Shown here piece by piece: positions 1 to 64,000 of a stretch of 64,000 nt of DNA. Below the pieces are notes generated by a model. It was not told where the DNA came from. It saw nothing but the letters and a program-made list of their open reading frames with translations, and ran no database searches. This DNA comes from Fereydounia khargensis (taxonomy: Eukaryota > Basidiomycota > Ustilaginomycetes > Urocystidales > Fereydouniaceae): positions 490,266 through 554,265 of the forward strand of contig JAOCZO010000003.1 of the NCBI GenBank assembly GCA_026413255.1, written 5' to 3'. Each line of letters opens with the position of its first letter. Positions within the stretch are counted from its first letter, which is position 1. Position numbers and translations under genes: made by a program.

Positions 1-1
1 C

Positions 2-160
2 CATGGATCTACTCCCACACTGATCAAGAAGGTAGAGTTCCAGTGCACAGATCTCGGAACTCAGCTCAAACCCATCATCGATGCTTGGAAGGCCGATGAA
101 CAGGGACGAAAGTGCCCCCACTGTGGAAGGGTCGCCGGCGAGCGCGAGCTTCCCGCTTAA
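2..160 (+). CDS. 3' end of an unidentified gene (partial)
   Basis: An open frame enters from the left edge and stops at a TAA at 158-160, giving the last 52 residues of a protein. The tail ends in a C-P-H-C pair (KCPHCGRVAGERELPA), which looks like half of a zinc knuckle; a partner pair would have to lie upstream, outside the window. I do not recognise the family. The gene converges on the PROPPIN gene, with about 115 bases between the two stop codons. The exon start and any upstream intron cannot be seen. Confidence 0.5.
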   Translation, partial: HGSTPTLIKKVEFQCTDLGTQLKPIIDAWKADEQGRKCPHCGRVAGERELPA

Positions 161-275
161 CTCTTTAATTTACAGCATAATTCTGCCCTTTTCGCACGTC
201 TCTCTGCGCTTTTTCCTCTTGTGTACACTCGATATTCGCACTGTAATATGCATTCATGATAGGATCTGCTGCTTC

Positions 276-2957
276 TCAGTACTCCCACCCGTCACCGCGC
301 TCGCTGAATTGGCGGTACTCCTCCAGCCGGCAGCCAATCCCGCGCCTGGAACTCGCGCTCGTCTGTCTTGCATCTTCGCGGTACATGTCCAGCACCGTCG
401 ATCCGCTCGTCTTGTCCTCTTCTTCCCCAGCGTCGCTTCCGCCTGTTGTGAGTGCAAGCTTGTACCATGCACCCGAGGTGGTGATCACAATCAGACGCAG
501 GCCCGACCTGTCCCTGCCCCCATTCATCTTCCCCTCGCCCGTCCGCACCCAGCACAAGAATACCCGCTCATCCACACCTGGCTCGCCCTTGCGGATGTCA
601 CCCAGCCTTCCCTTCATCGCCGCCCAAGCGCCGTCTGTCGATTTGGCCGATCCGACCTTTCGCCGCTGCTCTTCCTCCGCTTCCTCGCTCCCGCCAAAGA
701 ACGCCGAGTCCAGCCGCGGGTCCCGCCAGCTCGCACCAAACGTCTGCAACGGCACCCGAAACTGGGCGCTGCTCCACTCGGATCGAAAGTATTGAGGAAG
801 CAGCGACGGTGGAATGTGGCTCGCCAGTTGCCCAAGCCCAGATGGGAAGAGCTTGGCCGCCCCGCTACTCAATCCTTCCGCTTTGCTCGAACCGGTGCTG
901 CCACTGCTACTCGCAGCCGCTCCACCTGCCATTCCGTCAGATCCGCCGCCCCCAGCACCAGTCATGCCATAGATGAGATCCGCAATGTCAAACATGTGAA
1001 CTGTGCCCTTGTCGCTTGCCGTCGCCAGCAACGAACCGTCTAGTGCAAACACCGTACTTAGAATTCGCGCAGGATCAGTTCCACGGCGTAGCTCACGCAC
1101 CAACACTGCGCCAAAACCAGTTCGGCCAGCAGCGCGTACCTTGGCCCCGTGCGCCGATAGCTGCTGTGAGGCTATGGTGCCATGATTCGAGTCGACAACT
1201 GTGGACCAGATACGGAGCAGTGTGCCCTTGCTTGACGCCGTAGAGAGCAGGCGTCCACACGGACTGAGGGCCAGTGACGCAATGCTCGACTCGTGTGCCA
1301 CAATGATCGTCGATGCTCCTGTGGAAGCAGATTGACCCGTGGGTCGTTTCCCTGGCATGCTTGCTGAAACGGAGCCATTGATGCCGAGCTTCAGCCGGAT
1401 GATTTGTACGTGCCCCTTCTGACGTCCTGGTAGGGCAACAATGGCGTCTCCCTTGGCACTGGTCGGCTCGCCATCGGGCAAGAAAGGTGCAACAGCGGCG
1501 AGCCCGCCGACATTCTTGTAGGTGCTGACAGACACCCGCTTTGTCAAGGTCCACCCGGGGTCCGAGTCGCTGCCTGTGCTGCGTGAGCCAGAGACGGAGG
1601 AGTCTCGAGAGCCGGCCAGTTCAAAGACGATTGCCTTCGAAGTGAGCAGAACCACAAGCACGGCAGCCATGCGGATCGGCGACGGTGTTCGAGCTCCTCC
1701 AGAGCCGTTGTTTGATGCCTCCCGGCTCTTGGCTCGAAGGGGAATGGACGCAACATGTATGCCACGAACCATCTCGCCAAACTCGAGTTCGGCTACCTCT
1801 CTTCCCTTGATAGGTTGGCGAGCACGAGGTTTAGCGGCAGAGGCCGCTCTCCTCTGAGATGTTTCTGAGCTGGAGAGGATGCTGCTGCTAGTTGATGAAG
1901 ACAATGACCGTGACGGAATCGACCGAGATGATGGTGATGATGATGCGGACGCCGAGGAGACGGTCGAGGCGGCGAGGGAGACAGGCTTGGGTGAAAGCGA
2001 AGTGCCCGAGACTGAGCGAGCCGTGTCAGGCGAAGAAGTCAAGCTGAAGGCGGGCGACTGACGTGCTAAGGAGTCGGTGTTCCCGAAGTCGTCATGCATG
2101 GGCTCAGGAGAGGGTGAGGGTGGCCTGAATGGCTCATCTATGGCGAAAGGGTCATCCAGACCAGCCGAGCTCGCAGAGATAGAGGCAGTCGACGATCGAA
2201 GCGAAAGGAGACGTGAAGCCGAAGGCAGCACAGTACTCTCCGCACCAGTACTGTCCACCGACGCTACACTCAAGCTCAAATCAGCTGGTGATGACTGAGG
2301 TCGGGGGCCTACCTCTGGAGAGTTTGAGTCAAAGTCGAGGAGAGACGAGCGCGAGAAACGGAGGCTGTTTGGGGGCGAATCGGCTGATGATGAGGATGTA
2401 GGAGAGGATGGACCCGCCGTGTTCGACAGGTATGAAGAAGCTGATGGTATCGTTTGTGGTTCATCCTCGAGAACTAGACTGTCAAAGCGAGAGCCTGCAG
2501 AGAAGATCGTCGAGGCACTGCGAGATGGAGGATTGCTGGTACTCTCTTTGGGTTGCGGGTGTGTGTACTGGTCCGCGTCATATTCGGCTGCCTGGTCCCA
2601 GAGGACAACCTTGTTGGGCGCAAACTTGGGCACGCGGCCTCCGCCGACAAGAACTAGGAGCGAGGTATGATGCACGGCGGCTACGTGTGCAAGTCCACCC
2701 TGTGATGAGGGCCATGACTTGCGCGCCACCAACTTTAGAGGATCCGAGTGGGCCACAAGAAAGCCGCTGGAGGTGGCGCAACAGAAGAGGGCTGGATCTG
2801 AGAGCGTATTGTTGCTGGTTGACTGGACTGTGGCCAGAGTGGAGGGTGCCACAGTCAATGGCGATGGGTATGATGCATGCTGAGGGGAGGAGAAGGAGGC
2901 ATTGATAAAGACGGGAGCTGGAGCATGTGATTCGATTGTGTGCCTGGGAAGATGCAT
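276..2957 (-). CDS. HSV2: PROPPIN beta-propeller protein, HSV2 / WIPI3-4 type
   Basis: Single-exon gene of 893 residues. PROPPINs are seven-bladed WD40-like propellers that bind PI3P and PI(3,5)P2 on endosomes and autophagic membranes. The phosphoinositide-binding signature is L-R-R-G at 623-626 in the context ELRRGTDPARILS, followed by DGSLLATASDKGTVHMFDI. The LRRGTDPA form fits the Hsv2/WIPI3-4 branch rather than Atg18/WIPI1-2, which carry FRRG. Another propeller repeat is visible in SSIASLALSPCGRLLSTAS. The protein is about twice the usual length because roughly 270 Ser-rich residues (about 122-390) separate KVVLWD from the next strand, EFGEMVRGIHV. A second low-complexity Gly/Ser stretch follows the LRRG region. 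The ATG at 2957 is the first in the frame. The gene is divergent from U1-C. Confidence 0.85.
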   Translation of the reverse strand: MHLPRHTIESHAPAPVFINASFSSPQHASYPSPLTVAPSTLATVQSTSNNTLSDPALFCCATSSGFLVAHSDPLKLVARKSWPSSQGGLAHVAAVHHTSLLVLVGGGRVPKFAPNKVVLWDQAAEYDADQYTHPQPKESTSNPPSRSASTIFSAGSRFDSLVLEDEPQTIPSASSYLSNTAGPSSPTSSSSADSPPNSLRFSRSSLLDFDSNSPEVGPRPQSSPADLSLSVASVDSTGAESTVLPSASRLLSLRSSTASISASSAGLDDPFAIDEPFRPPSPSPEPMHDDFGNTDSLARQSPAFSLTSSPDTARSVSGTSLSPKPVSLAASTVSSASASSSPSSRSIPSRSLSSSTSSSILSSSETSQRRAASAAKPRARQPIKGREVAELEFGEMVRGIHVASIPLRAKSREASNNGSGGARTPSPIRMAAVLVVLLTSKAIVFELAGSRDSSVSGSRSTGSDSDPGWTLTKRVSVSTYKNVGGLAAVAPFLPDGEPTSAKGDAIVALPGRQKGHVQIIRLKLGINGSVSASMPGKRPTGQSASTGASTIIVAHESSIASLALSPCGRLLSTASSKGTLLRIWSTVVDSNHGTIASQQLSAHGAKVRAAGRTGFGAVLVRELRRGTDPARILSTVFALDGSLLATASDKGTVHMFDIADLIYGMTGAGGGGSDGMAGGAAASSSGSTGSSKAEGLSSGAAKLFPSGLGQLASHIPPSLLPQYFRSEWSSAQFRVPLQTFGASWRDPRLDSAFFGGSEEAEEEQRRKVGSAKSTDGAWAAMKGRLGDIRKGEPGVDERVFLCWVRTGEGKMNGGRDRSGLRLIVITTSGAWYKLALTTGGSDAGEEEDKTSGSTVLDMYREDARQTSASSRRGIGCRLEEYRQFSERGDGWEY

Positions 2958-3541
2958 CGCTGCGAACTGAGTCTAGGAATACAGTGACCAGGGGAAAGCG
3001 GACTACGAAGAGTGCATGGGCATGGCGAGGATGCTCGTTGGTCGCTTGCTGTTGAATGTGATGGTGAGAGGAGGTGAGAGGTCAGTGTGGGAGGGAAAAG
3101 CGAGAGGGGGAGAGGGAGACCAGATTGCGCAGTCAAATGTCACCAAGCCAGTCAGTCACTCAGTCAGTCAGTCACTCAGTCAGTCAGTCACACGCTATCA
3201 GTCGTGCGTCTCCCCTGCGTGTGCGTGTGCATGTGAGCCCAACACCAAAATCCAACAGGTGACAGACACACGCAAATGTGGAGCTCTCGTTTCTGTCACC
3301 TTTGGGCTGCTCACGAGAGAGGGATGGACGCGGCGGTTCGGATCCGGATCTGAGCGGCAGATGGAACCCTTTCTGTGCGTCGACTGGGCGAATCCAAAAG
3401 CAAAGACGAAGGAAGACAGAGACATCGGTACTGCAACTAGACGAGACTCACGGTTACGCCAGCCAGTCGACGACTAACACACGCAGCCCTCGTTCTTCCA
3501 GCACACCATCACTCATCAAGCGTGGCCCTCTCTTGCTCATA
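2958..3541. promoter_or_regulatory. divergent intergenic region, PROPPIN / U1-C
   Basis: 584 bases between two divergent start codons, so both promoters should lie here. It holds a CAGT microsatellite (listed separately). I see no open frame with coding character and no clear TATA box. Confidence 0.45.
3149..3190. repeat. (CAGT)n microsatellite with periodic CACT variants
   Basis: CAGT units interrupted at regular steps by CACT, giving blocks of two or three CAGT followed by one CACT. It lies in the shared 5' region of the PROPPIN and U1-C genes. Confidence 0.9.
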
Positions 3542-4413
3542 ATGGGCAAGCACTATTGTGGTGCGTACTCACATCACCAATCCGTGTCCATGCAGGCTCT
3601 CTTGCGTCTCGCACCTGACACTGACCCTTTGCGTTGTCCTCCTTACAGACTACTGCGACGTCTTTTTGACCCACGATTCCACATCCGTACGCAAGGCGCA
3701 TAACAGTGGTCGTAACCATCTCCAGAATGTGAGGGACTACTATCTCTGTGAGTTGAATATCCCCTGTCCTCTCCTGTCCTCTTCCTACTATCTTCTCTTG
3801 TACCCAAAACCCCCAGCTGCTGACACTGCCTTTGTTCTTCTTCTCATCCCTTGTGTATCCAGCTCTCGACCAGGGACAGGTACAAAAGATTGTGGATGAC
3901 CTCACAAGATCTTACGAGGCCCAGGGGCTTCCGCCACCTCGTGACCTGCTCCAGCCGCTCTCGACTGCACCCATGACCTTTGGCGCAGGTCCGCTTAGTG
4001 GTCTCAACGCAACCGGTGGTGGCTTTACCACCCGAGGGCCTGGTGCCATGGCTGCGGGACTGCCTCCTCCACAGCAGTTCAATCGCTACAACGCACCACC
4101 TATGTCCGGCTCTGACCGTGCTCCCTCCGGATACCCACCGCGCGGTCCACCCCCTTCGTTCGGTGCACCTCCTCCCTCTGCATCTGGATACCCTAATGTT
4201 CCTCCACCCAACATGATGGGCGGCAGCGGGCCACCTCCTTCATCTGGAGGCTACCAGAGCCGAGGCCCTCCTCCGCACTTTAATGCTCCTCCGCCTTCCT
4301 CGGCTGGCCTCCCTCCGCCGCCGCAAGGGATGGGTCTACGTGGTCCCCCGCCAGACATGAGCCGTCCTCCTCCGCGATTCAACCGGCCTCCACCTGGCTA
4401 TGCACCCCGCTAA
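3542..4413 (+). CDS. YHC1: U1 small nuclear ribonucleoprotein C
   Basis: U1-C sits in the U1 snRNP and stabilises pairing of U1 snRNA with the 5' splice site. Three exons: 3542-3560, 3649-3747 and 3863-4413. They join in frame to 222 residues. The N-terminus is the family hallmark [17 protein letters not shown], a matrin-type C2H2 zinc finger with ligands C6, C9, H24 and H30 (spacing CX2C..HX5H), followed by the [20 protein letters not shown] helix. The C-terminal two thirds is Pro/Gly/Met-rich low complexity, as usual for the family. The first exon is only 19 bases and splits codon 7. The start is fixed by the invariant N-terminus. Confidence 0.95.
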
Positions 4414-4796
4414 GCGCTCAGCTCAGCTCTGCTCAGCTCGACCCAGTCAAGTCTAGGCGAGCGGGCTAACGCTCTTGTAGTATCTTGTCTTCCTGTCCAA
4501 GTATTGCTCGTACCTGTACTATCATCCAACGTCTTCTGCAAGGCTCGAATGTCGGGTCTACATTACGACATAAAACTGATTTCCACACAGACTCTGGCCT
4601 CAGGCTGATGCATGTTCTTGTTTCTACCGATTTTTTTATCGCATGTGACGCCAGGGCTACCGCTGCTACTCTCGCCTGTCCACCGAACGAGTTTACGGCG
4701 TGGGGATGGGAGCAGTGCGTGCACGAGACAGGGTGCACTGCGAGGGAACCGGACCGAACTGGACTCAAAGGCGTGTGTGGGTGTGGGTGTGACTGT
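4414..4796. other. convergent intergenic region
   Basis: 383 bases between the convergent U1-C and NDUFA8-type genes, so it should hold both 3' UTRs. It starts with short CTCAG/GCTC repeats just after the U1-C stop. I see nothing else in it. Confidence 0.4.
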
Positions 4797-5432
4797 CTAT
4801 CGCTGGACACCGCTCCAGATAGGGTTTTTCTTTTCGTGGATTTGCGGCTGGCCTTCTGGCGAGCCAGGAATCTTCTTGGCCAGTTTCTGTACGAAAGGAA
4901 AGAGACAGCAGCCAGTCTTGTTAGTACGCTACAGAAACAGATCGTCGTGTTCTCTTTTGCTGGAGGGGCACTGTGACTCACAAGCTTGTCAAAGACACAC
5001 TGGTTGAGTGTTCGCTCGGGCTTGCGGCACATGTAGAGCTCCTGGTTGTGCTTTTCAAGACATTGCCAGTGCTCCTCCCACTCCTTACCGCAGTTCTCGC
5101 TGAGCTTTCGGATGCTGTGCGGCAAGAGATAGATAAGCAAAGGCGGCCAGGAACTGAGTGACGACGGGGTAGGCAAGGGTGACTCACAGGTCCTGGGCAC
5201 ATCGGGTGACTCTCCTGCCCTCCTTGAGGCAGTGGGCCGGGTCTCGGTTCTCGTTCTTGCAGAGCATAAAGTCCTCGTTGACCTCCTTGCAGTGCTCTCC
5301 GATGAAGAAGCTGGCCGACTTGAGCGGCGCAGATGTGACACCGAGCTCGTCTACCTTGGGCTGGCTCGAAGGCATGGGAGCCGGGTCAATGTACGGCGTT
5401 GAGGGGAAGTTGGCATTGCGGTGAGACGCCAT
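4797..5432 (-). CDS. NADH:ubiquinone oxidoreductase subunit, NDUFA8 type (twin CHCH)
   Basis: Accessory subunit of mitochondrial complex I, located on the intermembrane-space face. Minus-strand exons 5188-5432, 4982-5114 and 4797-4886 join in frame to 155 residues. Two CX9C-type coiled-coil-helix-coiled-coil-helix units can be seen: C-KEVNEDFMLCKNENRDPAHC-LKEGRRVTRC and C-GKEWEEHWQC-LEKHNQELYMC-RKPERTLNQC. These disulfide helices are the family signature and imply Mia40-dependent import. The C-terminus KKIPGSPEG..IHEKKNP matches the conserved tail of the family. The length (155) is normal. The gene is divergent from a second mitochondrial gene, the PPR-like protein. Confidence 0.93.
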
Positions 5433-5941
5433 GGTCGCTACTTATGCGTGGCTATAGCCAGGACAGGTGAAAGAAACGAGTTGAGTTGTGACCGTGCGAA
5501 ATGCGAAACGTTGTCGGAGTCGTGCCGCAAGCCAAGCAAGGGTTGAGGTCGGGTGGTGATAGCGGTGAGTGGCAGGATGAATCAGTGCAAGCTCCAAGCC
5601 GCTGCCTGCTTCCTTCGGATGGTGCCGACCGCGTCCTTCGATCACCCTTCAGCAACCAGCCAGTCTGCCTCGCTTCTCACTCAGCCTTTCGCGCTTACTG
5701 CATTTCAAATCGGTTCCGCCGTGAGTTAGGAATGAGCTTTTTTGCCATTCCCCAGTGCAGCTCCACACGGTTAGACTTTCTTTTCTGATTTTTCCCTTGG
5801 TCCATTCTTCCTGCACAGAGCAACGGAGAGGTTGCGAGAGGGGTCTCAATCGGAAAACAAGACTCAACTCCCTACTCACTTTCTCATTCTGCTCTGCCTC
5901 CTCACCACTACGCCCGCCCAGCAAGCTCCTAACACGGCGTC
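5433..5941. promoter_or_regulatory. divergent promoter region of two mitochondrial genes
   Basis: 509 bases between the start codons of the complex I subunit and the PPR-like protein. No ORF with coding character is visible. A shared bidirectional promoter is inferred from the layout only. Confidence 0.4.
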
Positions 5942-8794
5942 ATGAAGAGGACGGGCATGACCGCCTTCAGACTGGCCTGTATCCGTGCCCAGTCTCGACC
6001 TGACTTGGCTCTGCCTGGGCTTGTCGTGGGTGCCCCGCTCCTGTCGGCCCATGCATCGCTCCCGCCTCCCTTCCTGGCACCCTCATTGATCGGCCAAGTC
6101 GCCTTTAACCACTCTTCGTCGCCGTCCCGACAGTCTCAGGCTCCTGACCGTGATGAGCGTTTCGGAAGCTCTTCAGCCTCTCGCCCGCAAGGACCCAACC
6201 GTGGTCGTCAGGAATTCTCTGGATCTCAGAGCAAGAAGCAGCCCAAGCGTCCGAACTCGTCTACGCCTCCTAAGAAGTCAGGCAAACGATCGGATACGGA
6301 CCGCGTTCCGCTCGCGAGCGAAGCTCATGCTCTCAAAGGACAGCTTGACAGACAAACCAAAGCCGTCGACAAGCTCATGTTCAAGATGCAAAGGCAGAAG
6401 GCCGCTGACTTGTTCAAAAAGGCAACGCAGGACTTTCGAGTCCCACTCGCGCGGCTTCGAAGAGCACTCGCCGAACGAGACCAGACCGAGACCGTCGAGC
6501 AATCTTTTGTCGCTGCTGCCCGCGTCCGAGCCTGCTTCAACTCGCTCATGGACATGGGAATGAGGGCCCGCTCTGTCAGCCAAGTGTGGAAGCTCAAGGA
6601 ATCCATGAAGAAGGACGGCATTTTCCCCAACGCGTCCACTCTCAATATCCTACTCGACGGAACGCTCAAATACGCTCGCGCCCGTCATGGTCATGAATGT
6701 TTCGCACAGGAAAACGTCAAATTCAACCGCTGCCTCACCCTATACGACGGCGTTATCGAAACTCTCTGGAAAGAAGCACTTCCACAAACGTATGGTGCCA
6801 GGGCTGGCCCGCCCTTGAGCGCAAATGAGATCACTCACCTCATCAAGACCAAAGACATGAGCTATCACGCTCGTCGCAATCTCCAGTCTCGTTTCGGTGC
6901 CATTCTCGAGATTCGAGAGCACCCGGAGGTGCTTGCTAGCCTTCTCAACACATATCTCAATGTTCTAGGTCACGGTCGGGATTATGTGCGACTCTGGGCC
7001 CTTTTCGACATCCTATGTCCCGATCCGACTACAGTTCCCAAGCCAGAGAATGTCCTCGGCGACCGCACTCATTTCACTACCATGCTGTCTCACATTCGCC
7101 CTCCCGACGACCTCAACGAAGACAAGGCGCGAAGAGCATATGAGCAGGACGTTCTAAAGGTCTGGAATCGGTGGCAGGCGAGAATGGACCACGCGCTCCG
7201 CTCACCGTCGACTCCATCCAATGCCGCCGAGGTCGCTGCTGCTCGAAGGGCCTCAGAGCAGCCAAGGGAGAGTCAGGCGCGTCGCACAGACCAGATTGGC
7301 GAATGCGATTCAGCTGGGGACTCGAGTGCTGCATCATGTGGTGTGATGATTGACCAGATTGGCTTGGGAGCCCTTATTTCCAAGGGCTCCTATTTCGACC
7401 GCGAAAGACAACACTGGCTTGCTCCGGTGCTCGAAAAGTACCTTGGCCTCAGCCATGCTGACGCCAGCGGGATCATCCAACAACCGAAAGAGATTTTGCG
7501 GCCAGTTCACGAGCCATTGGTCAAGATAACTTCTCCGGAACTGGCCAGAGCTATTCTGAGGGCCCATCTGAGGACAGGATCGTGGCAACAGGGCGCCAAT
7601 TACTTTTCTCAGATCTGGGCCATCTCAACCGATTATGGCCAGGCACGACCGGTCAAAGGGATGCCTTTTGGACCTTTGATCAGCAGAGTCTCGGCCGACC
7701 AGGCGATCACCATGCTCTCCGCTCGTCCGGATCCTGTTGGCTGCGTTCTCCTCATTGATCAAATGCGCGCTGCTGTAGAGGCGAATCAAACGGACTCCTC
7801 TGATTGGATACCTGCGAGCTACAACTACGAGCGGACGATGCGAAGTATCGCGGACACCATCGGGATGAAGCCTCAAGGCCACTCGGCAAAGGTCATGAAG
7901 AAGGGAAGTTCGAAGCACTGGGAGCTTGCCAAAAAGGTCATGAAACAGTTCCTCCAGGATAGACCTGCCGAGATGCGTCTGTCAAAGGCAGAAGGAGGGT
8001 CAGACGGCTCTCCGTCCTCATTCGCGCGAAAGAACAGCTCCGACCAACTTCTGGAAATTTACCAGGACGAGCACTGTCGACTACTGGAGTCTTTCTTGAA
8101 GATCGCCCGGCATGGCGGTCATGATGCGGACGAGAAGGTCAAGGTCAACTGTGCTCGTGATGCTCTGGATCTGCTTGATGCTCATATCGGCCTCCAAGAC
8201 GGTGGAATCCGCATCATCGCAGGCGTACCAGAGACGGAGGTCAACGATCTGCGGGATGTGACATCCAAGGCTAAGGGTTTGCCTAGGCACAAGGGATCAA
8301 GCCATGTTCCTGAGGCGGCTTTCTACCTGGACCGGGTATCCAAGACATTTGGCACGGCAACAGCGCTGATCCGGACCACGGTTCTGGCACTCAACACGGG
8401 CGAGATGGGATCGCGTCTGGCGAGCAAGGAGCGGGTTGTCATTTGGAAAGAGCTGGTGCGGCGTTTGCGAGAGATTCGGGACGAATGCGCCAACATCATC
8501 GAGGACGGCATCGAAAAGTTGGACAAGAACTCTGAGATTTACGGCCGACTGGAGAAAGAGATGCGCAACGTGCAGCGTTACAAGACGGCTCAATGGATGC
8601 AAAAAGGTGCGGTGCTCAACTCGGATAACGAGTCGACGCCGAGGACCAGGCTGATGCTGAGCACGGACGACTTACGGGTGCTCTCTGAAGAGGGAACGGA
8701 TGAGGATGAGGTTGAGGAAGAGGAAGTCTCTCGGCCAAACACTCGGAGAGGCCAGGCGATGGAGCGTGAGCTGCATCGCTGGGTCAAGGGTTGA
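5942..8794 (+). CDS. PPR-like mitochondrial protein
   Basis: Single-exon gene, 950 residues. The first 60 residues are rich in Arg, Ser, Leu and Ala with almost no acidic residues (MKRTGMTAFRLACIRAQSR...), as in a mitochondrial presequence. A basic low-complexity linker follows. Around residues 185-240 there is a helix-turn-helix pair typical of pentatricopeptide repeats (FNSLMDMGMRARSVSQVWKL, then GIFPNASTLNILLDG). Further paired helices run through the middle. The tail is acidic (DEDEVEEEEVSRPN). PPR proteins bind organelle RNA and act in its processing or translation; which RNA this one binds cannot be read from the sequence. The ATG at 5942 is the first in the frame. It could also be a diverged mitoribosome-associated helical repeat protein. 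Confidence 0.65.
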   Translation: MKRTGMTAFRLACIRAQSRPDLALPGLVVGAPLLSAHASLPPPFLAPSLIGQVAFNHSSSPSRQSQAPDRDERFGSSSASRPQGPNRGRQEFSGSQSKKQPKRPNSSTPPKKSGKRSDTDRVPLASEAHALKGQLDRQTKAVDKLMFKMQRQKAADLFKKATQDFRVPLARLRRALAERDQTETVEQSFVAAARVRACFNSLMDMGMRARSVSQVWKLKESMKKDGIFPNASTLNILLDGTLKYARARHGHECFAQENVKFNRCLTLYDGVIETLWKEALPQTYGARAGPPLSANEITHLIKTKDMSYHARRNLQSRFGAILEIREHPEVLASLLNTYLNVLGHGRDYVRLWALFDILCPDPTTVPKPENVLGDRTHFTTMLSHIRPPDDLNEDKARRAYEQDVLKVWNRWQARMDHALRSPSTPSNAAEVAAARRASEQPRESQARRTDQIGECDSAGDSSAASCGVMIDQIGLGALISKGSYFDRERQHWLAPVLEKYLGLSHADASGIIQQPKEILRPVHEPLVKITSPELARAILRAHLRTGSWQQGANYFSQIWAISTDYGQARPVKGMPFGPLISRVSADQAITMLSARPDPVGCVLLIDQMRAAVEANQTDSSDWIPASYNYERTMRSIADTIGMKPQGHSAKVMKKGSSKHWELAKKVMKQFLQDRPAEMRLSKAEGGSDGSPSSFARKNSSDQLLEIYQDEHCRLLESFLKIARHGGHDADEKVKVNCARDALDLLDAHIGLQDGGIRIIAGVPETEVNDLRDVTSKAKGLPRHKGSSHVPEAAFYLDRVSKTFGTATALIRTTVLALNTGEMGSRLASKERVVIWKELVRRLREIRDECANIIEDGIEKLDKNSEIYGRLEKEMRNVQRYKTAQWMQKGAVLNSDNESTPRTRLMLSTDDLRVLSEEGTDEDEVEEEEVSRPNTRRGQAMERELHRWVKG

Positions 8795-9337
8795 GGCGAC
8801 ATTGCTCGCTCGCATTCCATTCTCCTTTCTTTTTCGGTATCGGAACTGCGCAGGTTCTTGCAATGTAACATTACAGACTACCGTTCTCGCAATCAAACAG
8901 CGTTCGATCTATAAGCCAGTATACTCTGGTGTCACAAGTTTCTATAGTAGCATCTTGTCAAGCTGTACCATATGGATCTGCAGAATGTACTGGCGATATC
9001 ATTTGGACAGAAACGCAAAATGGGAATGGCCCAAGCCGCAAGTTTTGGGTATTCCGCACGAGAAGGAGCGAGTTGAATTTTGGGTGTGAACGGGCCAGGC
9101 TCCGTGGCTAGCTAGGATGCAGTTGCATGGCGTGCCGAGTGCGGCTGCGCAGCAGTGCAGCTTCTGGGGCGTCGTCTCTCTTGCACTCCACACGCACACG
9201 CACATACACGCCGTCACAGTCACGCTCGCAGGCAGTGCCTTTGAACCCTTACCGTCTTTCACCATCTCCCTCTCTCTCCACAAAATCCACCTGCAATCAC
9301 TTCAGGCTAGCAAGATTGGATCAATAGAGCATTCAGA
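8795..9337. other. intergenic region upstream of CHMP1
   Basis: 543 bases between two plus-strand genes. It contains the PPR gene 3' UTR and the CHMP1 5' region, including an ACACGC-rich stretch near 9189-9210. I see no gene. Confidence 0.4.
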
Positions 9338-10332
9338 ATGAGCGGTCTCGAGAGTACGTACCTGCTGCATTGAGCGCTTACAGCTTGAAAGTGGCACCCG
9401 TCTGAAATGATCTCATCTATCTAACTCACATTCCCTGGCCATCCTCGCTCGCAATCTACAGAGTCACTCTTCCAACTCAAGGTCAGTCGAAGCCAAGGAT
9501 GACTGAGGGGACAATGACGACAAATGCAACTGACTAATCATCTCTGCGCTTCTGTCTCGATCCTGACTCCAGTTCACGGCCAAGTCGCTGGAGCGACAAG
9601 CGCGCAAGGCGACCAAGGACGAGGGGTCAGAGAAGGCAAAGCTGAAGAAGGTGAGTGATGATTGACAACACTCACATCCCATACTCGTACTCGGCAGGCG
9701 GGACACTGACCTGGTCCATGCTCTTCTTCTTCAGGCTCTGGCGCAAGGTAACACGGAGGGAGCGCGGATCTATGCGTCGAACGCGATCCGAAAGAAGAAC
9801 GAGAGCTTGAATCTGCTTCGGCTGGCCAGTCGAATTGATGCAGTCGCAAGCCGGGTCGAGACGGCGGTAACTATGCGTCAGGTGACGGGAAGTATGGCCT
9901 CGGTCGTCAAGGGGATGGACAAGGCGATGGAAAGCATGAATCTCGAAAAGGTGAGCTGGTCGAAAGCAAAAGCAAGGAGAAGACACACACAGACACAGAG
10001 AGAGAGCTGAGCATAGCACTTTTGTGTAGATTTCGATGGTGATGGACAAGTTCGAAACGCAGTTCGAGGACCTGGATGTGCAGACATCGTACATGGAAGG
10101 GACAATTGGCAACACGACAGCGCAGACGACACCTCAAGATCAGGTGGATCTGCTCATGCAGCAGGTGGCGGACCAGAACGGCATCGAACTCAACCAGCAG
10201 CTCGGCGAGGCTGGTCTTGAGGGCAAGGTGGCTGAGCTCCAGGCGCCTCAGGCAGCAGAGAAGGGCAAGGACAAGGAGAAGGAGGATGATGCGTTGGCGG
10301 AGCGTCTGCGGGCACTCCGGCCAGCCAGCTGA
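9338..10332 (+). CDS. DID2: ESCRT-III-associated protein CHMP1 / Did2
   Basis: Did2/CHMP1 caps ESCRT-III filaments on endosomes and recruits the AAA ATPase Vps4. Exons 9338-9353, 9462-9481, 9573-9650, 9735-9950 and 10030-10332 join in frame to 210 residues. The Snf7-family core is clear: [19 protein letters not shown], then [39 protein letters not shown] and the [17 protein letters not shown] helix. The C-terminus [10 protein letters not shown] is a MIT-interacting motif of type 1 (L-x-x-R-L-x-x-L-R), the Vps4 docking site. The two 5' exons are 16 and 20 bases, so the start is only found by splicing. The length matches yeast Did2 and human CHMP1. Confidence 0.95.
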
Positions 10333-12116
10333 GCAGACTGGGGATTCAAGTCGTTTCCTCTCTCTCACAAACACCCACACATAATTAAGAATTGTGTACA
10401 GACAGACGTGTATGGTATCTCGTACTGCAACTAATTCTCTCCTTGTTACCTGACTTGTGCACCTTGTTTTTGTGACCAGGAAGACGGATCCGAGGACCAC
10501 GAGGCAAGAGGGGATTTCGGAGGAATACTGAATCGGGAGGAACGCAGATGACTGCTCTGGTTCGTCAGCGCATGTGAGGGTCGGGGGCAAATCGCAGGCA
10601 GGCAGGCATTAAGCACACAAGCCATACATGCCAGCACCTTTCCTGGCTGACCGGACGGGGAAGAGTTGCCTTTCATAGCCAATGCTACTGCTCTGGGATC
10701 TATGGACAGCATGGACGACCTCAAGCTCTACCCTCGAGAGTTGGTTCGGTAAAACCCCGAAAGCAAAGCAAAAGGTCAACCTCGACGCCTTGGTCTTGGA
10801 AACGCGGCGCGTGTCAAGGGGAGAGAGGGGAGAGGAGAGAGCAGCGCGAGCGTGTTGGTCTCTCTCTCCTCTCCTCCCATGCAAGAGACATAGCCGAGCC
10901 AAACTGCAGACACGCTTGGAGCATTTTGGAGCAGTCCGAGCCAGCGAGCGAGATACACACTCAGACGAGTCAGACAGACAGACCGGCACGAACCCGAGTC
11001 CCCACTGATAATTTTGCAGGGACTGAAAGAGAGAGCTCTAATGTGATGGACCGGACAGTCGATCCTCTCTCTCTTGGTTTGCCAGCCAGCTGACCAGTAG
11101 CCAGCGGACGTTTTCACAAGTTTGGACCAGCAATGCACTCCTCGGGGAGAGAGAAAACAAATGGGAGCATCTTCTTGACCACGACCACCATCCGCCAGCA
11201 CCTGTTTCGCTTTCGTTCTTTCCTGCCATCCTTCCTTCCTCGACAGCTCCTATTGTAGCATCGAGTGTCGTGATTCTCGGTTTTCGCCGCCTTCTTTCTT
11301 TCGACAGTCCGTCACTCGCTCGGATCACGACCGACACGACCGCACTTCGCTTACCAGCACCGCACTTGCTGCCTGCCTCTGCGCTCGCTGCACGCACGCA
11401 CCTGCAGAGAACCCACGCATACTTTCTCGTGTTTTTGCGTCTGCGTCTGCGTCTGCGTCTGCGTGTGCTTCTGCTTTTCAGTGGGCCCAATCAAGCTTTC
11501 ACTCCAACATCACATCACATCGCAGCTCACAGCTACCTCAACAGCTACAGCAGCAAGAAGCAAGCGGGCCTCGCTTCTAGCACATCACAACGTACCGGAC
11601 CTTGCGGAATCGGGCCGCCAGCCGCCTCCTTCCGTCTTGATCTTCATCATCACCTTCTTCCTTCCCTTCCGCTTGGATCCCTGATTCACAGACCAAACGG
11701 CTGCTTGCCTCTTGTCTTGCGTACCGTCGCAGGCAGGACCCTTGCAAGCCAGCCCAGATAAAAAGTGGCCGACCATTCCGACTCACCTCAAACGCCTTTC
11801 CCTCCCTGCCATCTACTTTCCGCCACCACCATCCCTTCCCAAGGACACTAACGCCAACGGTGACGAGCACGACGAAGACGCCCTTCCCACGCCCAAACAG
11901 CGCTCTGTTTCTGCATTCGACCGTCCTCCATCATCACCCTCATCTTCTCACCCAACTGCCACCACTTCTCCTTCCACCTACTCTCCGAGAGGCTCGCCAA
12001 AGGGCACGGGGCAGAGGGCTCCCTTTGCTCCCTCTTCCTATCGACGCCCCTTCTTCCGCCAGCATAATCGCGGATACTCCACCCAGATCGAGTCTCGGTA
12101 TCCCTGGAACCCCATC
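10333..12116. other. long leader / intergenic region with unresolved 5' end of the next gene
   Basis: About 1.8 kb before the first in-frame ATG of the coiled-coil gene. There is no ATG in any frame on the plus strand from about 11162 to 12116, which suits a long transcribed leader. The coiled-coil frame is open back to about 11712 and reads like protein from about 11757 (KKWPTIPTHLKRLSLPA). A possible upstream exon begins at ATG 10702 (MDSMDDLKLYPRELV) with a GTAAAA donor at 10750; it would join in phase to an acceptor ending at 11752. A GCGTCT microsatellite lies at 11437-11460. Confidence 0.4.
11437..11460. repeat. (GCGTCT)4 microsatellite
   Basis: Four exact six-base units followed by one GCGTGT variant, in the leader of the coiled-coil gene. 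Confidence 0.9.
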
Positions 12117-15100
12117 ATGCCATACCAGTCCGACCGTTCCGCTGCAGTCGGGCTTGGCCTTGATCCGCCACCAGAACATGATGCGAACGAGCCAGAAGCC
12201 GACACTGAACAGGCGTCTTCCTCTACAATCCTCCTTCATGATCAACAGCAAACCTCCTCCAGCAGCGCCTTTCTCTCTCCACTTCGTTCTCGAGCTGGGT
12301 CCCAGTCCGGTGCTGATGCCAACTCCGACTCGGGCTCATTACTAGGCGCTCCCAACTCTGGCTTTGCGGGGGACCAGTCCATATCAATGCTCTCCAATGC
12401 CGATCCTACCGAGATGGACTCGATCGAGGAGAGCGTCCGCCAGTCCAGGACGATAGAGGACTTCACAAAGATCATCACAGACTTTCGAATCAACCGAAAG
12501 ACACTGTATGCCGACACCCTCGGTGCTCCCGGTGCCTCCTCATCCTCAAATTATGGCGGCAGCAATGCTGGTAGTGACATGGGTAGTCGTATTGATGAAT
12601 CCAGCGAGTATGGCGGCCAGCAGGCTGGCCGTTGCACCTGCTGCTGCTCACGTGAAGACTGCGAACGGGCGCTCCGGGCTCGCACCGAGTGGAGGGACCT
12701 CGAGGCTGATCTTCGCCTCAGCGCCGAGATTGGCCAGGCGCTTCTCCGCCGCCACGACGCCATGCAAGCCAAGCTCCAGAAGCAGGCCGAAGAGTACATG
12801 CAGCAACGCGATGGCCTTATGAGCCGCTTGACCCGTAGCTACAAGGAGACATCAGGCCTCGAGCGTCAGCTGGCTCAAGCAAACCTCAACCTCGAGGCCG
12901 CAGACAGCAGCAATCGAACCCTCCTCCATGAACTCGACGAGGTTCGCGGTCAGCTCGCCAAGCTCAAGGCGCTCCAGACCAAGTCCACCAGCACTGAAGA
13001 ACGATCGCATCGCCTCGCGCGGGAGCTGGAAGACGCTAAACAAGAGCTTGCTACGGAACGCAAACGCGCTCAAACAGCCTCATCCAAGGCCAAGAAGCTA
13101 GCAGCTCGCAATGCCGAGCTGGGCGATGCGCTCAAGTATGCCCGTAAGGAGGCTGAGATTGCCACTCGACGCGAACAGCCAATCACCATCGGAGAAGACG
13201 CAATCGCTGCGGCTAGGGAGCGCATCGCAACTGGGCTACGAGCTTCGATCAGCAGCGAACGTGTCCAAGAAGAAGAAGAGATGGTGCAAATGATGGACTC
13301 GCTCGTCAAGGACAATGAAGCACTGCGACAGGACAATGGTAAGCTGCGTGACCTGCTCGATGCCTGCAACGAGGAGCTGGCTGCTGTGCGCGACACGGGC
13401 AGTGTCCAGGACACTGCCTTTTCTGCATCGCCCAACCCTGAAAGTCGATCGCCTCGACCACCTAGCAGTCTCGGGTTCGGAGACAGCTACCGGGTCCCCT
13501 CCACTTCTTCTCAGGCCGAAGGTGGCGCCGACTCGTTGCTTCGCAGAGGCAGCGACACGCCAGGCGATCAAACGATGGAGCTTGACGATCTAGATGAGCT
13601 AAGCCCAGCAAAGCCAAAGCCACTCTCGGAAGAGTTTGTTGTTTCGACCAAGGACGAGTCATCGATGACTCGCACACCGCGGCCGCCGTCTATCCGCAGG
13701 ACGCACCCAGGTCGTTCCCTGTCTCGGTCATCTTTTGCCAGCAGCCACCTAGCAGACAGTATCCCTGGCAGCCCGCGGCCTGGCGACGGTCCTGGTCTGC
13801 TCTCGCCACCAATCAAATCTGAGGCTGCCGGACGCCCTGTGGTTCGCACTGAGGCTGCCGACACGACCGGCACCACGGCAGCGACCGTAAGCAGCTCGAC
13901 AAGCCGTGGCCCCGACAGCGCCAGTCTTGCGTTCAGCTCGCGCTCCAGCGAGACAAGTCGCGAACAGGACCGAGCCGGAGGAGCGGGTGACTTTGATCAG
14001 TACTTTGGCGATGCTGTGCGAAAGGAGAAGGACACACGGACTGGCCAGCTCCACACTCTATTGGAATACATTCAGCGCCTGTTTGGCCGTCTATCCACTG
14101 CCGATGTCGACACACTGAGTCGGCGACTGCAAAGGCAGCATCTTGCGGGTGACGTTGGGCATCTTGCCCGAACCACGGTCAATGCAATTCTTCGCGATGT
14201 TGAAGGGCTCCGCGAGCATTTCCGTCGTCTGATCGAGCAGGAGGCAAAGGCAAACGCACGCGATGATGCCTCACTGGGATCGGGCGCCAAGGATCCCCTG
14301 AGCGAAAGCCTCGTGTCACGCAAAGAATTCTTTGCGCTTCTCAAGGCTTTCCGCGACATTCTCTGCGAGCTGGCCAAGCTTCGTCTCTGCATCAACGAGA
14401 TCCACATGAACCCGGGCAATGCAGCCAAGCTGCTCCACGAGCACCTTGGCGCCGCCGCGCCCGAGGACCGCTCGCTTCTTCCTATCCCATCCGCCGTGGG
14501 CTGGCTCGGAAAAATGCTTCTAGGAGGCCCAGCGGGGACAGGGGCCACCTCTCCAACGGCCGGAACAAGTGGTAGCAGCGCTGGAGCTGGCGGCATAGGT
14601 AGCGGCAGGGGAAACGGTAGTGGCAGTCAATTGAACAGCGCCGTCAGTGCGCTGCAGACGGGCAAGGCGGCCGCCTTGCTGGGTAAGGGGACGTCATCGA
14701 GCTCAACATCACGAGCTCAACCCACGCGGCAGGTCTCTGGAGGCCTTCCAGCACACTTGACGACGCGCGCCTCAGCAGCGGTCGTATCATCGACCGTGGC
14801 TGTCGAGGTCAAGGGCTTACATGCGTCTGCGGCTGAGCAGCGCAATGCCAGTGACAGTGGCAGCAACCTGTCGGCGTCTCCTCCACCCGCGGGCGGAGGG
14901 CTGCGTGCTGGTCCCCGCCCACAGCGTGGACGAGGTCCTGGCTCGTTGAGTCGGGTGCAATCGCGTAACCTATCCGGCCTGTTTGCAGGCACACTCGGCA
15001 ACCCAGGAGGCTTTGGATCTGCGGCAACACGTCAGATGCGAGGAGGAGCCAGTGGACGGGATGTTGGGGATGGAAGCGACATGCTTGGCACGTCCTACAT

Positions 15101-15500
15101 GCAGCGACCGCTCTCGCGCATTGTAGACGACGACGAGGTGAGCCTGCACCACGGACGGTCACGACATGTCGATAATGACGGCGACGACGGGTTCCCCGGT
15201 GCTCTGCTAGAGCGGACGCTCCGACCGCGAGGGCTGAGCGACAGCTCGATCCGTAGCACGTTCATCGAGCACGGCACCAACCCAGTCGCACGCGTGATCA
15301 CTCCTGCCACTTTGTCACTGCACCAGGGGGCAACGATGGCGCCAGCCTCGGCGTCAGCGCAGCCACAGAAACCTTCGCTGCAGCACAAGCCATCGTTACA
15401 GGCACTCAAGGGCATTGCGGCCAAGGCGGAGACAGACAATTCGGCGGCTGGGCTGCTCTCCTTAGGCCGGACGAGCAGCAGCACCCGTGCTGCGTTCTAG
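12117..15500 (+). CDS. long coiled-coil protein with CC1-box-like motif, unidentified
   Basis: From the first in-frame ATG (12117) the protein has 1127 residues; the frame is open upstream and coding probably starts earlier. Order from this ATG: a Ser/Asp/Glu-rich segment; a conserved-looking block SRTIEDFTKIITDFRINRKT near 105-125; a Cys cluster CTCCCSREDC; a coiled coil from about 185 to 420 that opens with EADLRLSAEIGQALLRRHD; a disordered Ser/Pro region; a second helical block HTLLEYIQRLFGRLSTADVD near 645; and a Gly/Ser-rich tail. S202-A-E-I-G206 at the head of the coil resembles the CC1 box (A-A-x-x-G) of BicD, TRAK/HAP1 and Spindly dynein adaptors. I do not recognise the family as a whole. 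A cytoskeletal or cargo-adaptor role is inference. Confidence 0.6.
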   Translation: MPYQSDRSAAVGLGLDPPPEHDANEPEADTEQASSSTILLHDQQQTSSSSAFLSPLRSRAGSQSGADANSDSGSLLGAPNSGFAGDQSISMLSNADPTEMDSIEESVRQSRTIEDFTKIITDFRINRKTLYADTLGAPGASSSSNYGGSNAGSDMGSRIDESSEYGGQQAGRCTCCCSREDCERALRARTEWRDLEADLRLSAEIGQALLRRHDAMQAKLQKQAEEYMQQRDGLMSRLTRSYKETSGLERQLAQANLNLEAADSSNRTLLHELDEVRGQLAKLKALQTKSTSTEERSHRLARELEDAKQELATERKRAQTASSKAKKLAARNAELGDALKYARKEAEIATRREQPITIGEDAIAAARERIATGLRASISSERVQEEEEMVQMMDSLVKDNEALRQDNGKLRDLLDACNEELAAVRDTGSVQDTAFSASPNPESRSPRPPSSLGFGDSYRVPSTSSQAEGGADSLLRRGSDTPGDQTMELDDLDELSPAKPKPLSEEFVVSTKDESSMTRTPRPPSIRRTHPGRSLSRSSFASSHLADSIPGSPRPGDGPGLLSPPIKSEAAGRPVVRTEAADTTGTTAATVSSSTSRGPDSASLAFSSRSSETSREQDRAGGAGDFDQYFGDAVRKEKDTRTGQLHTLLEYIQRLFGRLSTADVDTLSRRLQRQHLAGDVGHLARTTVNAILRDVEGLREHFRRLIEQEAKANARDDASLGSGAKDPLSESLVSRKEFFALLKAFRDILCELAKLRLCINEIHMNPGNAAKLLHEHLGAAAPEDRSLLPIPSAVGWLGKMLLGGPAGTGATSPTAGTSGSSAGAGGIGSGRGNGSGSQLNSAVSALQTGKAAALLGKGTSSSSTSRAQPTRQVSGGLPAHLTTRASAAVVSSTVAVEVKGLHASAAEQRNASDSGSNLSASPPPAGGGLRAGPRPQRGRGPGSLSRVQSRNLSGLFAGTLGNPGGFGSAATRQMRGGASGRDVGDGSDMLGTSYMQRPLSRIVDDDEVSLHHGRSRHVDNDGDDGFPGALLERTLRPRGLSDSSIRSTFIEHGTNPVARVITPATLSLHQGATMAPASASAQPQKPSLQHKPSLQALKGIAAKAETDNSAAGLLSLGRTSSSTRAAF

Positions 15501-15668
15501 TCGAACACAAGCACCACTGGACTGGGCTGGTTTCGTTTTCACAAACTGTATTGGTACAGCGGAAGGGGAGAGCAAGAAGACACCAAGCATCAGGGATGGG
15601 ACAAGAGATTCCATTGCAAAGCAAAGCAGGTACATGTTTGAGTGAGTGAGAAGAGTGAGAAGAGTGAG

Positions 15669-16940
15669 CTAGTCGTATCCGTTTACAGCTAGACCGCCGA
15701 TCTGCCAGAGCTCGTCTTCGGCAAAGACCAGGACGGTGAAGGTCCCAGGCACGTGAGGGTCTGGTCCAGCCCAGCAAAAGTTGGCGACGCCTCGTCCACC
15801 TGGGAGGAGGAACTTGCCGATACGAGAGCCCGAGTCTGGGTCGTAGACGTGGACGCCGTCGCCGTGTCCTGCCCAGAGGAAGCCGCGATCGTCGCAGTGG
15901 AGACCATCTGGTACACCTCCATCGGCGTCCGAGTGGGCGAGCAGACGGCGGTGGCCAAGCGTGCCGTCTGGCGAGAGTGGGTAGGCGAAGATGCTTGCAG
16001 GGCCGGCGTCGTCGACGTAGAACTCGCCGAGAGTATTGTTGCGGTGGAAGCGGAAGCGTGCGGTGTCGCTCGTGATGACGAGGGGCTCTTGCTCTTTACC
16101 GCCGCGTCGGATGGTAACACCGTTTGCTGTGAGAATGCAGCACGAAGAGAGGGCGAGTGAGTAACAAAGCATGAAAGCCAAAGGAGAGGGGAGAGAGAGA
16201 CGGCAACTTACGCTTTGAGTAGTCGTCGTCACAAAGACGCACCTGGCCGGTCGCTGGATTCCAGCTATACAAGGCATTCGGCGCATACTTGGTCTGCGGG
16301 TCACGGAAGCCTTGCTCGACACCATAGTCCGGATCAGTAAAGAACACGGTCCCACTTGGTGTATGGACGACGACGTCGTTGAGGCTCGAGAAGGGAAGAC
16401 CGTCGTAGCTGTCGAGCAAGGTCACAGGATCACCTTGGCCATTGTAGGTGACGAGTGCCGCGGGCGAGTTGGACGAAGTGCGACCCTGTTCGCACCAGAG
16501 GACCTGGTTGTCGTTCCAATTGGTTGCGCCGTTGGGCATGGCCAGGGCATTGTGGAAGATCTTGAAGCTGGGCTTTGACGACGACGACGACGACGACGAG
16601 CTGGTGCCAGGATGGAGGATGCCTTGAGCGTCGCGAGACGTGATATCGGGCGGGGGGAGAGAGGCAAGGTCGAATTGGAGGATGTGTGCCTTTTGGCCTT
16701 GCTCAGGGCAGGGAATGCGGTTAGAAGAGAGCCATACGCTGTTTGTGGATGCAATGTAGACCCCAGCCTCGTGGAACAATGGCTCGCCGTCGTCGTTGTG
16801 GACCAGGCGACGCAGATATGCATTTGAGCCTGTTCAAAGCGGTTAGACATGGTGACACCGCTGTGCTAGTGCTTCGGTTGATAGTGCGGCTTACCTATGA
16901 GCTGGTCAAACGCTGGGTGGAGGGAGACGATACCTGGCAT
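15669..16940 (-). CDS. SMP-30 / gluconolactonase-like hydrolase
   Basis: Minus-strand exons 16895-16940, 16212-16829 and 15669-16126 join in frame to 373 residues. The family folds as a six-bladed propeller with one metal ion and hydrolyses sugar or other lactones. Typical elements: FHEAGVYIASTNSVWLSSN with the candidate metal-binding Glu near the N-terminus, NALAMPNGATNW, SLNDVVVHTPSGTVFFTDPDYG (Asn ligand and the FTDPDYG signature), SKPNGVTI and VPDGLHCDDRGFLW (Asp ligand). There is no signal peptide, so it should act in the cytosol. A Ser run (about 9 residues) sits in a surface loop. Fungal lactonohydrolases of this group act on gluconolactone or pantolactone; the substrate here is not known. 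Confidence 0.85.
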
Positions 16941-17926
16941 GGTGATGTATGATGATGGTGGCTCTTGCGGCTTGACACGATCACGGGGATAGAGGGAGAT
17001 ATAAAATGGAAGGGCCAGTAACTCATTTTTGACACTCAGCAACAGTTGCAAGTCGAATCCGGACCGGTCAACGTGGGGAAAAGTGGAGGTTTTACGGAGG
17101 TTGATCCGGTAGGGGAGAGATCATTGGGGGGATTTCTTAGCAAAGCCTCCTGCCGAGATGAAGACACTAGGATTAAGTTCCCGCACAGTGCTGTACAGTA
17201 TGCTTGAAGCCTGCCGCGCGTGACAGAAGGAAGCGAGGCGAGACAGGGGCAGAGAGCGAGAGAGAAAGAGGGGAAAGAGGGGAAGAGCAACCTGTGGCCG
17301 CGCCGGGCCGCGCCGCGCTGCCGGGGAGGCAATGCATGGAAACAAGCAAACAAGCCACGTTGCCAGTTCAGTTCAGTCCAGTCCAGTCCAGTCCAGTCCA
17401 GTACTGAACAATATTGTATTGTGATTTCTCCGCACTTTGCTCTTACCGTGGGGGTTAGTCTCCGCTCTTACTGTATTAGAAACTCAGAAGGTGGGTTGCG
17501 CAGGCGACGGCAGCATTGCCTAGACTCTGTTGCTCTCCCTTGTGTTTCCCCTTGTTTTTGCACTGTCCCTTGACCATCGATCGACTCATCCCCCGGCTCG
17601 ACATGTGGCTACTCTCTATATGAGCATGGCTTTCCGGACCGTTGCGTCCGTTGCCTCTTTCTGCCTTACCTCAGGCGCCTCATCTTCCTATTGTTTCCTG
17701 TCTCGGATGGATTGTCTTGATGGTCATGCGCCCGCATCTTCTCGCACGCCACGCCACGAGTCTGGTACACGTACAGCGTCAATTCATGTCAAGTGGGGCC
17801 CCGAATTGAATCACCTCCCCCCTCAGTCGTCATTTGGTATATCTCGAGGACGACATTCCCACCATTCCAACCCTCTAGCTCCCCCCCATCTCACCAACAG
17901 TACTCCTTCAGTAACTTTACTCTACC
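16941..17926. promoter_or_regulatory. divergent intergenic region, lactonase / sugar transporter
   Basis: 986 bases between divergent start codons. It contains a CCAGT tandem repeat (listed separately) and several TACAGTA/TACTGTA heptamers (17194, 17469). Sharing of a promoter between a lactonase and a sugar transporter would suit joint sugar-dependent control, but this is inferred from layout only. Confidence 0.4.
17364..17402. repeat. (CCAGT)5 tandem repeat with CAGTT flank
   Basis: Five exact CCAGT units at 17378-17402, preceded by CAGTT-type units from 17364. Confidence 0.9.
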
Positions 17927-19690
17927 ATGACGCCTCCCCCCTTCAAAGCACGACGCATCAACAATGGCTGGACGGGCATTGACATTGGCCTGTCGGGCAA
18001 CTGGCTCTTGGCCGTCATCACAGCCTGCTGTGCTTCAGGCTTCCTTTTGGTCGGCTACGACAATGGAGTGATGGGTGGCCTAGTGGGTACTCCAGAGTTC
18101 TCAGAGTCGTTCAATGACCCAGACGCAGCCACGATTGGCAACATTGTCAGTCTCTACGAAATTGGCTGCTTTTTTGGTGCCCTCTCGACCTTTGTTATTG
18201 GTGACTTCTTTGGCCGTCGCGGCACCATCCAGCTCGGGTGCCTCTTCATGATTGCTGGTGCCATCATCCAGGCGGCAAGCAACTCGGTCGGTGTCATGAT
18301 TCTTGGCCGCATTGTCTCGGGTCTTGGGATGGGTGCTATCAACAGCACCGTCCCTGTCCTCCAGGCTGAAACTAGTCCTGCTATCTCCCGTGGTCAGCTA
18401 GTTGCTCTTGACCTGACAGGTAAGTAGGCCGTGCCCTTTCCATTCACTTCCCCCTGGCCAGGGTATGTCCAATACCCACGTCTGGGACCATTCACATCGC
18501 TCCCTAGAAATAAAAATATCAACTGGTTCCCAAGCTTACCTTCTCTTATCCTCTTCTCACTGAACCTTTGGCGATTGACAATTTCAGTGTTGAACTTCGG
18601 CATCGCAATCTCCTACTGGGTCGACTATGCCATGAACTACGGCGGTGTTACCGGCTCCAAGTCGTGGCGCATCCCCATTGCACTCCAGTGCGTTTTCATC
18701 GCCGGCCTATTTGTAACCGCTGCCATTATCCCAGACACGCCACGATGGCTCGCAGCGCGTGGACGAGATGCCGAGGCAGTTGCGGTGCTCGAGCGCCTAC
18801 AGAAGCGATCCAGCGAGTCTGCCGAAATCCAGGAGGCGTTTGGCTCCATTCAGCAGGCAATCGAGCACGAGCGAGCGACAGCAAAGAGCTGGAGCTCTCT
18901 TCTCTTCTCGCGCCACGACGACCAGATCCGATCCCGTCGCAGGCTTCTATTGGCATGCTTTATCCAGTTCGCCCAGCAGGCGGGTGGCATCAATGCGCTA
19001 ATCTATTATAGCGCAACACTTTTCACCAAGTCGGTTGGACTGGAGGAGAAGCCTGCTGCCCTTCTCAGTGGTTTCCTCAACATGACCCTTATTGTCGGTT
19101 CCGTCATTTCCATCTTCCTTGTTGACCGCGTCGGCAGGAAGTTGCTGCTGCTTCCCTGTATCGCTGGTATGTCGCTCGTCATGGCCTTCCAGAGCTGGTT
19201 CATCTACGAGGTTCAGCAGCCCAACTCGAACGGAGCGTACGGTCGCGCTGCTACCGCCATGCTGTTCCTCTTTGAGCTCTTCTTCTCGGTCGGTTTTCAG
19301 GCTACGGTCTGGCTCATTCCGTCCGAGGTGCTCCCTCTCACCATCCGAACGAAGGGCTCTGCACTGTCAACTGGTAGCAACTGGATCATGAATTTTGCCG
19401 TGGTCAAGTTCACGCCCTCGGCCATTGAGAACATCAAGTGGCGCACGTACATCATCTTTGCCGTGCTCAACGCCGCCTGGCTGCCTATCATTGCCATCTT
19501 CCTCCCCGAGACCAAGGGCAAGAGCCTAGAGGAGATTGACGAGCTCTTTGCCAAGGACGGCTGGCACCTCGATGCTGGACATGCTGTCATGCCGGCGACC
19601 TCTTCTAGCACCGGATACGAGAATGACCTCGAGGCAAAGTCGGATGGCATGGTGCTTGACACTTCGTCTGCCAAAGCAGGATCGCTTTGA
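17927..19690 (+). CDS. MFS sugar transporter (sugar porter family)
   Basis: Two exons, 17927-18419 and 18588-19690, join in frame to 531 residues. Twelve membrane spans are expected and visible as hydrophobic blocks. Sugar-porter signatures are present: GYDNGVMGGL in span 1, GDFFGRRGTI after span 2, ILGRIVSGLGMGAI in span 4, PDTPRWLAARGR ending the first half, FAQQAGGINALIYYS in span 7 and LPETKGKSLEEID after span 12. These place it with fungal hexose/polyol proton symporters; the substrate cannot be assigned. It lies divergent to the SMP-30-like lactonase. The start is the first ATG of the ORF and leaves a short cytosolic tail (MTPPPFKARRINNGW), as in relatives. Confidence 0.92.
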
Positions 19691-21041
19691 ACTACTGTAG
19701 AACCCAATTCAAACAAGCTTGACCGACTATCTTATCTTCTGCTTTCTCCATGTACTTTTAGATGATTGATTCACTCCCACTGTTTATCAAGAAGACACCA
19801 AATGGCACTTGTATGACGCTACACACTGTGCTGCACAGTGAAAGCGACAATAGCGACGTGAAAGTGTGCTCCGTCTCGCACGGTATAGAATTAGGTGTGT
19901 GATTCGGACGAAACAAAACTGTGCTGCTCAGAAATCGATGGATTGCAGCCTGAGACGCGCAGCTGCAGGTGCTCTCGGTTACTGCGCGTTGGTGAGAGGG
20001 AGAAGAAAAAAAAAAAGGAGGCGCAGATGCAAAGTTTGGGATCGTTTGGGCGCAAACCCGAGCGCGACGATCGTGTGCAGCATTAGCAGAAGCAAAGTCA
20101 GCAGAGATGCAGTGCTGCACGCGCAGGCATCACACACATAGATACAGCTGAGGCAGAGACAGAGGCAGTGAACTTGGCTGAGCATACGGGGATAAAGAGG
20201 ATAGATACAGGAACAGACGAGGGAGAAAAGTGACCAGGGGAGCAAGACAGCATGCTGGAAGAAGCACATTCGGTACCGGTGGGCAGGGAATGGGAAGGGT
20301 AGAGCCACCTGACTGTCTCTCTGGCGACCACATGCTTGGATGTGTGAGCCGTGGGTGTCCGTTGTTCTTGGCAGACTCAGTTGAGTGCAACGCAGTGATT
20401 GCAGAGAGAGGGGGCTGCTTGCCTTGCTTTTGGTTTGGTTCGGTTTGCTTTGCTTTGCTTTGCTGGCGGGCAGGCAGGCGGGCGGGCGGGCGGGCAGGCG
20501 GGAAGAGGCGGCTTCGGCATTTTTACCCTCGGTTCGGTTTATGGCTCGCAGCGGCCTGCATACATGCTCAATGCGCAGCACAGGACGGGCGGATGAGCAG
20601 TGCGTTGTTGCAGTGTTGCTCTGTCCAGTACAGTACCGCACCAACCGCGAATGCAGATCATCCCTCCCCTCTCTTCCCAACCCTGCCTAAACGCCGGGCG
20701 CTGTTCCCTTCCAACACTGCCTGCAAACTGCCTCTTGACTGGGCGAATGCGCTCGCTGCTATCTCACCGACCACCTCACCTCTCGCTCGGGTCAAGCATC
20801 GCGAAAAATTCCGTCCTTCTCCATGCAGTTGTTATGCACGCCAGCCAGCATGCCCGCCGAAAATAGGCTGGAAGAGCGGGCAAAGGGGCTCTCTCAGTGT
20901 CGATCACCAGCCTCCCCTGATCCAATCATCCCGCAAGCCAATGGTTCCTACACTCTTCAGCCCAGTCCTGGTTTGTAATAACACCACCACGACCACCACC
21001 ACCAACCAGCTCACACACCCCTGCACTATTTCTGTCTCACC
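19691..21041. other. intergenic region before the KRE6-like cluster
   Basis: 1351 bases. Contents: a TACTGTA heptamer just after the transporter stop, a poly-A/AG tract near 19987-20001, a run of TTTGCT/TTTGGT units near 20431-20464 and a perfect G-quadruplex-forming run at 20480-20494. I see no gene; the open frames across it lack coding character. Confidence 0.45.
20480..20494 (+). repeat. G-quadruplex-forming run with single-base loops
   Basis: Four GGG runs separated by single C bases, within a longer G-rich tract (20465-20502) that has further GGG runs on both sides. It lies about 550 bases upstream of the first KRE6-like gene, on its coding strand. Confidence 0.85.
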
Positions 21042-22866
21042 ATGGCTGGAAACGGTGGCCGCTTCTATCCCTTGGGGAGTAACCATGCTCCTTCGTCCAA
21101 CGAGTCGAGCCAGCTCTCCTCCGCCTCCGACACTTACGCACAGGCATCCTCCTTTTCCAACCAGCAAAAGTATCTCCTCGAGGATCCCAACTCTCTCGCA
21201 GAGGAAGATGACTACCTCCACGACAGCAAGGATGACAAGATGCCCTCGACCGGTTCCAGTTTCTTCAACACTCGAGGTGTGCTCAATATCCTCACTCTCG
21301 CCCTTATCGCCATGGCACTCCTCATGCTCTTCCTAGGGTACCCCGTCATCATCGAGATTCGTCGCCGTCTCAGTGACTATGAGCTTGGTGTCAGCTCGGG
21401 CACGCGCATGACCAATATTGCTCAGCGAGGCTTGATTGATCCCGACACTCCCAAGACCGCCATGAGTCGTACCAGTGACGAGGACGGATCCAAATGGCAC
21501 CTGGTCTTTAGCGACGAGTTCAACACTGAAGGTCGTACTTTCTTCCCTGGTGACGATCCCTACTGGGAGGCCGTAGACATCTGGTACTGGGGAACGGGTG
21601 ACTACGAGTGGTACACTCCTGAGGCAGTCAACACAACGGACGGCGCGCTGACTATCACCATCGAGGCAGTCGAGACCAACAACAAGAACTTCCGTTCCGG
21701 CATGGTCCAGTCATGGAACAAGGTCTGCTTCCAAGGCGCCTACTACGAGTTTTCTGCCATCCTTCCCGGCTCTCGCTCTGCGCCTGGTTTCTGGCCCGGT
21801 CTCTGGACACAGGGAAACCTCGGTCGTCCCGGTTACGGTGCTACCAACGAAGGTCTCTGGCCCTACAGCTACAACGAGTGTGACACTGGCATCCTGCCCA
21901 ACCAGACCTATCTTGACAAGTCCGGACCCGAAAAGGCTCTCGACGCTCACGGTCTCTTCTCACAACAATCCAACTACGAGCTCTCCTGGCTGCCGGGAAT
22001 GCGATTCCCCTCCTGCACCTGCTCTGGCGAAGAACACCCGGGTCCTAGCAACAACGTTGGCCGATCCGCTCCTGAGCTCGATATTCTCGAGGCCAAGATT
22101 GACGGCAACCACGGCCAGACTTCCCAATCGCTCCAAATGGCTCCCTTCGACATTGACTACTACTACGGCAACGGCACTGGTCAAGTCAAGATCTATGATG
22201 ATCTTACCGAGCTCAACGACTACAAGGGTGGCTCCATCCAGGAAGCCATTTCTGCCCTCAGCCAGGTTCCTGACGACTCATACGAACTCAGTCCGCAGCC
22301 GAGGTACACCACCTTTGGTGTCGAGTACGAACCGGACTGGGAAGGAGATGGAAAGGACGCCTACGTCACTTGGTACATGGACGGAAAGCCTACATGGACC
22401 CTGTATGGCGCGGCTATTGGACCGGTGCCAGATCTTGATATTGGCCAGCGTCTCGTTCCTCGTGAACCCATGGTAAGCACCTGCCTTCCTACTCCTCAAG
22501 GTAGTAATATTTTTACTGACCCGATCCTCTTGCAGGCCATGGTCATGAACTTGGCCATCTCTCAGAGCTTCCAGGTCCCTCAATGGGACCTTCTCGAGTT
22601 CCCAGCCCAGTTCAAGATCGACTATGTTCGCGTCTACCAGAAAGATGATCGACCCGACCGAGTCAGCTGCGACCCATCAGACTACCCCACCTACAACTAC
22701 ATTGAAAAGTACGTTCCGCCTTTGCTGCTTCCTCGCCATTTGCAGTCGTTCCTAACGCTTTCTCATCTATTCCTGTTTCAACAGCAACAAGGACATTTAC
22801 TTCAATGCAAACAAGACCGAGTTCCCCAAGAGCAAGATCCCTAAGAACCGCCTTACCGGCTGTTAA
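21042..22866 (+). CDS. beta-glucan synthesis-associated protein KRE6/SKN1, paralogue 1
   Basis: KRE6/SKN1 proteins are type II membrane proteins of the secretory pathway with a GH16-like lumenal domain, needed for beta-1,6-glucan of the cell wall. Exons 21042-22472, 22536-22708 and 22785-22866 join to 561 residues. A Ser/Gln-rich cytosolic tail (1-78) is followed by a membrane anchor at about 81-103 (ILTLALIAMALLMLFLGYP), then the catalytic domain. The GH16 acid motif is E345-L-D347-I-L-E350. Also seen: [20 protein letters not shown], the CTCSGEEHPGP loop and WYMDGKPTW. The tail ends KIPKNRLTGC, shared by three of the four paralogues. It is closest to paralogue 4, including intron positions after REPM and after YIE. 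First and only plus-strand member of the cluster. Confidence 0.93.
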
Positions 22867-23008
22867 AGCATTCAATCCACTCTACAGTATCTCATGTGTA
22901 ATTATCTCTCCTCTCAGGCATTTTTGATTTGAACCTTCCATCGTTATTGTCCTCGTGCACCTGCACTGCGTCATTGCATTGTCTATTGAAAGGAACGGAG
23001 AAAATCGT

Positions 23009-25541
23009 CTATGCGGGAGGGTTGGGACCGGGTTCGACGGATGCTGGGTTGGTGCATCCGTCTGGGTACAGCCGGTTGCGGGGCCAGGGCTCGCCGTATC
23101 CCTGTTTGTATATCCATGAAATCCGCTTGTCAGCACGCTTTCTCGGAAAGGACATCGATGATTGGGGGCTCGGAAACTTACACCAGTATCTCTTGTTCCG
23201 CCCCAAGTCGTGAGGTTGGGGTTGCTGTGGGTAGCGACAGCGACGGTGTGTTTTTCAGTAACAGGCTTTCTCCACAGATGGGTTCCGGCAATTGCTGCTT
23301 ACTTGTATGCCTCGGCGTGTCGCTCAATGTAAGCGGCAGTGGGGAAGTTGTCCGGATCACATCCACTGTTTTTGTCGAATCAGCAATCAATATCGTCGAT
23401 GACTCTGGGGCGTGGGACACTTACATGTTTTCTTTGCCCTCAGGCTGGTAGACACGGATATAATCGACCGACATTTTGCCCGGCCATTCCAGATTGTCAA
23501 ATTCGACAGTTCCAAAGCCAGATGAGATGGCCAGGTTCATGATCAGATACTAATCAAACACGCATCCCTCATTAGTCTTTTCATATCTTCGGGTTGAAAG
23601 TGGGAGAGAATGACACGTACCATTGGCTCTTCGGGAACGGGGCGCCTAGCGATTCCAACGCGTGGGTCAGCGGCTAGCGCGCCGGATCGCAGCGTCCATG
23701 ACTTTTCGCCATCGTTGATCCAGGTAATGTACCCGTCTGGCCCAGCTTCGTACTCGAATCCATCTGATTGAACGCCGATTTGGTCAGATCGCGAGAGGCA
23801 GACAGCTCGATGATATCGGGTGGCATGGAGACTTACAAACGGCAAACTCGCCACCAGAGTACTGATACGCACGCTGATTGGTATCTGCGACGCCACTAGC
23901 TGATTGCTGCAAGACATTGCCTTGGTATCTGCCCTCCACTCGTCAGCCCCAATCCCTCATCTGACAAGCGTGATATAGTGCACTTACTCGTTCAACTTTG
24001 CCGAATCCTGGAAAAACTCGTACTCGTTCCCGGTCGTGTTGATGAGATGGTAACCGGAGTTGGCCGGCATCCACTGACCAGACTGAGATACGCCGCCCTT
24101 ACCGCCAGAGACTTGGGCTTCGAAGACGTCGATTTCTGGCGCAGATCGACCGACAAAATTACCGTTATCGTCCTTGGGGCCCGGGTGATCTTCACCTGGG
24201 CACGTGCATGCGGAAAGGCGCTGGCCTGGTTGCCAACTGATGCTTGTCGTGTCGTATTTGTTGTTGTACTAGAGCGCTATCGGTCAGCGCAAGTTTTCAG
24301 AGGTGGAACAGATAAGGGATAGTGTACGTACGACAGTGTCACCAGTAGTCAAAGCGTCATCGGGACCCAAGCCATCTGGGGTAGTTTGGTTGCGCAGGGT
24401 CCCGACATCACATGCGCTGTAGGCATATGGCCACGTGCCTTGTGTAGTTGCGCCGTAATTGGCTCGTCCTAGATTTCCCATTGTCCACTATTCCAAGGGA
24501 AAAACATGAGTAAACGTTAGGAAACTAGGGCGTGGAAGGGGTTAAGAGTGGGACTCACAATAGCTGGCCACCATCCTGACACTGAACTGCTACCAGGTAG
24601 CTGCACACGAGTCTCGACGTAGCCGCCTGTGAAGCAGAACTGATTCCATGTTGTGATTTGGCCACTTCGGAAACTGGAGTACCACCTCGGCGTGAGTTGA
24701 AAAGCGCTTGCCTGCGAAAAGAAATCATATGGTTGCCAAACTCACTTGAGGTTGTTAGTGGGGATCTGGTCGGCAGTAATGACGAGCGATCCGTCCTCAG
24801 TAGTCACAGCTGACGGGTGGTAGTATTCCTTTTGATAGAGGGCAATGTGTCAGCCTAGGCATCAATGGTTAACCGTGGGGAATGATGAACCCACATAATC
24901 TGCTGTAGCCCAAGGCCAAAGCTCGACAGCAGTCCAGAAGGGATCATCGCCGGGCCAGAACGATCGTCCAGGCTTATTAAACTCGTCACTGAATACGAGG
25001 TTCATTTTGGTGTTTCCGTCGATGCTCATCTTGCTCCTGAGTTCGTCGGGGGTATCTGGGTCGATAAGATCGAAACGGACATCGCCCACAGGAGCAGCGG
25101 GGATCTGACCTGTGCCGTTGGTGCCTCCTACGTTGTATCCTCCCTTGGTACTGCTGTGCGCTAGTCGGGCGAACTCAATGACGGGATAGCCTAGGAAGAG
25201 CATCACGATTCCACCGAATATGAGGAAGACGGTAAGCATATTGAGAATGCCCTTGGAATCGAGTCGACTTCCATTTCTGTCGCCACCACGAGGAGAAGTG
25301 AGGTGAGTGTGTGATAAAAAGGAGGAGAGAGAGAGTGTGTGTGTGGAAGATCGTACCTGGAATCCCTTTCAATATCATGCAACTCGTCATCTTCGATGTA
25401 AAGATCTGTGTATGGAAGAGGGTAGCCGTGTCCTGACCCAGAGGCGGATCCTTTTTCGCTGAGAAATGGGGTCGATACGTGGTACGTTGATGATGACCCA
25501 CTGCCACTCGTGGTGCCGCTAGTGGGATATTTTTCACTCAT
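23009..25541 (-). CDS. beta-glucan synthesis-associated protein KRE6/SKN1, paralogue 2 (12 exons)
   Basis: Twelve exons on the minus strand: 25357-25541, 24895-25276, 24746-24828, 24559-24673, 24332-24487, 23988-24268, 23837-23928, 23621-23763, 23425-23549, 23303-23365, 23182-23224 and 23009-23101. They join without a frame break to 586 residues. Cytosolic tail, membrane anchor near the start of exon 2 ([19 protein letters not shown]), then the GH16-like domain with E352-I-D354-V-F-E357. Conserved marks [20 protein letters not shown] and [11 protein letters not shown] are present. The C-terminus differs from its siblings: it ends in a Pro/Asn-rich stretch ([16 protein letters not shown]) instead of a final N-x-L/F-x-G-C. 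It is the most diverged and by far the most intron-rich copy. Intron 1 carries a GA/GT repeat at 25326-25346. Confidence 0.88.
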
Positions 25542-26325
25542 AGTGTCGTGTTGGGATGTCAGGGAGCCATATGGGGGCCCGGTGGCTTACTCACCCTCGA
25601 TGCTGTATATATTCAGTCAAGAGATTCCCGGCCTAACCTCACTAGTCGGGGGTTCTGCCTCTGTGGGGCAAGGCAGGGATTAGGCACATGTCCATTCATG
25701 GGGACTTTGGCACGAGGGCGAGACAGCGACAAGTGACGGTGATAGTGACAGGGGTGTACTGTATGCAACCCATCAGACACTGGTGATGCACTGGGCCAGG
25801 CTGCTGTATGTTGCAGTTGTCAACAAACCGTCTCATCGGTTGCACGAACTTGGACCGCTCGTCAAGACAGAAAAGGGCCCAACTGCGCAGCATACAGGGA
25901 GGAAGATGGTGTACTCGACCAAAAAAAGTAACATCTGCCCGCCCTCCCGCACCGCATCGCCGCTGTGTCAAGTTGAGCCGGCGGCGGAGTCTGTGTATGC
26001 GTGGGCGCGGTGTGCATGCGTCCAGTGACATGACGCTGTGAGATTGGGTCATTGATTTAGGGCGAAACCTCGCTTGTTTGGCTCTCCAACTCTGTTGCAT
26101 CAGATGCCGGTGTCTTTTTTTTCCCCTTTTGTGTTCACTCTCGCGTGTATCTGACACACACTCACAGCGACCCTGTACCGTACGATCCATCATGTGCAGC
26201 AGGATGATTATCCCAAGTTTGGATTCAATCCTGTCCGATTCGTCTGTTCTGGTGTGGTACATTACAAACAGTATACGCAGTACTTTATCAAAGAAGGGAG
26301 AATAAAATCGTCCGAGGATGCATCT
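25542..26325. other. intergenic region between KRE6-like paralogues 2 and 3
   Basis: 784 bases holding the promoter of paralogue 2 and the 3' UTR of paralogue 3. A TATATA sequence near 25606-25611 lies about 65 bases upstream of the paralogue 2 start on the minus strand. One TACTGTA heptamer is at 25757. No gene seen. Confidence 0.4.
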
Positions 26326-28092
26326 CTAGCAGCCAGTGAGTTTGTTCTTGGGCCAGGCGTACTTTTCCTGGGGGAAGATGGTGTAGTTTGGGTTGGTGTA
26401 GATGTCCAGATGGTCCTCGATGTACTTGGAGGTTGGGTGGTCCGGTGGGTCGCACGAGAGACGGTCATCTTGACCATCTGGTTGGTACACGCGCACGTAG
26501 TCAACCGACATGAAGGCGGGGAATGTGATTCCGCCCGATCCAAAGTTGACTCGCTGGAAGCCGTCCGACACGGCCAGGTTCATAATGATTGCCATGGGCT
26601 CAGTCGGTACGATACGCTGGCCGATGTCCATATCTGGGCGCGCGGGGAAGGCAGTCGGGTTGACTTGCCACACAGCCTTGCCGTCTAGGTACCACACCAC
26701 CTTACCGTTGCCGTTATAGTCAAAGTCGGGCCAGAACTCGACTCCGTACCGAATAAACTCGCCGTCCGTCGCTGCGAATCCGGAATCGGGCACTTGGGAG
26801 AGACCGGATACCGCCTCTTGCAATTGACCACCAGTGTACGTGTTGAATGTGGTCTGATCACCAAACAGTTGTGCATCTGTGGGTGTCGCGTTGCCCCAGG
26901 CGTACGAGTCGTCAAAGGGCGCAATCTGGAGCGACATGGATGCAAACGAGTGGTCACCCTGCACTTGAACCTCAAAAATGTCGAGCTCGGGAGCGGATCG
27001 ACCCACGTTCACGTTGGGACCTGGGTGGTCTTCGCCTGGACATGTGCACGCTGGAAGACGCATTCCTGGGAGGTAGGAGAGCTCGCCATTGTAAGCATAC
27101 TGAGCCGTAGACTGGGTCGCTCCTTCCGGGCCAGTGCCATTGATGAACGTCTGGTTTGGCAAGATGCCCGTGTCACAGCTCTGGTAGGTGTAGGGCCACA
27201 TTCCTTGAGTGGACCCTTGGTAGCCAGGTCGACCGAGGTTGCCCATGAGCCATACCGCAGGCCAGTAACCCGAGGTGCTAGGTCCACCAGGGAGCCTTAC
27301 GGAAAACTCAATGTAGCCGCCCTGGAAGCAAAACTTGTTCCACGACTGGAGCATGCCAGACTGAAAGTTTTTGTTGTGCGTTTCGGTTTCGGTGAGTGCA
27401 ATCTGGAGAGCGCCTCCAGTGGTGTTGATGGCCTCGGGCGAGTACCACTCAAAGTCACCTGTTCCCGAGTACCAGAGGTCGACTGCCTCCCAGAAGGGAT
27501 CGTCGCCTGGCCAGAAGGTCCTTCCCTCCTCTTCAAACTCGTCGGAAAAGACGAGATGGAAGGACTTGCCGTCGTGAGATGTCCAGGTGGTTGCATCTTC
27601 TGGTGTATCCGAGTCGATGAGGTTGGAAATGTCCAGTGCTGGTACCTGGCCAGATCCGTTGGTGCCGCCGAGGTTAAAGCCGCCCTTGGTACTGTGGTCA
27701 TAGACCTTGAGTACCTTGACCAGGATTGGGTATCCGAGGAAAAGCATGAGAAGGCCGAGAGCGATGAGGGTGAGGGTGATAATGTTGAGCAGTCCACGGA
27801 CGGAGAGCGAGTGGGATGACTTGTCCCAGTCGCGACTCATGTCGTGGAGGTAGTCATCATCCTCGGCGTCGTTAGGGAGGAACGACTTGCGCTCGCCTTG
27901 ACGCTGGGCTAGTGGAGAGGTGGCGCTGGGCCTGTTTGCTGACGAATATGCTGTTGCCGTTGCCGCTGCTCCTGCTGCTCCAGGTGCAAGGGGGCGAAAG
28001 ATGGCCTCATGGCTGCTGCTACCACTGCCGCCGCCACTGCCGCTGGAATGGCTGTTGTACGAAGCCTGGCCGCCAGATTCGAGCCGACTCAT
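26326..28092 (-). CDS. beta-glucan synthesis-associated protein KRE6/SKN1, paralogue 3 (intronless)
   Basis: Single exon, 588 residues from the ATG at 28092 (MSRLESGGQASYN); the frame is open upstream but has no earlier ATG near the coding part. A Gly/Ser/Ala-rich cytosolic tail is followed by a membrane anchor (IITLTLIALGLLMLFLGYP) and the GH16-like lumenal domain. Catalytic motif E369-L-D371-I-F-E374. Also [31 protein letters not shown] and WYLDGKAVW. It ends WPKNKLTGC. The lack of any intron, beside siblings with 3, 5 and 12 exons, suggests intron loss or an mRNA-derived copy. Several N-x-S/T sequons in the lumenal part fit a glycosylated secretory protein. Confidence 0.93.
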   Translation of the reverse strand: MSRLESGGQASYNSHSSGSGGGSGSSSHEAIFRPLAPGAAGAAATATAYSSANRPSATSPLAQRQGERKSFLPNDAEDDDYLHDMSRDWDKSSHSLSVRGLLNIITLTLIALGLLMLFLGYPILVKVLKVYDHSTKGGFNLGGTNGSGQVPALDISNLIDSDTPEDATTWTSHDGKSFHLVFSDEFEEEGRTFWPGDDPFWEAVDLWYSGTGDFEWYSPEAINTTGGALQIALTETETHNKNFQSGMLQSWNKFCFQGGYIEFSVRLPGGPSTSGYWPAVWLMGNLGRPGYQGSTQGMWPYTYQSCDTGILPNQTFINGTGPEGATQSTAQYAYNGELSYLPGMRLPACTCPGEDHPGPNVNVGRSAPELDIFEVQVQGDHSFASMSLQIAPFDDSYAWGNATPTDAQLFGDQTTFNTYTGGQLQEAVSGLSQVPDSGFAATDGEFIRYGVEFWPDFDYNGNGKVVWYLDGKAVWQVNPTAFPARPDMDIGQRIVPTEPMAIIMNLAVSDGFQRVNFGSGGITFPAFMSVDYVRVYQPDGQDDRLSCDPPDHPTSKYIEDHLDIYTNPNYTIFPQEKYAWPKNKLTGC

Positions 28093-28845
28093 GGTCGTGT
28101 ATGTATGGTTTGGAGGAAGGTGGAGGAAGAAGGGGAGAGACGGACGGACGGAAGAGAAGACGAAAAGGAAGAGATGGATTCCGGACAAGCAACAACAAGA
28201 AGGCAGATGGTGCCCGACCGCCCCCTATACTGATATTGATCCATCACATCCTTTACGGCTCAGCTCTGCACATGGAAAGCCTCATGCTCACTCTCGACAC
28301 GGCACTCTGTGCCGGCATGACATGACGTGAGCCGCATTGCGCGCGAGTGTGTGTTTTGTGTGCGGTCAGTCGCTCGAGTCCCATGTGGGGGCCCATTTTG
28401 GCAGTCTGCCAGAGTGCGCACTGCCGTCGGTTCGAAAGCGCGCGCGCGCGTGTGTGTGTGTGTGGGTGCGCCTGCGTTGACTGCGCTTCCGCCGGCGGGT
28501 CAGCCGCAGTGCCAGTGTCTGTGTGAATCGGCCAGAGCTGCATCGGCGGCACCCTGCATAGCTTGGCTCGTTCGTTTCATTTTCCACACCCCTAACCCTG
28601 GCCGCGGTCTGAGACTGGGACTGGGCTGTGCGCCTGCCCCCTGGGCCTCCGTGAACGGCGTGCCGGCCGGCCAAGTGGCAGCGCAGACAAACCTTTGACA
28701 TGCCTTCCACGCATCTCCGAGGTCTCCTCTCGCTCACAGATCGACCGAGATGAATACTGTATTCAATAAATAGTCCATGGAGTTCGGGTCATAGCAAGAT
28801 GTGTCAGATATGTATATACAAGTGCAGTCATGGAATCGTGGCCTA
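28093..28845. other. intergenic region between KRE6-like paralogues 3 and 4
   Basis: 753 bases with the promoter of paralogue 3 and the 3' UTR of paralogue 4. It holds an alternating CG/TG repeat (28439-28464, listed separately) and a TACTGTA heptamer at 28755. No gene seen. Confidence 0.4.
28439..28464. repeat. alternating (CG)n(TG)n dinucleotide repeat
   Basis: A CG run continues directly into a TG run, a purine-pyrimidine alternation of about 26 bases of the kind that can adopt Z-DNA. It lies upstream of paralogue 3. Confidence 0.85.
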
Positions 28846-30891
28846 TCAGCATCCCTGCAGTCGGTTCTTGGGGATCCTGCTCTTGGGGAACTCGGTGAGG
28901 TTGCGGTTGTAGTACATCTCCTTGTTCCTGTTGCACCAAAACCACCATCATCCTTGTCAGTCCATCTGTCACATCAACAAGACGCTTCCTCTTGCCCAAC
29001 TCACCTCTCGATATAGTCAAATGTCGGATAGTCCGAGGGGTCGCAGCTCACTCGGTCAGGTCGACCATCTCGCTGGTACACTCGCACATAGTCAATCTTG
29101 AACTGTGCTGGGAATCGCAACAGCGACCAATCCGGCATCTGGAAACTTTCCGAAATGGCCAAGTTCATGATCACAAACTGTCACAAAAAGAGAACGGGTG
29201 TCAGTCAGTAAAGTTAATCCCAGGCAACATCGCCACATCTCGTGCTACTGCCATCACTCACCATAGGCTCTCGCGGGATCAGCCTGCGTCCCATGTCGAG
29301 CTCGGGAACAGGTCCAATCGAGGCCGAGTAGAGTGTCCACGTTCGTTGCCCGTTAATGTACCAAGTCGCATAGGCGCCCTCGCCATCGCCGTTCCAGTCA
29401 GGCTCATACTCGACACCAAACGTCGTGTACTGGTTACCAGGGTACAGCTCATACGCATTGTCCGGCACCTGACTCAGCGCCGAGATGGCCTCCTGGATTG
29501 CACCGCCCTTGTAGTCATTCAGCTCGGTCGTAGCGTCCCAGATGGCCACCTCGCCTGTGCCATTGCCATAGTAGTAGTCAATGTCGAACGGTGCCATCTG
29601 CAGCGACTGCGAAGTCTGACCGTGGCCAGTGCGCGCATCCACCTTGGCTTCCAGGATATCCAACTCGGGAGCCGAGCGTCCCACATTGTTGTTCGGACCA
29701 GGGTGGTCCTCTCCAGGGCAAGTGCACGCCGGGAAACGCATACCAGGCAGCCACGAGAGCTCATTGTTGTATCCGGCCGAGAAGAGGCCGTTGGCGTTGA
29801 GCGCAGCCGGAGGGCCGGTGCCATTGACGTATGTCTGGTTGGGAAGCATTCCCGTATCGCACTCGTTGTAACTGTAAGGCCACATGCCCTCGTTGGTTGC
29901 ACCATAGCCAGGTCGTCCCAAGTTGCCCTGAGTCCAGAGACCAGGCCAGAAACCAGGAGCAAGGTTCGAGCCCGGGAGAATGGCGGAAAACTCGTAGTAG
30001 GCGCCCTGGAAGCAGAGTTTGTTCCACGACTGAACCATGCCAGAACGGAAGTTCTTGTTGTTGGTCTCGACCTCTTCGATGGTAATGGTGAGTGCACCGT
30101 CAGTCGTGTTGACGGCCTCTGTTGCATGGAAACCACGTGCGCGCGCGGGTGTCAGTGTCAGTGTCAGGTCCCGCTGCTATTGCTGCTGCAAGATGTGTTG
30201 AGATGCATGTCGACTCACCAGGCGTGTACCATTCCAGATCACCAGTACCCCAGTACCAAAGGTCAACGGCCTCCCAGTACGGGTCGTCACCGGGCCAAAA
30301 GGTCCTGCCTTCCTGCTCAAATTCATCGCTGAAAACTAGATGCCACGAGGAGCCGTCCTCAGCGCTAACACGGGACATGGCTGCGCTAGGCGTGTCTGGG
30401 TCAATAAGGCCTCGCTGGCTGATAGATGTAAGCCTCTCTGCCGAGCTGATGCCCATCTCGTATGGGCTGAGCCTCCTGCGGATCTCGACGAGGATCGGGT
30501 AGCCGAGGAAGAGCATGAGCAGACCAAGGGCGATAAGGGTGAGGGTAAGAATATTCAGGACACCACGAGAGTTGAAGCAGCTTGAAGAGCGCTTGCCACG
30601 GAACTTGGTGCCTGTCACATCGTGCTGCGTCGTAGAATGTCATACCACAATTGTTAGAACAAAGGCCAGAGAGCGGGCGGAATGGCTCAAAGTAGAACTG
30701 CTTACGAGATAGTCGTCCTCTTCTTCATCATGAGTCCAGTTCCTGGCTTGTTGCTGCGAGCGATTGCCGCCAGAGTAGGCGGACGAGACACCGGCATAAT
30801 TCTCGGCACTCGAGTGCTGGCTCGACTCTTGTGAGGAAGTAGGCTGCTTGTTAGGGAGGGCGGTAAAGTCGCCCTTCCTTGCTGGTGGCAT
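28846..30891 (-). CDS. beta-glucan synthesis-associated protein KRE6/SKN1, paralogue 4
   Basis: Minus-strand exons 30706-30891, 30219-30624, 29262-30118, 29005-29177 and 28846-28927 join in frame to 567 residues. A hydrophilic cytosolic tail (MPPARKGDFTALPNKQ...) with an acidic EEEDDYL patch is followed by a membrane anchor (ILTLTLIALGLLMLFLGYP) and the GH16-like domain with E349-L-D351-I-L-E354. Shared marks: [40 protein letters not shown]. It ends RIPKNRLQGC. Sequence and the last two intron positions make it the sister of paralogue 1, although they sit at opposite ends of the cluster and on opposite strands. The start is the first ATG of exon 1. Confidence 0.92.
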
Positions 30892-32173
30892 GTTGGGCTG
30901 TGCTTTCGGGTTTGAGATGGTGGTAGAATACAGAACCGACACGAGACGATGAAGGTTAAGATGTTAAAGAATGTCAGAGTTAGACAGAGAGAAGGAGAGG
31001 GTGAGGAATCATTGCCATCAACAGTGTCGAGAGGGGGCGGCGACGCCAGTCAGCCTGGATAGCCAAAAAGGCTTGGCACGCGGATCAGTCCGCTAGGCTG
31101 CTGGACCATACTGGCTGGCAGCGGTGGCATGATTGTGTGCGTTCGAGGTCAGCTCAGCAGCGGGGCTGGGCAAAGGCAAAGCGCAAAACTGTAGAATTGC
31201 TTGGCGCGCGGGGGAAGGGGAAAGCAGGTATCAGACAAGTCGGCACAGACGCCACGCTACGCAGGGAAAGAGGAAGACAGGAAGTAGGGAGGTGGGGTGC
31301 ATAGCCAGAGCTAGCCATGTGCGAATAGAACAGGGCTCAGGGGTGGCCATAGAAAGCGACACGTTCTATACAGCCTCCCTTCCGCATCGCCTTTATGTAA
31401 TGCGCCAAGAGCTGTGTGTTAGTGAGTGTGAGAGCCTGCTAGCCAGCGACAGGTTACGGGCTACCGTGGTTTGAGGAGAGGCAAAGGCACTTGGCCACTC
31501 TCACCGCCCGTTCTCTGCGGTGCTGCTTCTCGCATGCCAAGACGCGACTGGGACTAGTGCATTGTAATTCAATAGGCTTCGGCTGTGTTGTGAGTGCATT
31601 ACAAGCTGGCTAGTGTTGAATTACTGCACTGACTTACCGAGGGAGATGCGGTTCGGCCTCACACCGATCCGCCCTTGCCTGCGACCTCGACCGTGACCGC
31701 GACCGCGACCGACCCGCCCGCCGTATGCATTCACGCCCGGCGATAATAATGACAACGCACTATTTTGAGGTGACTGAAATCAAAATCGAATCTGAACTAC
31801 AACACGCCCTCGCCGACGTTGATCGCCCCTCCTTGCCCCCCTCTCTGCTCAAGCGCGTTCGTTTCGCTCGTTTGCTGGAAAAGGACGAAAAAGGCCCCTC
31901 CCTATGGAGGATCGTCTCTGCCAAGCTTTTAAACAATCAACTCAGCCCAGTCAGCCCTCGCGCCAGCACACAGAGGCAGAGAGACAGAGAGTCACCGACC
32001 GAAAATCCAAACCACCAACTGCACTCCATTCTCGCAGTCCTTTGCTCGTCGTCGTCACATATCACACTCACTCTACAGTGGCCTTCACCACTCGCATCGC
32101 AAAACATCACATCACCTCATCTCCCAACAGACCCATCCACACTCCCTCTCACCGAGTTGGTCTGCCGCCCATC
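30892..32173. promoter_or_regulatory. divergent intergenic region, KRE6-like paralogue 4 / ROT1
   Basis: 1282 bases between divergent start codons of two genes of the same pathway, so both promoters lie here. An imperfect inverted repeat sits at 31556-31630 and a GACCGC-rich stretch near 31682-31712. A long open frame from 31725 overlaps the ROT1 start out of frame; I regard it as non-coding. Confidence 0.4.
31556..31630. repeat. imperfect inverted repeat
   Basis: Left arm 31556-31572 and right arm 31616-31630 pair as AGTGCA..TAATTCAA against TTGAATTA..TGCACT, with a small bulge and a loop of about 43 bases. Confidence 0.55.
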
Positions 32174-33086
32174 ATGTTCCGCCAACTCGCATTCTTCACC
32201 ATCATCTGCGCATCCCTCTCCCTTGTCTGGGCCAGGATCGAGGACTACCGTGTAGTCAACGCCAACTCGGTGCAGCTCCTGACTGGCACCTGGTCCAGCG
32301 GCATGGGTAGGGTCGTCACTGGTCTCGTATGTATTCCTAATCTGCTTGGCTCCACAACTATTTCTTTTCCTCTGTACTCATCATCTCTCCTACCGTTTGT
32401 TGCCGCAGAACTTTTTCGACCCTAAAACTCGCACCTTCAAGGCTCCTGCTGCCACGGGAATGTCCTACAGTTTCTCAGACGATGGATACTGGGAGCAGGC
32501 TCTCTACCGCATCATTGACAACCGTGAGTATCCCGCTTCCATCTCTTTTAATTCTTTCTCTCGAAACTCATGTGCTGACCGTTTCAAACGCTTCCCTTTT
32601 CAGCCCGCAACCCCAAGTGCGTTCAGTCTCAGCTCGCATGGCAGCACGGACGATACTCCATGCTGGGCAACGGAACCCTCAAGCTCGAGCCTTTTGTCCA
32701 CGAGGGATGCCAACTGATCACGTCTAGCTGTTCTGGCGGTAACCGCACCGAAGAGGCATACGAAGTGTGAGTCTCTCTGCTCGCAACTGTCTTTTCTCTG
32801 CTCCTTCTGTAGCGGCTGACACTCACATTGTCTCGCTCTCACAGCACCGAGGTTTATGCCACTGTCGACACTTGGGTCACTGATCTCCACGGCCAGACCT
32901 GGCAGACGATGCGCTTCACCGACCCGTGGGGCAACCGCTCTCCTCCCCTCTACAAGCGCTACGACCCGCCCATGATGCTTCCCACTGAAAAGCTCTACGT
33001 TGAGGTATGTATCTATTCTATCCCTATGTTTTGCATGCGATGGTATAGCACAACTGACTCGTCATTCACAGGTCCTCGGTCTCTAA
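32174..33086 (+). CDS. ROT1: ROT1-type ER chaperone
   Basis: Rot1 is an essential ER protein of yeast with chaperone activity, required for normal beta-1,6-glucan and for stability of the Kre6 machinery. Exons 32174-32326, 32409-32523, 32604-32766, 32845-33004 and 33072-33086 join to 201 residues. A signal peptide (MFRQLAFFTIICASLSLVWA) is followed by LTGTWSSGMGRVVTG, FFDPKTRTFKAP, GMSYSFSDDGYWEQALY, LAWQHGRYSMLGNGTLKLEP and an RYDPP-MML-PTEKLYVEVLGL end, all in the family order. NGT and NRT sequons and paired cysteines fit an ER lumenal protein. Yeast Rot1 is longer and has a C-terminal membrane anchor; none is visible here. The last exon encodes only four residues. The gene lies next to the four KRE6-like genes. 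Confidence 0.87.
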
Positions 33087-33585
33087 GCAGCATCGCCAGC
33101 CAGCCTGAGCGCAATCATCGTCATCAACATCACCATCATCATTTGGACAATTTCAATGTATTCATAGACCACACACCCAACCACACACTTCACACACACA
33201 CGCACGCCCACCCTTCAAATTCGCACTCTTTTATTTCTCTTCTTCCCCCGACCAATCTAAAAGCGCAGCGGCCGCACCGGTAATCACCGCCCTGCCCTCC
33301 CATGCTACGAAATGAGATGGCGGATCTCTTGTGCCTGAAGTTTTGTGGCGCACATCAGCATCCTCCTCTTCATTAGTATTCAACCCGGGGCCGGGTAGGA
33401 TCCTCACTAAGATCGTAAAAGCCGAAGCCCGATAGCCGGTGCTCGCACGAGCCTGCCTCATAACCTGCATATCCTCATCGAGGTATGACTCGTTCTGGAT
33501 TGAATCTCTTTTTTTTTCTCTTCTCTTCTCTTCCCTTCTCCTTCTTCCTCTTTGAACACAATGTCCAACCTTGCCATAACATACG
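33087..33585. other. intergenic region ROT1 / GST
   Basis: 499 bases between tandem plus-strand genes. It holds a CATCAT/CACACA-rich ROT1 3' UTR (33117-33210) and a TTTTTTTTCTCTTCTC pyrimidine tract just upstream of the GST start (33509-33550). No gene seen. Confidence 0.4.
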
Positions 33586-34674
33586 ATGCAGCCCATCATC
33601 CTCTACGACGTCTATGTTGAGAGTGGAGTTCCACCGGCGCCCAACCCGTGGGTTGCTCGACTCTGTCTCAAGCATAAAGGCGTTCCATTTGTTGTCAAGA
33701 AGCTTACCTTCCAGGAGCTGCGCTCGCGGGCGCCTGGGTCGCTTTTCGACCGACTGAGTCCCATCCTGGGCCCGAACGACCGCCCGCTCATCCCCATGAT
33801 TGAGATCCCCTCCGATCAAGGCAGCGTCTTGTTGGGAGACAACATGGCGATCGCCGAGTACCTAGATGCGGCTTTTCAACCACCACAGTATCCCTCGCTT
33901 TTCTTTCCGGATGGTGCTGCAGAGGATATGGATCCCAACTCACCCGCGTTTCAAATGGCACACTCTACGGCCCGCATTCTCAAGGAAGGAATTGGCAACA
34001 GTGACAGCATGTGGTCTGGGTTCTTTGAACTGACTGTCGACAGCATGTCAGAGCTGTACGATGAGGCTAGTAAAGCGTTCCTCCGAAGCGACGAAAAGCT
34101 CGGTATGGGCACCAATAGCTATGACAAGTTCATGCGCATGAACAGAGCCGACTTGCTCGCTCAGACCCGTCGTTCGCTCCTTCCCTTTGAAGGCATCCTC
34201 ACCCCTCGCCCAAGTATCCGTGTGGTTGGCGGCAACGTCGACCTCCTTCGTCCGGACGATACTACCCAACCGGCCTTCCTCAGCGGGAGCAAAAGCCGCC
34301 CGGGCCTAGTGGACTTTATCCTTTTTGGCCGCTTCGCCATGGTTTACATCGCAGATCGGCAACTGAGCGAGGCCATCTTTGGAGAAAGCAGCGATGCAGC
34401 CAAAGCTTGGGTCAAGCGAGAAGAGGAACGTCGCCAAGCCGCTGGACTGGCCTGTGAGGATACCGGGACCTGGTTGGGCGATATCGCCCTGCCCGGCATT
34501 GCAGCCTGGGTCAAGCGAGTGAGTTCATTACACAGCACCCACCTTTGCCAATAGGTACTGTGCTTACGGGAAACATACCTGCCTCTGCACTTGCGCTTGA
34601 TACTGTAGATGCTCGCTCTGAACGATGGATACGCGCAAAAGGTACTTGATGGTAAGGGTGATCAAAGCATTTAG
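33586..34674 (+). CDS. glutathione S-transferase-like protein, etherase (LigE / GSTFuA) type
   Basis: Exons 33586-34518 and 34609-34674 join in frame to 332 residues. The N-terminus ILYDVYVESG..NPWVARLCLKHKGVPFVVKKLTFQE has the thioredoxin-fold layout of fungal etherase-like GSTs, including the P-N-P-W-V-A-R segment. A glutathione-binding LIPMIEI..VLLGDNMAIAEYLD block (cis-Pro, then Asp before the helix) follows. The C-terminal helical domain runs from about 125. The family joins glutathione to, or cleaves ethers in, aromatic and other xenobiotic compounds. The position at the start of the accessory arm suits a detoxification or aromatic-catabolism role. Some ring-pathway isomerases also use this fold; the sequence alone does not separate these. 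Confidence 0.8.
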
Positions 34675-35049
34675 ACTCAACCCACGCTGTGCATCTCTGT
34701 GGCCGCGGAGACAGAACCTTCCTTCTCTGGACCCTGAACATTTCATGTGTATGTTTTGTGAAAAAAAGAGTCGCGCCATGTCAATGACAGGATGACGTGC
34801 TGTTCCCGCGGCCCATGTGACCGACGTACCAGTACCTTTAGTGTCGCACGACTTTCCCCAAAGTGTCGTAAACTAATACAGGGCTAGAGCCCCGAGTTTT
34901 GTGCTAGAGGCCATCCTTCTCTTTAGGCTGCTTACCCGCTAGACAATGGGCATGTCGTGATAGAGTCGTCCACGCAGGTGTGATCCCGCTTTTCCTATAT
35001 ATGAAGCAAGACAATCCAACTCACATCCCCGTGGCGCAGCATTGCTACC
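34675..35049. other. intergenic region upstream of carbonic anhydrase
   Basis: 375 bases between tandem genes. A TATATAT box lies at 34996-35002 (listed separately). No gene seen. Confidence 0.4.
34996..35002 (+). promoter_or_regulatory. TATA-like box of the carbonic anhydrase gene
   Basis: TATATAT about 50 bases upstream of the start codon at 35050, in an otherwise mixed-composition region. Confidence 0.4.
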
Positions 35050-35695
35050 ATGTCAAACGCAGCCCAGATCCAGGAAGCCAACAAGGCCTTTGTAGGTGTA
35101 GTCTCCAGCGTCAGTGGCTTTTGAACCAGCAGCCATACTGACTTTGCCGTGCCAGGTTAGTGCTCGTACCTCGGGCGAGCTACCACTGCCTCCAGCGCGC
35201 AAGCTGGCCGTCGTGACGTGTATGGACGCCCGTATCGTCCCCTTTGAGGCATTTGGTATCAAGGAAGGTGATGCCCACGTGATCCGGTACGCCTTTGCCT
35301 TATCCTTCCCCTTCCTCTTCTGCTTCCGTCACTAACGTGCTTGCCTGAACCACAGCAACGCGGGCGGCCGAGCACCCGACGCCCTCCGATCGCTTATCAT
35401 CTCTCAACAGCTACTCAACACCCAAGAGATCGTACTAATCCAGCACACTGGCTGTGGAATGCTCACTTTTACAACGCCGCAGGCGCGTGAACTCGTTTCC
35501 AGCAACCTCTCCCTGGCACCCGGCTCAGTGGGCAAGGCCTATTTGGACAAACTAGACTTCCTCGAGTTTCCCGACCTCGAGAAGAGCGTAAAGGATGATG
35601 TGGAATTCCTCCGCGCGAACGAATTGATTGGCAACAAGACCATCTCCGGATTCATCTATGATGTAGCTTCAGGCAGCCTCAACAAGGTCGCCTGA
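35050..35695 (+). CDS. beta-class carbonic anhydrase
   Basis: Interconverts CO2 and bicarbonate. Exons 35050-35091, 35156-35286 and 35356-35695 join in frame to 170 residues. The beta-class zinc site is complete: C36 and the D38-R40 dyad in VVTCMDAR, H88 and C91 in QHTGCGM. NAGGRA (59-64) is the usual loop after the first zinc ligand. The short length fits the minimal beta-CA subgroup rather than the roughly 220-residue Can type. There is no targeting sequence, so it should be cytosolic. It converges on the FAH-family hydrolase with a gap of only 16 bases between stop codons. Confidence 0.92.
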
Positions 35696-35711
35696 AGTCT
35701 AGCCGACACCC

Positions 35712-36971
35712 TTAGTGCTTTTCGACTTGGATTCGGTTGATCAGAGTACCGACCCCGTGCGATACGTGGATTCGGAATTCGTCCCCGTGCTGAAGGAGCT
35801 TGCGCGGTTCTCGTGACCAACCGACACCAGCTGGAGTACTGCGTGGTACGAAACCAGAGAACGAGGCTCCTTAGCTAGTCTTGATCTTTTTCTATCACGG
35901 AATGCAATGATCTCAACTTACCCTGTCAGAATCACAGTCCCAGGCTTGAGCGTGGTTCCCTGTGATAGGAACGAGATGATTTTGGGAATTGAAAAGATCA
36001 AGTCGCTGTCGAAGCAGATCAGACAGAAGATCAGGCGGCAGTAAGGGGAGACAAGAACGGAGGGGTAGAACATACTCTAGACCACTTTGCTGTACAACTT
36101 GGCCGTTGAGCGCGCCTGTGATCGTTACGTCCGCAAGGTTCTGAATCGCTTCAGCAGGTACGAGAGCTGGACCCAGAGGACATGAGTAGTCAAATGACTT
36201 GGAGAAGCACCACTGGCTCTGCGCAAACTGGGCTACTCGCGACGATACATCGTTTGCTGCCGTGATTCTGGGTCCCGCATAACGTTCCCATCGCGACTTG
36301 TCAGTGTCTACTCAATCAAGAGCCAGAGTAGAGCAGAGATATTTGACTCACCCAAGAAGATACTCAAGTGCCTTCTCCTCCGGAACATCTTTGGCAGCTT
36401 TTTTGATCACGATGGCAACCTCTGACTCAAAATCAGCGGCATTGTCAGCTGCAAATGCTGCTGGGATCACAATGTCACCGGGAAAGGGGTTGCCGAGCGC
36501 CGTGTCTGGTTTCATGAAAAGCACGGGCACGTCGGGGATAGGCAGATTGACCTCTTGCGCATGAGTCATGTACTGCAGCGCTATGAGAGTCAGCCTTACG
36601 TAGGCATAGTCAAAAATGAGGAAAGAACAACTTACGTTGAGACCAATGCAGCGGATCGTACCGATCTCATCCTGCGCAATCGGACTAAGAAGTTGATGGA
36701 CGTTTAGAACCTTGCCTGTCCGCGTGAGTGCCTCACTGTGCAAGAGAGAGTTTCCTCCGAGCTCGTATGCCTCGATGGATTTGCCCTCGTACAGCGCGAG
36801 ACCGACGTCTACCTCTCCATCCACGGGCTCCCCAACGTGCGCGTGGCTGTTGGGAGACGAGAGGAACCGGATCAGGCGCCGCGGACGAAGGGTTGACATT
36901 GTCGCTTTGAACAGTTGCGAGCGCAGCAAAGGAAGTTGGATCCGTCCGGAGGAGAGACGTGACAAGATCAT
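35712..36971 (-). CDS. fumarylacetoacetate hydrolase (FAH) superfamily protein
   Basis: FAH-fold enzymes cleave or decarboxylate acylpyruvates (fumarylpyruvate, acylpyruvate, oxaloacetate). Exons 36636-36971, 36352-36572, 36076-36267, 35922-36005 and 35712-35838 join in frame to 319 residues, or 295 if the second in-frame ATG (36899) is used. Signatures: [38 protein letters not shown] (E-x-E metal ligands), [10 protein letters not shown], the [12 protein letters not shown] segment, TVILTGTPAGVG near the end and [10 protein letters not shown]. The first ATG adds 24 residues rich in Arg, Leu and Ser ([19 protein letters not shown]), like a mitochondrial presequence, so two isoforms may exist. 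Intron 1 (36573-36635) is 63 bases and has no stop in frame. Confidence 0.87.
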
Positions 36972-37283
36972 GTAGGATGAGGGCGAGAACTGGAGCTTCC
37001 AAAGCAGGTGGGGCACTTAAATGCGAAGGATGTGGAGTCAGTCTATTCACGTCTTCGGGGTAACAACCCCAAGCTGGCATCCTTCTCGGCAAGCGGTGAT
37101 GCTGTACAGGCTGTACACGGAATGTACAAGTGAAACAACCGCAATTTGGCAAGCAGGGTCCTTCTCTTGCCTCGAAAATTGCGGTCAACCCTTACAGGGC
37201 TCTTTCATACTGAGCACACTGGGTCAACTCGAGCCATAAGAAGCAGCCAAAAGCGCAACCATGTCCCAAACACCTTTCATCCA
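36972..37283. promoter_or_regulatory. divergent intergenic region, FAH hydrolase / orphan gene
   Basis: 312 bases between divergent start codons. Short TGTACA-type palindromes occur near 37095-37125. No gene seen. Confidence 0.4.
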
Positions 37284-37938
37284 ATGCGCTACCTTCGCAC
37301 ACTCAGCAAGATGTCTTCGGCGAGTCCTATCAACCTTGTCTCTGTCAACACGGCGCCCGAGCGCGCTCGCAAGGTCATTGGTGCCGTCATTGAAGGCGTC
37401 AAGGATAGACATGCTCTTGTTCATGCTGGTAATGCCGAGAGTGAGTCTTTGCCTCCTCACCTTCCTATCAGCACCACTCACAGCTCCTTTATTACATAGC
37501 GATTGAGCAAGTCAAGCCGCTCCTCGAGTCTATTCAACCACCTCCTGGCGTTTTGGTGAGTCATCCTCCGCTCTTGTGAATGCTTCCATGCTTACCAAAC
37601 TTGCTCCCAAATTCAGTTCTGTGCTTCCATGGTAAGTGCCAAGAACCAATCGGCTTTTTCTCGCTTCACTTGAACCTCGGACTAACATCTTTGCTCAAAG
37701 TGGACTCCTGAACAGCAGGAAGAGATCCAGCGCATCGCTCGCGAAACGGTTCCAGGCATCAGGACGCATGCTATTCCCACTGGGCTCCAGGTCCAAGTCG
37801 GCCCAGGTAGGTTTTTCATCCTTTTTGACCATGTAATGCTGCCGTGAACCTACAAGGAGCTCACCACGACTTTTTGAACCTGCAGACGGAATTGTCAAAT
37901 ACCTCATGGAGCGCATCGATGGTCTGATGAAGGCATGA
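37284..37938 (+). CDS. small conserved-looking protein of unknown function
   Basis: Five exons, 37284-37440, 37500-37555, 37617-37631, 37701-37806 and 37886-37938, join in frame to 128 residues. Exon 3 is only 15 bases (FCASM). Candidate start MRYLRTLSKM; an internal ATG ten codons in (MSSASPINLV) is also possible. The composition is that of a folded alpha/beta domain: RARKVIGAVIEGVKD, ALVHAGNAETIEQVKPLLE, PPPGVLFCASMWTPEQQEEI, then GIRTHAIPTGLQVQVGPDGI and an amphipathic end helix. I do not recognise the family and assign no function. The correct phase of four introns is good evidence that it is a real gene. It is divergent from the FAH hydrolase. Confidence 0.7.
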
Positions 37939-38114
37939 GCGCTGGAGATTCATTATTTCTATGAATATTAGATAAACGTGTGATGGGAACATCATACAGG
38001 TCCAAGAGCGACGTCAAAGGAAGGCAAGAAGTGTTTCCTGCCAACATCATCAGGTATTGCATGTGTCGGTCAGCGTTCATTCCAGGTTCTGTAGCCGTGG
38101 CCTCATTGTGTCAC

Positions 38115-40006
38115 TCACCAGAAATCATCATCTGCCTCTGGGAAGACCAGGGCAGCATCTTCAAGGGGAGCCATGGCTGGCGTGGGATTCGGAATTGTCC
38201 ATCCGTTCTCTGCCGTTTGAGTATTCTGCTGATGATTCCAGGTTGAGTTGTGTGCCGGTCCACTGGGACTCTTGCTTACTGGAGAAGGAGGCGCACTGTA
38301 GCCTTCGCTTCCATTCAGAAGATGCTTGAGCAGACGTGACATGTACGCTGGCAGGTCGGCCGAGCTTTGAGATGCTTCGGCACAAGACGAAGACACCAAG
38401 ACGAGTGTTTCCATGGCTCGCTTGCTACATCCCTTGTCCATTGATTTCACATTCTGCAAAGTACAAAATTGAAACGTGTCAGTTGCTGTATCAAGTCGTT
38501 GGAGTAGGAGTAGAGGGCAGAACCACTTACTCGAATGAGCCAGACACCCGTCACGGCAAGCGCAACCCATAGGATATTGGGACTGTACGGAAGGAAGCCA
38601 TGGCTGACAAACTCTGCCAAAAATACACGAGGTGGGCCAATGGCGGCCTCGACACATTGTACAAAAGCAAGTTCGAGGTGGGAAGGGATCCTGCTACTGC
38701 TCTCCTCACGGTACCTGGCAGTGAACAGGAGCTTGTACTCGTAAATATGGAAACCGAAAAAGGCGTCGCATAGCCTCAGGACAGCTACCTGCAGGGGTGC
38801 AAGGCCTTGGTTGGGACCCCATGTCTTGCGCCATTGATTCCAGCGCCGTTCTAGCCATGCCAGAAGGGTGAGGTTGGCAGGATCGCCATTCATAGCTGCA
38901 AGCAGGTCGGCATACAGACGACACATGCGAGAGAACTCGATCAGGGCCGGGAGGGCTTTGTCGGCTGGCTGAGTCAGTGACACCGGATGGCTGTCCAGCC
39001 ATGCTTGCGGGTCGTCTATACTGTCATCTGTGATCATGCGTGGGAGCGTGTGGTGAATGGCAAGATGATAGTCCGAGACAAGGAGGTTCAGCCATGTACG
39101 CTCACGAGCTATTGCCTCCCTCCCGCTTTGGTCATCGCGCAATGGGCGTGATGCCATCACATTGAGTCGGAGCTCTAGCGCCATGCGAATGGCATAACCG
39201 ACTCGCTTCCATGCTGAAGTGTCGTGTGGCTCCTTGAAATGGGCCAGGAGGTACAGTGCCTGTACGGTCTCTAGATTGGAGTTGTTGGACTCGACAGCCT
39301 TGCCAACGAGCCGATTTGCAAGGAGCAGGCATGATCGATAAACTCTTGGCCGTGCTGACTTGGCCGTTACTGTAATCACAGCAGTAAATAGCAATGGGCT
39401 GCGCTCTCGACACGAGTCTGGTGTGCAGAGCACAGGGTCAAGTAGCGGCACGGCATAGTTGAGATGGTCAAAGTAGACTCGGAACAGCGATTGTGCTTGA
39501 TCCAGAGTCAGCAGGCCAGCATCGAGTGGGTCGGGGGACGGTGATGTGAGCAAGCGCTCAAGCAGCACATGTTCGCTGCTGGGTGCTGGTGACTCGGGCC
39601 GGAGTATGGGGTGCGGCGGAGTAGGCTGTTGCGAGACGTATGGATATGAGTCACCCTCAATGGGAACAACGTGGCTGAAGGCAATGTCTCTGCGTGCAAT
39701 TGGCTTTGTGGGTGTGACATTGGTCTCCGGCTCTGTATCTGGCTCTGGCTCTACAGTTGTAGAGGTTGCAAGCACCTTATCCCTGCGCCTACCACGATGG
39801 TGGGGACGGTATTCGCAGTGTAAGCCAAACTTGGTGCATCTCTGGCATGAAGTATCTGTGTTGGGTCGATGGCACTTTCGTTTGGCGGCCCGGCATTCAA
39901 GGCAGGTGATGTGGTGCGGATCTCGAGCAAGCGGCGTCGGCCTATTTGCGGGCATGGATGTGGTGGTTGTTTGTCGAGTCGAGGGACGAAGATCCTTTCC
40001 TATCAT
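38115..40006 (-). CDS. Zn2Cys6 fungal-specific transcription factor
   Basis: Exons 38531-40006 and 38115-38453 join in frame to 604 residues (587 from the second ATG at 39955). The binuclear zinc cluster is near the N-terminus: CLECRAAKRKC..TSCQRCTKFGLHC, spacing CX2CX6C..CX2CX6C, first Cys at 35. A basic linker (HHRGRRRDK) follows, then the fungal-specific middle homology region with LDQAQSLFRVYFDHLNYAVPLLDP and the ERTWLNLLVSDYHLAIH block. The C-terminus is Ser/Pro-rich and ends in acidic EADDDFW, a likely activation tail. It is divergent from the DUF3500 gene, 258 bases apart, which makes that gene its first candidate target. Confidence 0.88.
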
Positions 40007-40264
40007 AAATAATGATGCAGGGCCATTAATTGGTAACCGCATAATCTCAAGTTCACCGCACGGATTCATGCCGTTCGGCAGCAACTTGCAGCAATGTGCA
40101 GCTTGGGCCACCACCTTCTTCCCAGCCATGACGTGCGCTTTATATGGCCTGCGACCCCTTAAGAGGATTTGGGATGGCAACGGTTGGACCTTTTGATATC
40201 CTGTAGAGCAGTTCAGCGTACAGCAAGCACCAACCTCACTCCCACCAACAGCAACAGCATCACC

Positions 40265-41855
40265 ATGACAACTCAGCACCACGATCTGCCAATCAATAGT
40301 GGATTTCTCATTTCTGAAGATCCCACTGCACCAACTTCGGACGCGACGGTGCCGTTTCGCTCTCTCATCCCAAGTCCCAATCATCCAAGGGTGGCAGGCA
40401 TTGAGAAACACACAGCTCGAACATGGTGCGACTCGCGTGAGGCCAGCGCTCCTGCAGTCGCATGGCTGATATCGAGACTAGATCGTTCGGCTATTGAAAA
40501 GCCTTACCGTGGGTTCTCCTCGGATGGCAACCCTGACCCAAGTGTCTACGTCTACGCTCCTGACGAGGGCGCACCAGTCCAGGCTGCAGTTGACGCGGTA
40601 AATACTTTGCTCAGGGCCATAGATCAAGAAGATCCAACGGGGGCACTAAAAAGCCGCATGGTCCTTGGCGATGTGAGGGAAGACGATGAGATGCGTCTTT
40701 GGTCAAATCCGGAGCTGTACGTCAACGAAGGAGGCCTGCGACTTGACGAGGCGTCTGAAATCCTGAGAGCCGCAGCACTGGGAGTTCTGAAGGCCTCTCT
40801 TTCTCCTACTGGATACCACAAGGCAGTTGGGTGCACCCTGACTAACGAATTTCTGGGCAACCTCGTGAACGGTCCAGCAGTGCTCAACCGCTGGTCGTAC
40901 AATCTGCGCCTATTCCTGCCAAAGTCAGCCTCTGGACCCTCGACGGACCCAAGACAGCCGTGGGGCTTCACCTTCTTTGGACACCACCTATGCTTGGCTG
41001 TTGCTTTTGCTGGACCAACAATGGTCATTGGACCCACGTTCATGGGCGCCGAGCCGGACTGCATTGACGAAGGTCTGCATGCTGGCCTTCGACTGTTCAG
41101 AGAGGAAGAGACACAGGGACTTGCTCTGATGCAGGGTTTGAGTCCTGAGAATCAGAAGCGAGCGCAGATCAGTGCAGCTATGCATCCCGATCAAGGACTT
41201 GACTCGGACAGGTGGAACCCGTTTGACGAGAGACATCTCGGAGGTTCACGGCAGGACAATCGCGTTGTCCCTTACGGTAAGATGCTTTCCTTCTCCCTGT
41301 GAAATTGTCCATGAGCTGATCTGGAGCGTGCGCAAATAGAGGGATGTCCAATCACCAGCTTCACGCCTTCCCAGCGTGAGCAGGTGTACAGTCTCATTTC
41401 ATCCTTTCACACCTATCTCCCAGACAAACCACTTGCGTATCGGATGCAGCACGTACGCAAATATGAAAACCAGACCTGGTTTGCCTGGATTGGTGGATTC
41501 GGCGACACTGACCCGTACTATTTTCGCATTCACTCTCCTGTTGTCTTTTGCGAGGTAAGCTCCCAGAAAGGTCGGCAAAAGAATATTGAGTAGCTGACGC
41601 TCCTTCCACTATGGCGTATATCACAGTTTGATTTCCACTGTGGAAGTAAGTACAGTGCAAGACTTGAGGGTTGGTTGAACTAAGATGTTGTAGGATCACA
41701 GCTGACTCAACGTCTCAATTTCATTTGGTGGCGTAGTCTTCCTAACCAACACCGCTCCAGCCAAGTGCCATATTCACACTGTGAACAGGCTGCCCAATTG
41801 CGGCGACTATGGCAGGGCACTATTCAGGCTCCTGGACCAAAATGTGCGGATTTGA
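40265..41855 (+). CDS. DUF3500-family protein
   Basis: Exons 40265-41276, 41340-41554, 41627-41645 and 41737-41855 join in frame to 454 residues. DUF3500 features: WSYNLRLFLPKSASG, WGFTFFGHHLCLAVAFAG, GPTFMGAEP, then TWFAWIGGFGDTDPYYFRIHSPVVFCEFD and the C-terminal FLTNTAPAKCHIHTVNRLPNCGDYG. The conserved His pairs (GHHL, HIHT) suggest a metal site, but no reaction is established for the family to my knowledge. There is no signal peptide. It shares a 258-base intergenic region with a divergent Zn2Cys6 regulator. Exon 3 is 19 bases. The end of the protein is confirmed by the conserved HIHTVNR..DYG tail. Confidence 0.85.
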
Positions 41856-42512
41856 TTTGTAGTGCAACCCATCTGACTTTGTTGCGAATGCCAAGCTGAA
41901 GATTGAGAACAAGAGCAAGTGGTTTCTAGACATTGGGCTGAGCTCCTGGAACGTACCGTACTGTATCGTAGCTGGAACGTACCGTACTGTATCGTAGCAG
42001 CAAGAGATCCGCATCAGCAAGGTCATACAGACAGACATGGCCGAGCCGAGATGAGCTCGGCGCCAGGCGCCATGTTCAAAGTGCAGCACAGTACACTGCA
42101 CAATATTGCATGCTGCCTCGCACGTGGTAATTTCCTTCCGTGATGGCCGCTGTGCTGTGTCCCATCCCGCAGATGCAGCATGTGGAGAATCTGACTCGGC
42201 ACGCAGCATTCACTGAACGTAATCACCGCAGCCTCCCCATTCACCGCCCTTCCACCGTGTGGGAGGCATGAATCAAGTTGGGACTGCAAGCACCCTATCT
42301 TTCACTCTGTTCTTCGCTACATCCGTGTACTCGTTGCTGTTCCTGCTGGCGGCCATTCCTGCAACGATACTGATGTAGCAGGCGTCCGTTTGCTCTTGCT
42401 TTTTGTGCTCAAGCAGCAGGTAAGCATTTATACCCTTGTGTCTAGCTCGGCCCCGGCTCCAGCACCTCCACTGCCTTAGCATCGCGCCACTCGCAAAACG
42501 CTTAGCACGCAA
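41856..42512. other. intergenic region with 26-base tandem duplication
   Basis: 657 bases between tandem genes. It contains two exact copies of a 26-base unit (41946-41997, listed separately). No gene seen. Confidence 0.45.
41946..41997. repeat. 26-base perfect tandem duplication
   Basis: Two identical 26-base units, 41946-41971 and 41972-41997. Each contains ACGTACCGTACTGTATCG, a nest of short GTAC palindromes. Confidence 0.95.
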
Positions 42513-44258
42513 ATGTCGCCCAGCAAGACAAATGAATACGGTACCCGGGCAACCTCATTTGCTCGGAACCTCCAAGTCCATATGTGAGTTTCGCTGAGTT
42601 GCTTGTCCGCAAGCTCGAATGCTGATCCATGTGACCCTAAACTTTCCAGTATTGGAGCTGGGTGAGTTTGCAGATCGAAGTGTAAATGAGTCACACTTGT
42701 ACTCTTACTGACGCGTAAGCAGTATGGGAGGAATGGGTGCTGCCCTAGCGCTGGCCAAAGCAGGAATCAAGTCGCATGTTTGGGAGTCGGCATCAGCTCT
42801 GGGAGAGGTCGGGGCCGGCATCAACATTACGCCAAACTTGTCTCGCATTCTGGAGCGATGGGGTGTACTTCACATTGCTCAGAACGAGGCTGTTGCTTTA
42901 GATGGCGCCAGTGTACTCAGTAAGCACACCAAAACTCACAAGCAGGGAAGAATAAAGAACTCAAAAGCTATGACGCAGACCATGACAGTGATGAGACTTT
43001 GACATCAGTTGACTTTGACTATGTCGAAAAGACGTTTGGTTATCCATTCTACGTAAGTCATCCGCCTTAGCTCGAACGACACATGAGCTTACGTTTTTGC
43101 ACTCATCAGGTCGTCCATCGATCTGCGCTGCAGAAGTGTCTGGTGCAGGGTGCACTTCAGACTGGCATGGTAGAATTACATCTCAACAAGCTGGTCAACG
43201 AGTACGACCTTGACGGTACTTGCTTCAAAGTGACAGACCGGAAACATGTTAATGGCTCCACGCCTGATCAAGAGGGCAAGTGGATTCAGGCCGACGTTAT
43301 TCTTGCAGCTGATGGCGTGAAAAGCAAGGCTAGAACAGCGCTGCTTTCGCGCGTGGATGAGAAGGATGACGGTAAGTCTATCCCCTCAAAACCAGTTGCT
43401 TTCCACATGGCTGAGACTTGTGATGGTCCACCAGTTGTTGACACAGGTCAAGCAGCGTATCGAATCCTGGTGCACCGCGACATGGTGGGCAACGACCCTG
43501 AGCTGCTTCCATTTTTCACTGGGTCTCACTCGTATCGATGGATCGGAGAGGGCAGGCATATAATTGCCTACCCAATTGCTTCTCATGGGATCTTCAATAT
43601 GTCAACAGCTCACCCGGATCGTCATTTTGTGGCAGCAGATGCCTGGACCACGTCAGGAAGCAAGGAGGAGATGCTTTCAACTTTTCATGACTTTTGCCCT
43701 CGTGTTCAGAAGCTTTTGCGCCTGGTGCCAGATGGTCAGGTACTTGAATGGAAGCTGAGGGTACATCATCCCCTATCAACTTGGGTTGATACCAACACTG
43801 CACTCATTGGCGACGCATGTCATCCTACGCTGCCACACCTAGCGCAAGGAGCTGCACAGGCAATTGAAGATGCCGCCGTACTTGGTGTGGTGCTTGCCAA
43901 GGTAGAATCAAAAGACGATATTCACAAGGCGCTCCTCGTCTATCAAGTAAGTCACTCCAAAAAAATATTTTCGAGCCCATTTAGCTGACCATGCGTCAAT
44001 CACTGTTTTCGTGATAAGCACTTGCGAAAGCCTCGAGCCGATTGGGCTGTTCTCACCGCTGCAGCCAACGGCAAAGGCCTGCACCTCGGCGCTGGAATGA
44101 GCCGTGAAGCCCGTGACCGTGCGTTCAGAGCGGCCGACCGTAACGGCGGAGACAACCCTGACAAAGCCATCGACAAGGAGACCCAGACAAGGCTCTATGC
44201 GCATGACTGTCAGAACGATGCGGAGGAGCGGTATCTTGAGCTCTACCGCAAGGTTTGA
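42513..44258 (+). CDS. FAD-dependent aromatic monooxygenase, salicylate-hydroxylase-like
   Basis: Class A flavoprotein hydroxylase that would use NAD(P)H and O2 to hydroxylate an aromatic acid. Exons 42513-42583, 42650-42661, 42723-42919, 43009-43052, 43110-43946 and 44019-44258 join in frame to 466 residues. Exon 2 has only 12 bases yet encodes part of the FAD-binding GxGxxG (I-G-A-G-M-G-G-M). The other two family motifs are intact: DG motif in ILAADGVKSKART and GD motif in ALIGDACHPTLPHLAQGAAQ. The PLSTWVDTN..GDACHP context is that of salicylate 1-hydroxylase and 3-hydroxybenzoate 6-hydroxylase relatives. The substrate is not determined. It is followed by an MFS transporter on the same strand. 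Confidence 0.88.
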
Positions 44259-44745
44259 TAGTCTGCGGAGCTCGGATGAAACGCCATCAGAGAGTAGATT
44301 GCGCTGTCAAGCTGTCACCAATTGTACTGTAGCACTGCATAGTATGGCAATGGCTCGATTTCAGTGTTTCGGAAGAAATCTATGGAATTGTCACACTGTA
44401 GATGGAAGTTGCGGTCATGAAACGGAGAGATCCCGTTTGCCGAGGGGCTGATTGATTGAAGAACGAGGTAGGGGATCTTTTTTGTGGTTTGCCGCAATCC
44501 CAAGATGCCTCATGCATTTGAGGGGCCCCACAGAACACTGTATCTCCACAGCATGGTCGAGAAGCACTTTCCAGCCCTGGCACGTGGAAGACCATTTGGA
44601 TGACAGGAACAGCAGACGGATGATGCTACAGTAATTTGTAGGTTCCACCCTACAGCATGTTATGGAGAAAGCATTTTTTGTTCATCAAATAAATACCACA
44701 GCTTTGGTTTTTTGATCCAGAGATCCTCAACCAACGCACCTCATT
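44259..44745. other. intergenic region FAD monooxygenase / MFS transporter
   Basis: 487 bases between tandem genes. TACTGTA/TACAGTA heptamers near 44332 and 44629. An AT-rich stretch (ATCAAATAAATACC) lies about 60 bases before the next start. No gene seen. Confidence 0.4.
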
Positions 44746-46869
44746 ATGACTGATCTAGAGAACGCAACTTCGAAGCCATCCGGTATCTTTGTTCTCCGCG
44801 ATCGCAAGGACAGCACTCTTCCTCCGAGTCATCCTGTCAATTCGTTCGGACCCCTACAAAAGCTTGGCATCCTTGCAACACTATGCTTCAGCGGCTTTCT
44901 TGCCAATTACAGGTTCGTTTCATGCCAAATGTAGGAAGCCAAAGGCACATACTGTGAAGGAGAAGCTGACATTGCTTGGACGGTAGTGTTGCCGCAATTC
45001 AGGTTGCCTTTGGGTGAGCACACTTCTATCGTTGGTCGCAGCGTGAGACTTGTCTGATATCATCTGAATGTACTCAGTCCAATGGGTAGAGACTTTGGTG
45101 TGAGCCCGGGTCTTATCCCTCGTTCGATTGGATACAATCTTCTCGGAATCGCCGTTGGTCCTCTGTTCTGGAACGCACTCTCTAAAGTAGGTGCAAATCA
45201 TCCCGCCCTCTCTGTTACAAAAAGCTAATTCCTATGACACTTGCCAGAGTGTCGGTCGACGCCCAACCTATATTCTAGGCTCGGCGCTGTTCATCCCGTG
45301 CGTCATCTGGATGGCCCTGTCGCCAACATACGTATGCTTTTGCATTGCACGTGTGTTTGCTGGACTCACGTCGGCTTTCAGCCAGACCGTTCCACCGACC
45401 ACAATCGCGGATGTATTTGTACGGGACGTTCGAGGATCCAAGATGTCCGCATTTGCGGTCTCTGTCATCATTGCTCCCGTGGTGGCACCTGTGGTTTGTG
45501 GTCTGGTGGTTAGTATGAGCCGCATCATTCAAGCGCATGCAGGACTGATTCTGACCTTCTTTGACAGCTTCAACACCACACCTGGCCCGTCGCTTTCTGG
45601 ATTGTTCTTGGCCTGGCAGTCCTCCAGCTTGTTCTCTTTTACGTACTTGTACCAGAGACGCTCTGGATTCCAGAGGGGGATGTCCGAGAGCCCTCTGCTA
45701 TTCCTGAAACCATTGATGGTAAACAAGACAGCGGAGTAACAACAGAGACAAAAGAAGCGGATGCCAGCTTTGCGCCAATGGAACAGGTCATCACTTCCCT
45801 TTCAGCACGTCGACACATTGATGGTCACTGTGGTTCAGCTTGGATGCCTTGGGCTCACCCAATGCGCTTCGTTAGGAACGTACTTGCTCCGATCTGGATG
45901 GTAAGTTATTGCGTCAGGTCGCAAAGGGATCAAGTTTTCGCTCACCCACCTTGATTACTCCTACTTGAAGGTGCGATATGTATGCATCACCATCACCTCG
46001 ATCTATTATGGCATGCTGTTTGCCTGGTCCGTCGGCATCACAATCATCATGCCCATTAAGTTTGAGGAGCAGCCGTACAGCTTTGGCACTGTTGCCCTTG
46101 GTGCTGCTTTCCTGGCCTTTGGAATCGGAGGATTGCTGGGAAAATGGGTGAGTCCACCGGCCCATGCTCACACCATGTAGGAGTCACTTTGCCTGACACA
46201 ATTGAGGCTTCAGTCTGGAGGCATTGTCGGAGACAAGATTGTTGCAATACTAGAGAACAGGAATGGACACCGACAGCCCGAGTACCGTCTTCATGCATTG
46301 GTAAGCCCTTGCCTGAATCTGAGACTTTTCTCGAACTGTTATCTGATGCTGTCAACCTCCATGGTACTGTAGCTCCCCCTCTTTCCTTTCATGATTGGCA
46401 GCCTAATGATTACGGGTACTGTGATCACCAACGAGCTCCATTGGATTGGCTACCTGATTGGCGGCGCACTCTTCTTCTACTGCGTCTCGGCCTCTACTGG
46501 TATTTTACAGACTGTGAGTCGCTGTTCTGATTGCACTTCACGATGGGGGTCTAACGTAAAGCCTGGCGACAGTATGTGCTTGAGAGCTACCTCACTTGCT
46601 CAATGGACACGCAGGCTGTCTTTGTCTTCTTCAAGTGTATCTGGGGCTTTGCAATCGCCTTTTTTGTTGAGGTAAGTCGTGTACCTTCTCCCTCGAATGA
46701 GCCGAAAGTTGACTGAGGCCATCGTTGAAAGGATTGGGGAGAGAAAGATGGTTTCCTCGCAGAGTTTGGAATTCAGGGCGCGCTAGCTGTTGGACTCGGC
46801 CTTGTCCTATGGGCTGCATTCACTCTCAAGGGCCGAGCAATTCGTCAGCTGCAGAACATGCCAATGTAG
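44746..46869 (+). CDS. MFS transporter, DHA1-like (drug / polyamine:proton antiporter group)
   Basis: Ten exons, 44746-44912, 44987-45013, 45078-45186, 45248-45508, 45568-45900, 45971-46147, 46214-46300, 46373-46513, 46573-46671 and 46732-46869, join in frame to 512 residues. Twelve spans are expected. Visible marks: GILATLCFSGFLANY (span 1), PLFWNALSKSVGRRPTYILG (loop 2-3 motif A), ARVFAGLTSAFSQTVPPTTIADVF (span 4 region), APVVAPVVCGLV (span 5), FYVLVPETLW (end of span 6) and a hydrophilic central loop. The family exports drugs, polyamines or metabolites. Same strand as, and directly after, the aromatic monooxygenase, so it may move its substrate or product; this is inference. Confidence 0.85.
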
Positions 46870-47058
46870 CTTGCTGCCAAATGTCTGTATGAAGCAAAAT
46901 CGTAATTCCATTGAAAGAATTTCCTGCTCTTTCTGTAGTTTCGAAGAAAAGATTGAAAGGCCTAACAGTGCAGTATTTCCAAACGTACTGTACGACTGGA
47001 ATTACTGTGTGTAGGTCTGGCGATTCTTCCTGGTGGTAAGAATGCTCATTAGAATCCT

Positions 47059-49466
47059 TCAAGGGGAGCATAAGGATCCAACATGAAAGCCTGTACTCCG
47101 GTAGAGGTTCACGTCTCTGATCAGCACATTTCGGTTGAGGCCAGGCAGAGATTGACTCACGAAGTTCATTTCCTGACCCGATGGTGCAACATCAAGGCCA
47201 AAGTGAGAAAAGTCGAAGAGGTCAAAGTTTAGTGTTGTCGACATTTCATTTGTGGACTGCTGGTCTCTGCCTTTTTCGACTTCGAGCAAGGTATCCAAGA
47301 AGTTGGCATAGGCCAGAGAGCAGCCTTCACGGTGATCACTTGTTTGGGAATCGTGGCGAAAAGCTGAGCTCATCCGTCCAATGTTGAAGGTCACGTCAGC
47401 TCGAGAGACAAAGGTGAGATCCGTGGACAGAAGGTTGAGAGCTAGGACGCCAATGTAAGCTCCTGCAACGTAAGTTACATTCGTGTCAAAGTCCGGTCCA
47501 TAGCGTCTGAACGTCCACCAGGAAAGATCAAAGAAACAAAGACGTGATGAGTCTTTCAGACTTGCGAGCGAATCTCGTGATCAGTGCTTTGCTTACCCTT
47601 CGAGGATCAAAGAAAATAGAATCAGGAAGGAAGTGCGGTATTGATTGTAAGTCACAGGCTTGATAGGTCGGCACAAGGTACAGCAGGTTCAGCTTACCAA
47701 AAGTGCCCAGAAAGTTCACTGTCAAGGTACGTGTTGGAATGCAAGAGTCAGGCTTGGAACGGGAACAGCCTAGAAAGACGCAGAAAAACCTACTTGTCGT
47801 TTCGTACAAGTCAGCACCGATGCTTTGGAGCTGATGGTGAGACCTTGTGCTACCCTTCTTGAGTCTCATGGTTGACAGGAAGGTCAAGATGAATTGATAA
47901 TGTACTACAGAAGCACAGTCAGCCGTGTCTGATAGGGTGAAGTAATGTGGGTACGAGGGTAAACTTACGATACATGTTGTCCTGGTGGCCGACGTTGAAC
48001 CAGTCAGATTTGTTGCGTTCCCACCAGGAAGCCAAATCTGCTTTGGTGCGGGCATAGAAGGTAGCTAGCATGCGCTCCTCCGCCGACGGATCGTAAACGA
48101 GTGTATCGGCGATGGCGTCAAAAGCTTCGGTGCTTGAGATGAAGACTTTTTTCAACTCTACAAGGCACACAAGGGATCGATCAAACTCCAAAGCGAGGGG
48201 GTGCTTGTCCCAGCCGTTGACGCGACGAATGGTTGCATCGTCCCAAAGCGTTGCTCTTCGTCCTGTCAATGTGGCGTAAATTAGCTCATTGACGTGTAGG
48301 TTGAGCCAGGTACGCTCAATGTTCCTTGCTTTACGGATTCGCGCTTCGTCACCTGGAGCAGAAGAGCCACTCAGAGTGCGATGGCTATTGACACAGGGCT
48401 TGGCTTCCAGACTTGATGCGATGCGGATGGCCATGCCAATCCAAGTCCAGGTTCGGTCTTCGGACGCCTTCTCAGTGGGAGGATGGTAGGCAGAGAGGAT
48501 CAGGAGGGCCTGTACAATCTCAATTGAGCGGTATCCGTCGAGAAACGTTGCAGGAATCAAAACTTGCAATATGTGCTGTTGCAACCGATTACAGAGCTCA
48601 AACGTGCCATCTGGGTCACCACGAGCACCGACCAAGAATACGGCACTCGAGAGAAGAGCCGATTCCTTGACTGCTTCGAAGTTGTGCAAAAGCGGATCAA
48701 GGATGAAGCTCACCGGATTGAAGTGGTCCATGAAAGTCTTGTGAAAGATTCGAGCCTTGCTTTCTGTCAGGATACCGATAGAAAGAGGACGGAGCGACAG
48801 TGCATTGTCAGGCTTGCTACCGTACATTTCGTGGCGAAAGTAGGTGCTGTAGTTGGAGAGTCGATTCCTCTCGCGCCAGTCGGCAACTCCATTTGCACTA
48901 GGAGATGACGCCGGCAGAGGAGTAGTTATTGAGGTGTGAGCGAGGAGGCGGAGAGGGTCAGAGAAAAAAGGAAGGCTCCTTGATTCAGGTGCCGATGCAG
49001 ACGTTGGCGCAGACGTAGGGCCAGTAGAGGCGGTGGTAGCAGTGGAGACAGCTGCAGTCACTGCAGCAGTTGATGCGGCAGTAGATACAGCGGGTGTCGA
49101 CGATGCTGCGGAGCGGGACCTCTTTGGTGTGGGGAGAGACCCTGAAGCAGCGCCAGTACTTCTCTTTCCTCGGGTCTTGTTCCTGAGAGACTCGACAAAC
49201 GTGCAGTCGGTCTCATACTTGATGCATCGAGAGCAGCGAGATTCATCCGAACTGGCGTCTGATTTACCAGGGAAGATGCATCGGACCTATTGTCGAAGAT
49301 CAAGTAGCGTAGTGTTAGTGCTGGGCAATCTCAGTAGCGCGACAGGCTACATTTCAGATCATCACGATGAGCAGGGTACCGTAAGTGCACTGACTTTTGC
49401 CGTACGACAGGGGACGCAAGAGAGAGAGCTGCGAGGAGAGTTACGTGTGCGTCTCTCAGTCGACAT
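47059..49466 (-). CDS. Zn2Cys6 fungal-specific transcription factor
   Basis: Minus-strand exons 49395-49466, 47969-49286, 47794-47904, 47698-47718 and 47059-47552 join in frame to 671 residues. The zinc cluster is split by intron 1: SCVPCRTAK | VRC, then SRCSRCIKYETDC, giving C17, C20, C27, C42, C45 and C52. An Ala/Thr/Ser repeat linker (about 85-115) leads to the regulatory domain with FHKTFMDHFNPVSFILDP and NIERTWLNLHVNELIYA. The later part reads SRLCFFDLSWWTFRRYGPDFD and LALNLLSTDL. Exon 4 is 21 bases and is the least certain piece; an alternative reads through into the next 39 bases. It resembles the other zinc-cluster factor in the window. It is divergent from an MFS transporter, 388 bases apart. 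Confidence 0.82.
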
Positions 49467-49854
49467 TGTGGCGTGCGAGAGATTGGGAGGCGAACAGTGT
49501 CTAAAGACGATAGTTGGCACCGGAAAATGAACGGTAATGGGCTCTTTATAGATGTCTACGGTAGCCGAAAGGTGTGTTTCACCTGTTGACCAGGATCTAG
49601 CTCAATTTTACAAAGCCGGGCACAGAAGACATTGAGAAGAGGATTCTGACTCACGAAGTGCCTCAAGCGCCCTATGCAGGATGACCTCGCTTAGAGCTCG
49701 ACCCTGTTGGAAATGAAAGCCGGACGAGACATGCTTCCTACATCATGAATGAAGGAAGAAACGTACTCATATAAAGAGAGCATGTCTGTGATGAAAGAGG
49801 AGGCCTCGATGGAAGCCCATCCCATCCCGTTCTGCCCTCTTTTACTCTCTGATC
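49467..49854. promoter_or_regulatory. divergent intergenic region, Zn2Cys6 factor / MFS transporter
   Basis: 388 bases between divergent start codons, with a TATAAA box on the transporter side (49770). No gene seen. Confidence 0.45.
49770..49775 (+). promoter_or_regulatory. TATA box of the MFS transporter gene
   Basis: TATAAA 85 bases upstream of the start codon at 49855. The position and match are good for a regulated fungal promoter. Confidence 0.5.
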
Positions 49855-51165
49855 ATGTCCCTACCCTCACGAATCCAGCTGAAAGAGCTCAGCGTGCTGT
49901 TGTGCTCAGCGATCGCTGGCTGGGTCGACGCTACGACTGGGGCTCTGATGCCGGCGATTCGGACGCACTACAAGATCGACTTCATTGTGGCTTCCATGCT
50001 TTTTGTGGGAAACTTGGCTGGCTGGATCATTGCTGCTTTTGTCACCACGCCCCTCATTCGGCGTCTGGGATACGGTGCAACGCTTGCCATCGCTGCAACA
50101 CTCAGCCTGGTGCCTCCTATCGTGTTCCTCCCTCGGCCCCCGTTCCCCGTACTAGTTATTGCCATGGCAGTATCAGGCGTATCGAACGGAATGTTTGAGG
50201 CGCTGGCAAACACGTGGATCTCTCGCCGCCCACACCACAAGGTACGCCTGGGTGTGTTGCACTTTCTCTACGGCGTTGGCGCGCTGGTTGCACCACTGGC
50301 CGCAATTCCCTTTGCAGAGCAGCGCAACGGACTGCCATTCAGCTTTTTCTACTTTATAACGCTCGGAATCTCGCTTTCCACGACAGCAGCCGTGGTTCTG
50401 ACCTTCAGACTGCAGCCCGACTCGCTGGTAGACTTGGGTGCAGCAACAGAGGACTTGGCTCCGACAGAGAAAAAGTACTCGACCCAGTCAGCAGCTTTGG
50501 GTGAAGTGCTGCGGAACCGAAACGTATGGGTCCTATCTGCCTTCACTTTGCTCTATGTCGGCTCCGAGGTCTCGATTGGAGGATGGACGTCTTCGTTCCT
50601 GTCCGATGTCCGCGGGGAGGCTGTGGCAACAACCAACCTACTCGTGTCTGCCTTCTGGGGTGGGCTGGCGTTGGGACGCGTTGTGCTGATCCCACTCACT
50701 TGGATGTTGGGGGAGCGACTGGCCGGCTTGGTCTACCTTTCGCTTGCACTAGGACTTGAGCTGGTCATATGGCTAGTCCCTTCGCTGGTTGGCAACGCGG
50801 TCTCGCTTGCGCTGCAAGGGATTGCTCTGGGACCGCTTTTCCCGATGCTGGTGCATATTGCGTCGAATCGGTTCCATCGCGACTTGCTCACATCGGCGAT
50901 CGGGTTTTTTGTCTCATTCGGATCGGCTGGCTCAGCCTTGTTTCCCCTGGTGATTGGCATCGCTGCAGAAGGCAAGGGCATCCGCATCCTGCCTCCCATC
51001 CTCGTATCCCTCATTGCTACTCAGACCCTTATCTGGGTGCTGCTTTCCATGCCCTGCATGATCGAACCTTCAAGCTCTGAAGAGGATCAAGCCTGCGACG
51101 TCGAGACAGGCCCTGAATCCGACCAGAGGGCGGATGACACTGCCAACGAGGTGGCAACACGATAA
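49855..51165 (+). CDS. MFS transporter, fucose-permease-like fungal family
   Basis: Single exon, 436 residues, about 12 hydrophobic spans. Features: the first span SVLLCSAIAGWVDATTGALMP, motif-like LIRRLGYGATLAIA after span 2, VSGVSNGMFEALANTWISR in span 4, LHFLYGVGALVAPLAA in span 5, LLYVGSEVSIGGWTSSFLSD in span 7 and FWGGLALGRVVLIPL in span 8. The N-G-M-x-E-A-L-x-N segment and the G-W-x-x-S-F element in span 7 are typical of the small fucose-permease/BSC6-like group in fungi. The C-terminal tail is acidic and hydrophilic. No intron, unlike the other transporters here. The substrate is unknown; the divergent zinc-cluster gene is its likely regulator. Confidence 0.85.
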   Translation: MSLPSRIQLKELSVLLCSAIAGWVDATTGALMPAIRTHYKIDFIVASMLFVGNLAGWIIAAFVTTPLIRRLGYGATLAIAATLSLVPPIVFLPRPPFPVLVIAMAVSGVSNGMFEALANTWISRRPHHKVRLGVLHFLYGVGALVAPLAAIPFAEQRNGLPFSFFYFITLGISLSTTAAVVLTFRLQPDSLVDLGAATEDLAPTEKKYSTQSAALGEVLRNRNVWVLSAFTLLYVGSEVSIGGWTSSFLSDVRGEAVATTNLLVSAFWGGLALGRVVLIPLTWMLGERLAGLVYLSLALGLELVIWLVPSLVGNAVSLALQGIALGPLFPMLVHIASNRFHRDLLTSAIGFFVSFGSAGSALFPLVIGIAAEGKGIRILPPILVSLIATQTLIWVLLSMPCMIEPSSSEEDQACDVETGPESDQRADDTANEVATR

Positions 51166-52653
51166 ACTGCCCATACCATGTCCCCTAAAATTAGCAGAAA
51201 AATTCTATGTCTTCAAAAAATCAATTAAATTCCAGATACAGCACTGTACATGCCCTTCTCTACGGCTTTCTACGTTGCAACAAAGTCCAGCCATGCTCAG
51301 CCATGCAATTGGAACTTGAGCTGGGTCAGTCGTCACCCTTGCCACCTGCTCTGCGATTCCATCGAATGGCATGGAGTTGTTTCTTTTCACGCAGAGCACC
51401 ACAGGAATTCCATGAAGACAATATCCTTACTGGACTGCAAGGTCTCAAATGGTGTGAGAAGGCCTCATCACGCCCTTTCAACAATGCCTGCCTTCATCCT
51501 TCTCTGCGGTACATTCGAGCCTAGAACAAAAGATACGGGGGCGACTGGCTGGCAGCACCTATACAATCGACTGTAGTCGTTTCGAGGGAATCGGTCAGCA
51601 TGCTTGTGGTCCCTATGCAATGGAATGTTGTGGCTTCGCGTCCATCAACCGGCGAGAGTGCTGTTGGCCTGGCCAGGAGTGCGCGCCGTACAATGCTGTA
51701 CTATCATGGGAAGCGGGCGCGCAAGGACAGCTGGCCAGGAGTGCATCTGCCTGAGACGCAATGACTGAACTGACGGTTTAGGGCAAGAAGGCGACGTACT
51801 GTACCTGGAATTGTACCGGAGCTTCTCTACAGTGTACTGTAAGAACGGACTCCGTCTGCACACGTCACCACAGGTGTCCAAATTCTTTTCTTGCATTTCC
51901 GCCCTGTCTCCCTCTATTCCGCGGGATACCGATCTCACCACGGACGCTTGACATCGGCTCTGAATCTGCCACAGGGCTGGTTCTTAGCGGATACCACACT
52001 GCATTAAACAATTAAACTCTCTCCTCACAGCCAGACTCGTGTGATCTGCCTCGCATTGCAGCCTAGCAATCTCAATGTCTCCAATGATGCCGCTCTTACC
52101 GCGCTCCCTTCCGCACGAAACAACAGCCTCGGACCGAGACCGTCTCTCGGGAGCAGCAGGATGGGCTGGTCGGTAGTCTCGAGGCACCAAAAACAGAAAG
52201 GTTGGGATCGACCGACTGACAGCCCTGGCAGCATGCAAGGATCTTTGTTTCTGACAACCAGCTCCTCGTGGATGGAATGCTGACTACCTCGAGCCAATCG
52301 TTTACCAAGTCCTGTATCAGTTGCGGCGGCAGCATCTGCTGGTGTCGCCATGCCAACGGTCAGATACGCAAAGTGGCCATCGGTCTCTTTTGCGTTCATC
52401 CTGTGGTACAGTTGGACAGCCCCTGTAGTGATTGACTCGATTGACTCGACTGCCGTGCACTATGTCTTTCTACAGCATTGTCAAAGCCGAAGACATAACA
52501 GATATAAACTGACCAGAACGAGGGCTTCCATTCTCACCCCAACTCAACTCATCTCAACGCATCGCCTCACTCTTCACTCTCCTCTCTTTTCTCATCTCCC
52601 TCCTAACTCTGGCAAAGATCCACGCTCATTCATCAAATTCACGTTTCTGCAAA
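51166..52653. other. intergenic region upstream of the secreted protein gene
   Basis: 1488 bases without a supported gene. It holds at least two TACTGTA heptamers (near 51799 and 51834) and a short GATTGACTC tandem near 52431-52449. Open frames here lack splice or family support. Confidence 0.4.
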
Positions 52654-53176
52654 ATGAAGGCTTTCACGACCATTTCAACTCTCGTTGCTCTTGTTGCCAC
52701 TTTTGCTTCTGCCGCTCCGACTGGCGAAGTCGAGTCGCTCGAGCGCAGAGGCGAATACTCGCCTGTTGCCCTGGACCCAAGCTGCATCATTGATGCTCCC
52801 TGCCTCCGTACTGCCAACGTCGGCACCGTTGACCAGTGCAAGGCTATCTGCAACTTTGAGGAGGAGTGCAAGTCCATCGTTACTGTGAGTACCTTCCTTT
52901 TCCCCTATTTCCCAAGACGCGGTGGACTGATCGCAGCTTGTAGTACAACATCTGGCGCAAGGGCCTTCTCCAGCCCGGCCTCTACTGCAACCTGTACGCC
53001 AAGCACCACACGGGTGAAGATGCTCGCAGTAAGTGATGAACCAAGAAATTCATGTGGATCAATGAACATTGTAACGGCACAGAACTGACTGGCTTACCGT
53101 TCATACAGACTGTGGCGGCAACTGGAAGTACGACGACAGGTACAGCGGTGCCTGGCTCAACAACAAGCACGTTTAG
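52654..53176 (+). CDS. small secreted cysteine-rich protein
   Basis: Exons 52654-52884, 52944-53028 and 53109-53176 join in frame to 127 residues. A clear signal peptide (MKAFTTISTLVALVATFASA, cut after ASA or just beyond) is followed by a short propeptide that ends in LERRGE, a dibasic Kex2-type site. The mature part has seven cysteines: SC, PC, QCKAIC, EC, YC and NC. The V-D-Q-C-K-A-I-C..E-C-K-S-I order resembles PAN/apple-type modules, but the domain is too short to be sure. Size, signal and cysteine content fit an apoplastic or wall-associated protein. No function assigned. The signal peptide and correct intron phases support the model. Confidence 0.78.
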
Positions 53177-53702
53177 ACTACCTACTCGGTTTCTAGCTAG
53201 CCACGGTCTGAGACTTTTCTGACCTGATGGCCGGCAACACAAACCCCTTTTTTGGTCTCAGAGCAAGTCACAAACTTAGTCTTGTCTCATTCCTCTGTCT
53301 CGATCCTGTACCTTGAGCCTCGGATGTCAATTCACCTGTTATACGGTCTATACTGTAATACTCTGTGTGGTTTTTATACTGCAGCTGTGCTCGACGCGTT
53401 CGAGGATGTCTCCAACCCATCCTTGTCGAGCGCGAGTGAAAAGCGCTCACAATTAGGTGAGTCTTTTGTTCATCTGTTCGGAGGCTGTCGTTGCTGATGT
53501 TGATGCTAATCAACAGACCAGAAAGGTAAAAGCAACCGGGTAATAACTACCAACAGGCAACAGTACACTGTATCTTTATACCGTTTCATGACCTGTTGTT
53601 CATCTTGACCTACAGGCCATCCTCACTCGCTCGAACAGGCACTGCTTTAAGGTAACACTGTAGCTGACCGTACATTCATCTGAACAATCGAGTGACGTCA
53701 AA
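53177..53702. other. convergent intergenic region
   Basis: 526 bases between the convergent secreted-protein and UNC93-like genes. A TACTGTA heptamer lies at about 53350. No gene seen. Confidence 0.4.
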
Positions 53703-55087
53703 TTAGACCGAATTACCATACTTAGTGTTATCAACTCTATATAGCCTCATAATCAGAAATGCTGAGCCAACTACCATGAGAACGAGGTTGATCGTGATGC
53801 TGACAAGGGGCTTCGTGTATGCCGAATTAATCCCGTAGGCCACGCATTGCCCGAGAGACTCGGTACCCCGGACAAGCCCGGCAAGCAAGAATGTCTCTGC
53901 TACATTGCTCGCCTGTGCCGCGGCAAGCCAGTACAGGAAGGACTGGGCGGCTTGCATGGCAAGAAAGACAAGCACTGGTGCAACGGCCGAGGGGCCAAAT
54001 CCATCATCACGCCAGTCGAGGCGGACATGGGTCTCTTGTTTCGGTTGCAACGAGATGTAAGCAAAGTAGGCCCATGTCCCCGCACAGAGTGAGAGTACGG
54101 TGATGGTGAGGACAGCAACTTGTGCACGGACACGCCGTGGATCTGAGAGAAGCGCAACGACGACGGATCCCACCACTGATGAGAGGGCAGTCAGTAGGGA
54201 TACGAGCGCCCTTCCCCGCACTGAAAAGTGCTGAGCTACGAACGTGTGCGTGTAGGAATAGTAAAAGTAGGCAAACCATGCAAAGGGAAGGAGAAGTAGC
54301 GTCTCTGAGCGGCCAAGCATCTCCCACAAGCTTCGATAGGCCTCTTCGTAACCGCTCACAGCTTGGAGCTTGACAGACGAGCCATCTCGATGCCGCACTC
54401 GACTTGTTGGTGAGAGAAGAAGGGCGAGAGGAAAGCCACAGCACATGATGGCGATCGTGACATAGTACACCGGGTAGCCAATATGACCTCCTTTGCTGTC
54501 GTGGGCGCTGAGACCGAGATTGATGGAGGACGATACGATGCTGCCAAGCTCTTTGAATGCAACCCATAGGGTGATGCTCTTCCCCCGGTGTTGAGGTCGA
54601 GGGTAGCCGATAATGACCGAGCCTTCGGCAGCCCAAAAGAGACCCGTACAGGCCCCTCGAGCCACAGCGGCGACGATTAGGAACCATTGTGTTCCGTACC
54701 TCGTATTGACATAGACGGCAGCGCCAAAGAGCGGGTCCCCAACCGTTCCCAGCTACAGTACATCGATCGCTTTTCCTTGGTTAAACATCGGTTCGCTAGG
54801 AAGAAGGGCATTTAGGCTGAACTCACAGCTAGTGACTTTTGGACGCCAAGGACGTGCACTATTGGGCCGCCTAGGCAGCATACGATGCCCATTAGGCCAA
54901 AGTTGATGGCAGTGGTCGCATTGGCAATGTATGGCTTTTCCTGGCCAGCACCACCGAGGCCCTGCAGTGCATTGAATGAGCCAATGGTGCAAAAGGCAAC
55001 GCAGGACACCAGCAGAACCTGTGTAAAGACAGAACGAAAATGCAAGAGCGGCACCCGCTGTTCAGTGGTCTCGTCTGCGATCTTCAT
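53703..55087 (-). CDS. UNC93-like MFS membrane protein
   Basis: Exons 54827-55087 and 53703-54752 join in frame to 436 residues. The first ATG (55087) gives a short cytosolic tail before the first span. Family marks: GSFNALQGLGGAG after span 1, INFGLMGIVCCLGGPIVHVLG in span 2, GACTGLFWAAEGSVIIGYP in span 4 and HRGKSITLWVAFKELGSIVSSSINLG in span 5, in the order of the fungal UNC-93/DUF895 branch. About 11-12 spans overall. The animal UNC93 relatives regulate channels or receptor traffic; the fungal members are presumed transporters, and the substrate is unknown. It is divergent from the xanthine dioxygenase gene with 1 kb between. Confidence 0.85.
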
Positions 55088-56089
55088 ACAGATGAACAGT
55101 TGGATATGGTGGAGCAAATGCGGCGTCCTTGCCGTAGTGTGACAAACGAGGGAAGCTTTATCAGATCGTTCATCACAATCCGGCCAATTTTCTCCTTAGA
55201 CCGACCCTCATGGCCTCCGCCGCCGGCACTTGTTCGCCGTTGTTTCCGTCGCCGGTAGTAGAAAGGTTGGTGCCGCAGTCACGGCAGCCAAAAGTTTATC
55301 AGATATGCACTTTTCGGCTGAACATGCATACGCTCTATTGCGTGTCTCGGCAGCCTGAACGCCACGCCTTGCCTCCTTTTGCAGGCAAAGAGGATCCTGG
55401 GCATGGATCATTGGCCAGGCGCATGTCCGGTACATTCCGATGGCTCACCGAACAATGTGTCCTACTTGTTGCAGTACAATACCGACTCAGATGCACACGC
55501 TTTCGGAGTGGAAGATCGAGGTGATCGAATCGGCGATTAACAGACGCGAATCGGGAAGAGAGGTAGCGTAAAGATTACAGTTACCCACCGGACATGGCCG
55601 AACCAGACGCGTCTCGTTTGCTTTTCTCTTTTCCTTTGCTCCGTGCGAGAGTGGAGCGATAAGGACGGCACGATAAGATCCTCACGAGAGAGAGACCCTT
55701 GCCTGCTTGCCACAATCACTACTAGTCACAATCACAATCACAATCGCGAAATCTTCGGCCAATCCCGATGGCAAGCTCAGACAATCAGTCATGTTTAAGC
55801 TCACAGGGCAACGCCCTCATTGTGTCTGCTCCTTAGCTCGGATCACCGGTAGTTCGGCCCCTCCGTCCCTTTCTCCGAAGACTGAACTGAGCACTCAACT
55901 TTGCCTTTACGCCCGCCTCCGCCAAATCTCCACTCTGACTCAGCATGGCTGGATGGAGGGAGCACTCGCAGCCTCTGAAGCTGCCTATCAAAGGCGGTGG
56001 TCACTAACCTACAAATACTCGGCTTGAATTCCCCCTAAGATGCGGCTCTTTTGCCCGCTAGCAAGCTAACTCACTTCCTTTCTCACATC
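55088..56089. promoter_or_regulatory. divergent intergenic region, UNC93-like / xanthine dioxygenase
   Basis: 1002 bases between divergent start codons. CACAATC repeats lie near 55711-55745. An open frame of 104 codons at 55210 has no supporting features and is not called. Confidence 0.4.
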
Positions 56090-57304
56090 ATGGCCATCGA
56101 AACGTACTCCCCGCTCCAGCTCGATCCACTGCCGCAGAGCCAAGTACCAAACGCCCCCAAACGCAAGCTGGATCCACAGTTTGGACGCATTGTCTCTGGC
56201 GTTGACTTCAACAATCTTACCCAAGAAGAGCTGGATGCCATCCACGACGCTCTCTACCGGCACTCGCTCCTTGTCTTCCCGCACTCGCGCACCTACGTCA
56301 CACCCGAGGCCCAATACAAGCTCACTCAGTCTTTTGATCCAGACGCTCGCGGGTACGGTCATGGCAAGGAAAGGCAGAAGCAATCCATCCTGCATCCTGA
56401 TTTAAAGACGCTGCCCATGCAGAGGGAGGTCCAGCTCATTGGCAACGGCCTCGTCAAGAAGCACGAAGGTCTGGTAGATGCTCAACTCAAGCATCCTCAC
56501 CATCGCACCTTCCACAAGAGCCCAGTATCAGATGCAGATGAGGCCAAAGGCATCACCCGCTTCTATCGCTGGCACATTGATGCTGCGCTGTACGATCTCT
56601 CTCCGCCACGAGTGACCACGCTCTATGGACTCGAGGTTCCTCGAGGGTCGCCACAGGTTGTCCGCTACGACGATGGTACCGGAGATGAGCTTCCTGTGCC
56701 GTTGGGCACCACTGCCTTTATCAGCGGTGCTCAGATGTTTGACGAGCTCGATCCCTCACACCGCTCTCTTGCAGCCAGGATGACCGTCTGCTATGCACCG
56801 CATCCTTACGTCTGGATGGCGCCCTCTCGGTCCAACTCGGTCGGCCTAGGCATGGAGACAGAGGGCAAGGAGCTGCCACTTGAGCAGCTTCCATCGTGGT
56901 CCCAAGACAAGGTGAAGCGTCTGCCGGCATGCTGGAAGAATCCCGTGACTGGCCGCCTCCATCTACAGATCCACCCTTCTGCTGTGCAAGAGCTGATCAT
57001 TGCGCCTCATTCGACCTCTTCACTCTACCCCAAAGGTGCTCACATCACCGACCTGGCAGAGGTGCGCCGCATTGTGTACGAGCTACAGCGTCCCGCGATT
57101 GCACCCGCCAAGATCTACGCTCACGATTGGTCCCAGGGCGACTTTTGCCTCTTCCATAATCAGGGCGTCCTTCACTCGGTCGTGGGTGCCTTTAAACCGG
57201 AAGAGGTGCGCATGTTTCATCAGTGTAACCTGGCTGCGAGTTCGGACCCGACTGGTCCTACGGAAGACGACCTTCGCACAATTCTCACAGAAACGAGTCC
57301 ATGA
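56090..57304 (+). CDS. xanA: alpha-ketoglutarate-dependent xanthine dioxygenase (XanA type)
   Basis: Fe(II)/2-oxoglutarate oxygenase of the TauD superfamily that converts xanthine to uric acid, a fungal substitute for molybdenum xanthine dehydrogenase. Single exon, 404 residues from ATG 56090 (MAIETYSPLQLDPLP); the open frame extends upstream without another ATG. Iron ligands: H162-x-D164 in RWHIDAALY and H362 in NQGVLHSVVG; the 2-oxoglutarate Arg is expected in EEVRMFHQC. XanA-specific blocks are strong: SPPRVTTLYGLEVPRG, QVVRYDDGTGDELPVPLGTT, APHPYVWMAPSRS and WKNPVTGRLHLQIHP. It should be cytosolic and act in purine use as nitrogen source. A Dal5-like permease lies two genes downstream. 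Confidence 0.92.
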   Translation: MAIETYSPLQLDPLPQSQVPNAPKRKLDPQFGRIVSGVDFNNLTQEELDAIHDALYRHSLLVFPHSRTYVTPEAQYKLTQSFDPDARGYGHGKERQKQSILHPDLKTLPMQREVQLIGNGLVKKHEGLVDAQLKHPHHRTFHKSPVSDADEAKGITRFYRWHIDAALYDLSPPRVTTLYGLEVPRGSPQVVRYDDGTGDELPVPLGTTAFISGAQMFDELDPSHRSLAARMTVCYAPHPYVWMAPSRSNSVGLGMETEGKELPLEQLPSWSQDKVKRLPACWKNPVTGRLHLQIHPSAVQELIIAPHSTSSLYPKGAHITDLAEVRRIVYELQRPAIAPAKIYAHDWSQGDFCLFHNQGVLHSVVGAFKPEEVRMFHQCNLAASSDPTGPTEDDLRTILTETSP

Positions 57305-57433
57305 AAAAGGAGCCACTTCGGCTCTATAACACGAGCATGAGAATGAAAATGATGTATTGCTGTATTCGCCATTTAAGCTTGCTAACTTTGAGACAAAGGA
57401 AGACTTGGAGGTACGGTTTGGTTGGGCGACGCG

Positions 57434-59014
57434 CTATGCTTTTCGGAACAGGGGATCTTTTTCAAGGATGGCCCAGAGCGGGTCGAGGAGTGCGAGGTAG
57501 ACATCAAGTGACTCTGGCACGCTTCCTTGACTGTGCTGTTCCGTCTCTACGTAGTAGGCCAGTCCATCTACGAGAGAGATTGGGGTGAAAGGAGGTGCAA
57601 CAAGAGCCGGTCGAACTGGGTGGCCATTCTCATCGCAATCAAAGCCGAGCTGTGAATAGAATTGAAACTTGGACCACTGGCTTACCAGAAAGGTACCAGG
57701 ACTGTAAACAAACTTGTGACGAATGGCACCTTTGTCTGGCTGGGCGGCGATCCAGTGTTGTGCCTTGATCATCTCGTCTGGGCTGTAGGAACGCAGCAAG
57801 TTGTGCAAGATGCCAGCAACTTTGGGCAACGGGCTGTTGGTGAGTGTCCTTTGATCGAGCGTAATGATGGGCAGAACGATGGCATTGGGAAAGTAAGGCT
57901 GCGGTAGATCGAACTTATCAGCCGCTCTCCAGTTGGCCGAGGCGAGAAAACCCGGAGTGAGCTTGGCTGGGTCGTCGACAAGCTCGACTCGAGCGCAAAA
58001 GACACGCTGGAAGAGGTGCGCGGAGAGTGCCTCGAATGTTGAGACCCAGCTTGGCTCCGTGTCCGTATCTGTGTTGGTGGCTGCTGTCTTTATGTTGATC
58101 AACTCTTCACGGGTAAATCGCAATACACGGCCAGTGACGGGAGAAGAGACGATCCCTGCGTTGAGTGGTGAGGCTTGAGTTTGCTCCTGTGCTCTCGGGG
58201 TGGGTACTGCCTGCTCTGCCGTCAGTGACTGAGCGGAGCCTGCAACGTCAAAGTCTCTAGGCTGATATGTCAGATATTGCTCTCGCTCTTGTGGAGTCAT
58301 CTTATGGCGCAGATCAGCCAAGAAAGACTTGACCTGAGGGATGGGGTCCAGCAAGGGGGCAGAACCAGCAGCACCGAGCCCGACACGGTCTGTCTGCGAG
58401 AGGTGGCGATAGACCTTGGCCAGGTCCCGAGCAAACTGGAAGAAGCCATCAGCGTCAGTAACCTTGTGCAGGATCCGGATCCCAAGTGCCACTGCGCCGC
58501 AGGTGAAGCGGGTATGCTTGATAGCCAAGATAGGTCCACGGCAAACTGCATCAAGATCGGGCTCGAAAGAGGCCAGAAGGTCGTTGCCAGCACCAGGAAG
58601 GTCTTGGAGGAGGATACGGGGGCTGAGATCCGGCTGCTCAAAGGCACATAGATGGGAATCACACTCGGCCGTGAAGAACTTGGCGCCACCGTCTAGGTTG
58701 GAGATTTGGGCAGCGCCGTCGTCGGGGTCAAACTCGAGTCGGCCGGTAAGGTGTGGGTAGTAATCGAGCAGAAGCTCTGCGGCTTGCTGGAGTCGCGGTG
58801 CCTGGACTGCTTGAAGGCCAGTGTCTTTCAGGCTTCGGTAGACAAACACTACTGCGACGGGGACGATGGGCGCTACAAGCTGGTCCAAGGGCCCGAGCGA
58901 GACTGGCTTATGTTGCCCACCAAGAGAGGCCAGCGACTCATTGTACAAACCAGCACGCTGCAGCGTATGCTCGCCAGTGGTCTGGACTCGAGCATGAGCC
59001 GTTCCGGTGACCAT
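57434..59014 (-). CDS. BAHD-type acyltransferase
   Basis: Acyl-CoA-dependent transferase family (PF02458 type) that acylates hydroxyl or amino groups of small metabolites. Single exon, 526 residues from ATG 59014; 13 further open codons upstream lack an ATG. The catalytic H-x-x-x-D is H183-K-V-T-D187 in RILHKVTDADGFFQFARDL. The second family motif DFGWG is replaced by a degenerate FDCDENGHPVR region near the end. Two pseudo-symmetric halves can be seen: VFVYRSLKDTG..LQQAAELLLDYYPHLTGRLE and, after the linker, WVSTFEALSAHLFQRVFCAR with NAIVLP. It resembles fungal trichothecene- and hydroxycinnamoyl-transferase-like members only in fold; the substrate is unknown. It converges on the xanthine dioxygenase gene, 129 bases apart. 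Confidence 0.85.
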   Translation of the reverse strand: MVTGTAHARVQTTGEHTLQRAGLYNESLASLGGQHKPVSLGPLDQLVAPIVPVAVVFVYRSLKDTGLQAVQAPRLQQAAELLLDYYPHLTGRLEFDPDDGAAQISNLDGGAKFFTAECDSHLCAFEQPDLSPRILLQDLPGAGNDLLASFEPDLDAVCRGPILAIKHTRFTCGAVALGIRILHKVTDADGFFQFARDLAKVYRHLSQTDRVGLGAAGSAPLLDPIPQVKSFLADLRHKMTPQEREQYLTYQPRDFDVAGSAQSLTAEQAVPTPRAQEQTQASPLNAGIVSSPVTGRVLRFTREELINIKTAATNTDTDTEPSWVSTFEALSAHLFQRVFCARVELVDDPAKLTPGFLASANWRAADKFDLPQPYFPNAIVLPIITLDQRTLTNSPLPKVAGILHNLLRSYSPDEMIKAQHWIAAQPDKGAIRHKFVYSPGTFLVSQWSKFQFYSQLGFDCDENGHPVRPALVAPPFTPISLVDGLAYYVETEQHSQGSVPESLDVYLALLDPLWAILEKDPLFRKA

Positions 59015-61400
59015 TTGCTGCGAGTACCTGCTTGAGGCAAGGGTGTGAGCCAATGAGATGAGGGCTTGCTGATTCCCACGCTGTCTTCAAGGGCGATGAG
59101 TGGGGAAAATGCAGCAAGTTACAGTAGTTGGATGAAACGATTGACCGACCGGTCGATTGGAAGCCGGGCGTTGCGATACAGCGTGTTGCAGGCGGGGTCT
59201 TGGCACCGACGCGTCTTTTTTTGTTCTTTCTCGAGACTGGCTGCTTGCTGCTCCTGGTCTTTCCCTTCCCAAAAGGGGAATTTTGCGCATGAAGGAGCCT
59301 TCCAGCAGAGGTCGGGCGTCGGCGTCGGGGCTGGCTATTGATAGAATGCAGACCAGCCGTACTGACACTCGATTTGAGACTCAGCTGACAACATAGTCGG
59401 CCTGTTACAATAGCATGCCAAACGAGCATGAATTTGGAGCTCGGCTGGGAGAATACCTGATACAGCGGGTGCATCCCCACACAGCACGGATGTGGCTCGC
59501 TTGCAGGCAAGGCAAGATGGGGCTCAAATCCAGGCCATCTCGTTGGTCAGCAACGATAATGCCAAGAATCGAGCACATTGCAAGCATGGTGGTCTGCTGT
59601 GTGCGTGTGTCTCCTTCCATCGGATGCAAGACGGCTAGGAGCCCATCTACAGTATGGCCATCCGGTTCTCTCCGTGTGTGGCATTGAAGTTCTCTTCGAC
59701 GTGACAGCAGCTTAGTCAAGGCTAGCGCAACAAATGCCTTTGGGATCTCGGGCCACAATGCATCCGAAGTCAACCCGAATGCTGTAGGTATCCGATTCCG
59801 CTAATGCCACGCAGCAGCCGAGGTCCACATGCGCCCACACACCCTACAGCATCTTGTTTTCCCCTATCCCTTTCTGTCTTACACCCTAGTCCCAGCAGCC
59901 ATTCCTGCCGAGTCTGAAGGCGAGAGCGAGAGACGAGACGCTCGTTTCCCTTCCAGACTAGCAGAAGCAGGCGAGCCATGTGCAGCACTGTGGGGTAAAG
60001 CGCGTGACGACGCAATGACGTTGGACGTTTCTGTACTGTGGTCTCTCCATTACGATCTGTGATCACCATAGAGTTGTTCCATCCCCATTCGAGAGCAAGC
60101 TGTTTCAGGTCAGATATCGGATACGGATCTTTCCTCTTTTGATACAGACAGACGGACGGGCTCGGCCGGATTGTTCGGTGGAAAGCACGGCAAGGGCCTA
60201 ACCATCCCGACGGTGAGCGGCTTGGCTCCCGCTTTACTGCATGTTGTCCCATCTGTCAGTGTTGCTACGGCACAACATTGACACTCCGTCAGCAGGGTGG
60301 ATTTGCGGGCCAGAGGCTGAACAAGAGAAGAAAAAAGGGTTCGGAAGGCAAGGGAAGGGTCAGAGCACCAAACTCGGTCTGACCAGGCGAGTTGAGTAGT
60401 ACATAAATGGTTACAGTTGAGACTGCTGACTGGCCGACTGACTGGCTAGCCCCTCTGCGGCTCTGCGTGGTGCAGCTCTCGTCGGATGCAGGTACTTCGT
60501 CTGCAGTTGCAGGTGCAGGTGGAGTGTGGGGTAAGGCGCCTAACCGAGCAGGACAACCCTCGCGTGGAGCCCACGAGGCACACAACCAGAGGACACCCGC
60601 CTGCAAGTCGAAAATGCCAAGCAACGCAGCTCGAACAAAAAGTCTCCTACCCATCTCGCGCTATTGTGCTCTGCACTGCAACACAGCAGCTCTTTGCGAG
60701 CACTTGTTAGCTCAAAGTCACTGCTCGTGCCGCTCTAGCCAGCCCACTCCGACCATCGGTCCCCAATAGATGTCCAAGTCAATTGTCACACGGCGAGGTC
60801 CTCGGATGTTTCCTTCGACCGGTCTTTACTACCACGGGATACATTCTTTCCTTTCCTTTCCGTCCCGCACTCCGCCCCGCAATCGGGAAAGAAAATGTCC
60901 GTAATTGCAAGCCAGCCCGGCAAAAGCACCTTACATCTGCCAAGAACCGCTGTGGAGATTTGCGGTGTGATCACTGTCTCCCTTTCTGTCACCAACCGCA
61001 TTAACTGAGGGCAAGGGCAAAAAAATAGGCGTAGGTTCATGCGCAAGCTTCCCCACAGTGCCGTGGGGCACCGCACTCCGGCTTGTGTCTTTGTCGTCAA
61101 CTACAGTACAGTAGCGCATTTTCCTCACCGTGTTCCGTTCCTGCTTCATTTCGCCAGATGAGACAACGGGGTACATGGGCCACGAGACTGTTTGCGCTAG
61201 CGTGCTTGAGCTGCAGTATCTGGGGTAGACAATGCAGAAATTTGGCACAATCTCGGGTCATATCTATCAGGTCCAACCATACAGAACATTTAGCCAACCC
61301 ATCTCGAAAAAGCCATAAAAGGATGACTGAGTTCGCCAGAAAAAAATGATTCTATCCACCCCTCCCCCCGTACACTACTCTTCTCCTCCTCATCAGCATC
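59015..61400. other. gene-poor 2.4 kb region
   Basis: No supported gene. The longest ATG-started open frame (59770-60252, minus) has no recognisable domain. TACAGTA/TACTGTA heptamers occur near 59120, 59652 and, overlapping, 61104-61112. The right end is the promoter of the Dal5-like permease, with TATCTATC (two GATA sites) at 61261-61268 and a TATA-like ATAAAAGG at 61315. Confidence 0.45.
61315..61322 (+). promoter_or_regulatory. TATA-like box of the Dal5-like permease gene
   Basis: ATAAAAGG about 86 bases before the start codon at 61401. About 50 bases further upstream, TATCTATC carries two GATA sites, as bound by nitrogen-regulatory GATA factors in fungi; a role here is inference. Confidence 0.4.
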
Positions 61401-62976
61401 ATGTCCGCTCCTACAACCCAGCTACCTCAACTCGATAAGGACAAGAAGGAAGACCAGGTCCAAGTCACGGACATTGCCGATGTCGACCTTGAGTACAACG
61501 ATGACAAGTCCTCGGACCTCAAGCGGGAACAGCCCGAGGGCGAGCTCGACTACAGTGGTTTCGCCAAGAAGACCGACCCTGAAGAGATCCGTCTTGTTCG
61601 AAAGATGGACATGTACATCATGATCAGCCTGTGGAGTATGTACTGGCTGAATTATCTGGACAGAAACGCTATTGCGCTAGCAAAGCTTTCATCGCTGGAA
61701 GACGACCTCGGACTCAATGACACCCAGTACCAGACCGCCGTGTCAATCCTCTTTGTCGGCTATGTCATTTTCGGTGTCCCCTCCAACATGCTCATCACGC
61801 GAATCAAGCCAGCTCCCTTCCTCTGCGGTATCATGATGACCTGGGCGGTTATATCGGTCTGCACTGCCTTCGCAAAGAACTTTGCCGGCTTGGTCGCAAC
61901 AAGATTCTTCCTTGGCGTCGTCGAGGCTCCTTATTACCCAGGCGCTCTCTTCATTCTTTCCAACTTTTACACCAGGACTGAGATTGCCACTCGTATCGCC
62001 GTTCTCTACACTGGAAACATTCTCGCAACCGCCTTTGCTGGACTTATCGCTGCCGGTATCTTTGAGCTCGATGGAAGGCTCGGATACGCTGGATGGCAGT
62101 GGCTCTTCATCATCCAGGGGTCTGCTACCGGCCTGATCGCCATGTGTGCATACCCCTTCCTCCCCAACACCCCTTCGACTACCAGGTGGCTCACCCCGAG
62201 GGAGCGAGAACTCGCTGCATCCAGGCTTCTCCGTGACAAGGTCGACGAGGAAGACCAGGGCTCTCCCCTCCGCGGTCTCAAGCAGGCTGTTGCCGACCCG
62301 CGTGTCTGGCTCTTCTGCCTCATGCAGAACCTTCACCTGTCTGCCAATGGCTTTAAGAACTTTTTCCCTTCCGTCGTCAACACCCTTGGATTCAACAGGA
62401 CCATCACCCTCGTCCTTACCTGCCCTCCCTACCTCATCGCCGGTGTCTTTTCTATCCTTGTCTGTGAGTACTTTCCGGGCTTTTCTTTCCGGTTTTCCTT
62501 CTTTTTGACTGAACGTTCAACTTACCTGTAAAATCTTGTTCACAGCCCTCACATCTGGCAAGTACAACGAGCGTACTTGGCACATCACCGTCTGCAAGGC
62601 AATCGCCATCGTTGGTTTTGCCCTTGCCCCAGCTACGCTCAATGTTGCCACTCGCTACGTTGCCATGTGCATCTTTACGATTGGCACATACGGCGTCAAC
62701 TCCATCGTTCTAGGCTGGGCCGCCACGGTCTGCTCTCAGACAAAGGAGAAGAAGGCTGTTGTCATTGCCATGATGACGTCCCTCTCCAACGCCTCCTTTA
62801 TTTACACGCCATACCTCTTCCGCGACGCCGATCAACCTCGCTATACACTCGCGATGGTTGCCATGGCCGCTTTCTCGGCTGCTTGTGCCCTCTGTGCCTG
62901 GGCGATGAAGATCATTCTCATCAGGCAAAACAAGACCCTCCACCAAAAGGGCTCGCCAACCAAGTACCCCTACTAG
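61401..62976 (+). CDS. Dal5-like MFS anion:cation symporter (allantoate permease family)
   Basis: Exons 61401-62463 and 62546-62976 join in frame to 497 residues. A long acidic cytosolic N-terminus (1-65) is followed by VRKMDMYIMISLWSMYWLNYLDRNAIALAK, the typical start of the ACS family with the Y-L-D-R-x-N signature. Further marks: VGYVIFGVPSNMLITRIKP (span 2 and loop), TRFFLGVVEAPYYPGALFILSNFYTR (spans 4-5, E-A-P-Y-Y-P), LPNTPSTTRWLTPRERELA (central loop) and LGWAATVCSQTKEKKAVVIAM (span 10-11). The family takes up allantoate, ureidosuccinate, nicotinate, dipeptides and other organic anions. It is the last gene before the telomere. With xanthine dioxygenase nearby, uptake of a purine breakdown product is plausible but unproven. 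Confidence 0.9.
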
Positions 62977-63925
62977 ATTACGTTCTCATGTCCCGCCATG
63001 TTCCTCATCCAGCCTCGAGTCGCTTCCACTGTAACGCTGTACAGTATATCACGAAGAACGGACGCACACCGAATGCCATAAAAAAGGTGACAGATGCCTG
63101 CATTATCCCGCGACCGAACACTTCGGTGACTAAATGTTCGTTAATCGCTTAAGCTACACAAATGGCTTAGGCTACTGTACATAGAGCTCGGAGAGCCCAG
63201 TCATTTCTGTTTTGCTCTGTTCGAGATAACCCTTCTTCAGGAAACGGCTGAGGGAAGGCGCGTAGTCAAAAAGCCAAGTCGCAAATCCAGCTCATCGGCC
63301 AAGGAACTTTGTGAAACATGTAACCCGTGAAGGGCCTCGGTGGAGACATGTCCTTATTACTAAAGCGCTTGTGGGAAGGGTATTGTTTCGGGCCTTGCCG
63401 ATGCAAATCACGCAGTCACTTAACTCCTGAAACAAGCTCCTGCCTCAATTCAAACGTTGTCTCCGTCAGTGCTTTCATCATCAACACCCCCTCTGAGTAA
63501 TCTGTCCATTTTTCAGGTAGTTGACCTGCACGATTGTAGCCTTGCGCGGGTGTTGGTTGAGTCTGTGACGTGGCTTCCGTGTTAGCAAGCTAAAGTTTCA
63601 AACCCTTTCACAGCCGTAGTCTAGGCCCGATAACAAAGGGCTTGGTATTTGGCGCTGATCCGACTAAGGGGCTAGGGAGCGGGGCTTTGGCAAGCCTACG
63701 GCATGAGCAAAGAAATCCCTGCAGCAGCTAGTACGCCTTGTAAGCAACGGTCAGCCGGCCGAGCGCTACTGTTTCCCAATGAACTTGACTGAATAGCGAC
63801 TTGTGTTTCAACCAGCATAAACGCACTGCCCTTTGTACAGCATCGGCACACTACAAAATCCCTTGCTGTCAATGCCACAGGCATACTGGCTCACAGAGCT
63901 CCAGTTTGATCTGTCAACTCCAACC
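62977..63925. other. subtelomeric spacer
   Basis: 949 bases between the last stop codon and the telomere array. TACAGTA/TACTGTA heptamers lie near 63043 and 63173. No helicase gene, transposon remnant or long tandem repeat of the kind common in fungal subtelomeres is visible. Confidence 0.5.
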
Positions 63926-64000
63926 TTAGGGTTAGGGTTAGGGTTAGGGTTAGGGTTAGGGTTAGGGTTAGGGTTAGGGTTAGGGTTAGGGTTAGGGTTA
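63926..64000 (+). repeat. telomere repeat array (TTAGGG)n
   Basis: Twelve and a half perfect TTAGGG units run to the last base of the window. The G-rich strand reads 5' to 3' toward the right end, the orientation of a true chromosome terminus. The array continues past the window or was cut by assembly. Confidence 0.98.

Follow-up and report, generated by a model that had tools for sequence, protein, structure and literature searches.

The locus analysed here in Fereydounia khargensis raises the question of why four KRE6/SKN1-type genes lie side by side next to ROT1 near a chromosome end: as a co-regulated module for beta-1,6-glucan synthesis, as the product of a recent local expansion, or as an old array that ROT1 adjoins by chance. 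In the window, i.e., the whole stretch of 64,000 nucleotides that was analysed, the block spans positions 21042–33086 and consists of four intact PF03935 genes (512–626 bits; Pfam cut-off 30 bits), termed A to D, and ROT1 (PF10681; 160.6 bits, cut-off 23.2 bits). The gene models were made by hand and with a spliced aligner from the genomic sequence alone, run from ATG to stop, and have only GT-AG introns. Together with the Pfam matches they agree with the initial annotation, which had described four complete, adjacent KRE6/SKN1-type genes followed by ROT1, with one gene of the four on the plus strand, three on the minus strand and ROT1 on the plus strand. Genes A and B are convergent, with a stop-to-stop gap of 142 bp, B, C and D are arranged head-to-tail with gaps of 784 and 753 bp, and D and ROT1 are divergent and 1,282 bp apart.

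Each of the four genes encodes a protein of similar length that matches most of the 501 positions of the PF03935 profile. Gene A (plus strand; exons 21042–22472, 22536–22708 and 22785–22866) encodes 561 residues, with exon 1 alone scoring 512 bits over profile positions 8–415 and exon 2 matching positions 416–473. Gene C (28092–26326, minus strand) is a single exon of 588 codons (617.9 bits, positions 5–499), and gene D (minus strand; exons 30891–30706, 30624–30219, 30118–29262, 29177–29005 and 28927–28846) encodes 567 residues (626 bits, positions 5–498). The most divergent copy is gene B (25541–23009, minus strand), which has 12 exons and encodes 586 residues (583.1 bits, positions 10–498). 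Gene B also differs from its neighbours in its 11 short introns (59–80 bp each), and its GC3 is lower (0.571) and its C-terminal tail longer. In-frame stops found in gene B by a six-frame search, together with its less GC-rich third positions, would fit a pseudogene and hence an array with fewer working genes than it appears to have. This idea, for gene B or any other copy, is scarcely credible and was rejected, since the stops fall inside introns with GT-AG ends in a clean 12-exon model whose product matches nearly the full profile strongly and keeps the catalytic motif.

That motif, E-x-D-x-x-E, had been reported for all four copies and is indeed present in each, as well as in the other paralogues found in the genome (6/6 in total); its variants in the window are ELDILE (A and D), ELDIFE (C) and EIDVFE (B). 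The CTC[PS]GE[ED]HPGP loop was likewise recovered in 4/4 window copies (CTCSGEEHPGP in gene A), and the membrane-anchor segment, recognised by eye in the alignment, has LFLGYP at its end in each of the four. We infer a type II topology, in which a single membrane span would separate a cytosolic N-terminus from a lumenal GH16-type domain. A comparison of gene C with the sequences of the PDB gave 19 distinct GH16-type matches at E ≤ 0.01, named as glucanases, laminarinases, GH16 proteins, LamCAT, ULam111 or beta-glycosidase, and none of these 19 is a solved structure named Kre6. An AlphaFold2 model of gene C, made with two other alignment rows, had a mean pLDDT of 26.6 and was unusable for fold comparison.

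The position near a telomere that had been proposed for the cluster was confirmed by 12.5 copies of the repeat TTAGGG at the contig end (63926–64000, plus strand). Contig C3, whose right-hand end forms the window, carries CCCTAA repeats at its opposite end and therefore looks like a whole chromosome of 554 kb within the 10.46 Mb (40 contigs) of genome sequence examined. The cluster ends ~31 kb from the telomere. A sugar transporter, seen as two open pieces within 17927–19690, lies upstream of gene A, and ROT1 is followed by a gene (33586–34554) with a weak, below-cut-off match to GST. The stretch between the cluster and the telomere (36351–63149) contains an FAA hydrolase, two fungal transcription-factor genes, DUF3500, FAD_binding_3, a TauD dioxygenase, a PF02458 transferase and three MFS transporter stretches, a content that looks catabolic or secondary-metabolic in character. 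The MFS gene near the telomere (61350–62528) reaches a high codon log-odds score, 77.1 for its 393 codons, when scored with a model trained on genes A, B, C and ROT1.

Two further PF03935 genes were found in the genome, both unlinked to the array. The first, K2, is a single exon of 622 codons at 297517–299385 of contig C2, and the second, K16, on contig C16, has five exons and 679 residues in a model whose N-terminus is uncertain. Among the seven ORFs flanking K2 and K16 within a few kb on each side, four match protein families, none of them wall-related (APC10, an SNF2/HIRAN helicase, a Zn-cluster gene and a TRAM-domain gene), and three have no family match. Kre9/KNH domain matches occur on contigs C13 and C2, the latter ~40 kb from K2. 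Six is a minimum number for the KRE6 genes of this genome, because the genome sequence looks incomplete and the loose first pass of the search may miss genes. Grouped matches to core families gave 11 proteasome genes, three MCM genes and two tubulins, where 14, six and three, respectively, are expected. A profile search of the whole genome sequence, with the same loose first pass, gave no match to the FKS1 families PF02364 and PF14288. Since the sequence looks incomplete we do not read this as absence, and incomplete sequence or a missed search is its most likely cause; if true, the lack of a beta-1,3-glucan synthase would be striking.

The six paralogues allow the age of the array to be judged. 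Genes A and D are 75.0% identical, whereas identity is 43.5–57.5% across the 14 further pairs among the six paralogues and 43.5–52.2% in the remaining pairs within the array. Gene B is about equally distant from the other five (43.5–45.1%), and the nearest relative of gene C by identity is the unlinked K2 (57.5%). Even A and D have an NG86 dS of about 2.9, with an identity of 0.454 at third positions, and synonymous sites are therefore saturated. The lowest NG86 dS was 1.2 (C and K2) and 6 of the 15 pairs were not computable, with values above ~1 being rough. In a blastn comparison of the A and D loci (E ≤ 1e-5), the alignment was confined to the genes. Two intron positions, with their phases, are common to A and D, and B has one of them, which suggests a common ancestor that already carried introns. 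K16 shares no intron position with the others. Introns are absent from two of the six paralogues (C and K2) and number 2 to 11 in each of the remaining four; the intronless state of C and K2 suggests old intron loss, perhaps via an RNA copy. An unrooted maximum-likelihood tree of the six paralogues of this one genome (525 gap-free columns) separated A and D from the other four with support of 99.9/100, and thus B and C do not group with A/D; the pairing of C with K2 was weak (31.4/59). The array would represent one local clade only if K2 and K16 had escaped from it, a point beyond the reach of an unrooted tree built from a single genome.

Four genes of the same family in a row point to duplication and not to chance, and the saturation between A and D, the 43.5–57.5% identity of the other pairs, the differing introns and the A/D split in the tree together indicate that the array is old. 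The initial annotation had raised the possibility that the copies expanded here. In the sense of a recent event this is not supported, as every pair is old by identity, dS and the six-paralogue tree. A recent, lineage-specific burst of subtelomeric KRE6 genes through unequal exchange near the telomere would fit the presence of four copies within 10 kb, about 33–43 kb from the chromosome end. However, it is very improbable given the divergence of even the closest pair, the lack of any match between the A and D loci beyond the genes and the separate placement of B and C, and we rejected it on the saturated dS and the divergent introns.

An old origin of the array leaves the presence of ROT1 to be explained. 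The ROT1 model (32174–33086, plus strand) has five exons and encodes 201 residues that match positions 1–157 of the 209-position PF10681 profile, with the last 52 positions unmatched, and it is the only ROT1 found in the genome sequence examined. Yeast Rot1 has a signal sequence and a C-terminal membrane segment. The N-terminus of the F. khargensis protein is hydrophobic by eye, and the C-terminus of the model, with VEVLGL as its last residues, has no membrane segment; this may reflect an error in the last exon or a real difference of the protein in this fungus. In yeast, Rot1 takes part in the folding of Kre6, and both Rot1 and Keg1 in its maturation (excerpt of PMC6222916), and the phenotype of a rot1 mutant is that of beta-1,6-glucan mutants (excerpt of PMC8754110). 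The roles of Kre6 and Rot1 are taken from such published yeast work. Selection may have kept four Kre6-type isozymes and their chaperone together as a co-regulated wall module, in which a bidirectional promoter between gene D and ROT1 would raise client and chaperone together.

This explanation is possible but doubtful. In its favor are the yeast relationship and the divergent arrangement of D and ROT1 over the 1,282-bp intergenic region (30892–32173), as well as the age of the array, whose persistence in linkage through saturated divergence could mean that linkage was selected. In addition, four 9-mers representing two motifs were found in at least three of the four upstream regions, including that between D and ROT1, against 0.4 expected; each of the two shared words occurs in 3/4 regions, and the D–ROT1 region has ACAGAGGCA at 31970 and AGCCCAGTC at 31944. 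This count was reached by 1 of 200 shuffles and by 5 of 500 draws of other non-coding-like sequence from the window, statistics that give weak support. The result was also the best of four word settings; the other three gave 14/200 shuffles, 16/200 shuffles and, in the last case, no word common to the four regions. The shared words are, moreover, absent upstream of the unlinked K2 and K16, and CAGAGGCAG and AGCCCAGTC recur elsewhere in the window, at four and two places, respectively. The words are thus a weak hint of a possible regulatory signal. Eight known promoter motifs, including PRE (searched as exact matches), the UPR core and Rlm1, gave nothing striking in plain counts without a null. 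A further consideration against a dedicated partnership is that Rot1 has many clients.

Evidence from other species bears on this possibility in part. Kre6 and Rot1 are both listed among the genes affected in a Ustilago maydis ubc2 mutant of the MAPK pathway (review PMC7409079, in excerpt), a listing that fits co-regulation and says nothing on linkage. Linkage of KRE6 and ROT1 is not mentioned in the available portions of PMC6222916, PMC7409079, PMC8754110 and PMC10455828. Scans for similar loci returned one bacterial locus (Gillisia) and no fungal locus from a genome-contig collection, and none from viral contigs. The chance that some beta-1,6-glucan gene would flank the array is ~0.5% by a rough estimate that assumes about a dozen other named genes of the pathway, two flanking positions and 5,000 genes; this is small for a single locus, but not for a scan of many windows in which a coincidence is picked afterwards.

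We therefore favor, with a probability of roughly two in three, an old KRE6/SKN1 array that arose by ancient duplication and probably encodes beta-1,6-glucan isozymes, and beside which ROT1 lies by chance or neutrally and not as part of a selected, co-regulated module. Under this explanation, ancient duplication would have given rise to the four-gene array, whose members then diverged in introns and sequence. The products of A to D would be single-pass membrane proteins and, by homology, most likely isozymes in beta-1,6-glucan synthesis, and ROT1 would be an ER helper of the kind that in yeast aids Kre6 folding, with its place beside gene D probably a chance or neutral neighbor relation. The fuller form of the selected module is in our estimation unlikely; in it, four Kre6-type isozymes with distinct functions would have stayed linked ever since they arose by ancient duplication, and a bidirectional D–ROT1 promoter would couple them to their folding chaperone. 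Such a module would be, to our knowledge, without precedent as a gene cluster that combines the enzymes for a fungal wall polymer with a chaperone. Were the ROT1 link conserved, it would point to client–chaperone co-regulation in wall synthesis. How beta-1,6-glucan synthesis proceeds is still unsettled, and Kre6 homologs are strong candidates for the pathway enzyme (excerpt of PMC11620752). The F. khargensis genome, in which at least six such genes are old and diverged and four lie in linkage, offers natural variation for examining which sequence features determine chain length or branching.

Comparison with known systems places the array within a wider pattern. Kre6/Skn1 and Rot1 of Saccharomyces cerevisiae belong to the same Pfam families as the proteins described here, and that yeast has two KRE6/SKN1 paralogs as opposed to the at least six in F. 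khargensis; we know of no linkage between KRE6/SKN1 and ROT1 in it. The basidiomycete Cryptococcus neoformans has six homologs (KRE6, SKN1 and KRE61–KRE64), the same number as found here, and their linkage is not stated in the portion of the source available (PMC9949634). Its Kre63 and Kre64 are described as being without a membrane span (excerpt of PMC12892975), whereas all four window copies keep theirs. In another basidiomycete, Sparassis latifolia, eight PF03935 genes are listed, of which two have consecutive identifiers (008218/008219) and two have near ones (005254/005257), and these identifiers suggest adjacent copies (excerpt of PMC5845502). A direct precedent is found in the Candida clade, in which SKN1 and KRE6 (orf19.7362/orf19.7363 in C. 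albicans) are old duplicates that lie side by side in C. albicans (two strains), C. dubliniensis, C. tropicalis, C. parapsilosis, Lodderomyces elongisporus and Debaryomyces hansenii, the pair being split in Pichia stipitis (excerpt of PMC2880306). The Candida-clade arrangement has two genes versus four here, and a link to ROT1 is unmentioned in that excerpt. The view in the initial annotation that such clustering is unusual in fungi thus holds only in part, given the Candida-clade precedent and the Sparassis identifiers: relative to the known KRE6/SKN1 adjacency, ROT1 next to gene D is the new element, a testable coincidence and not yet a module.
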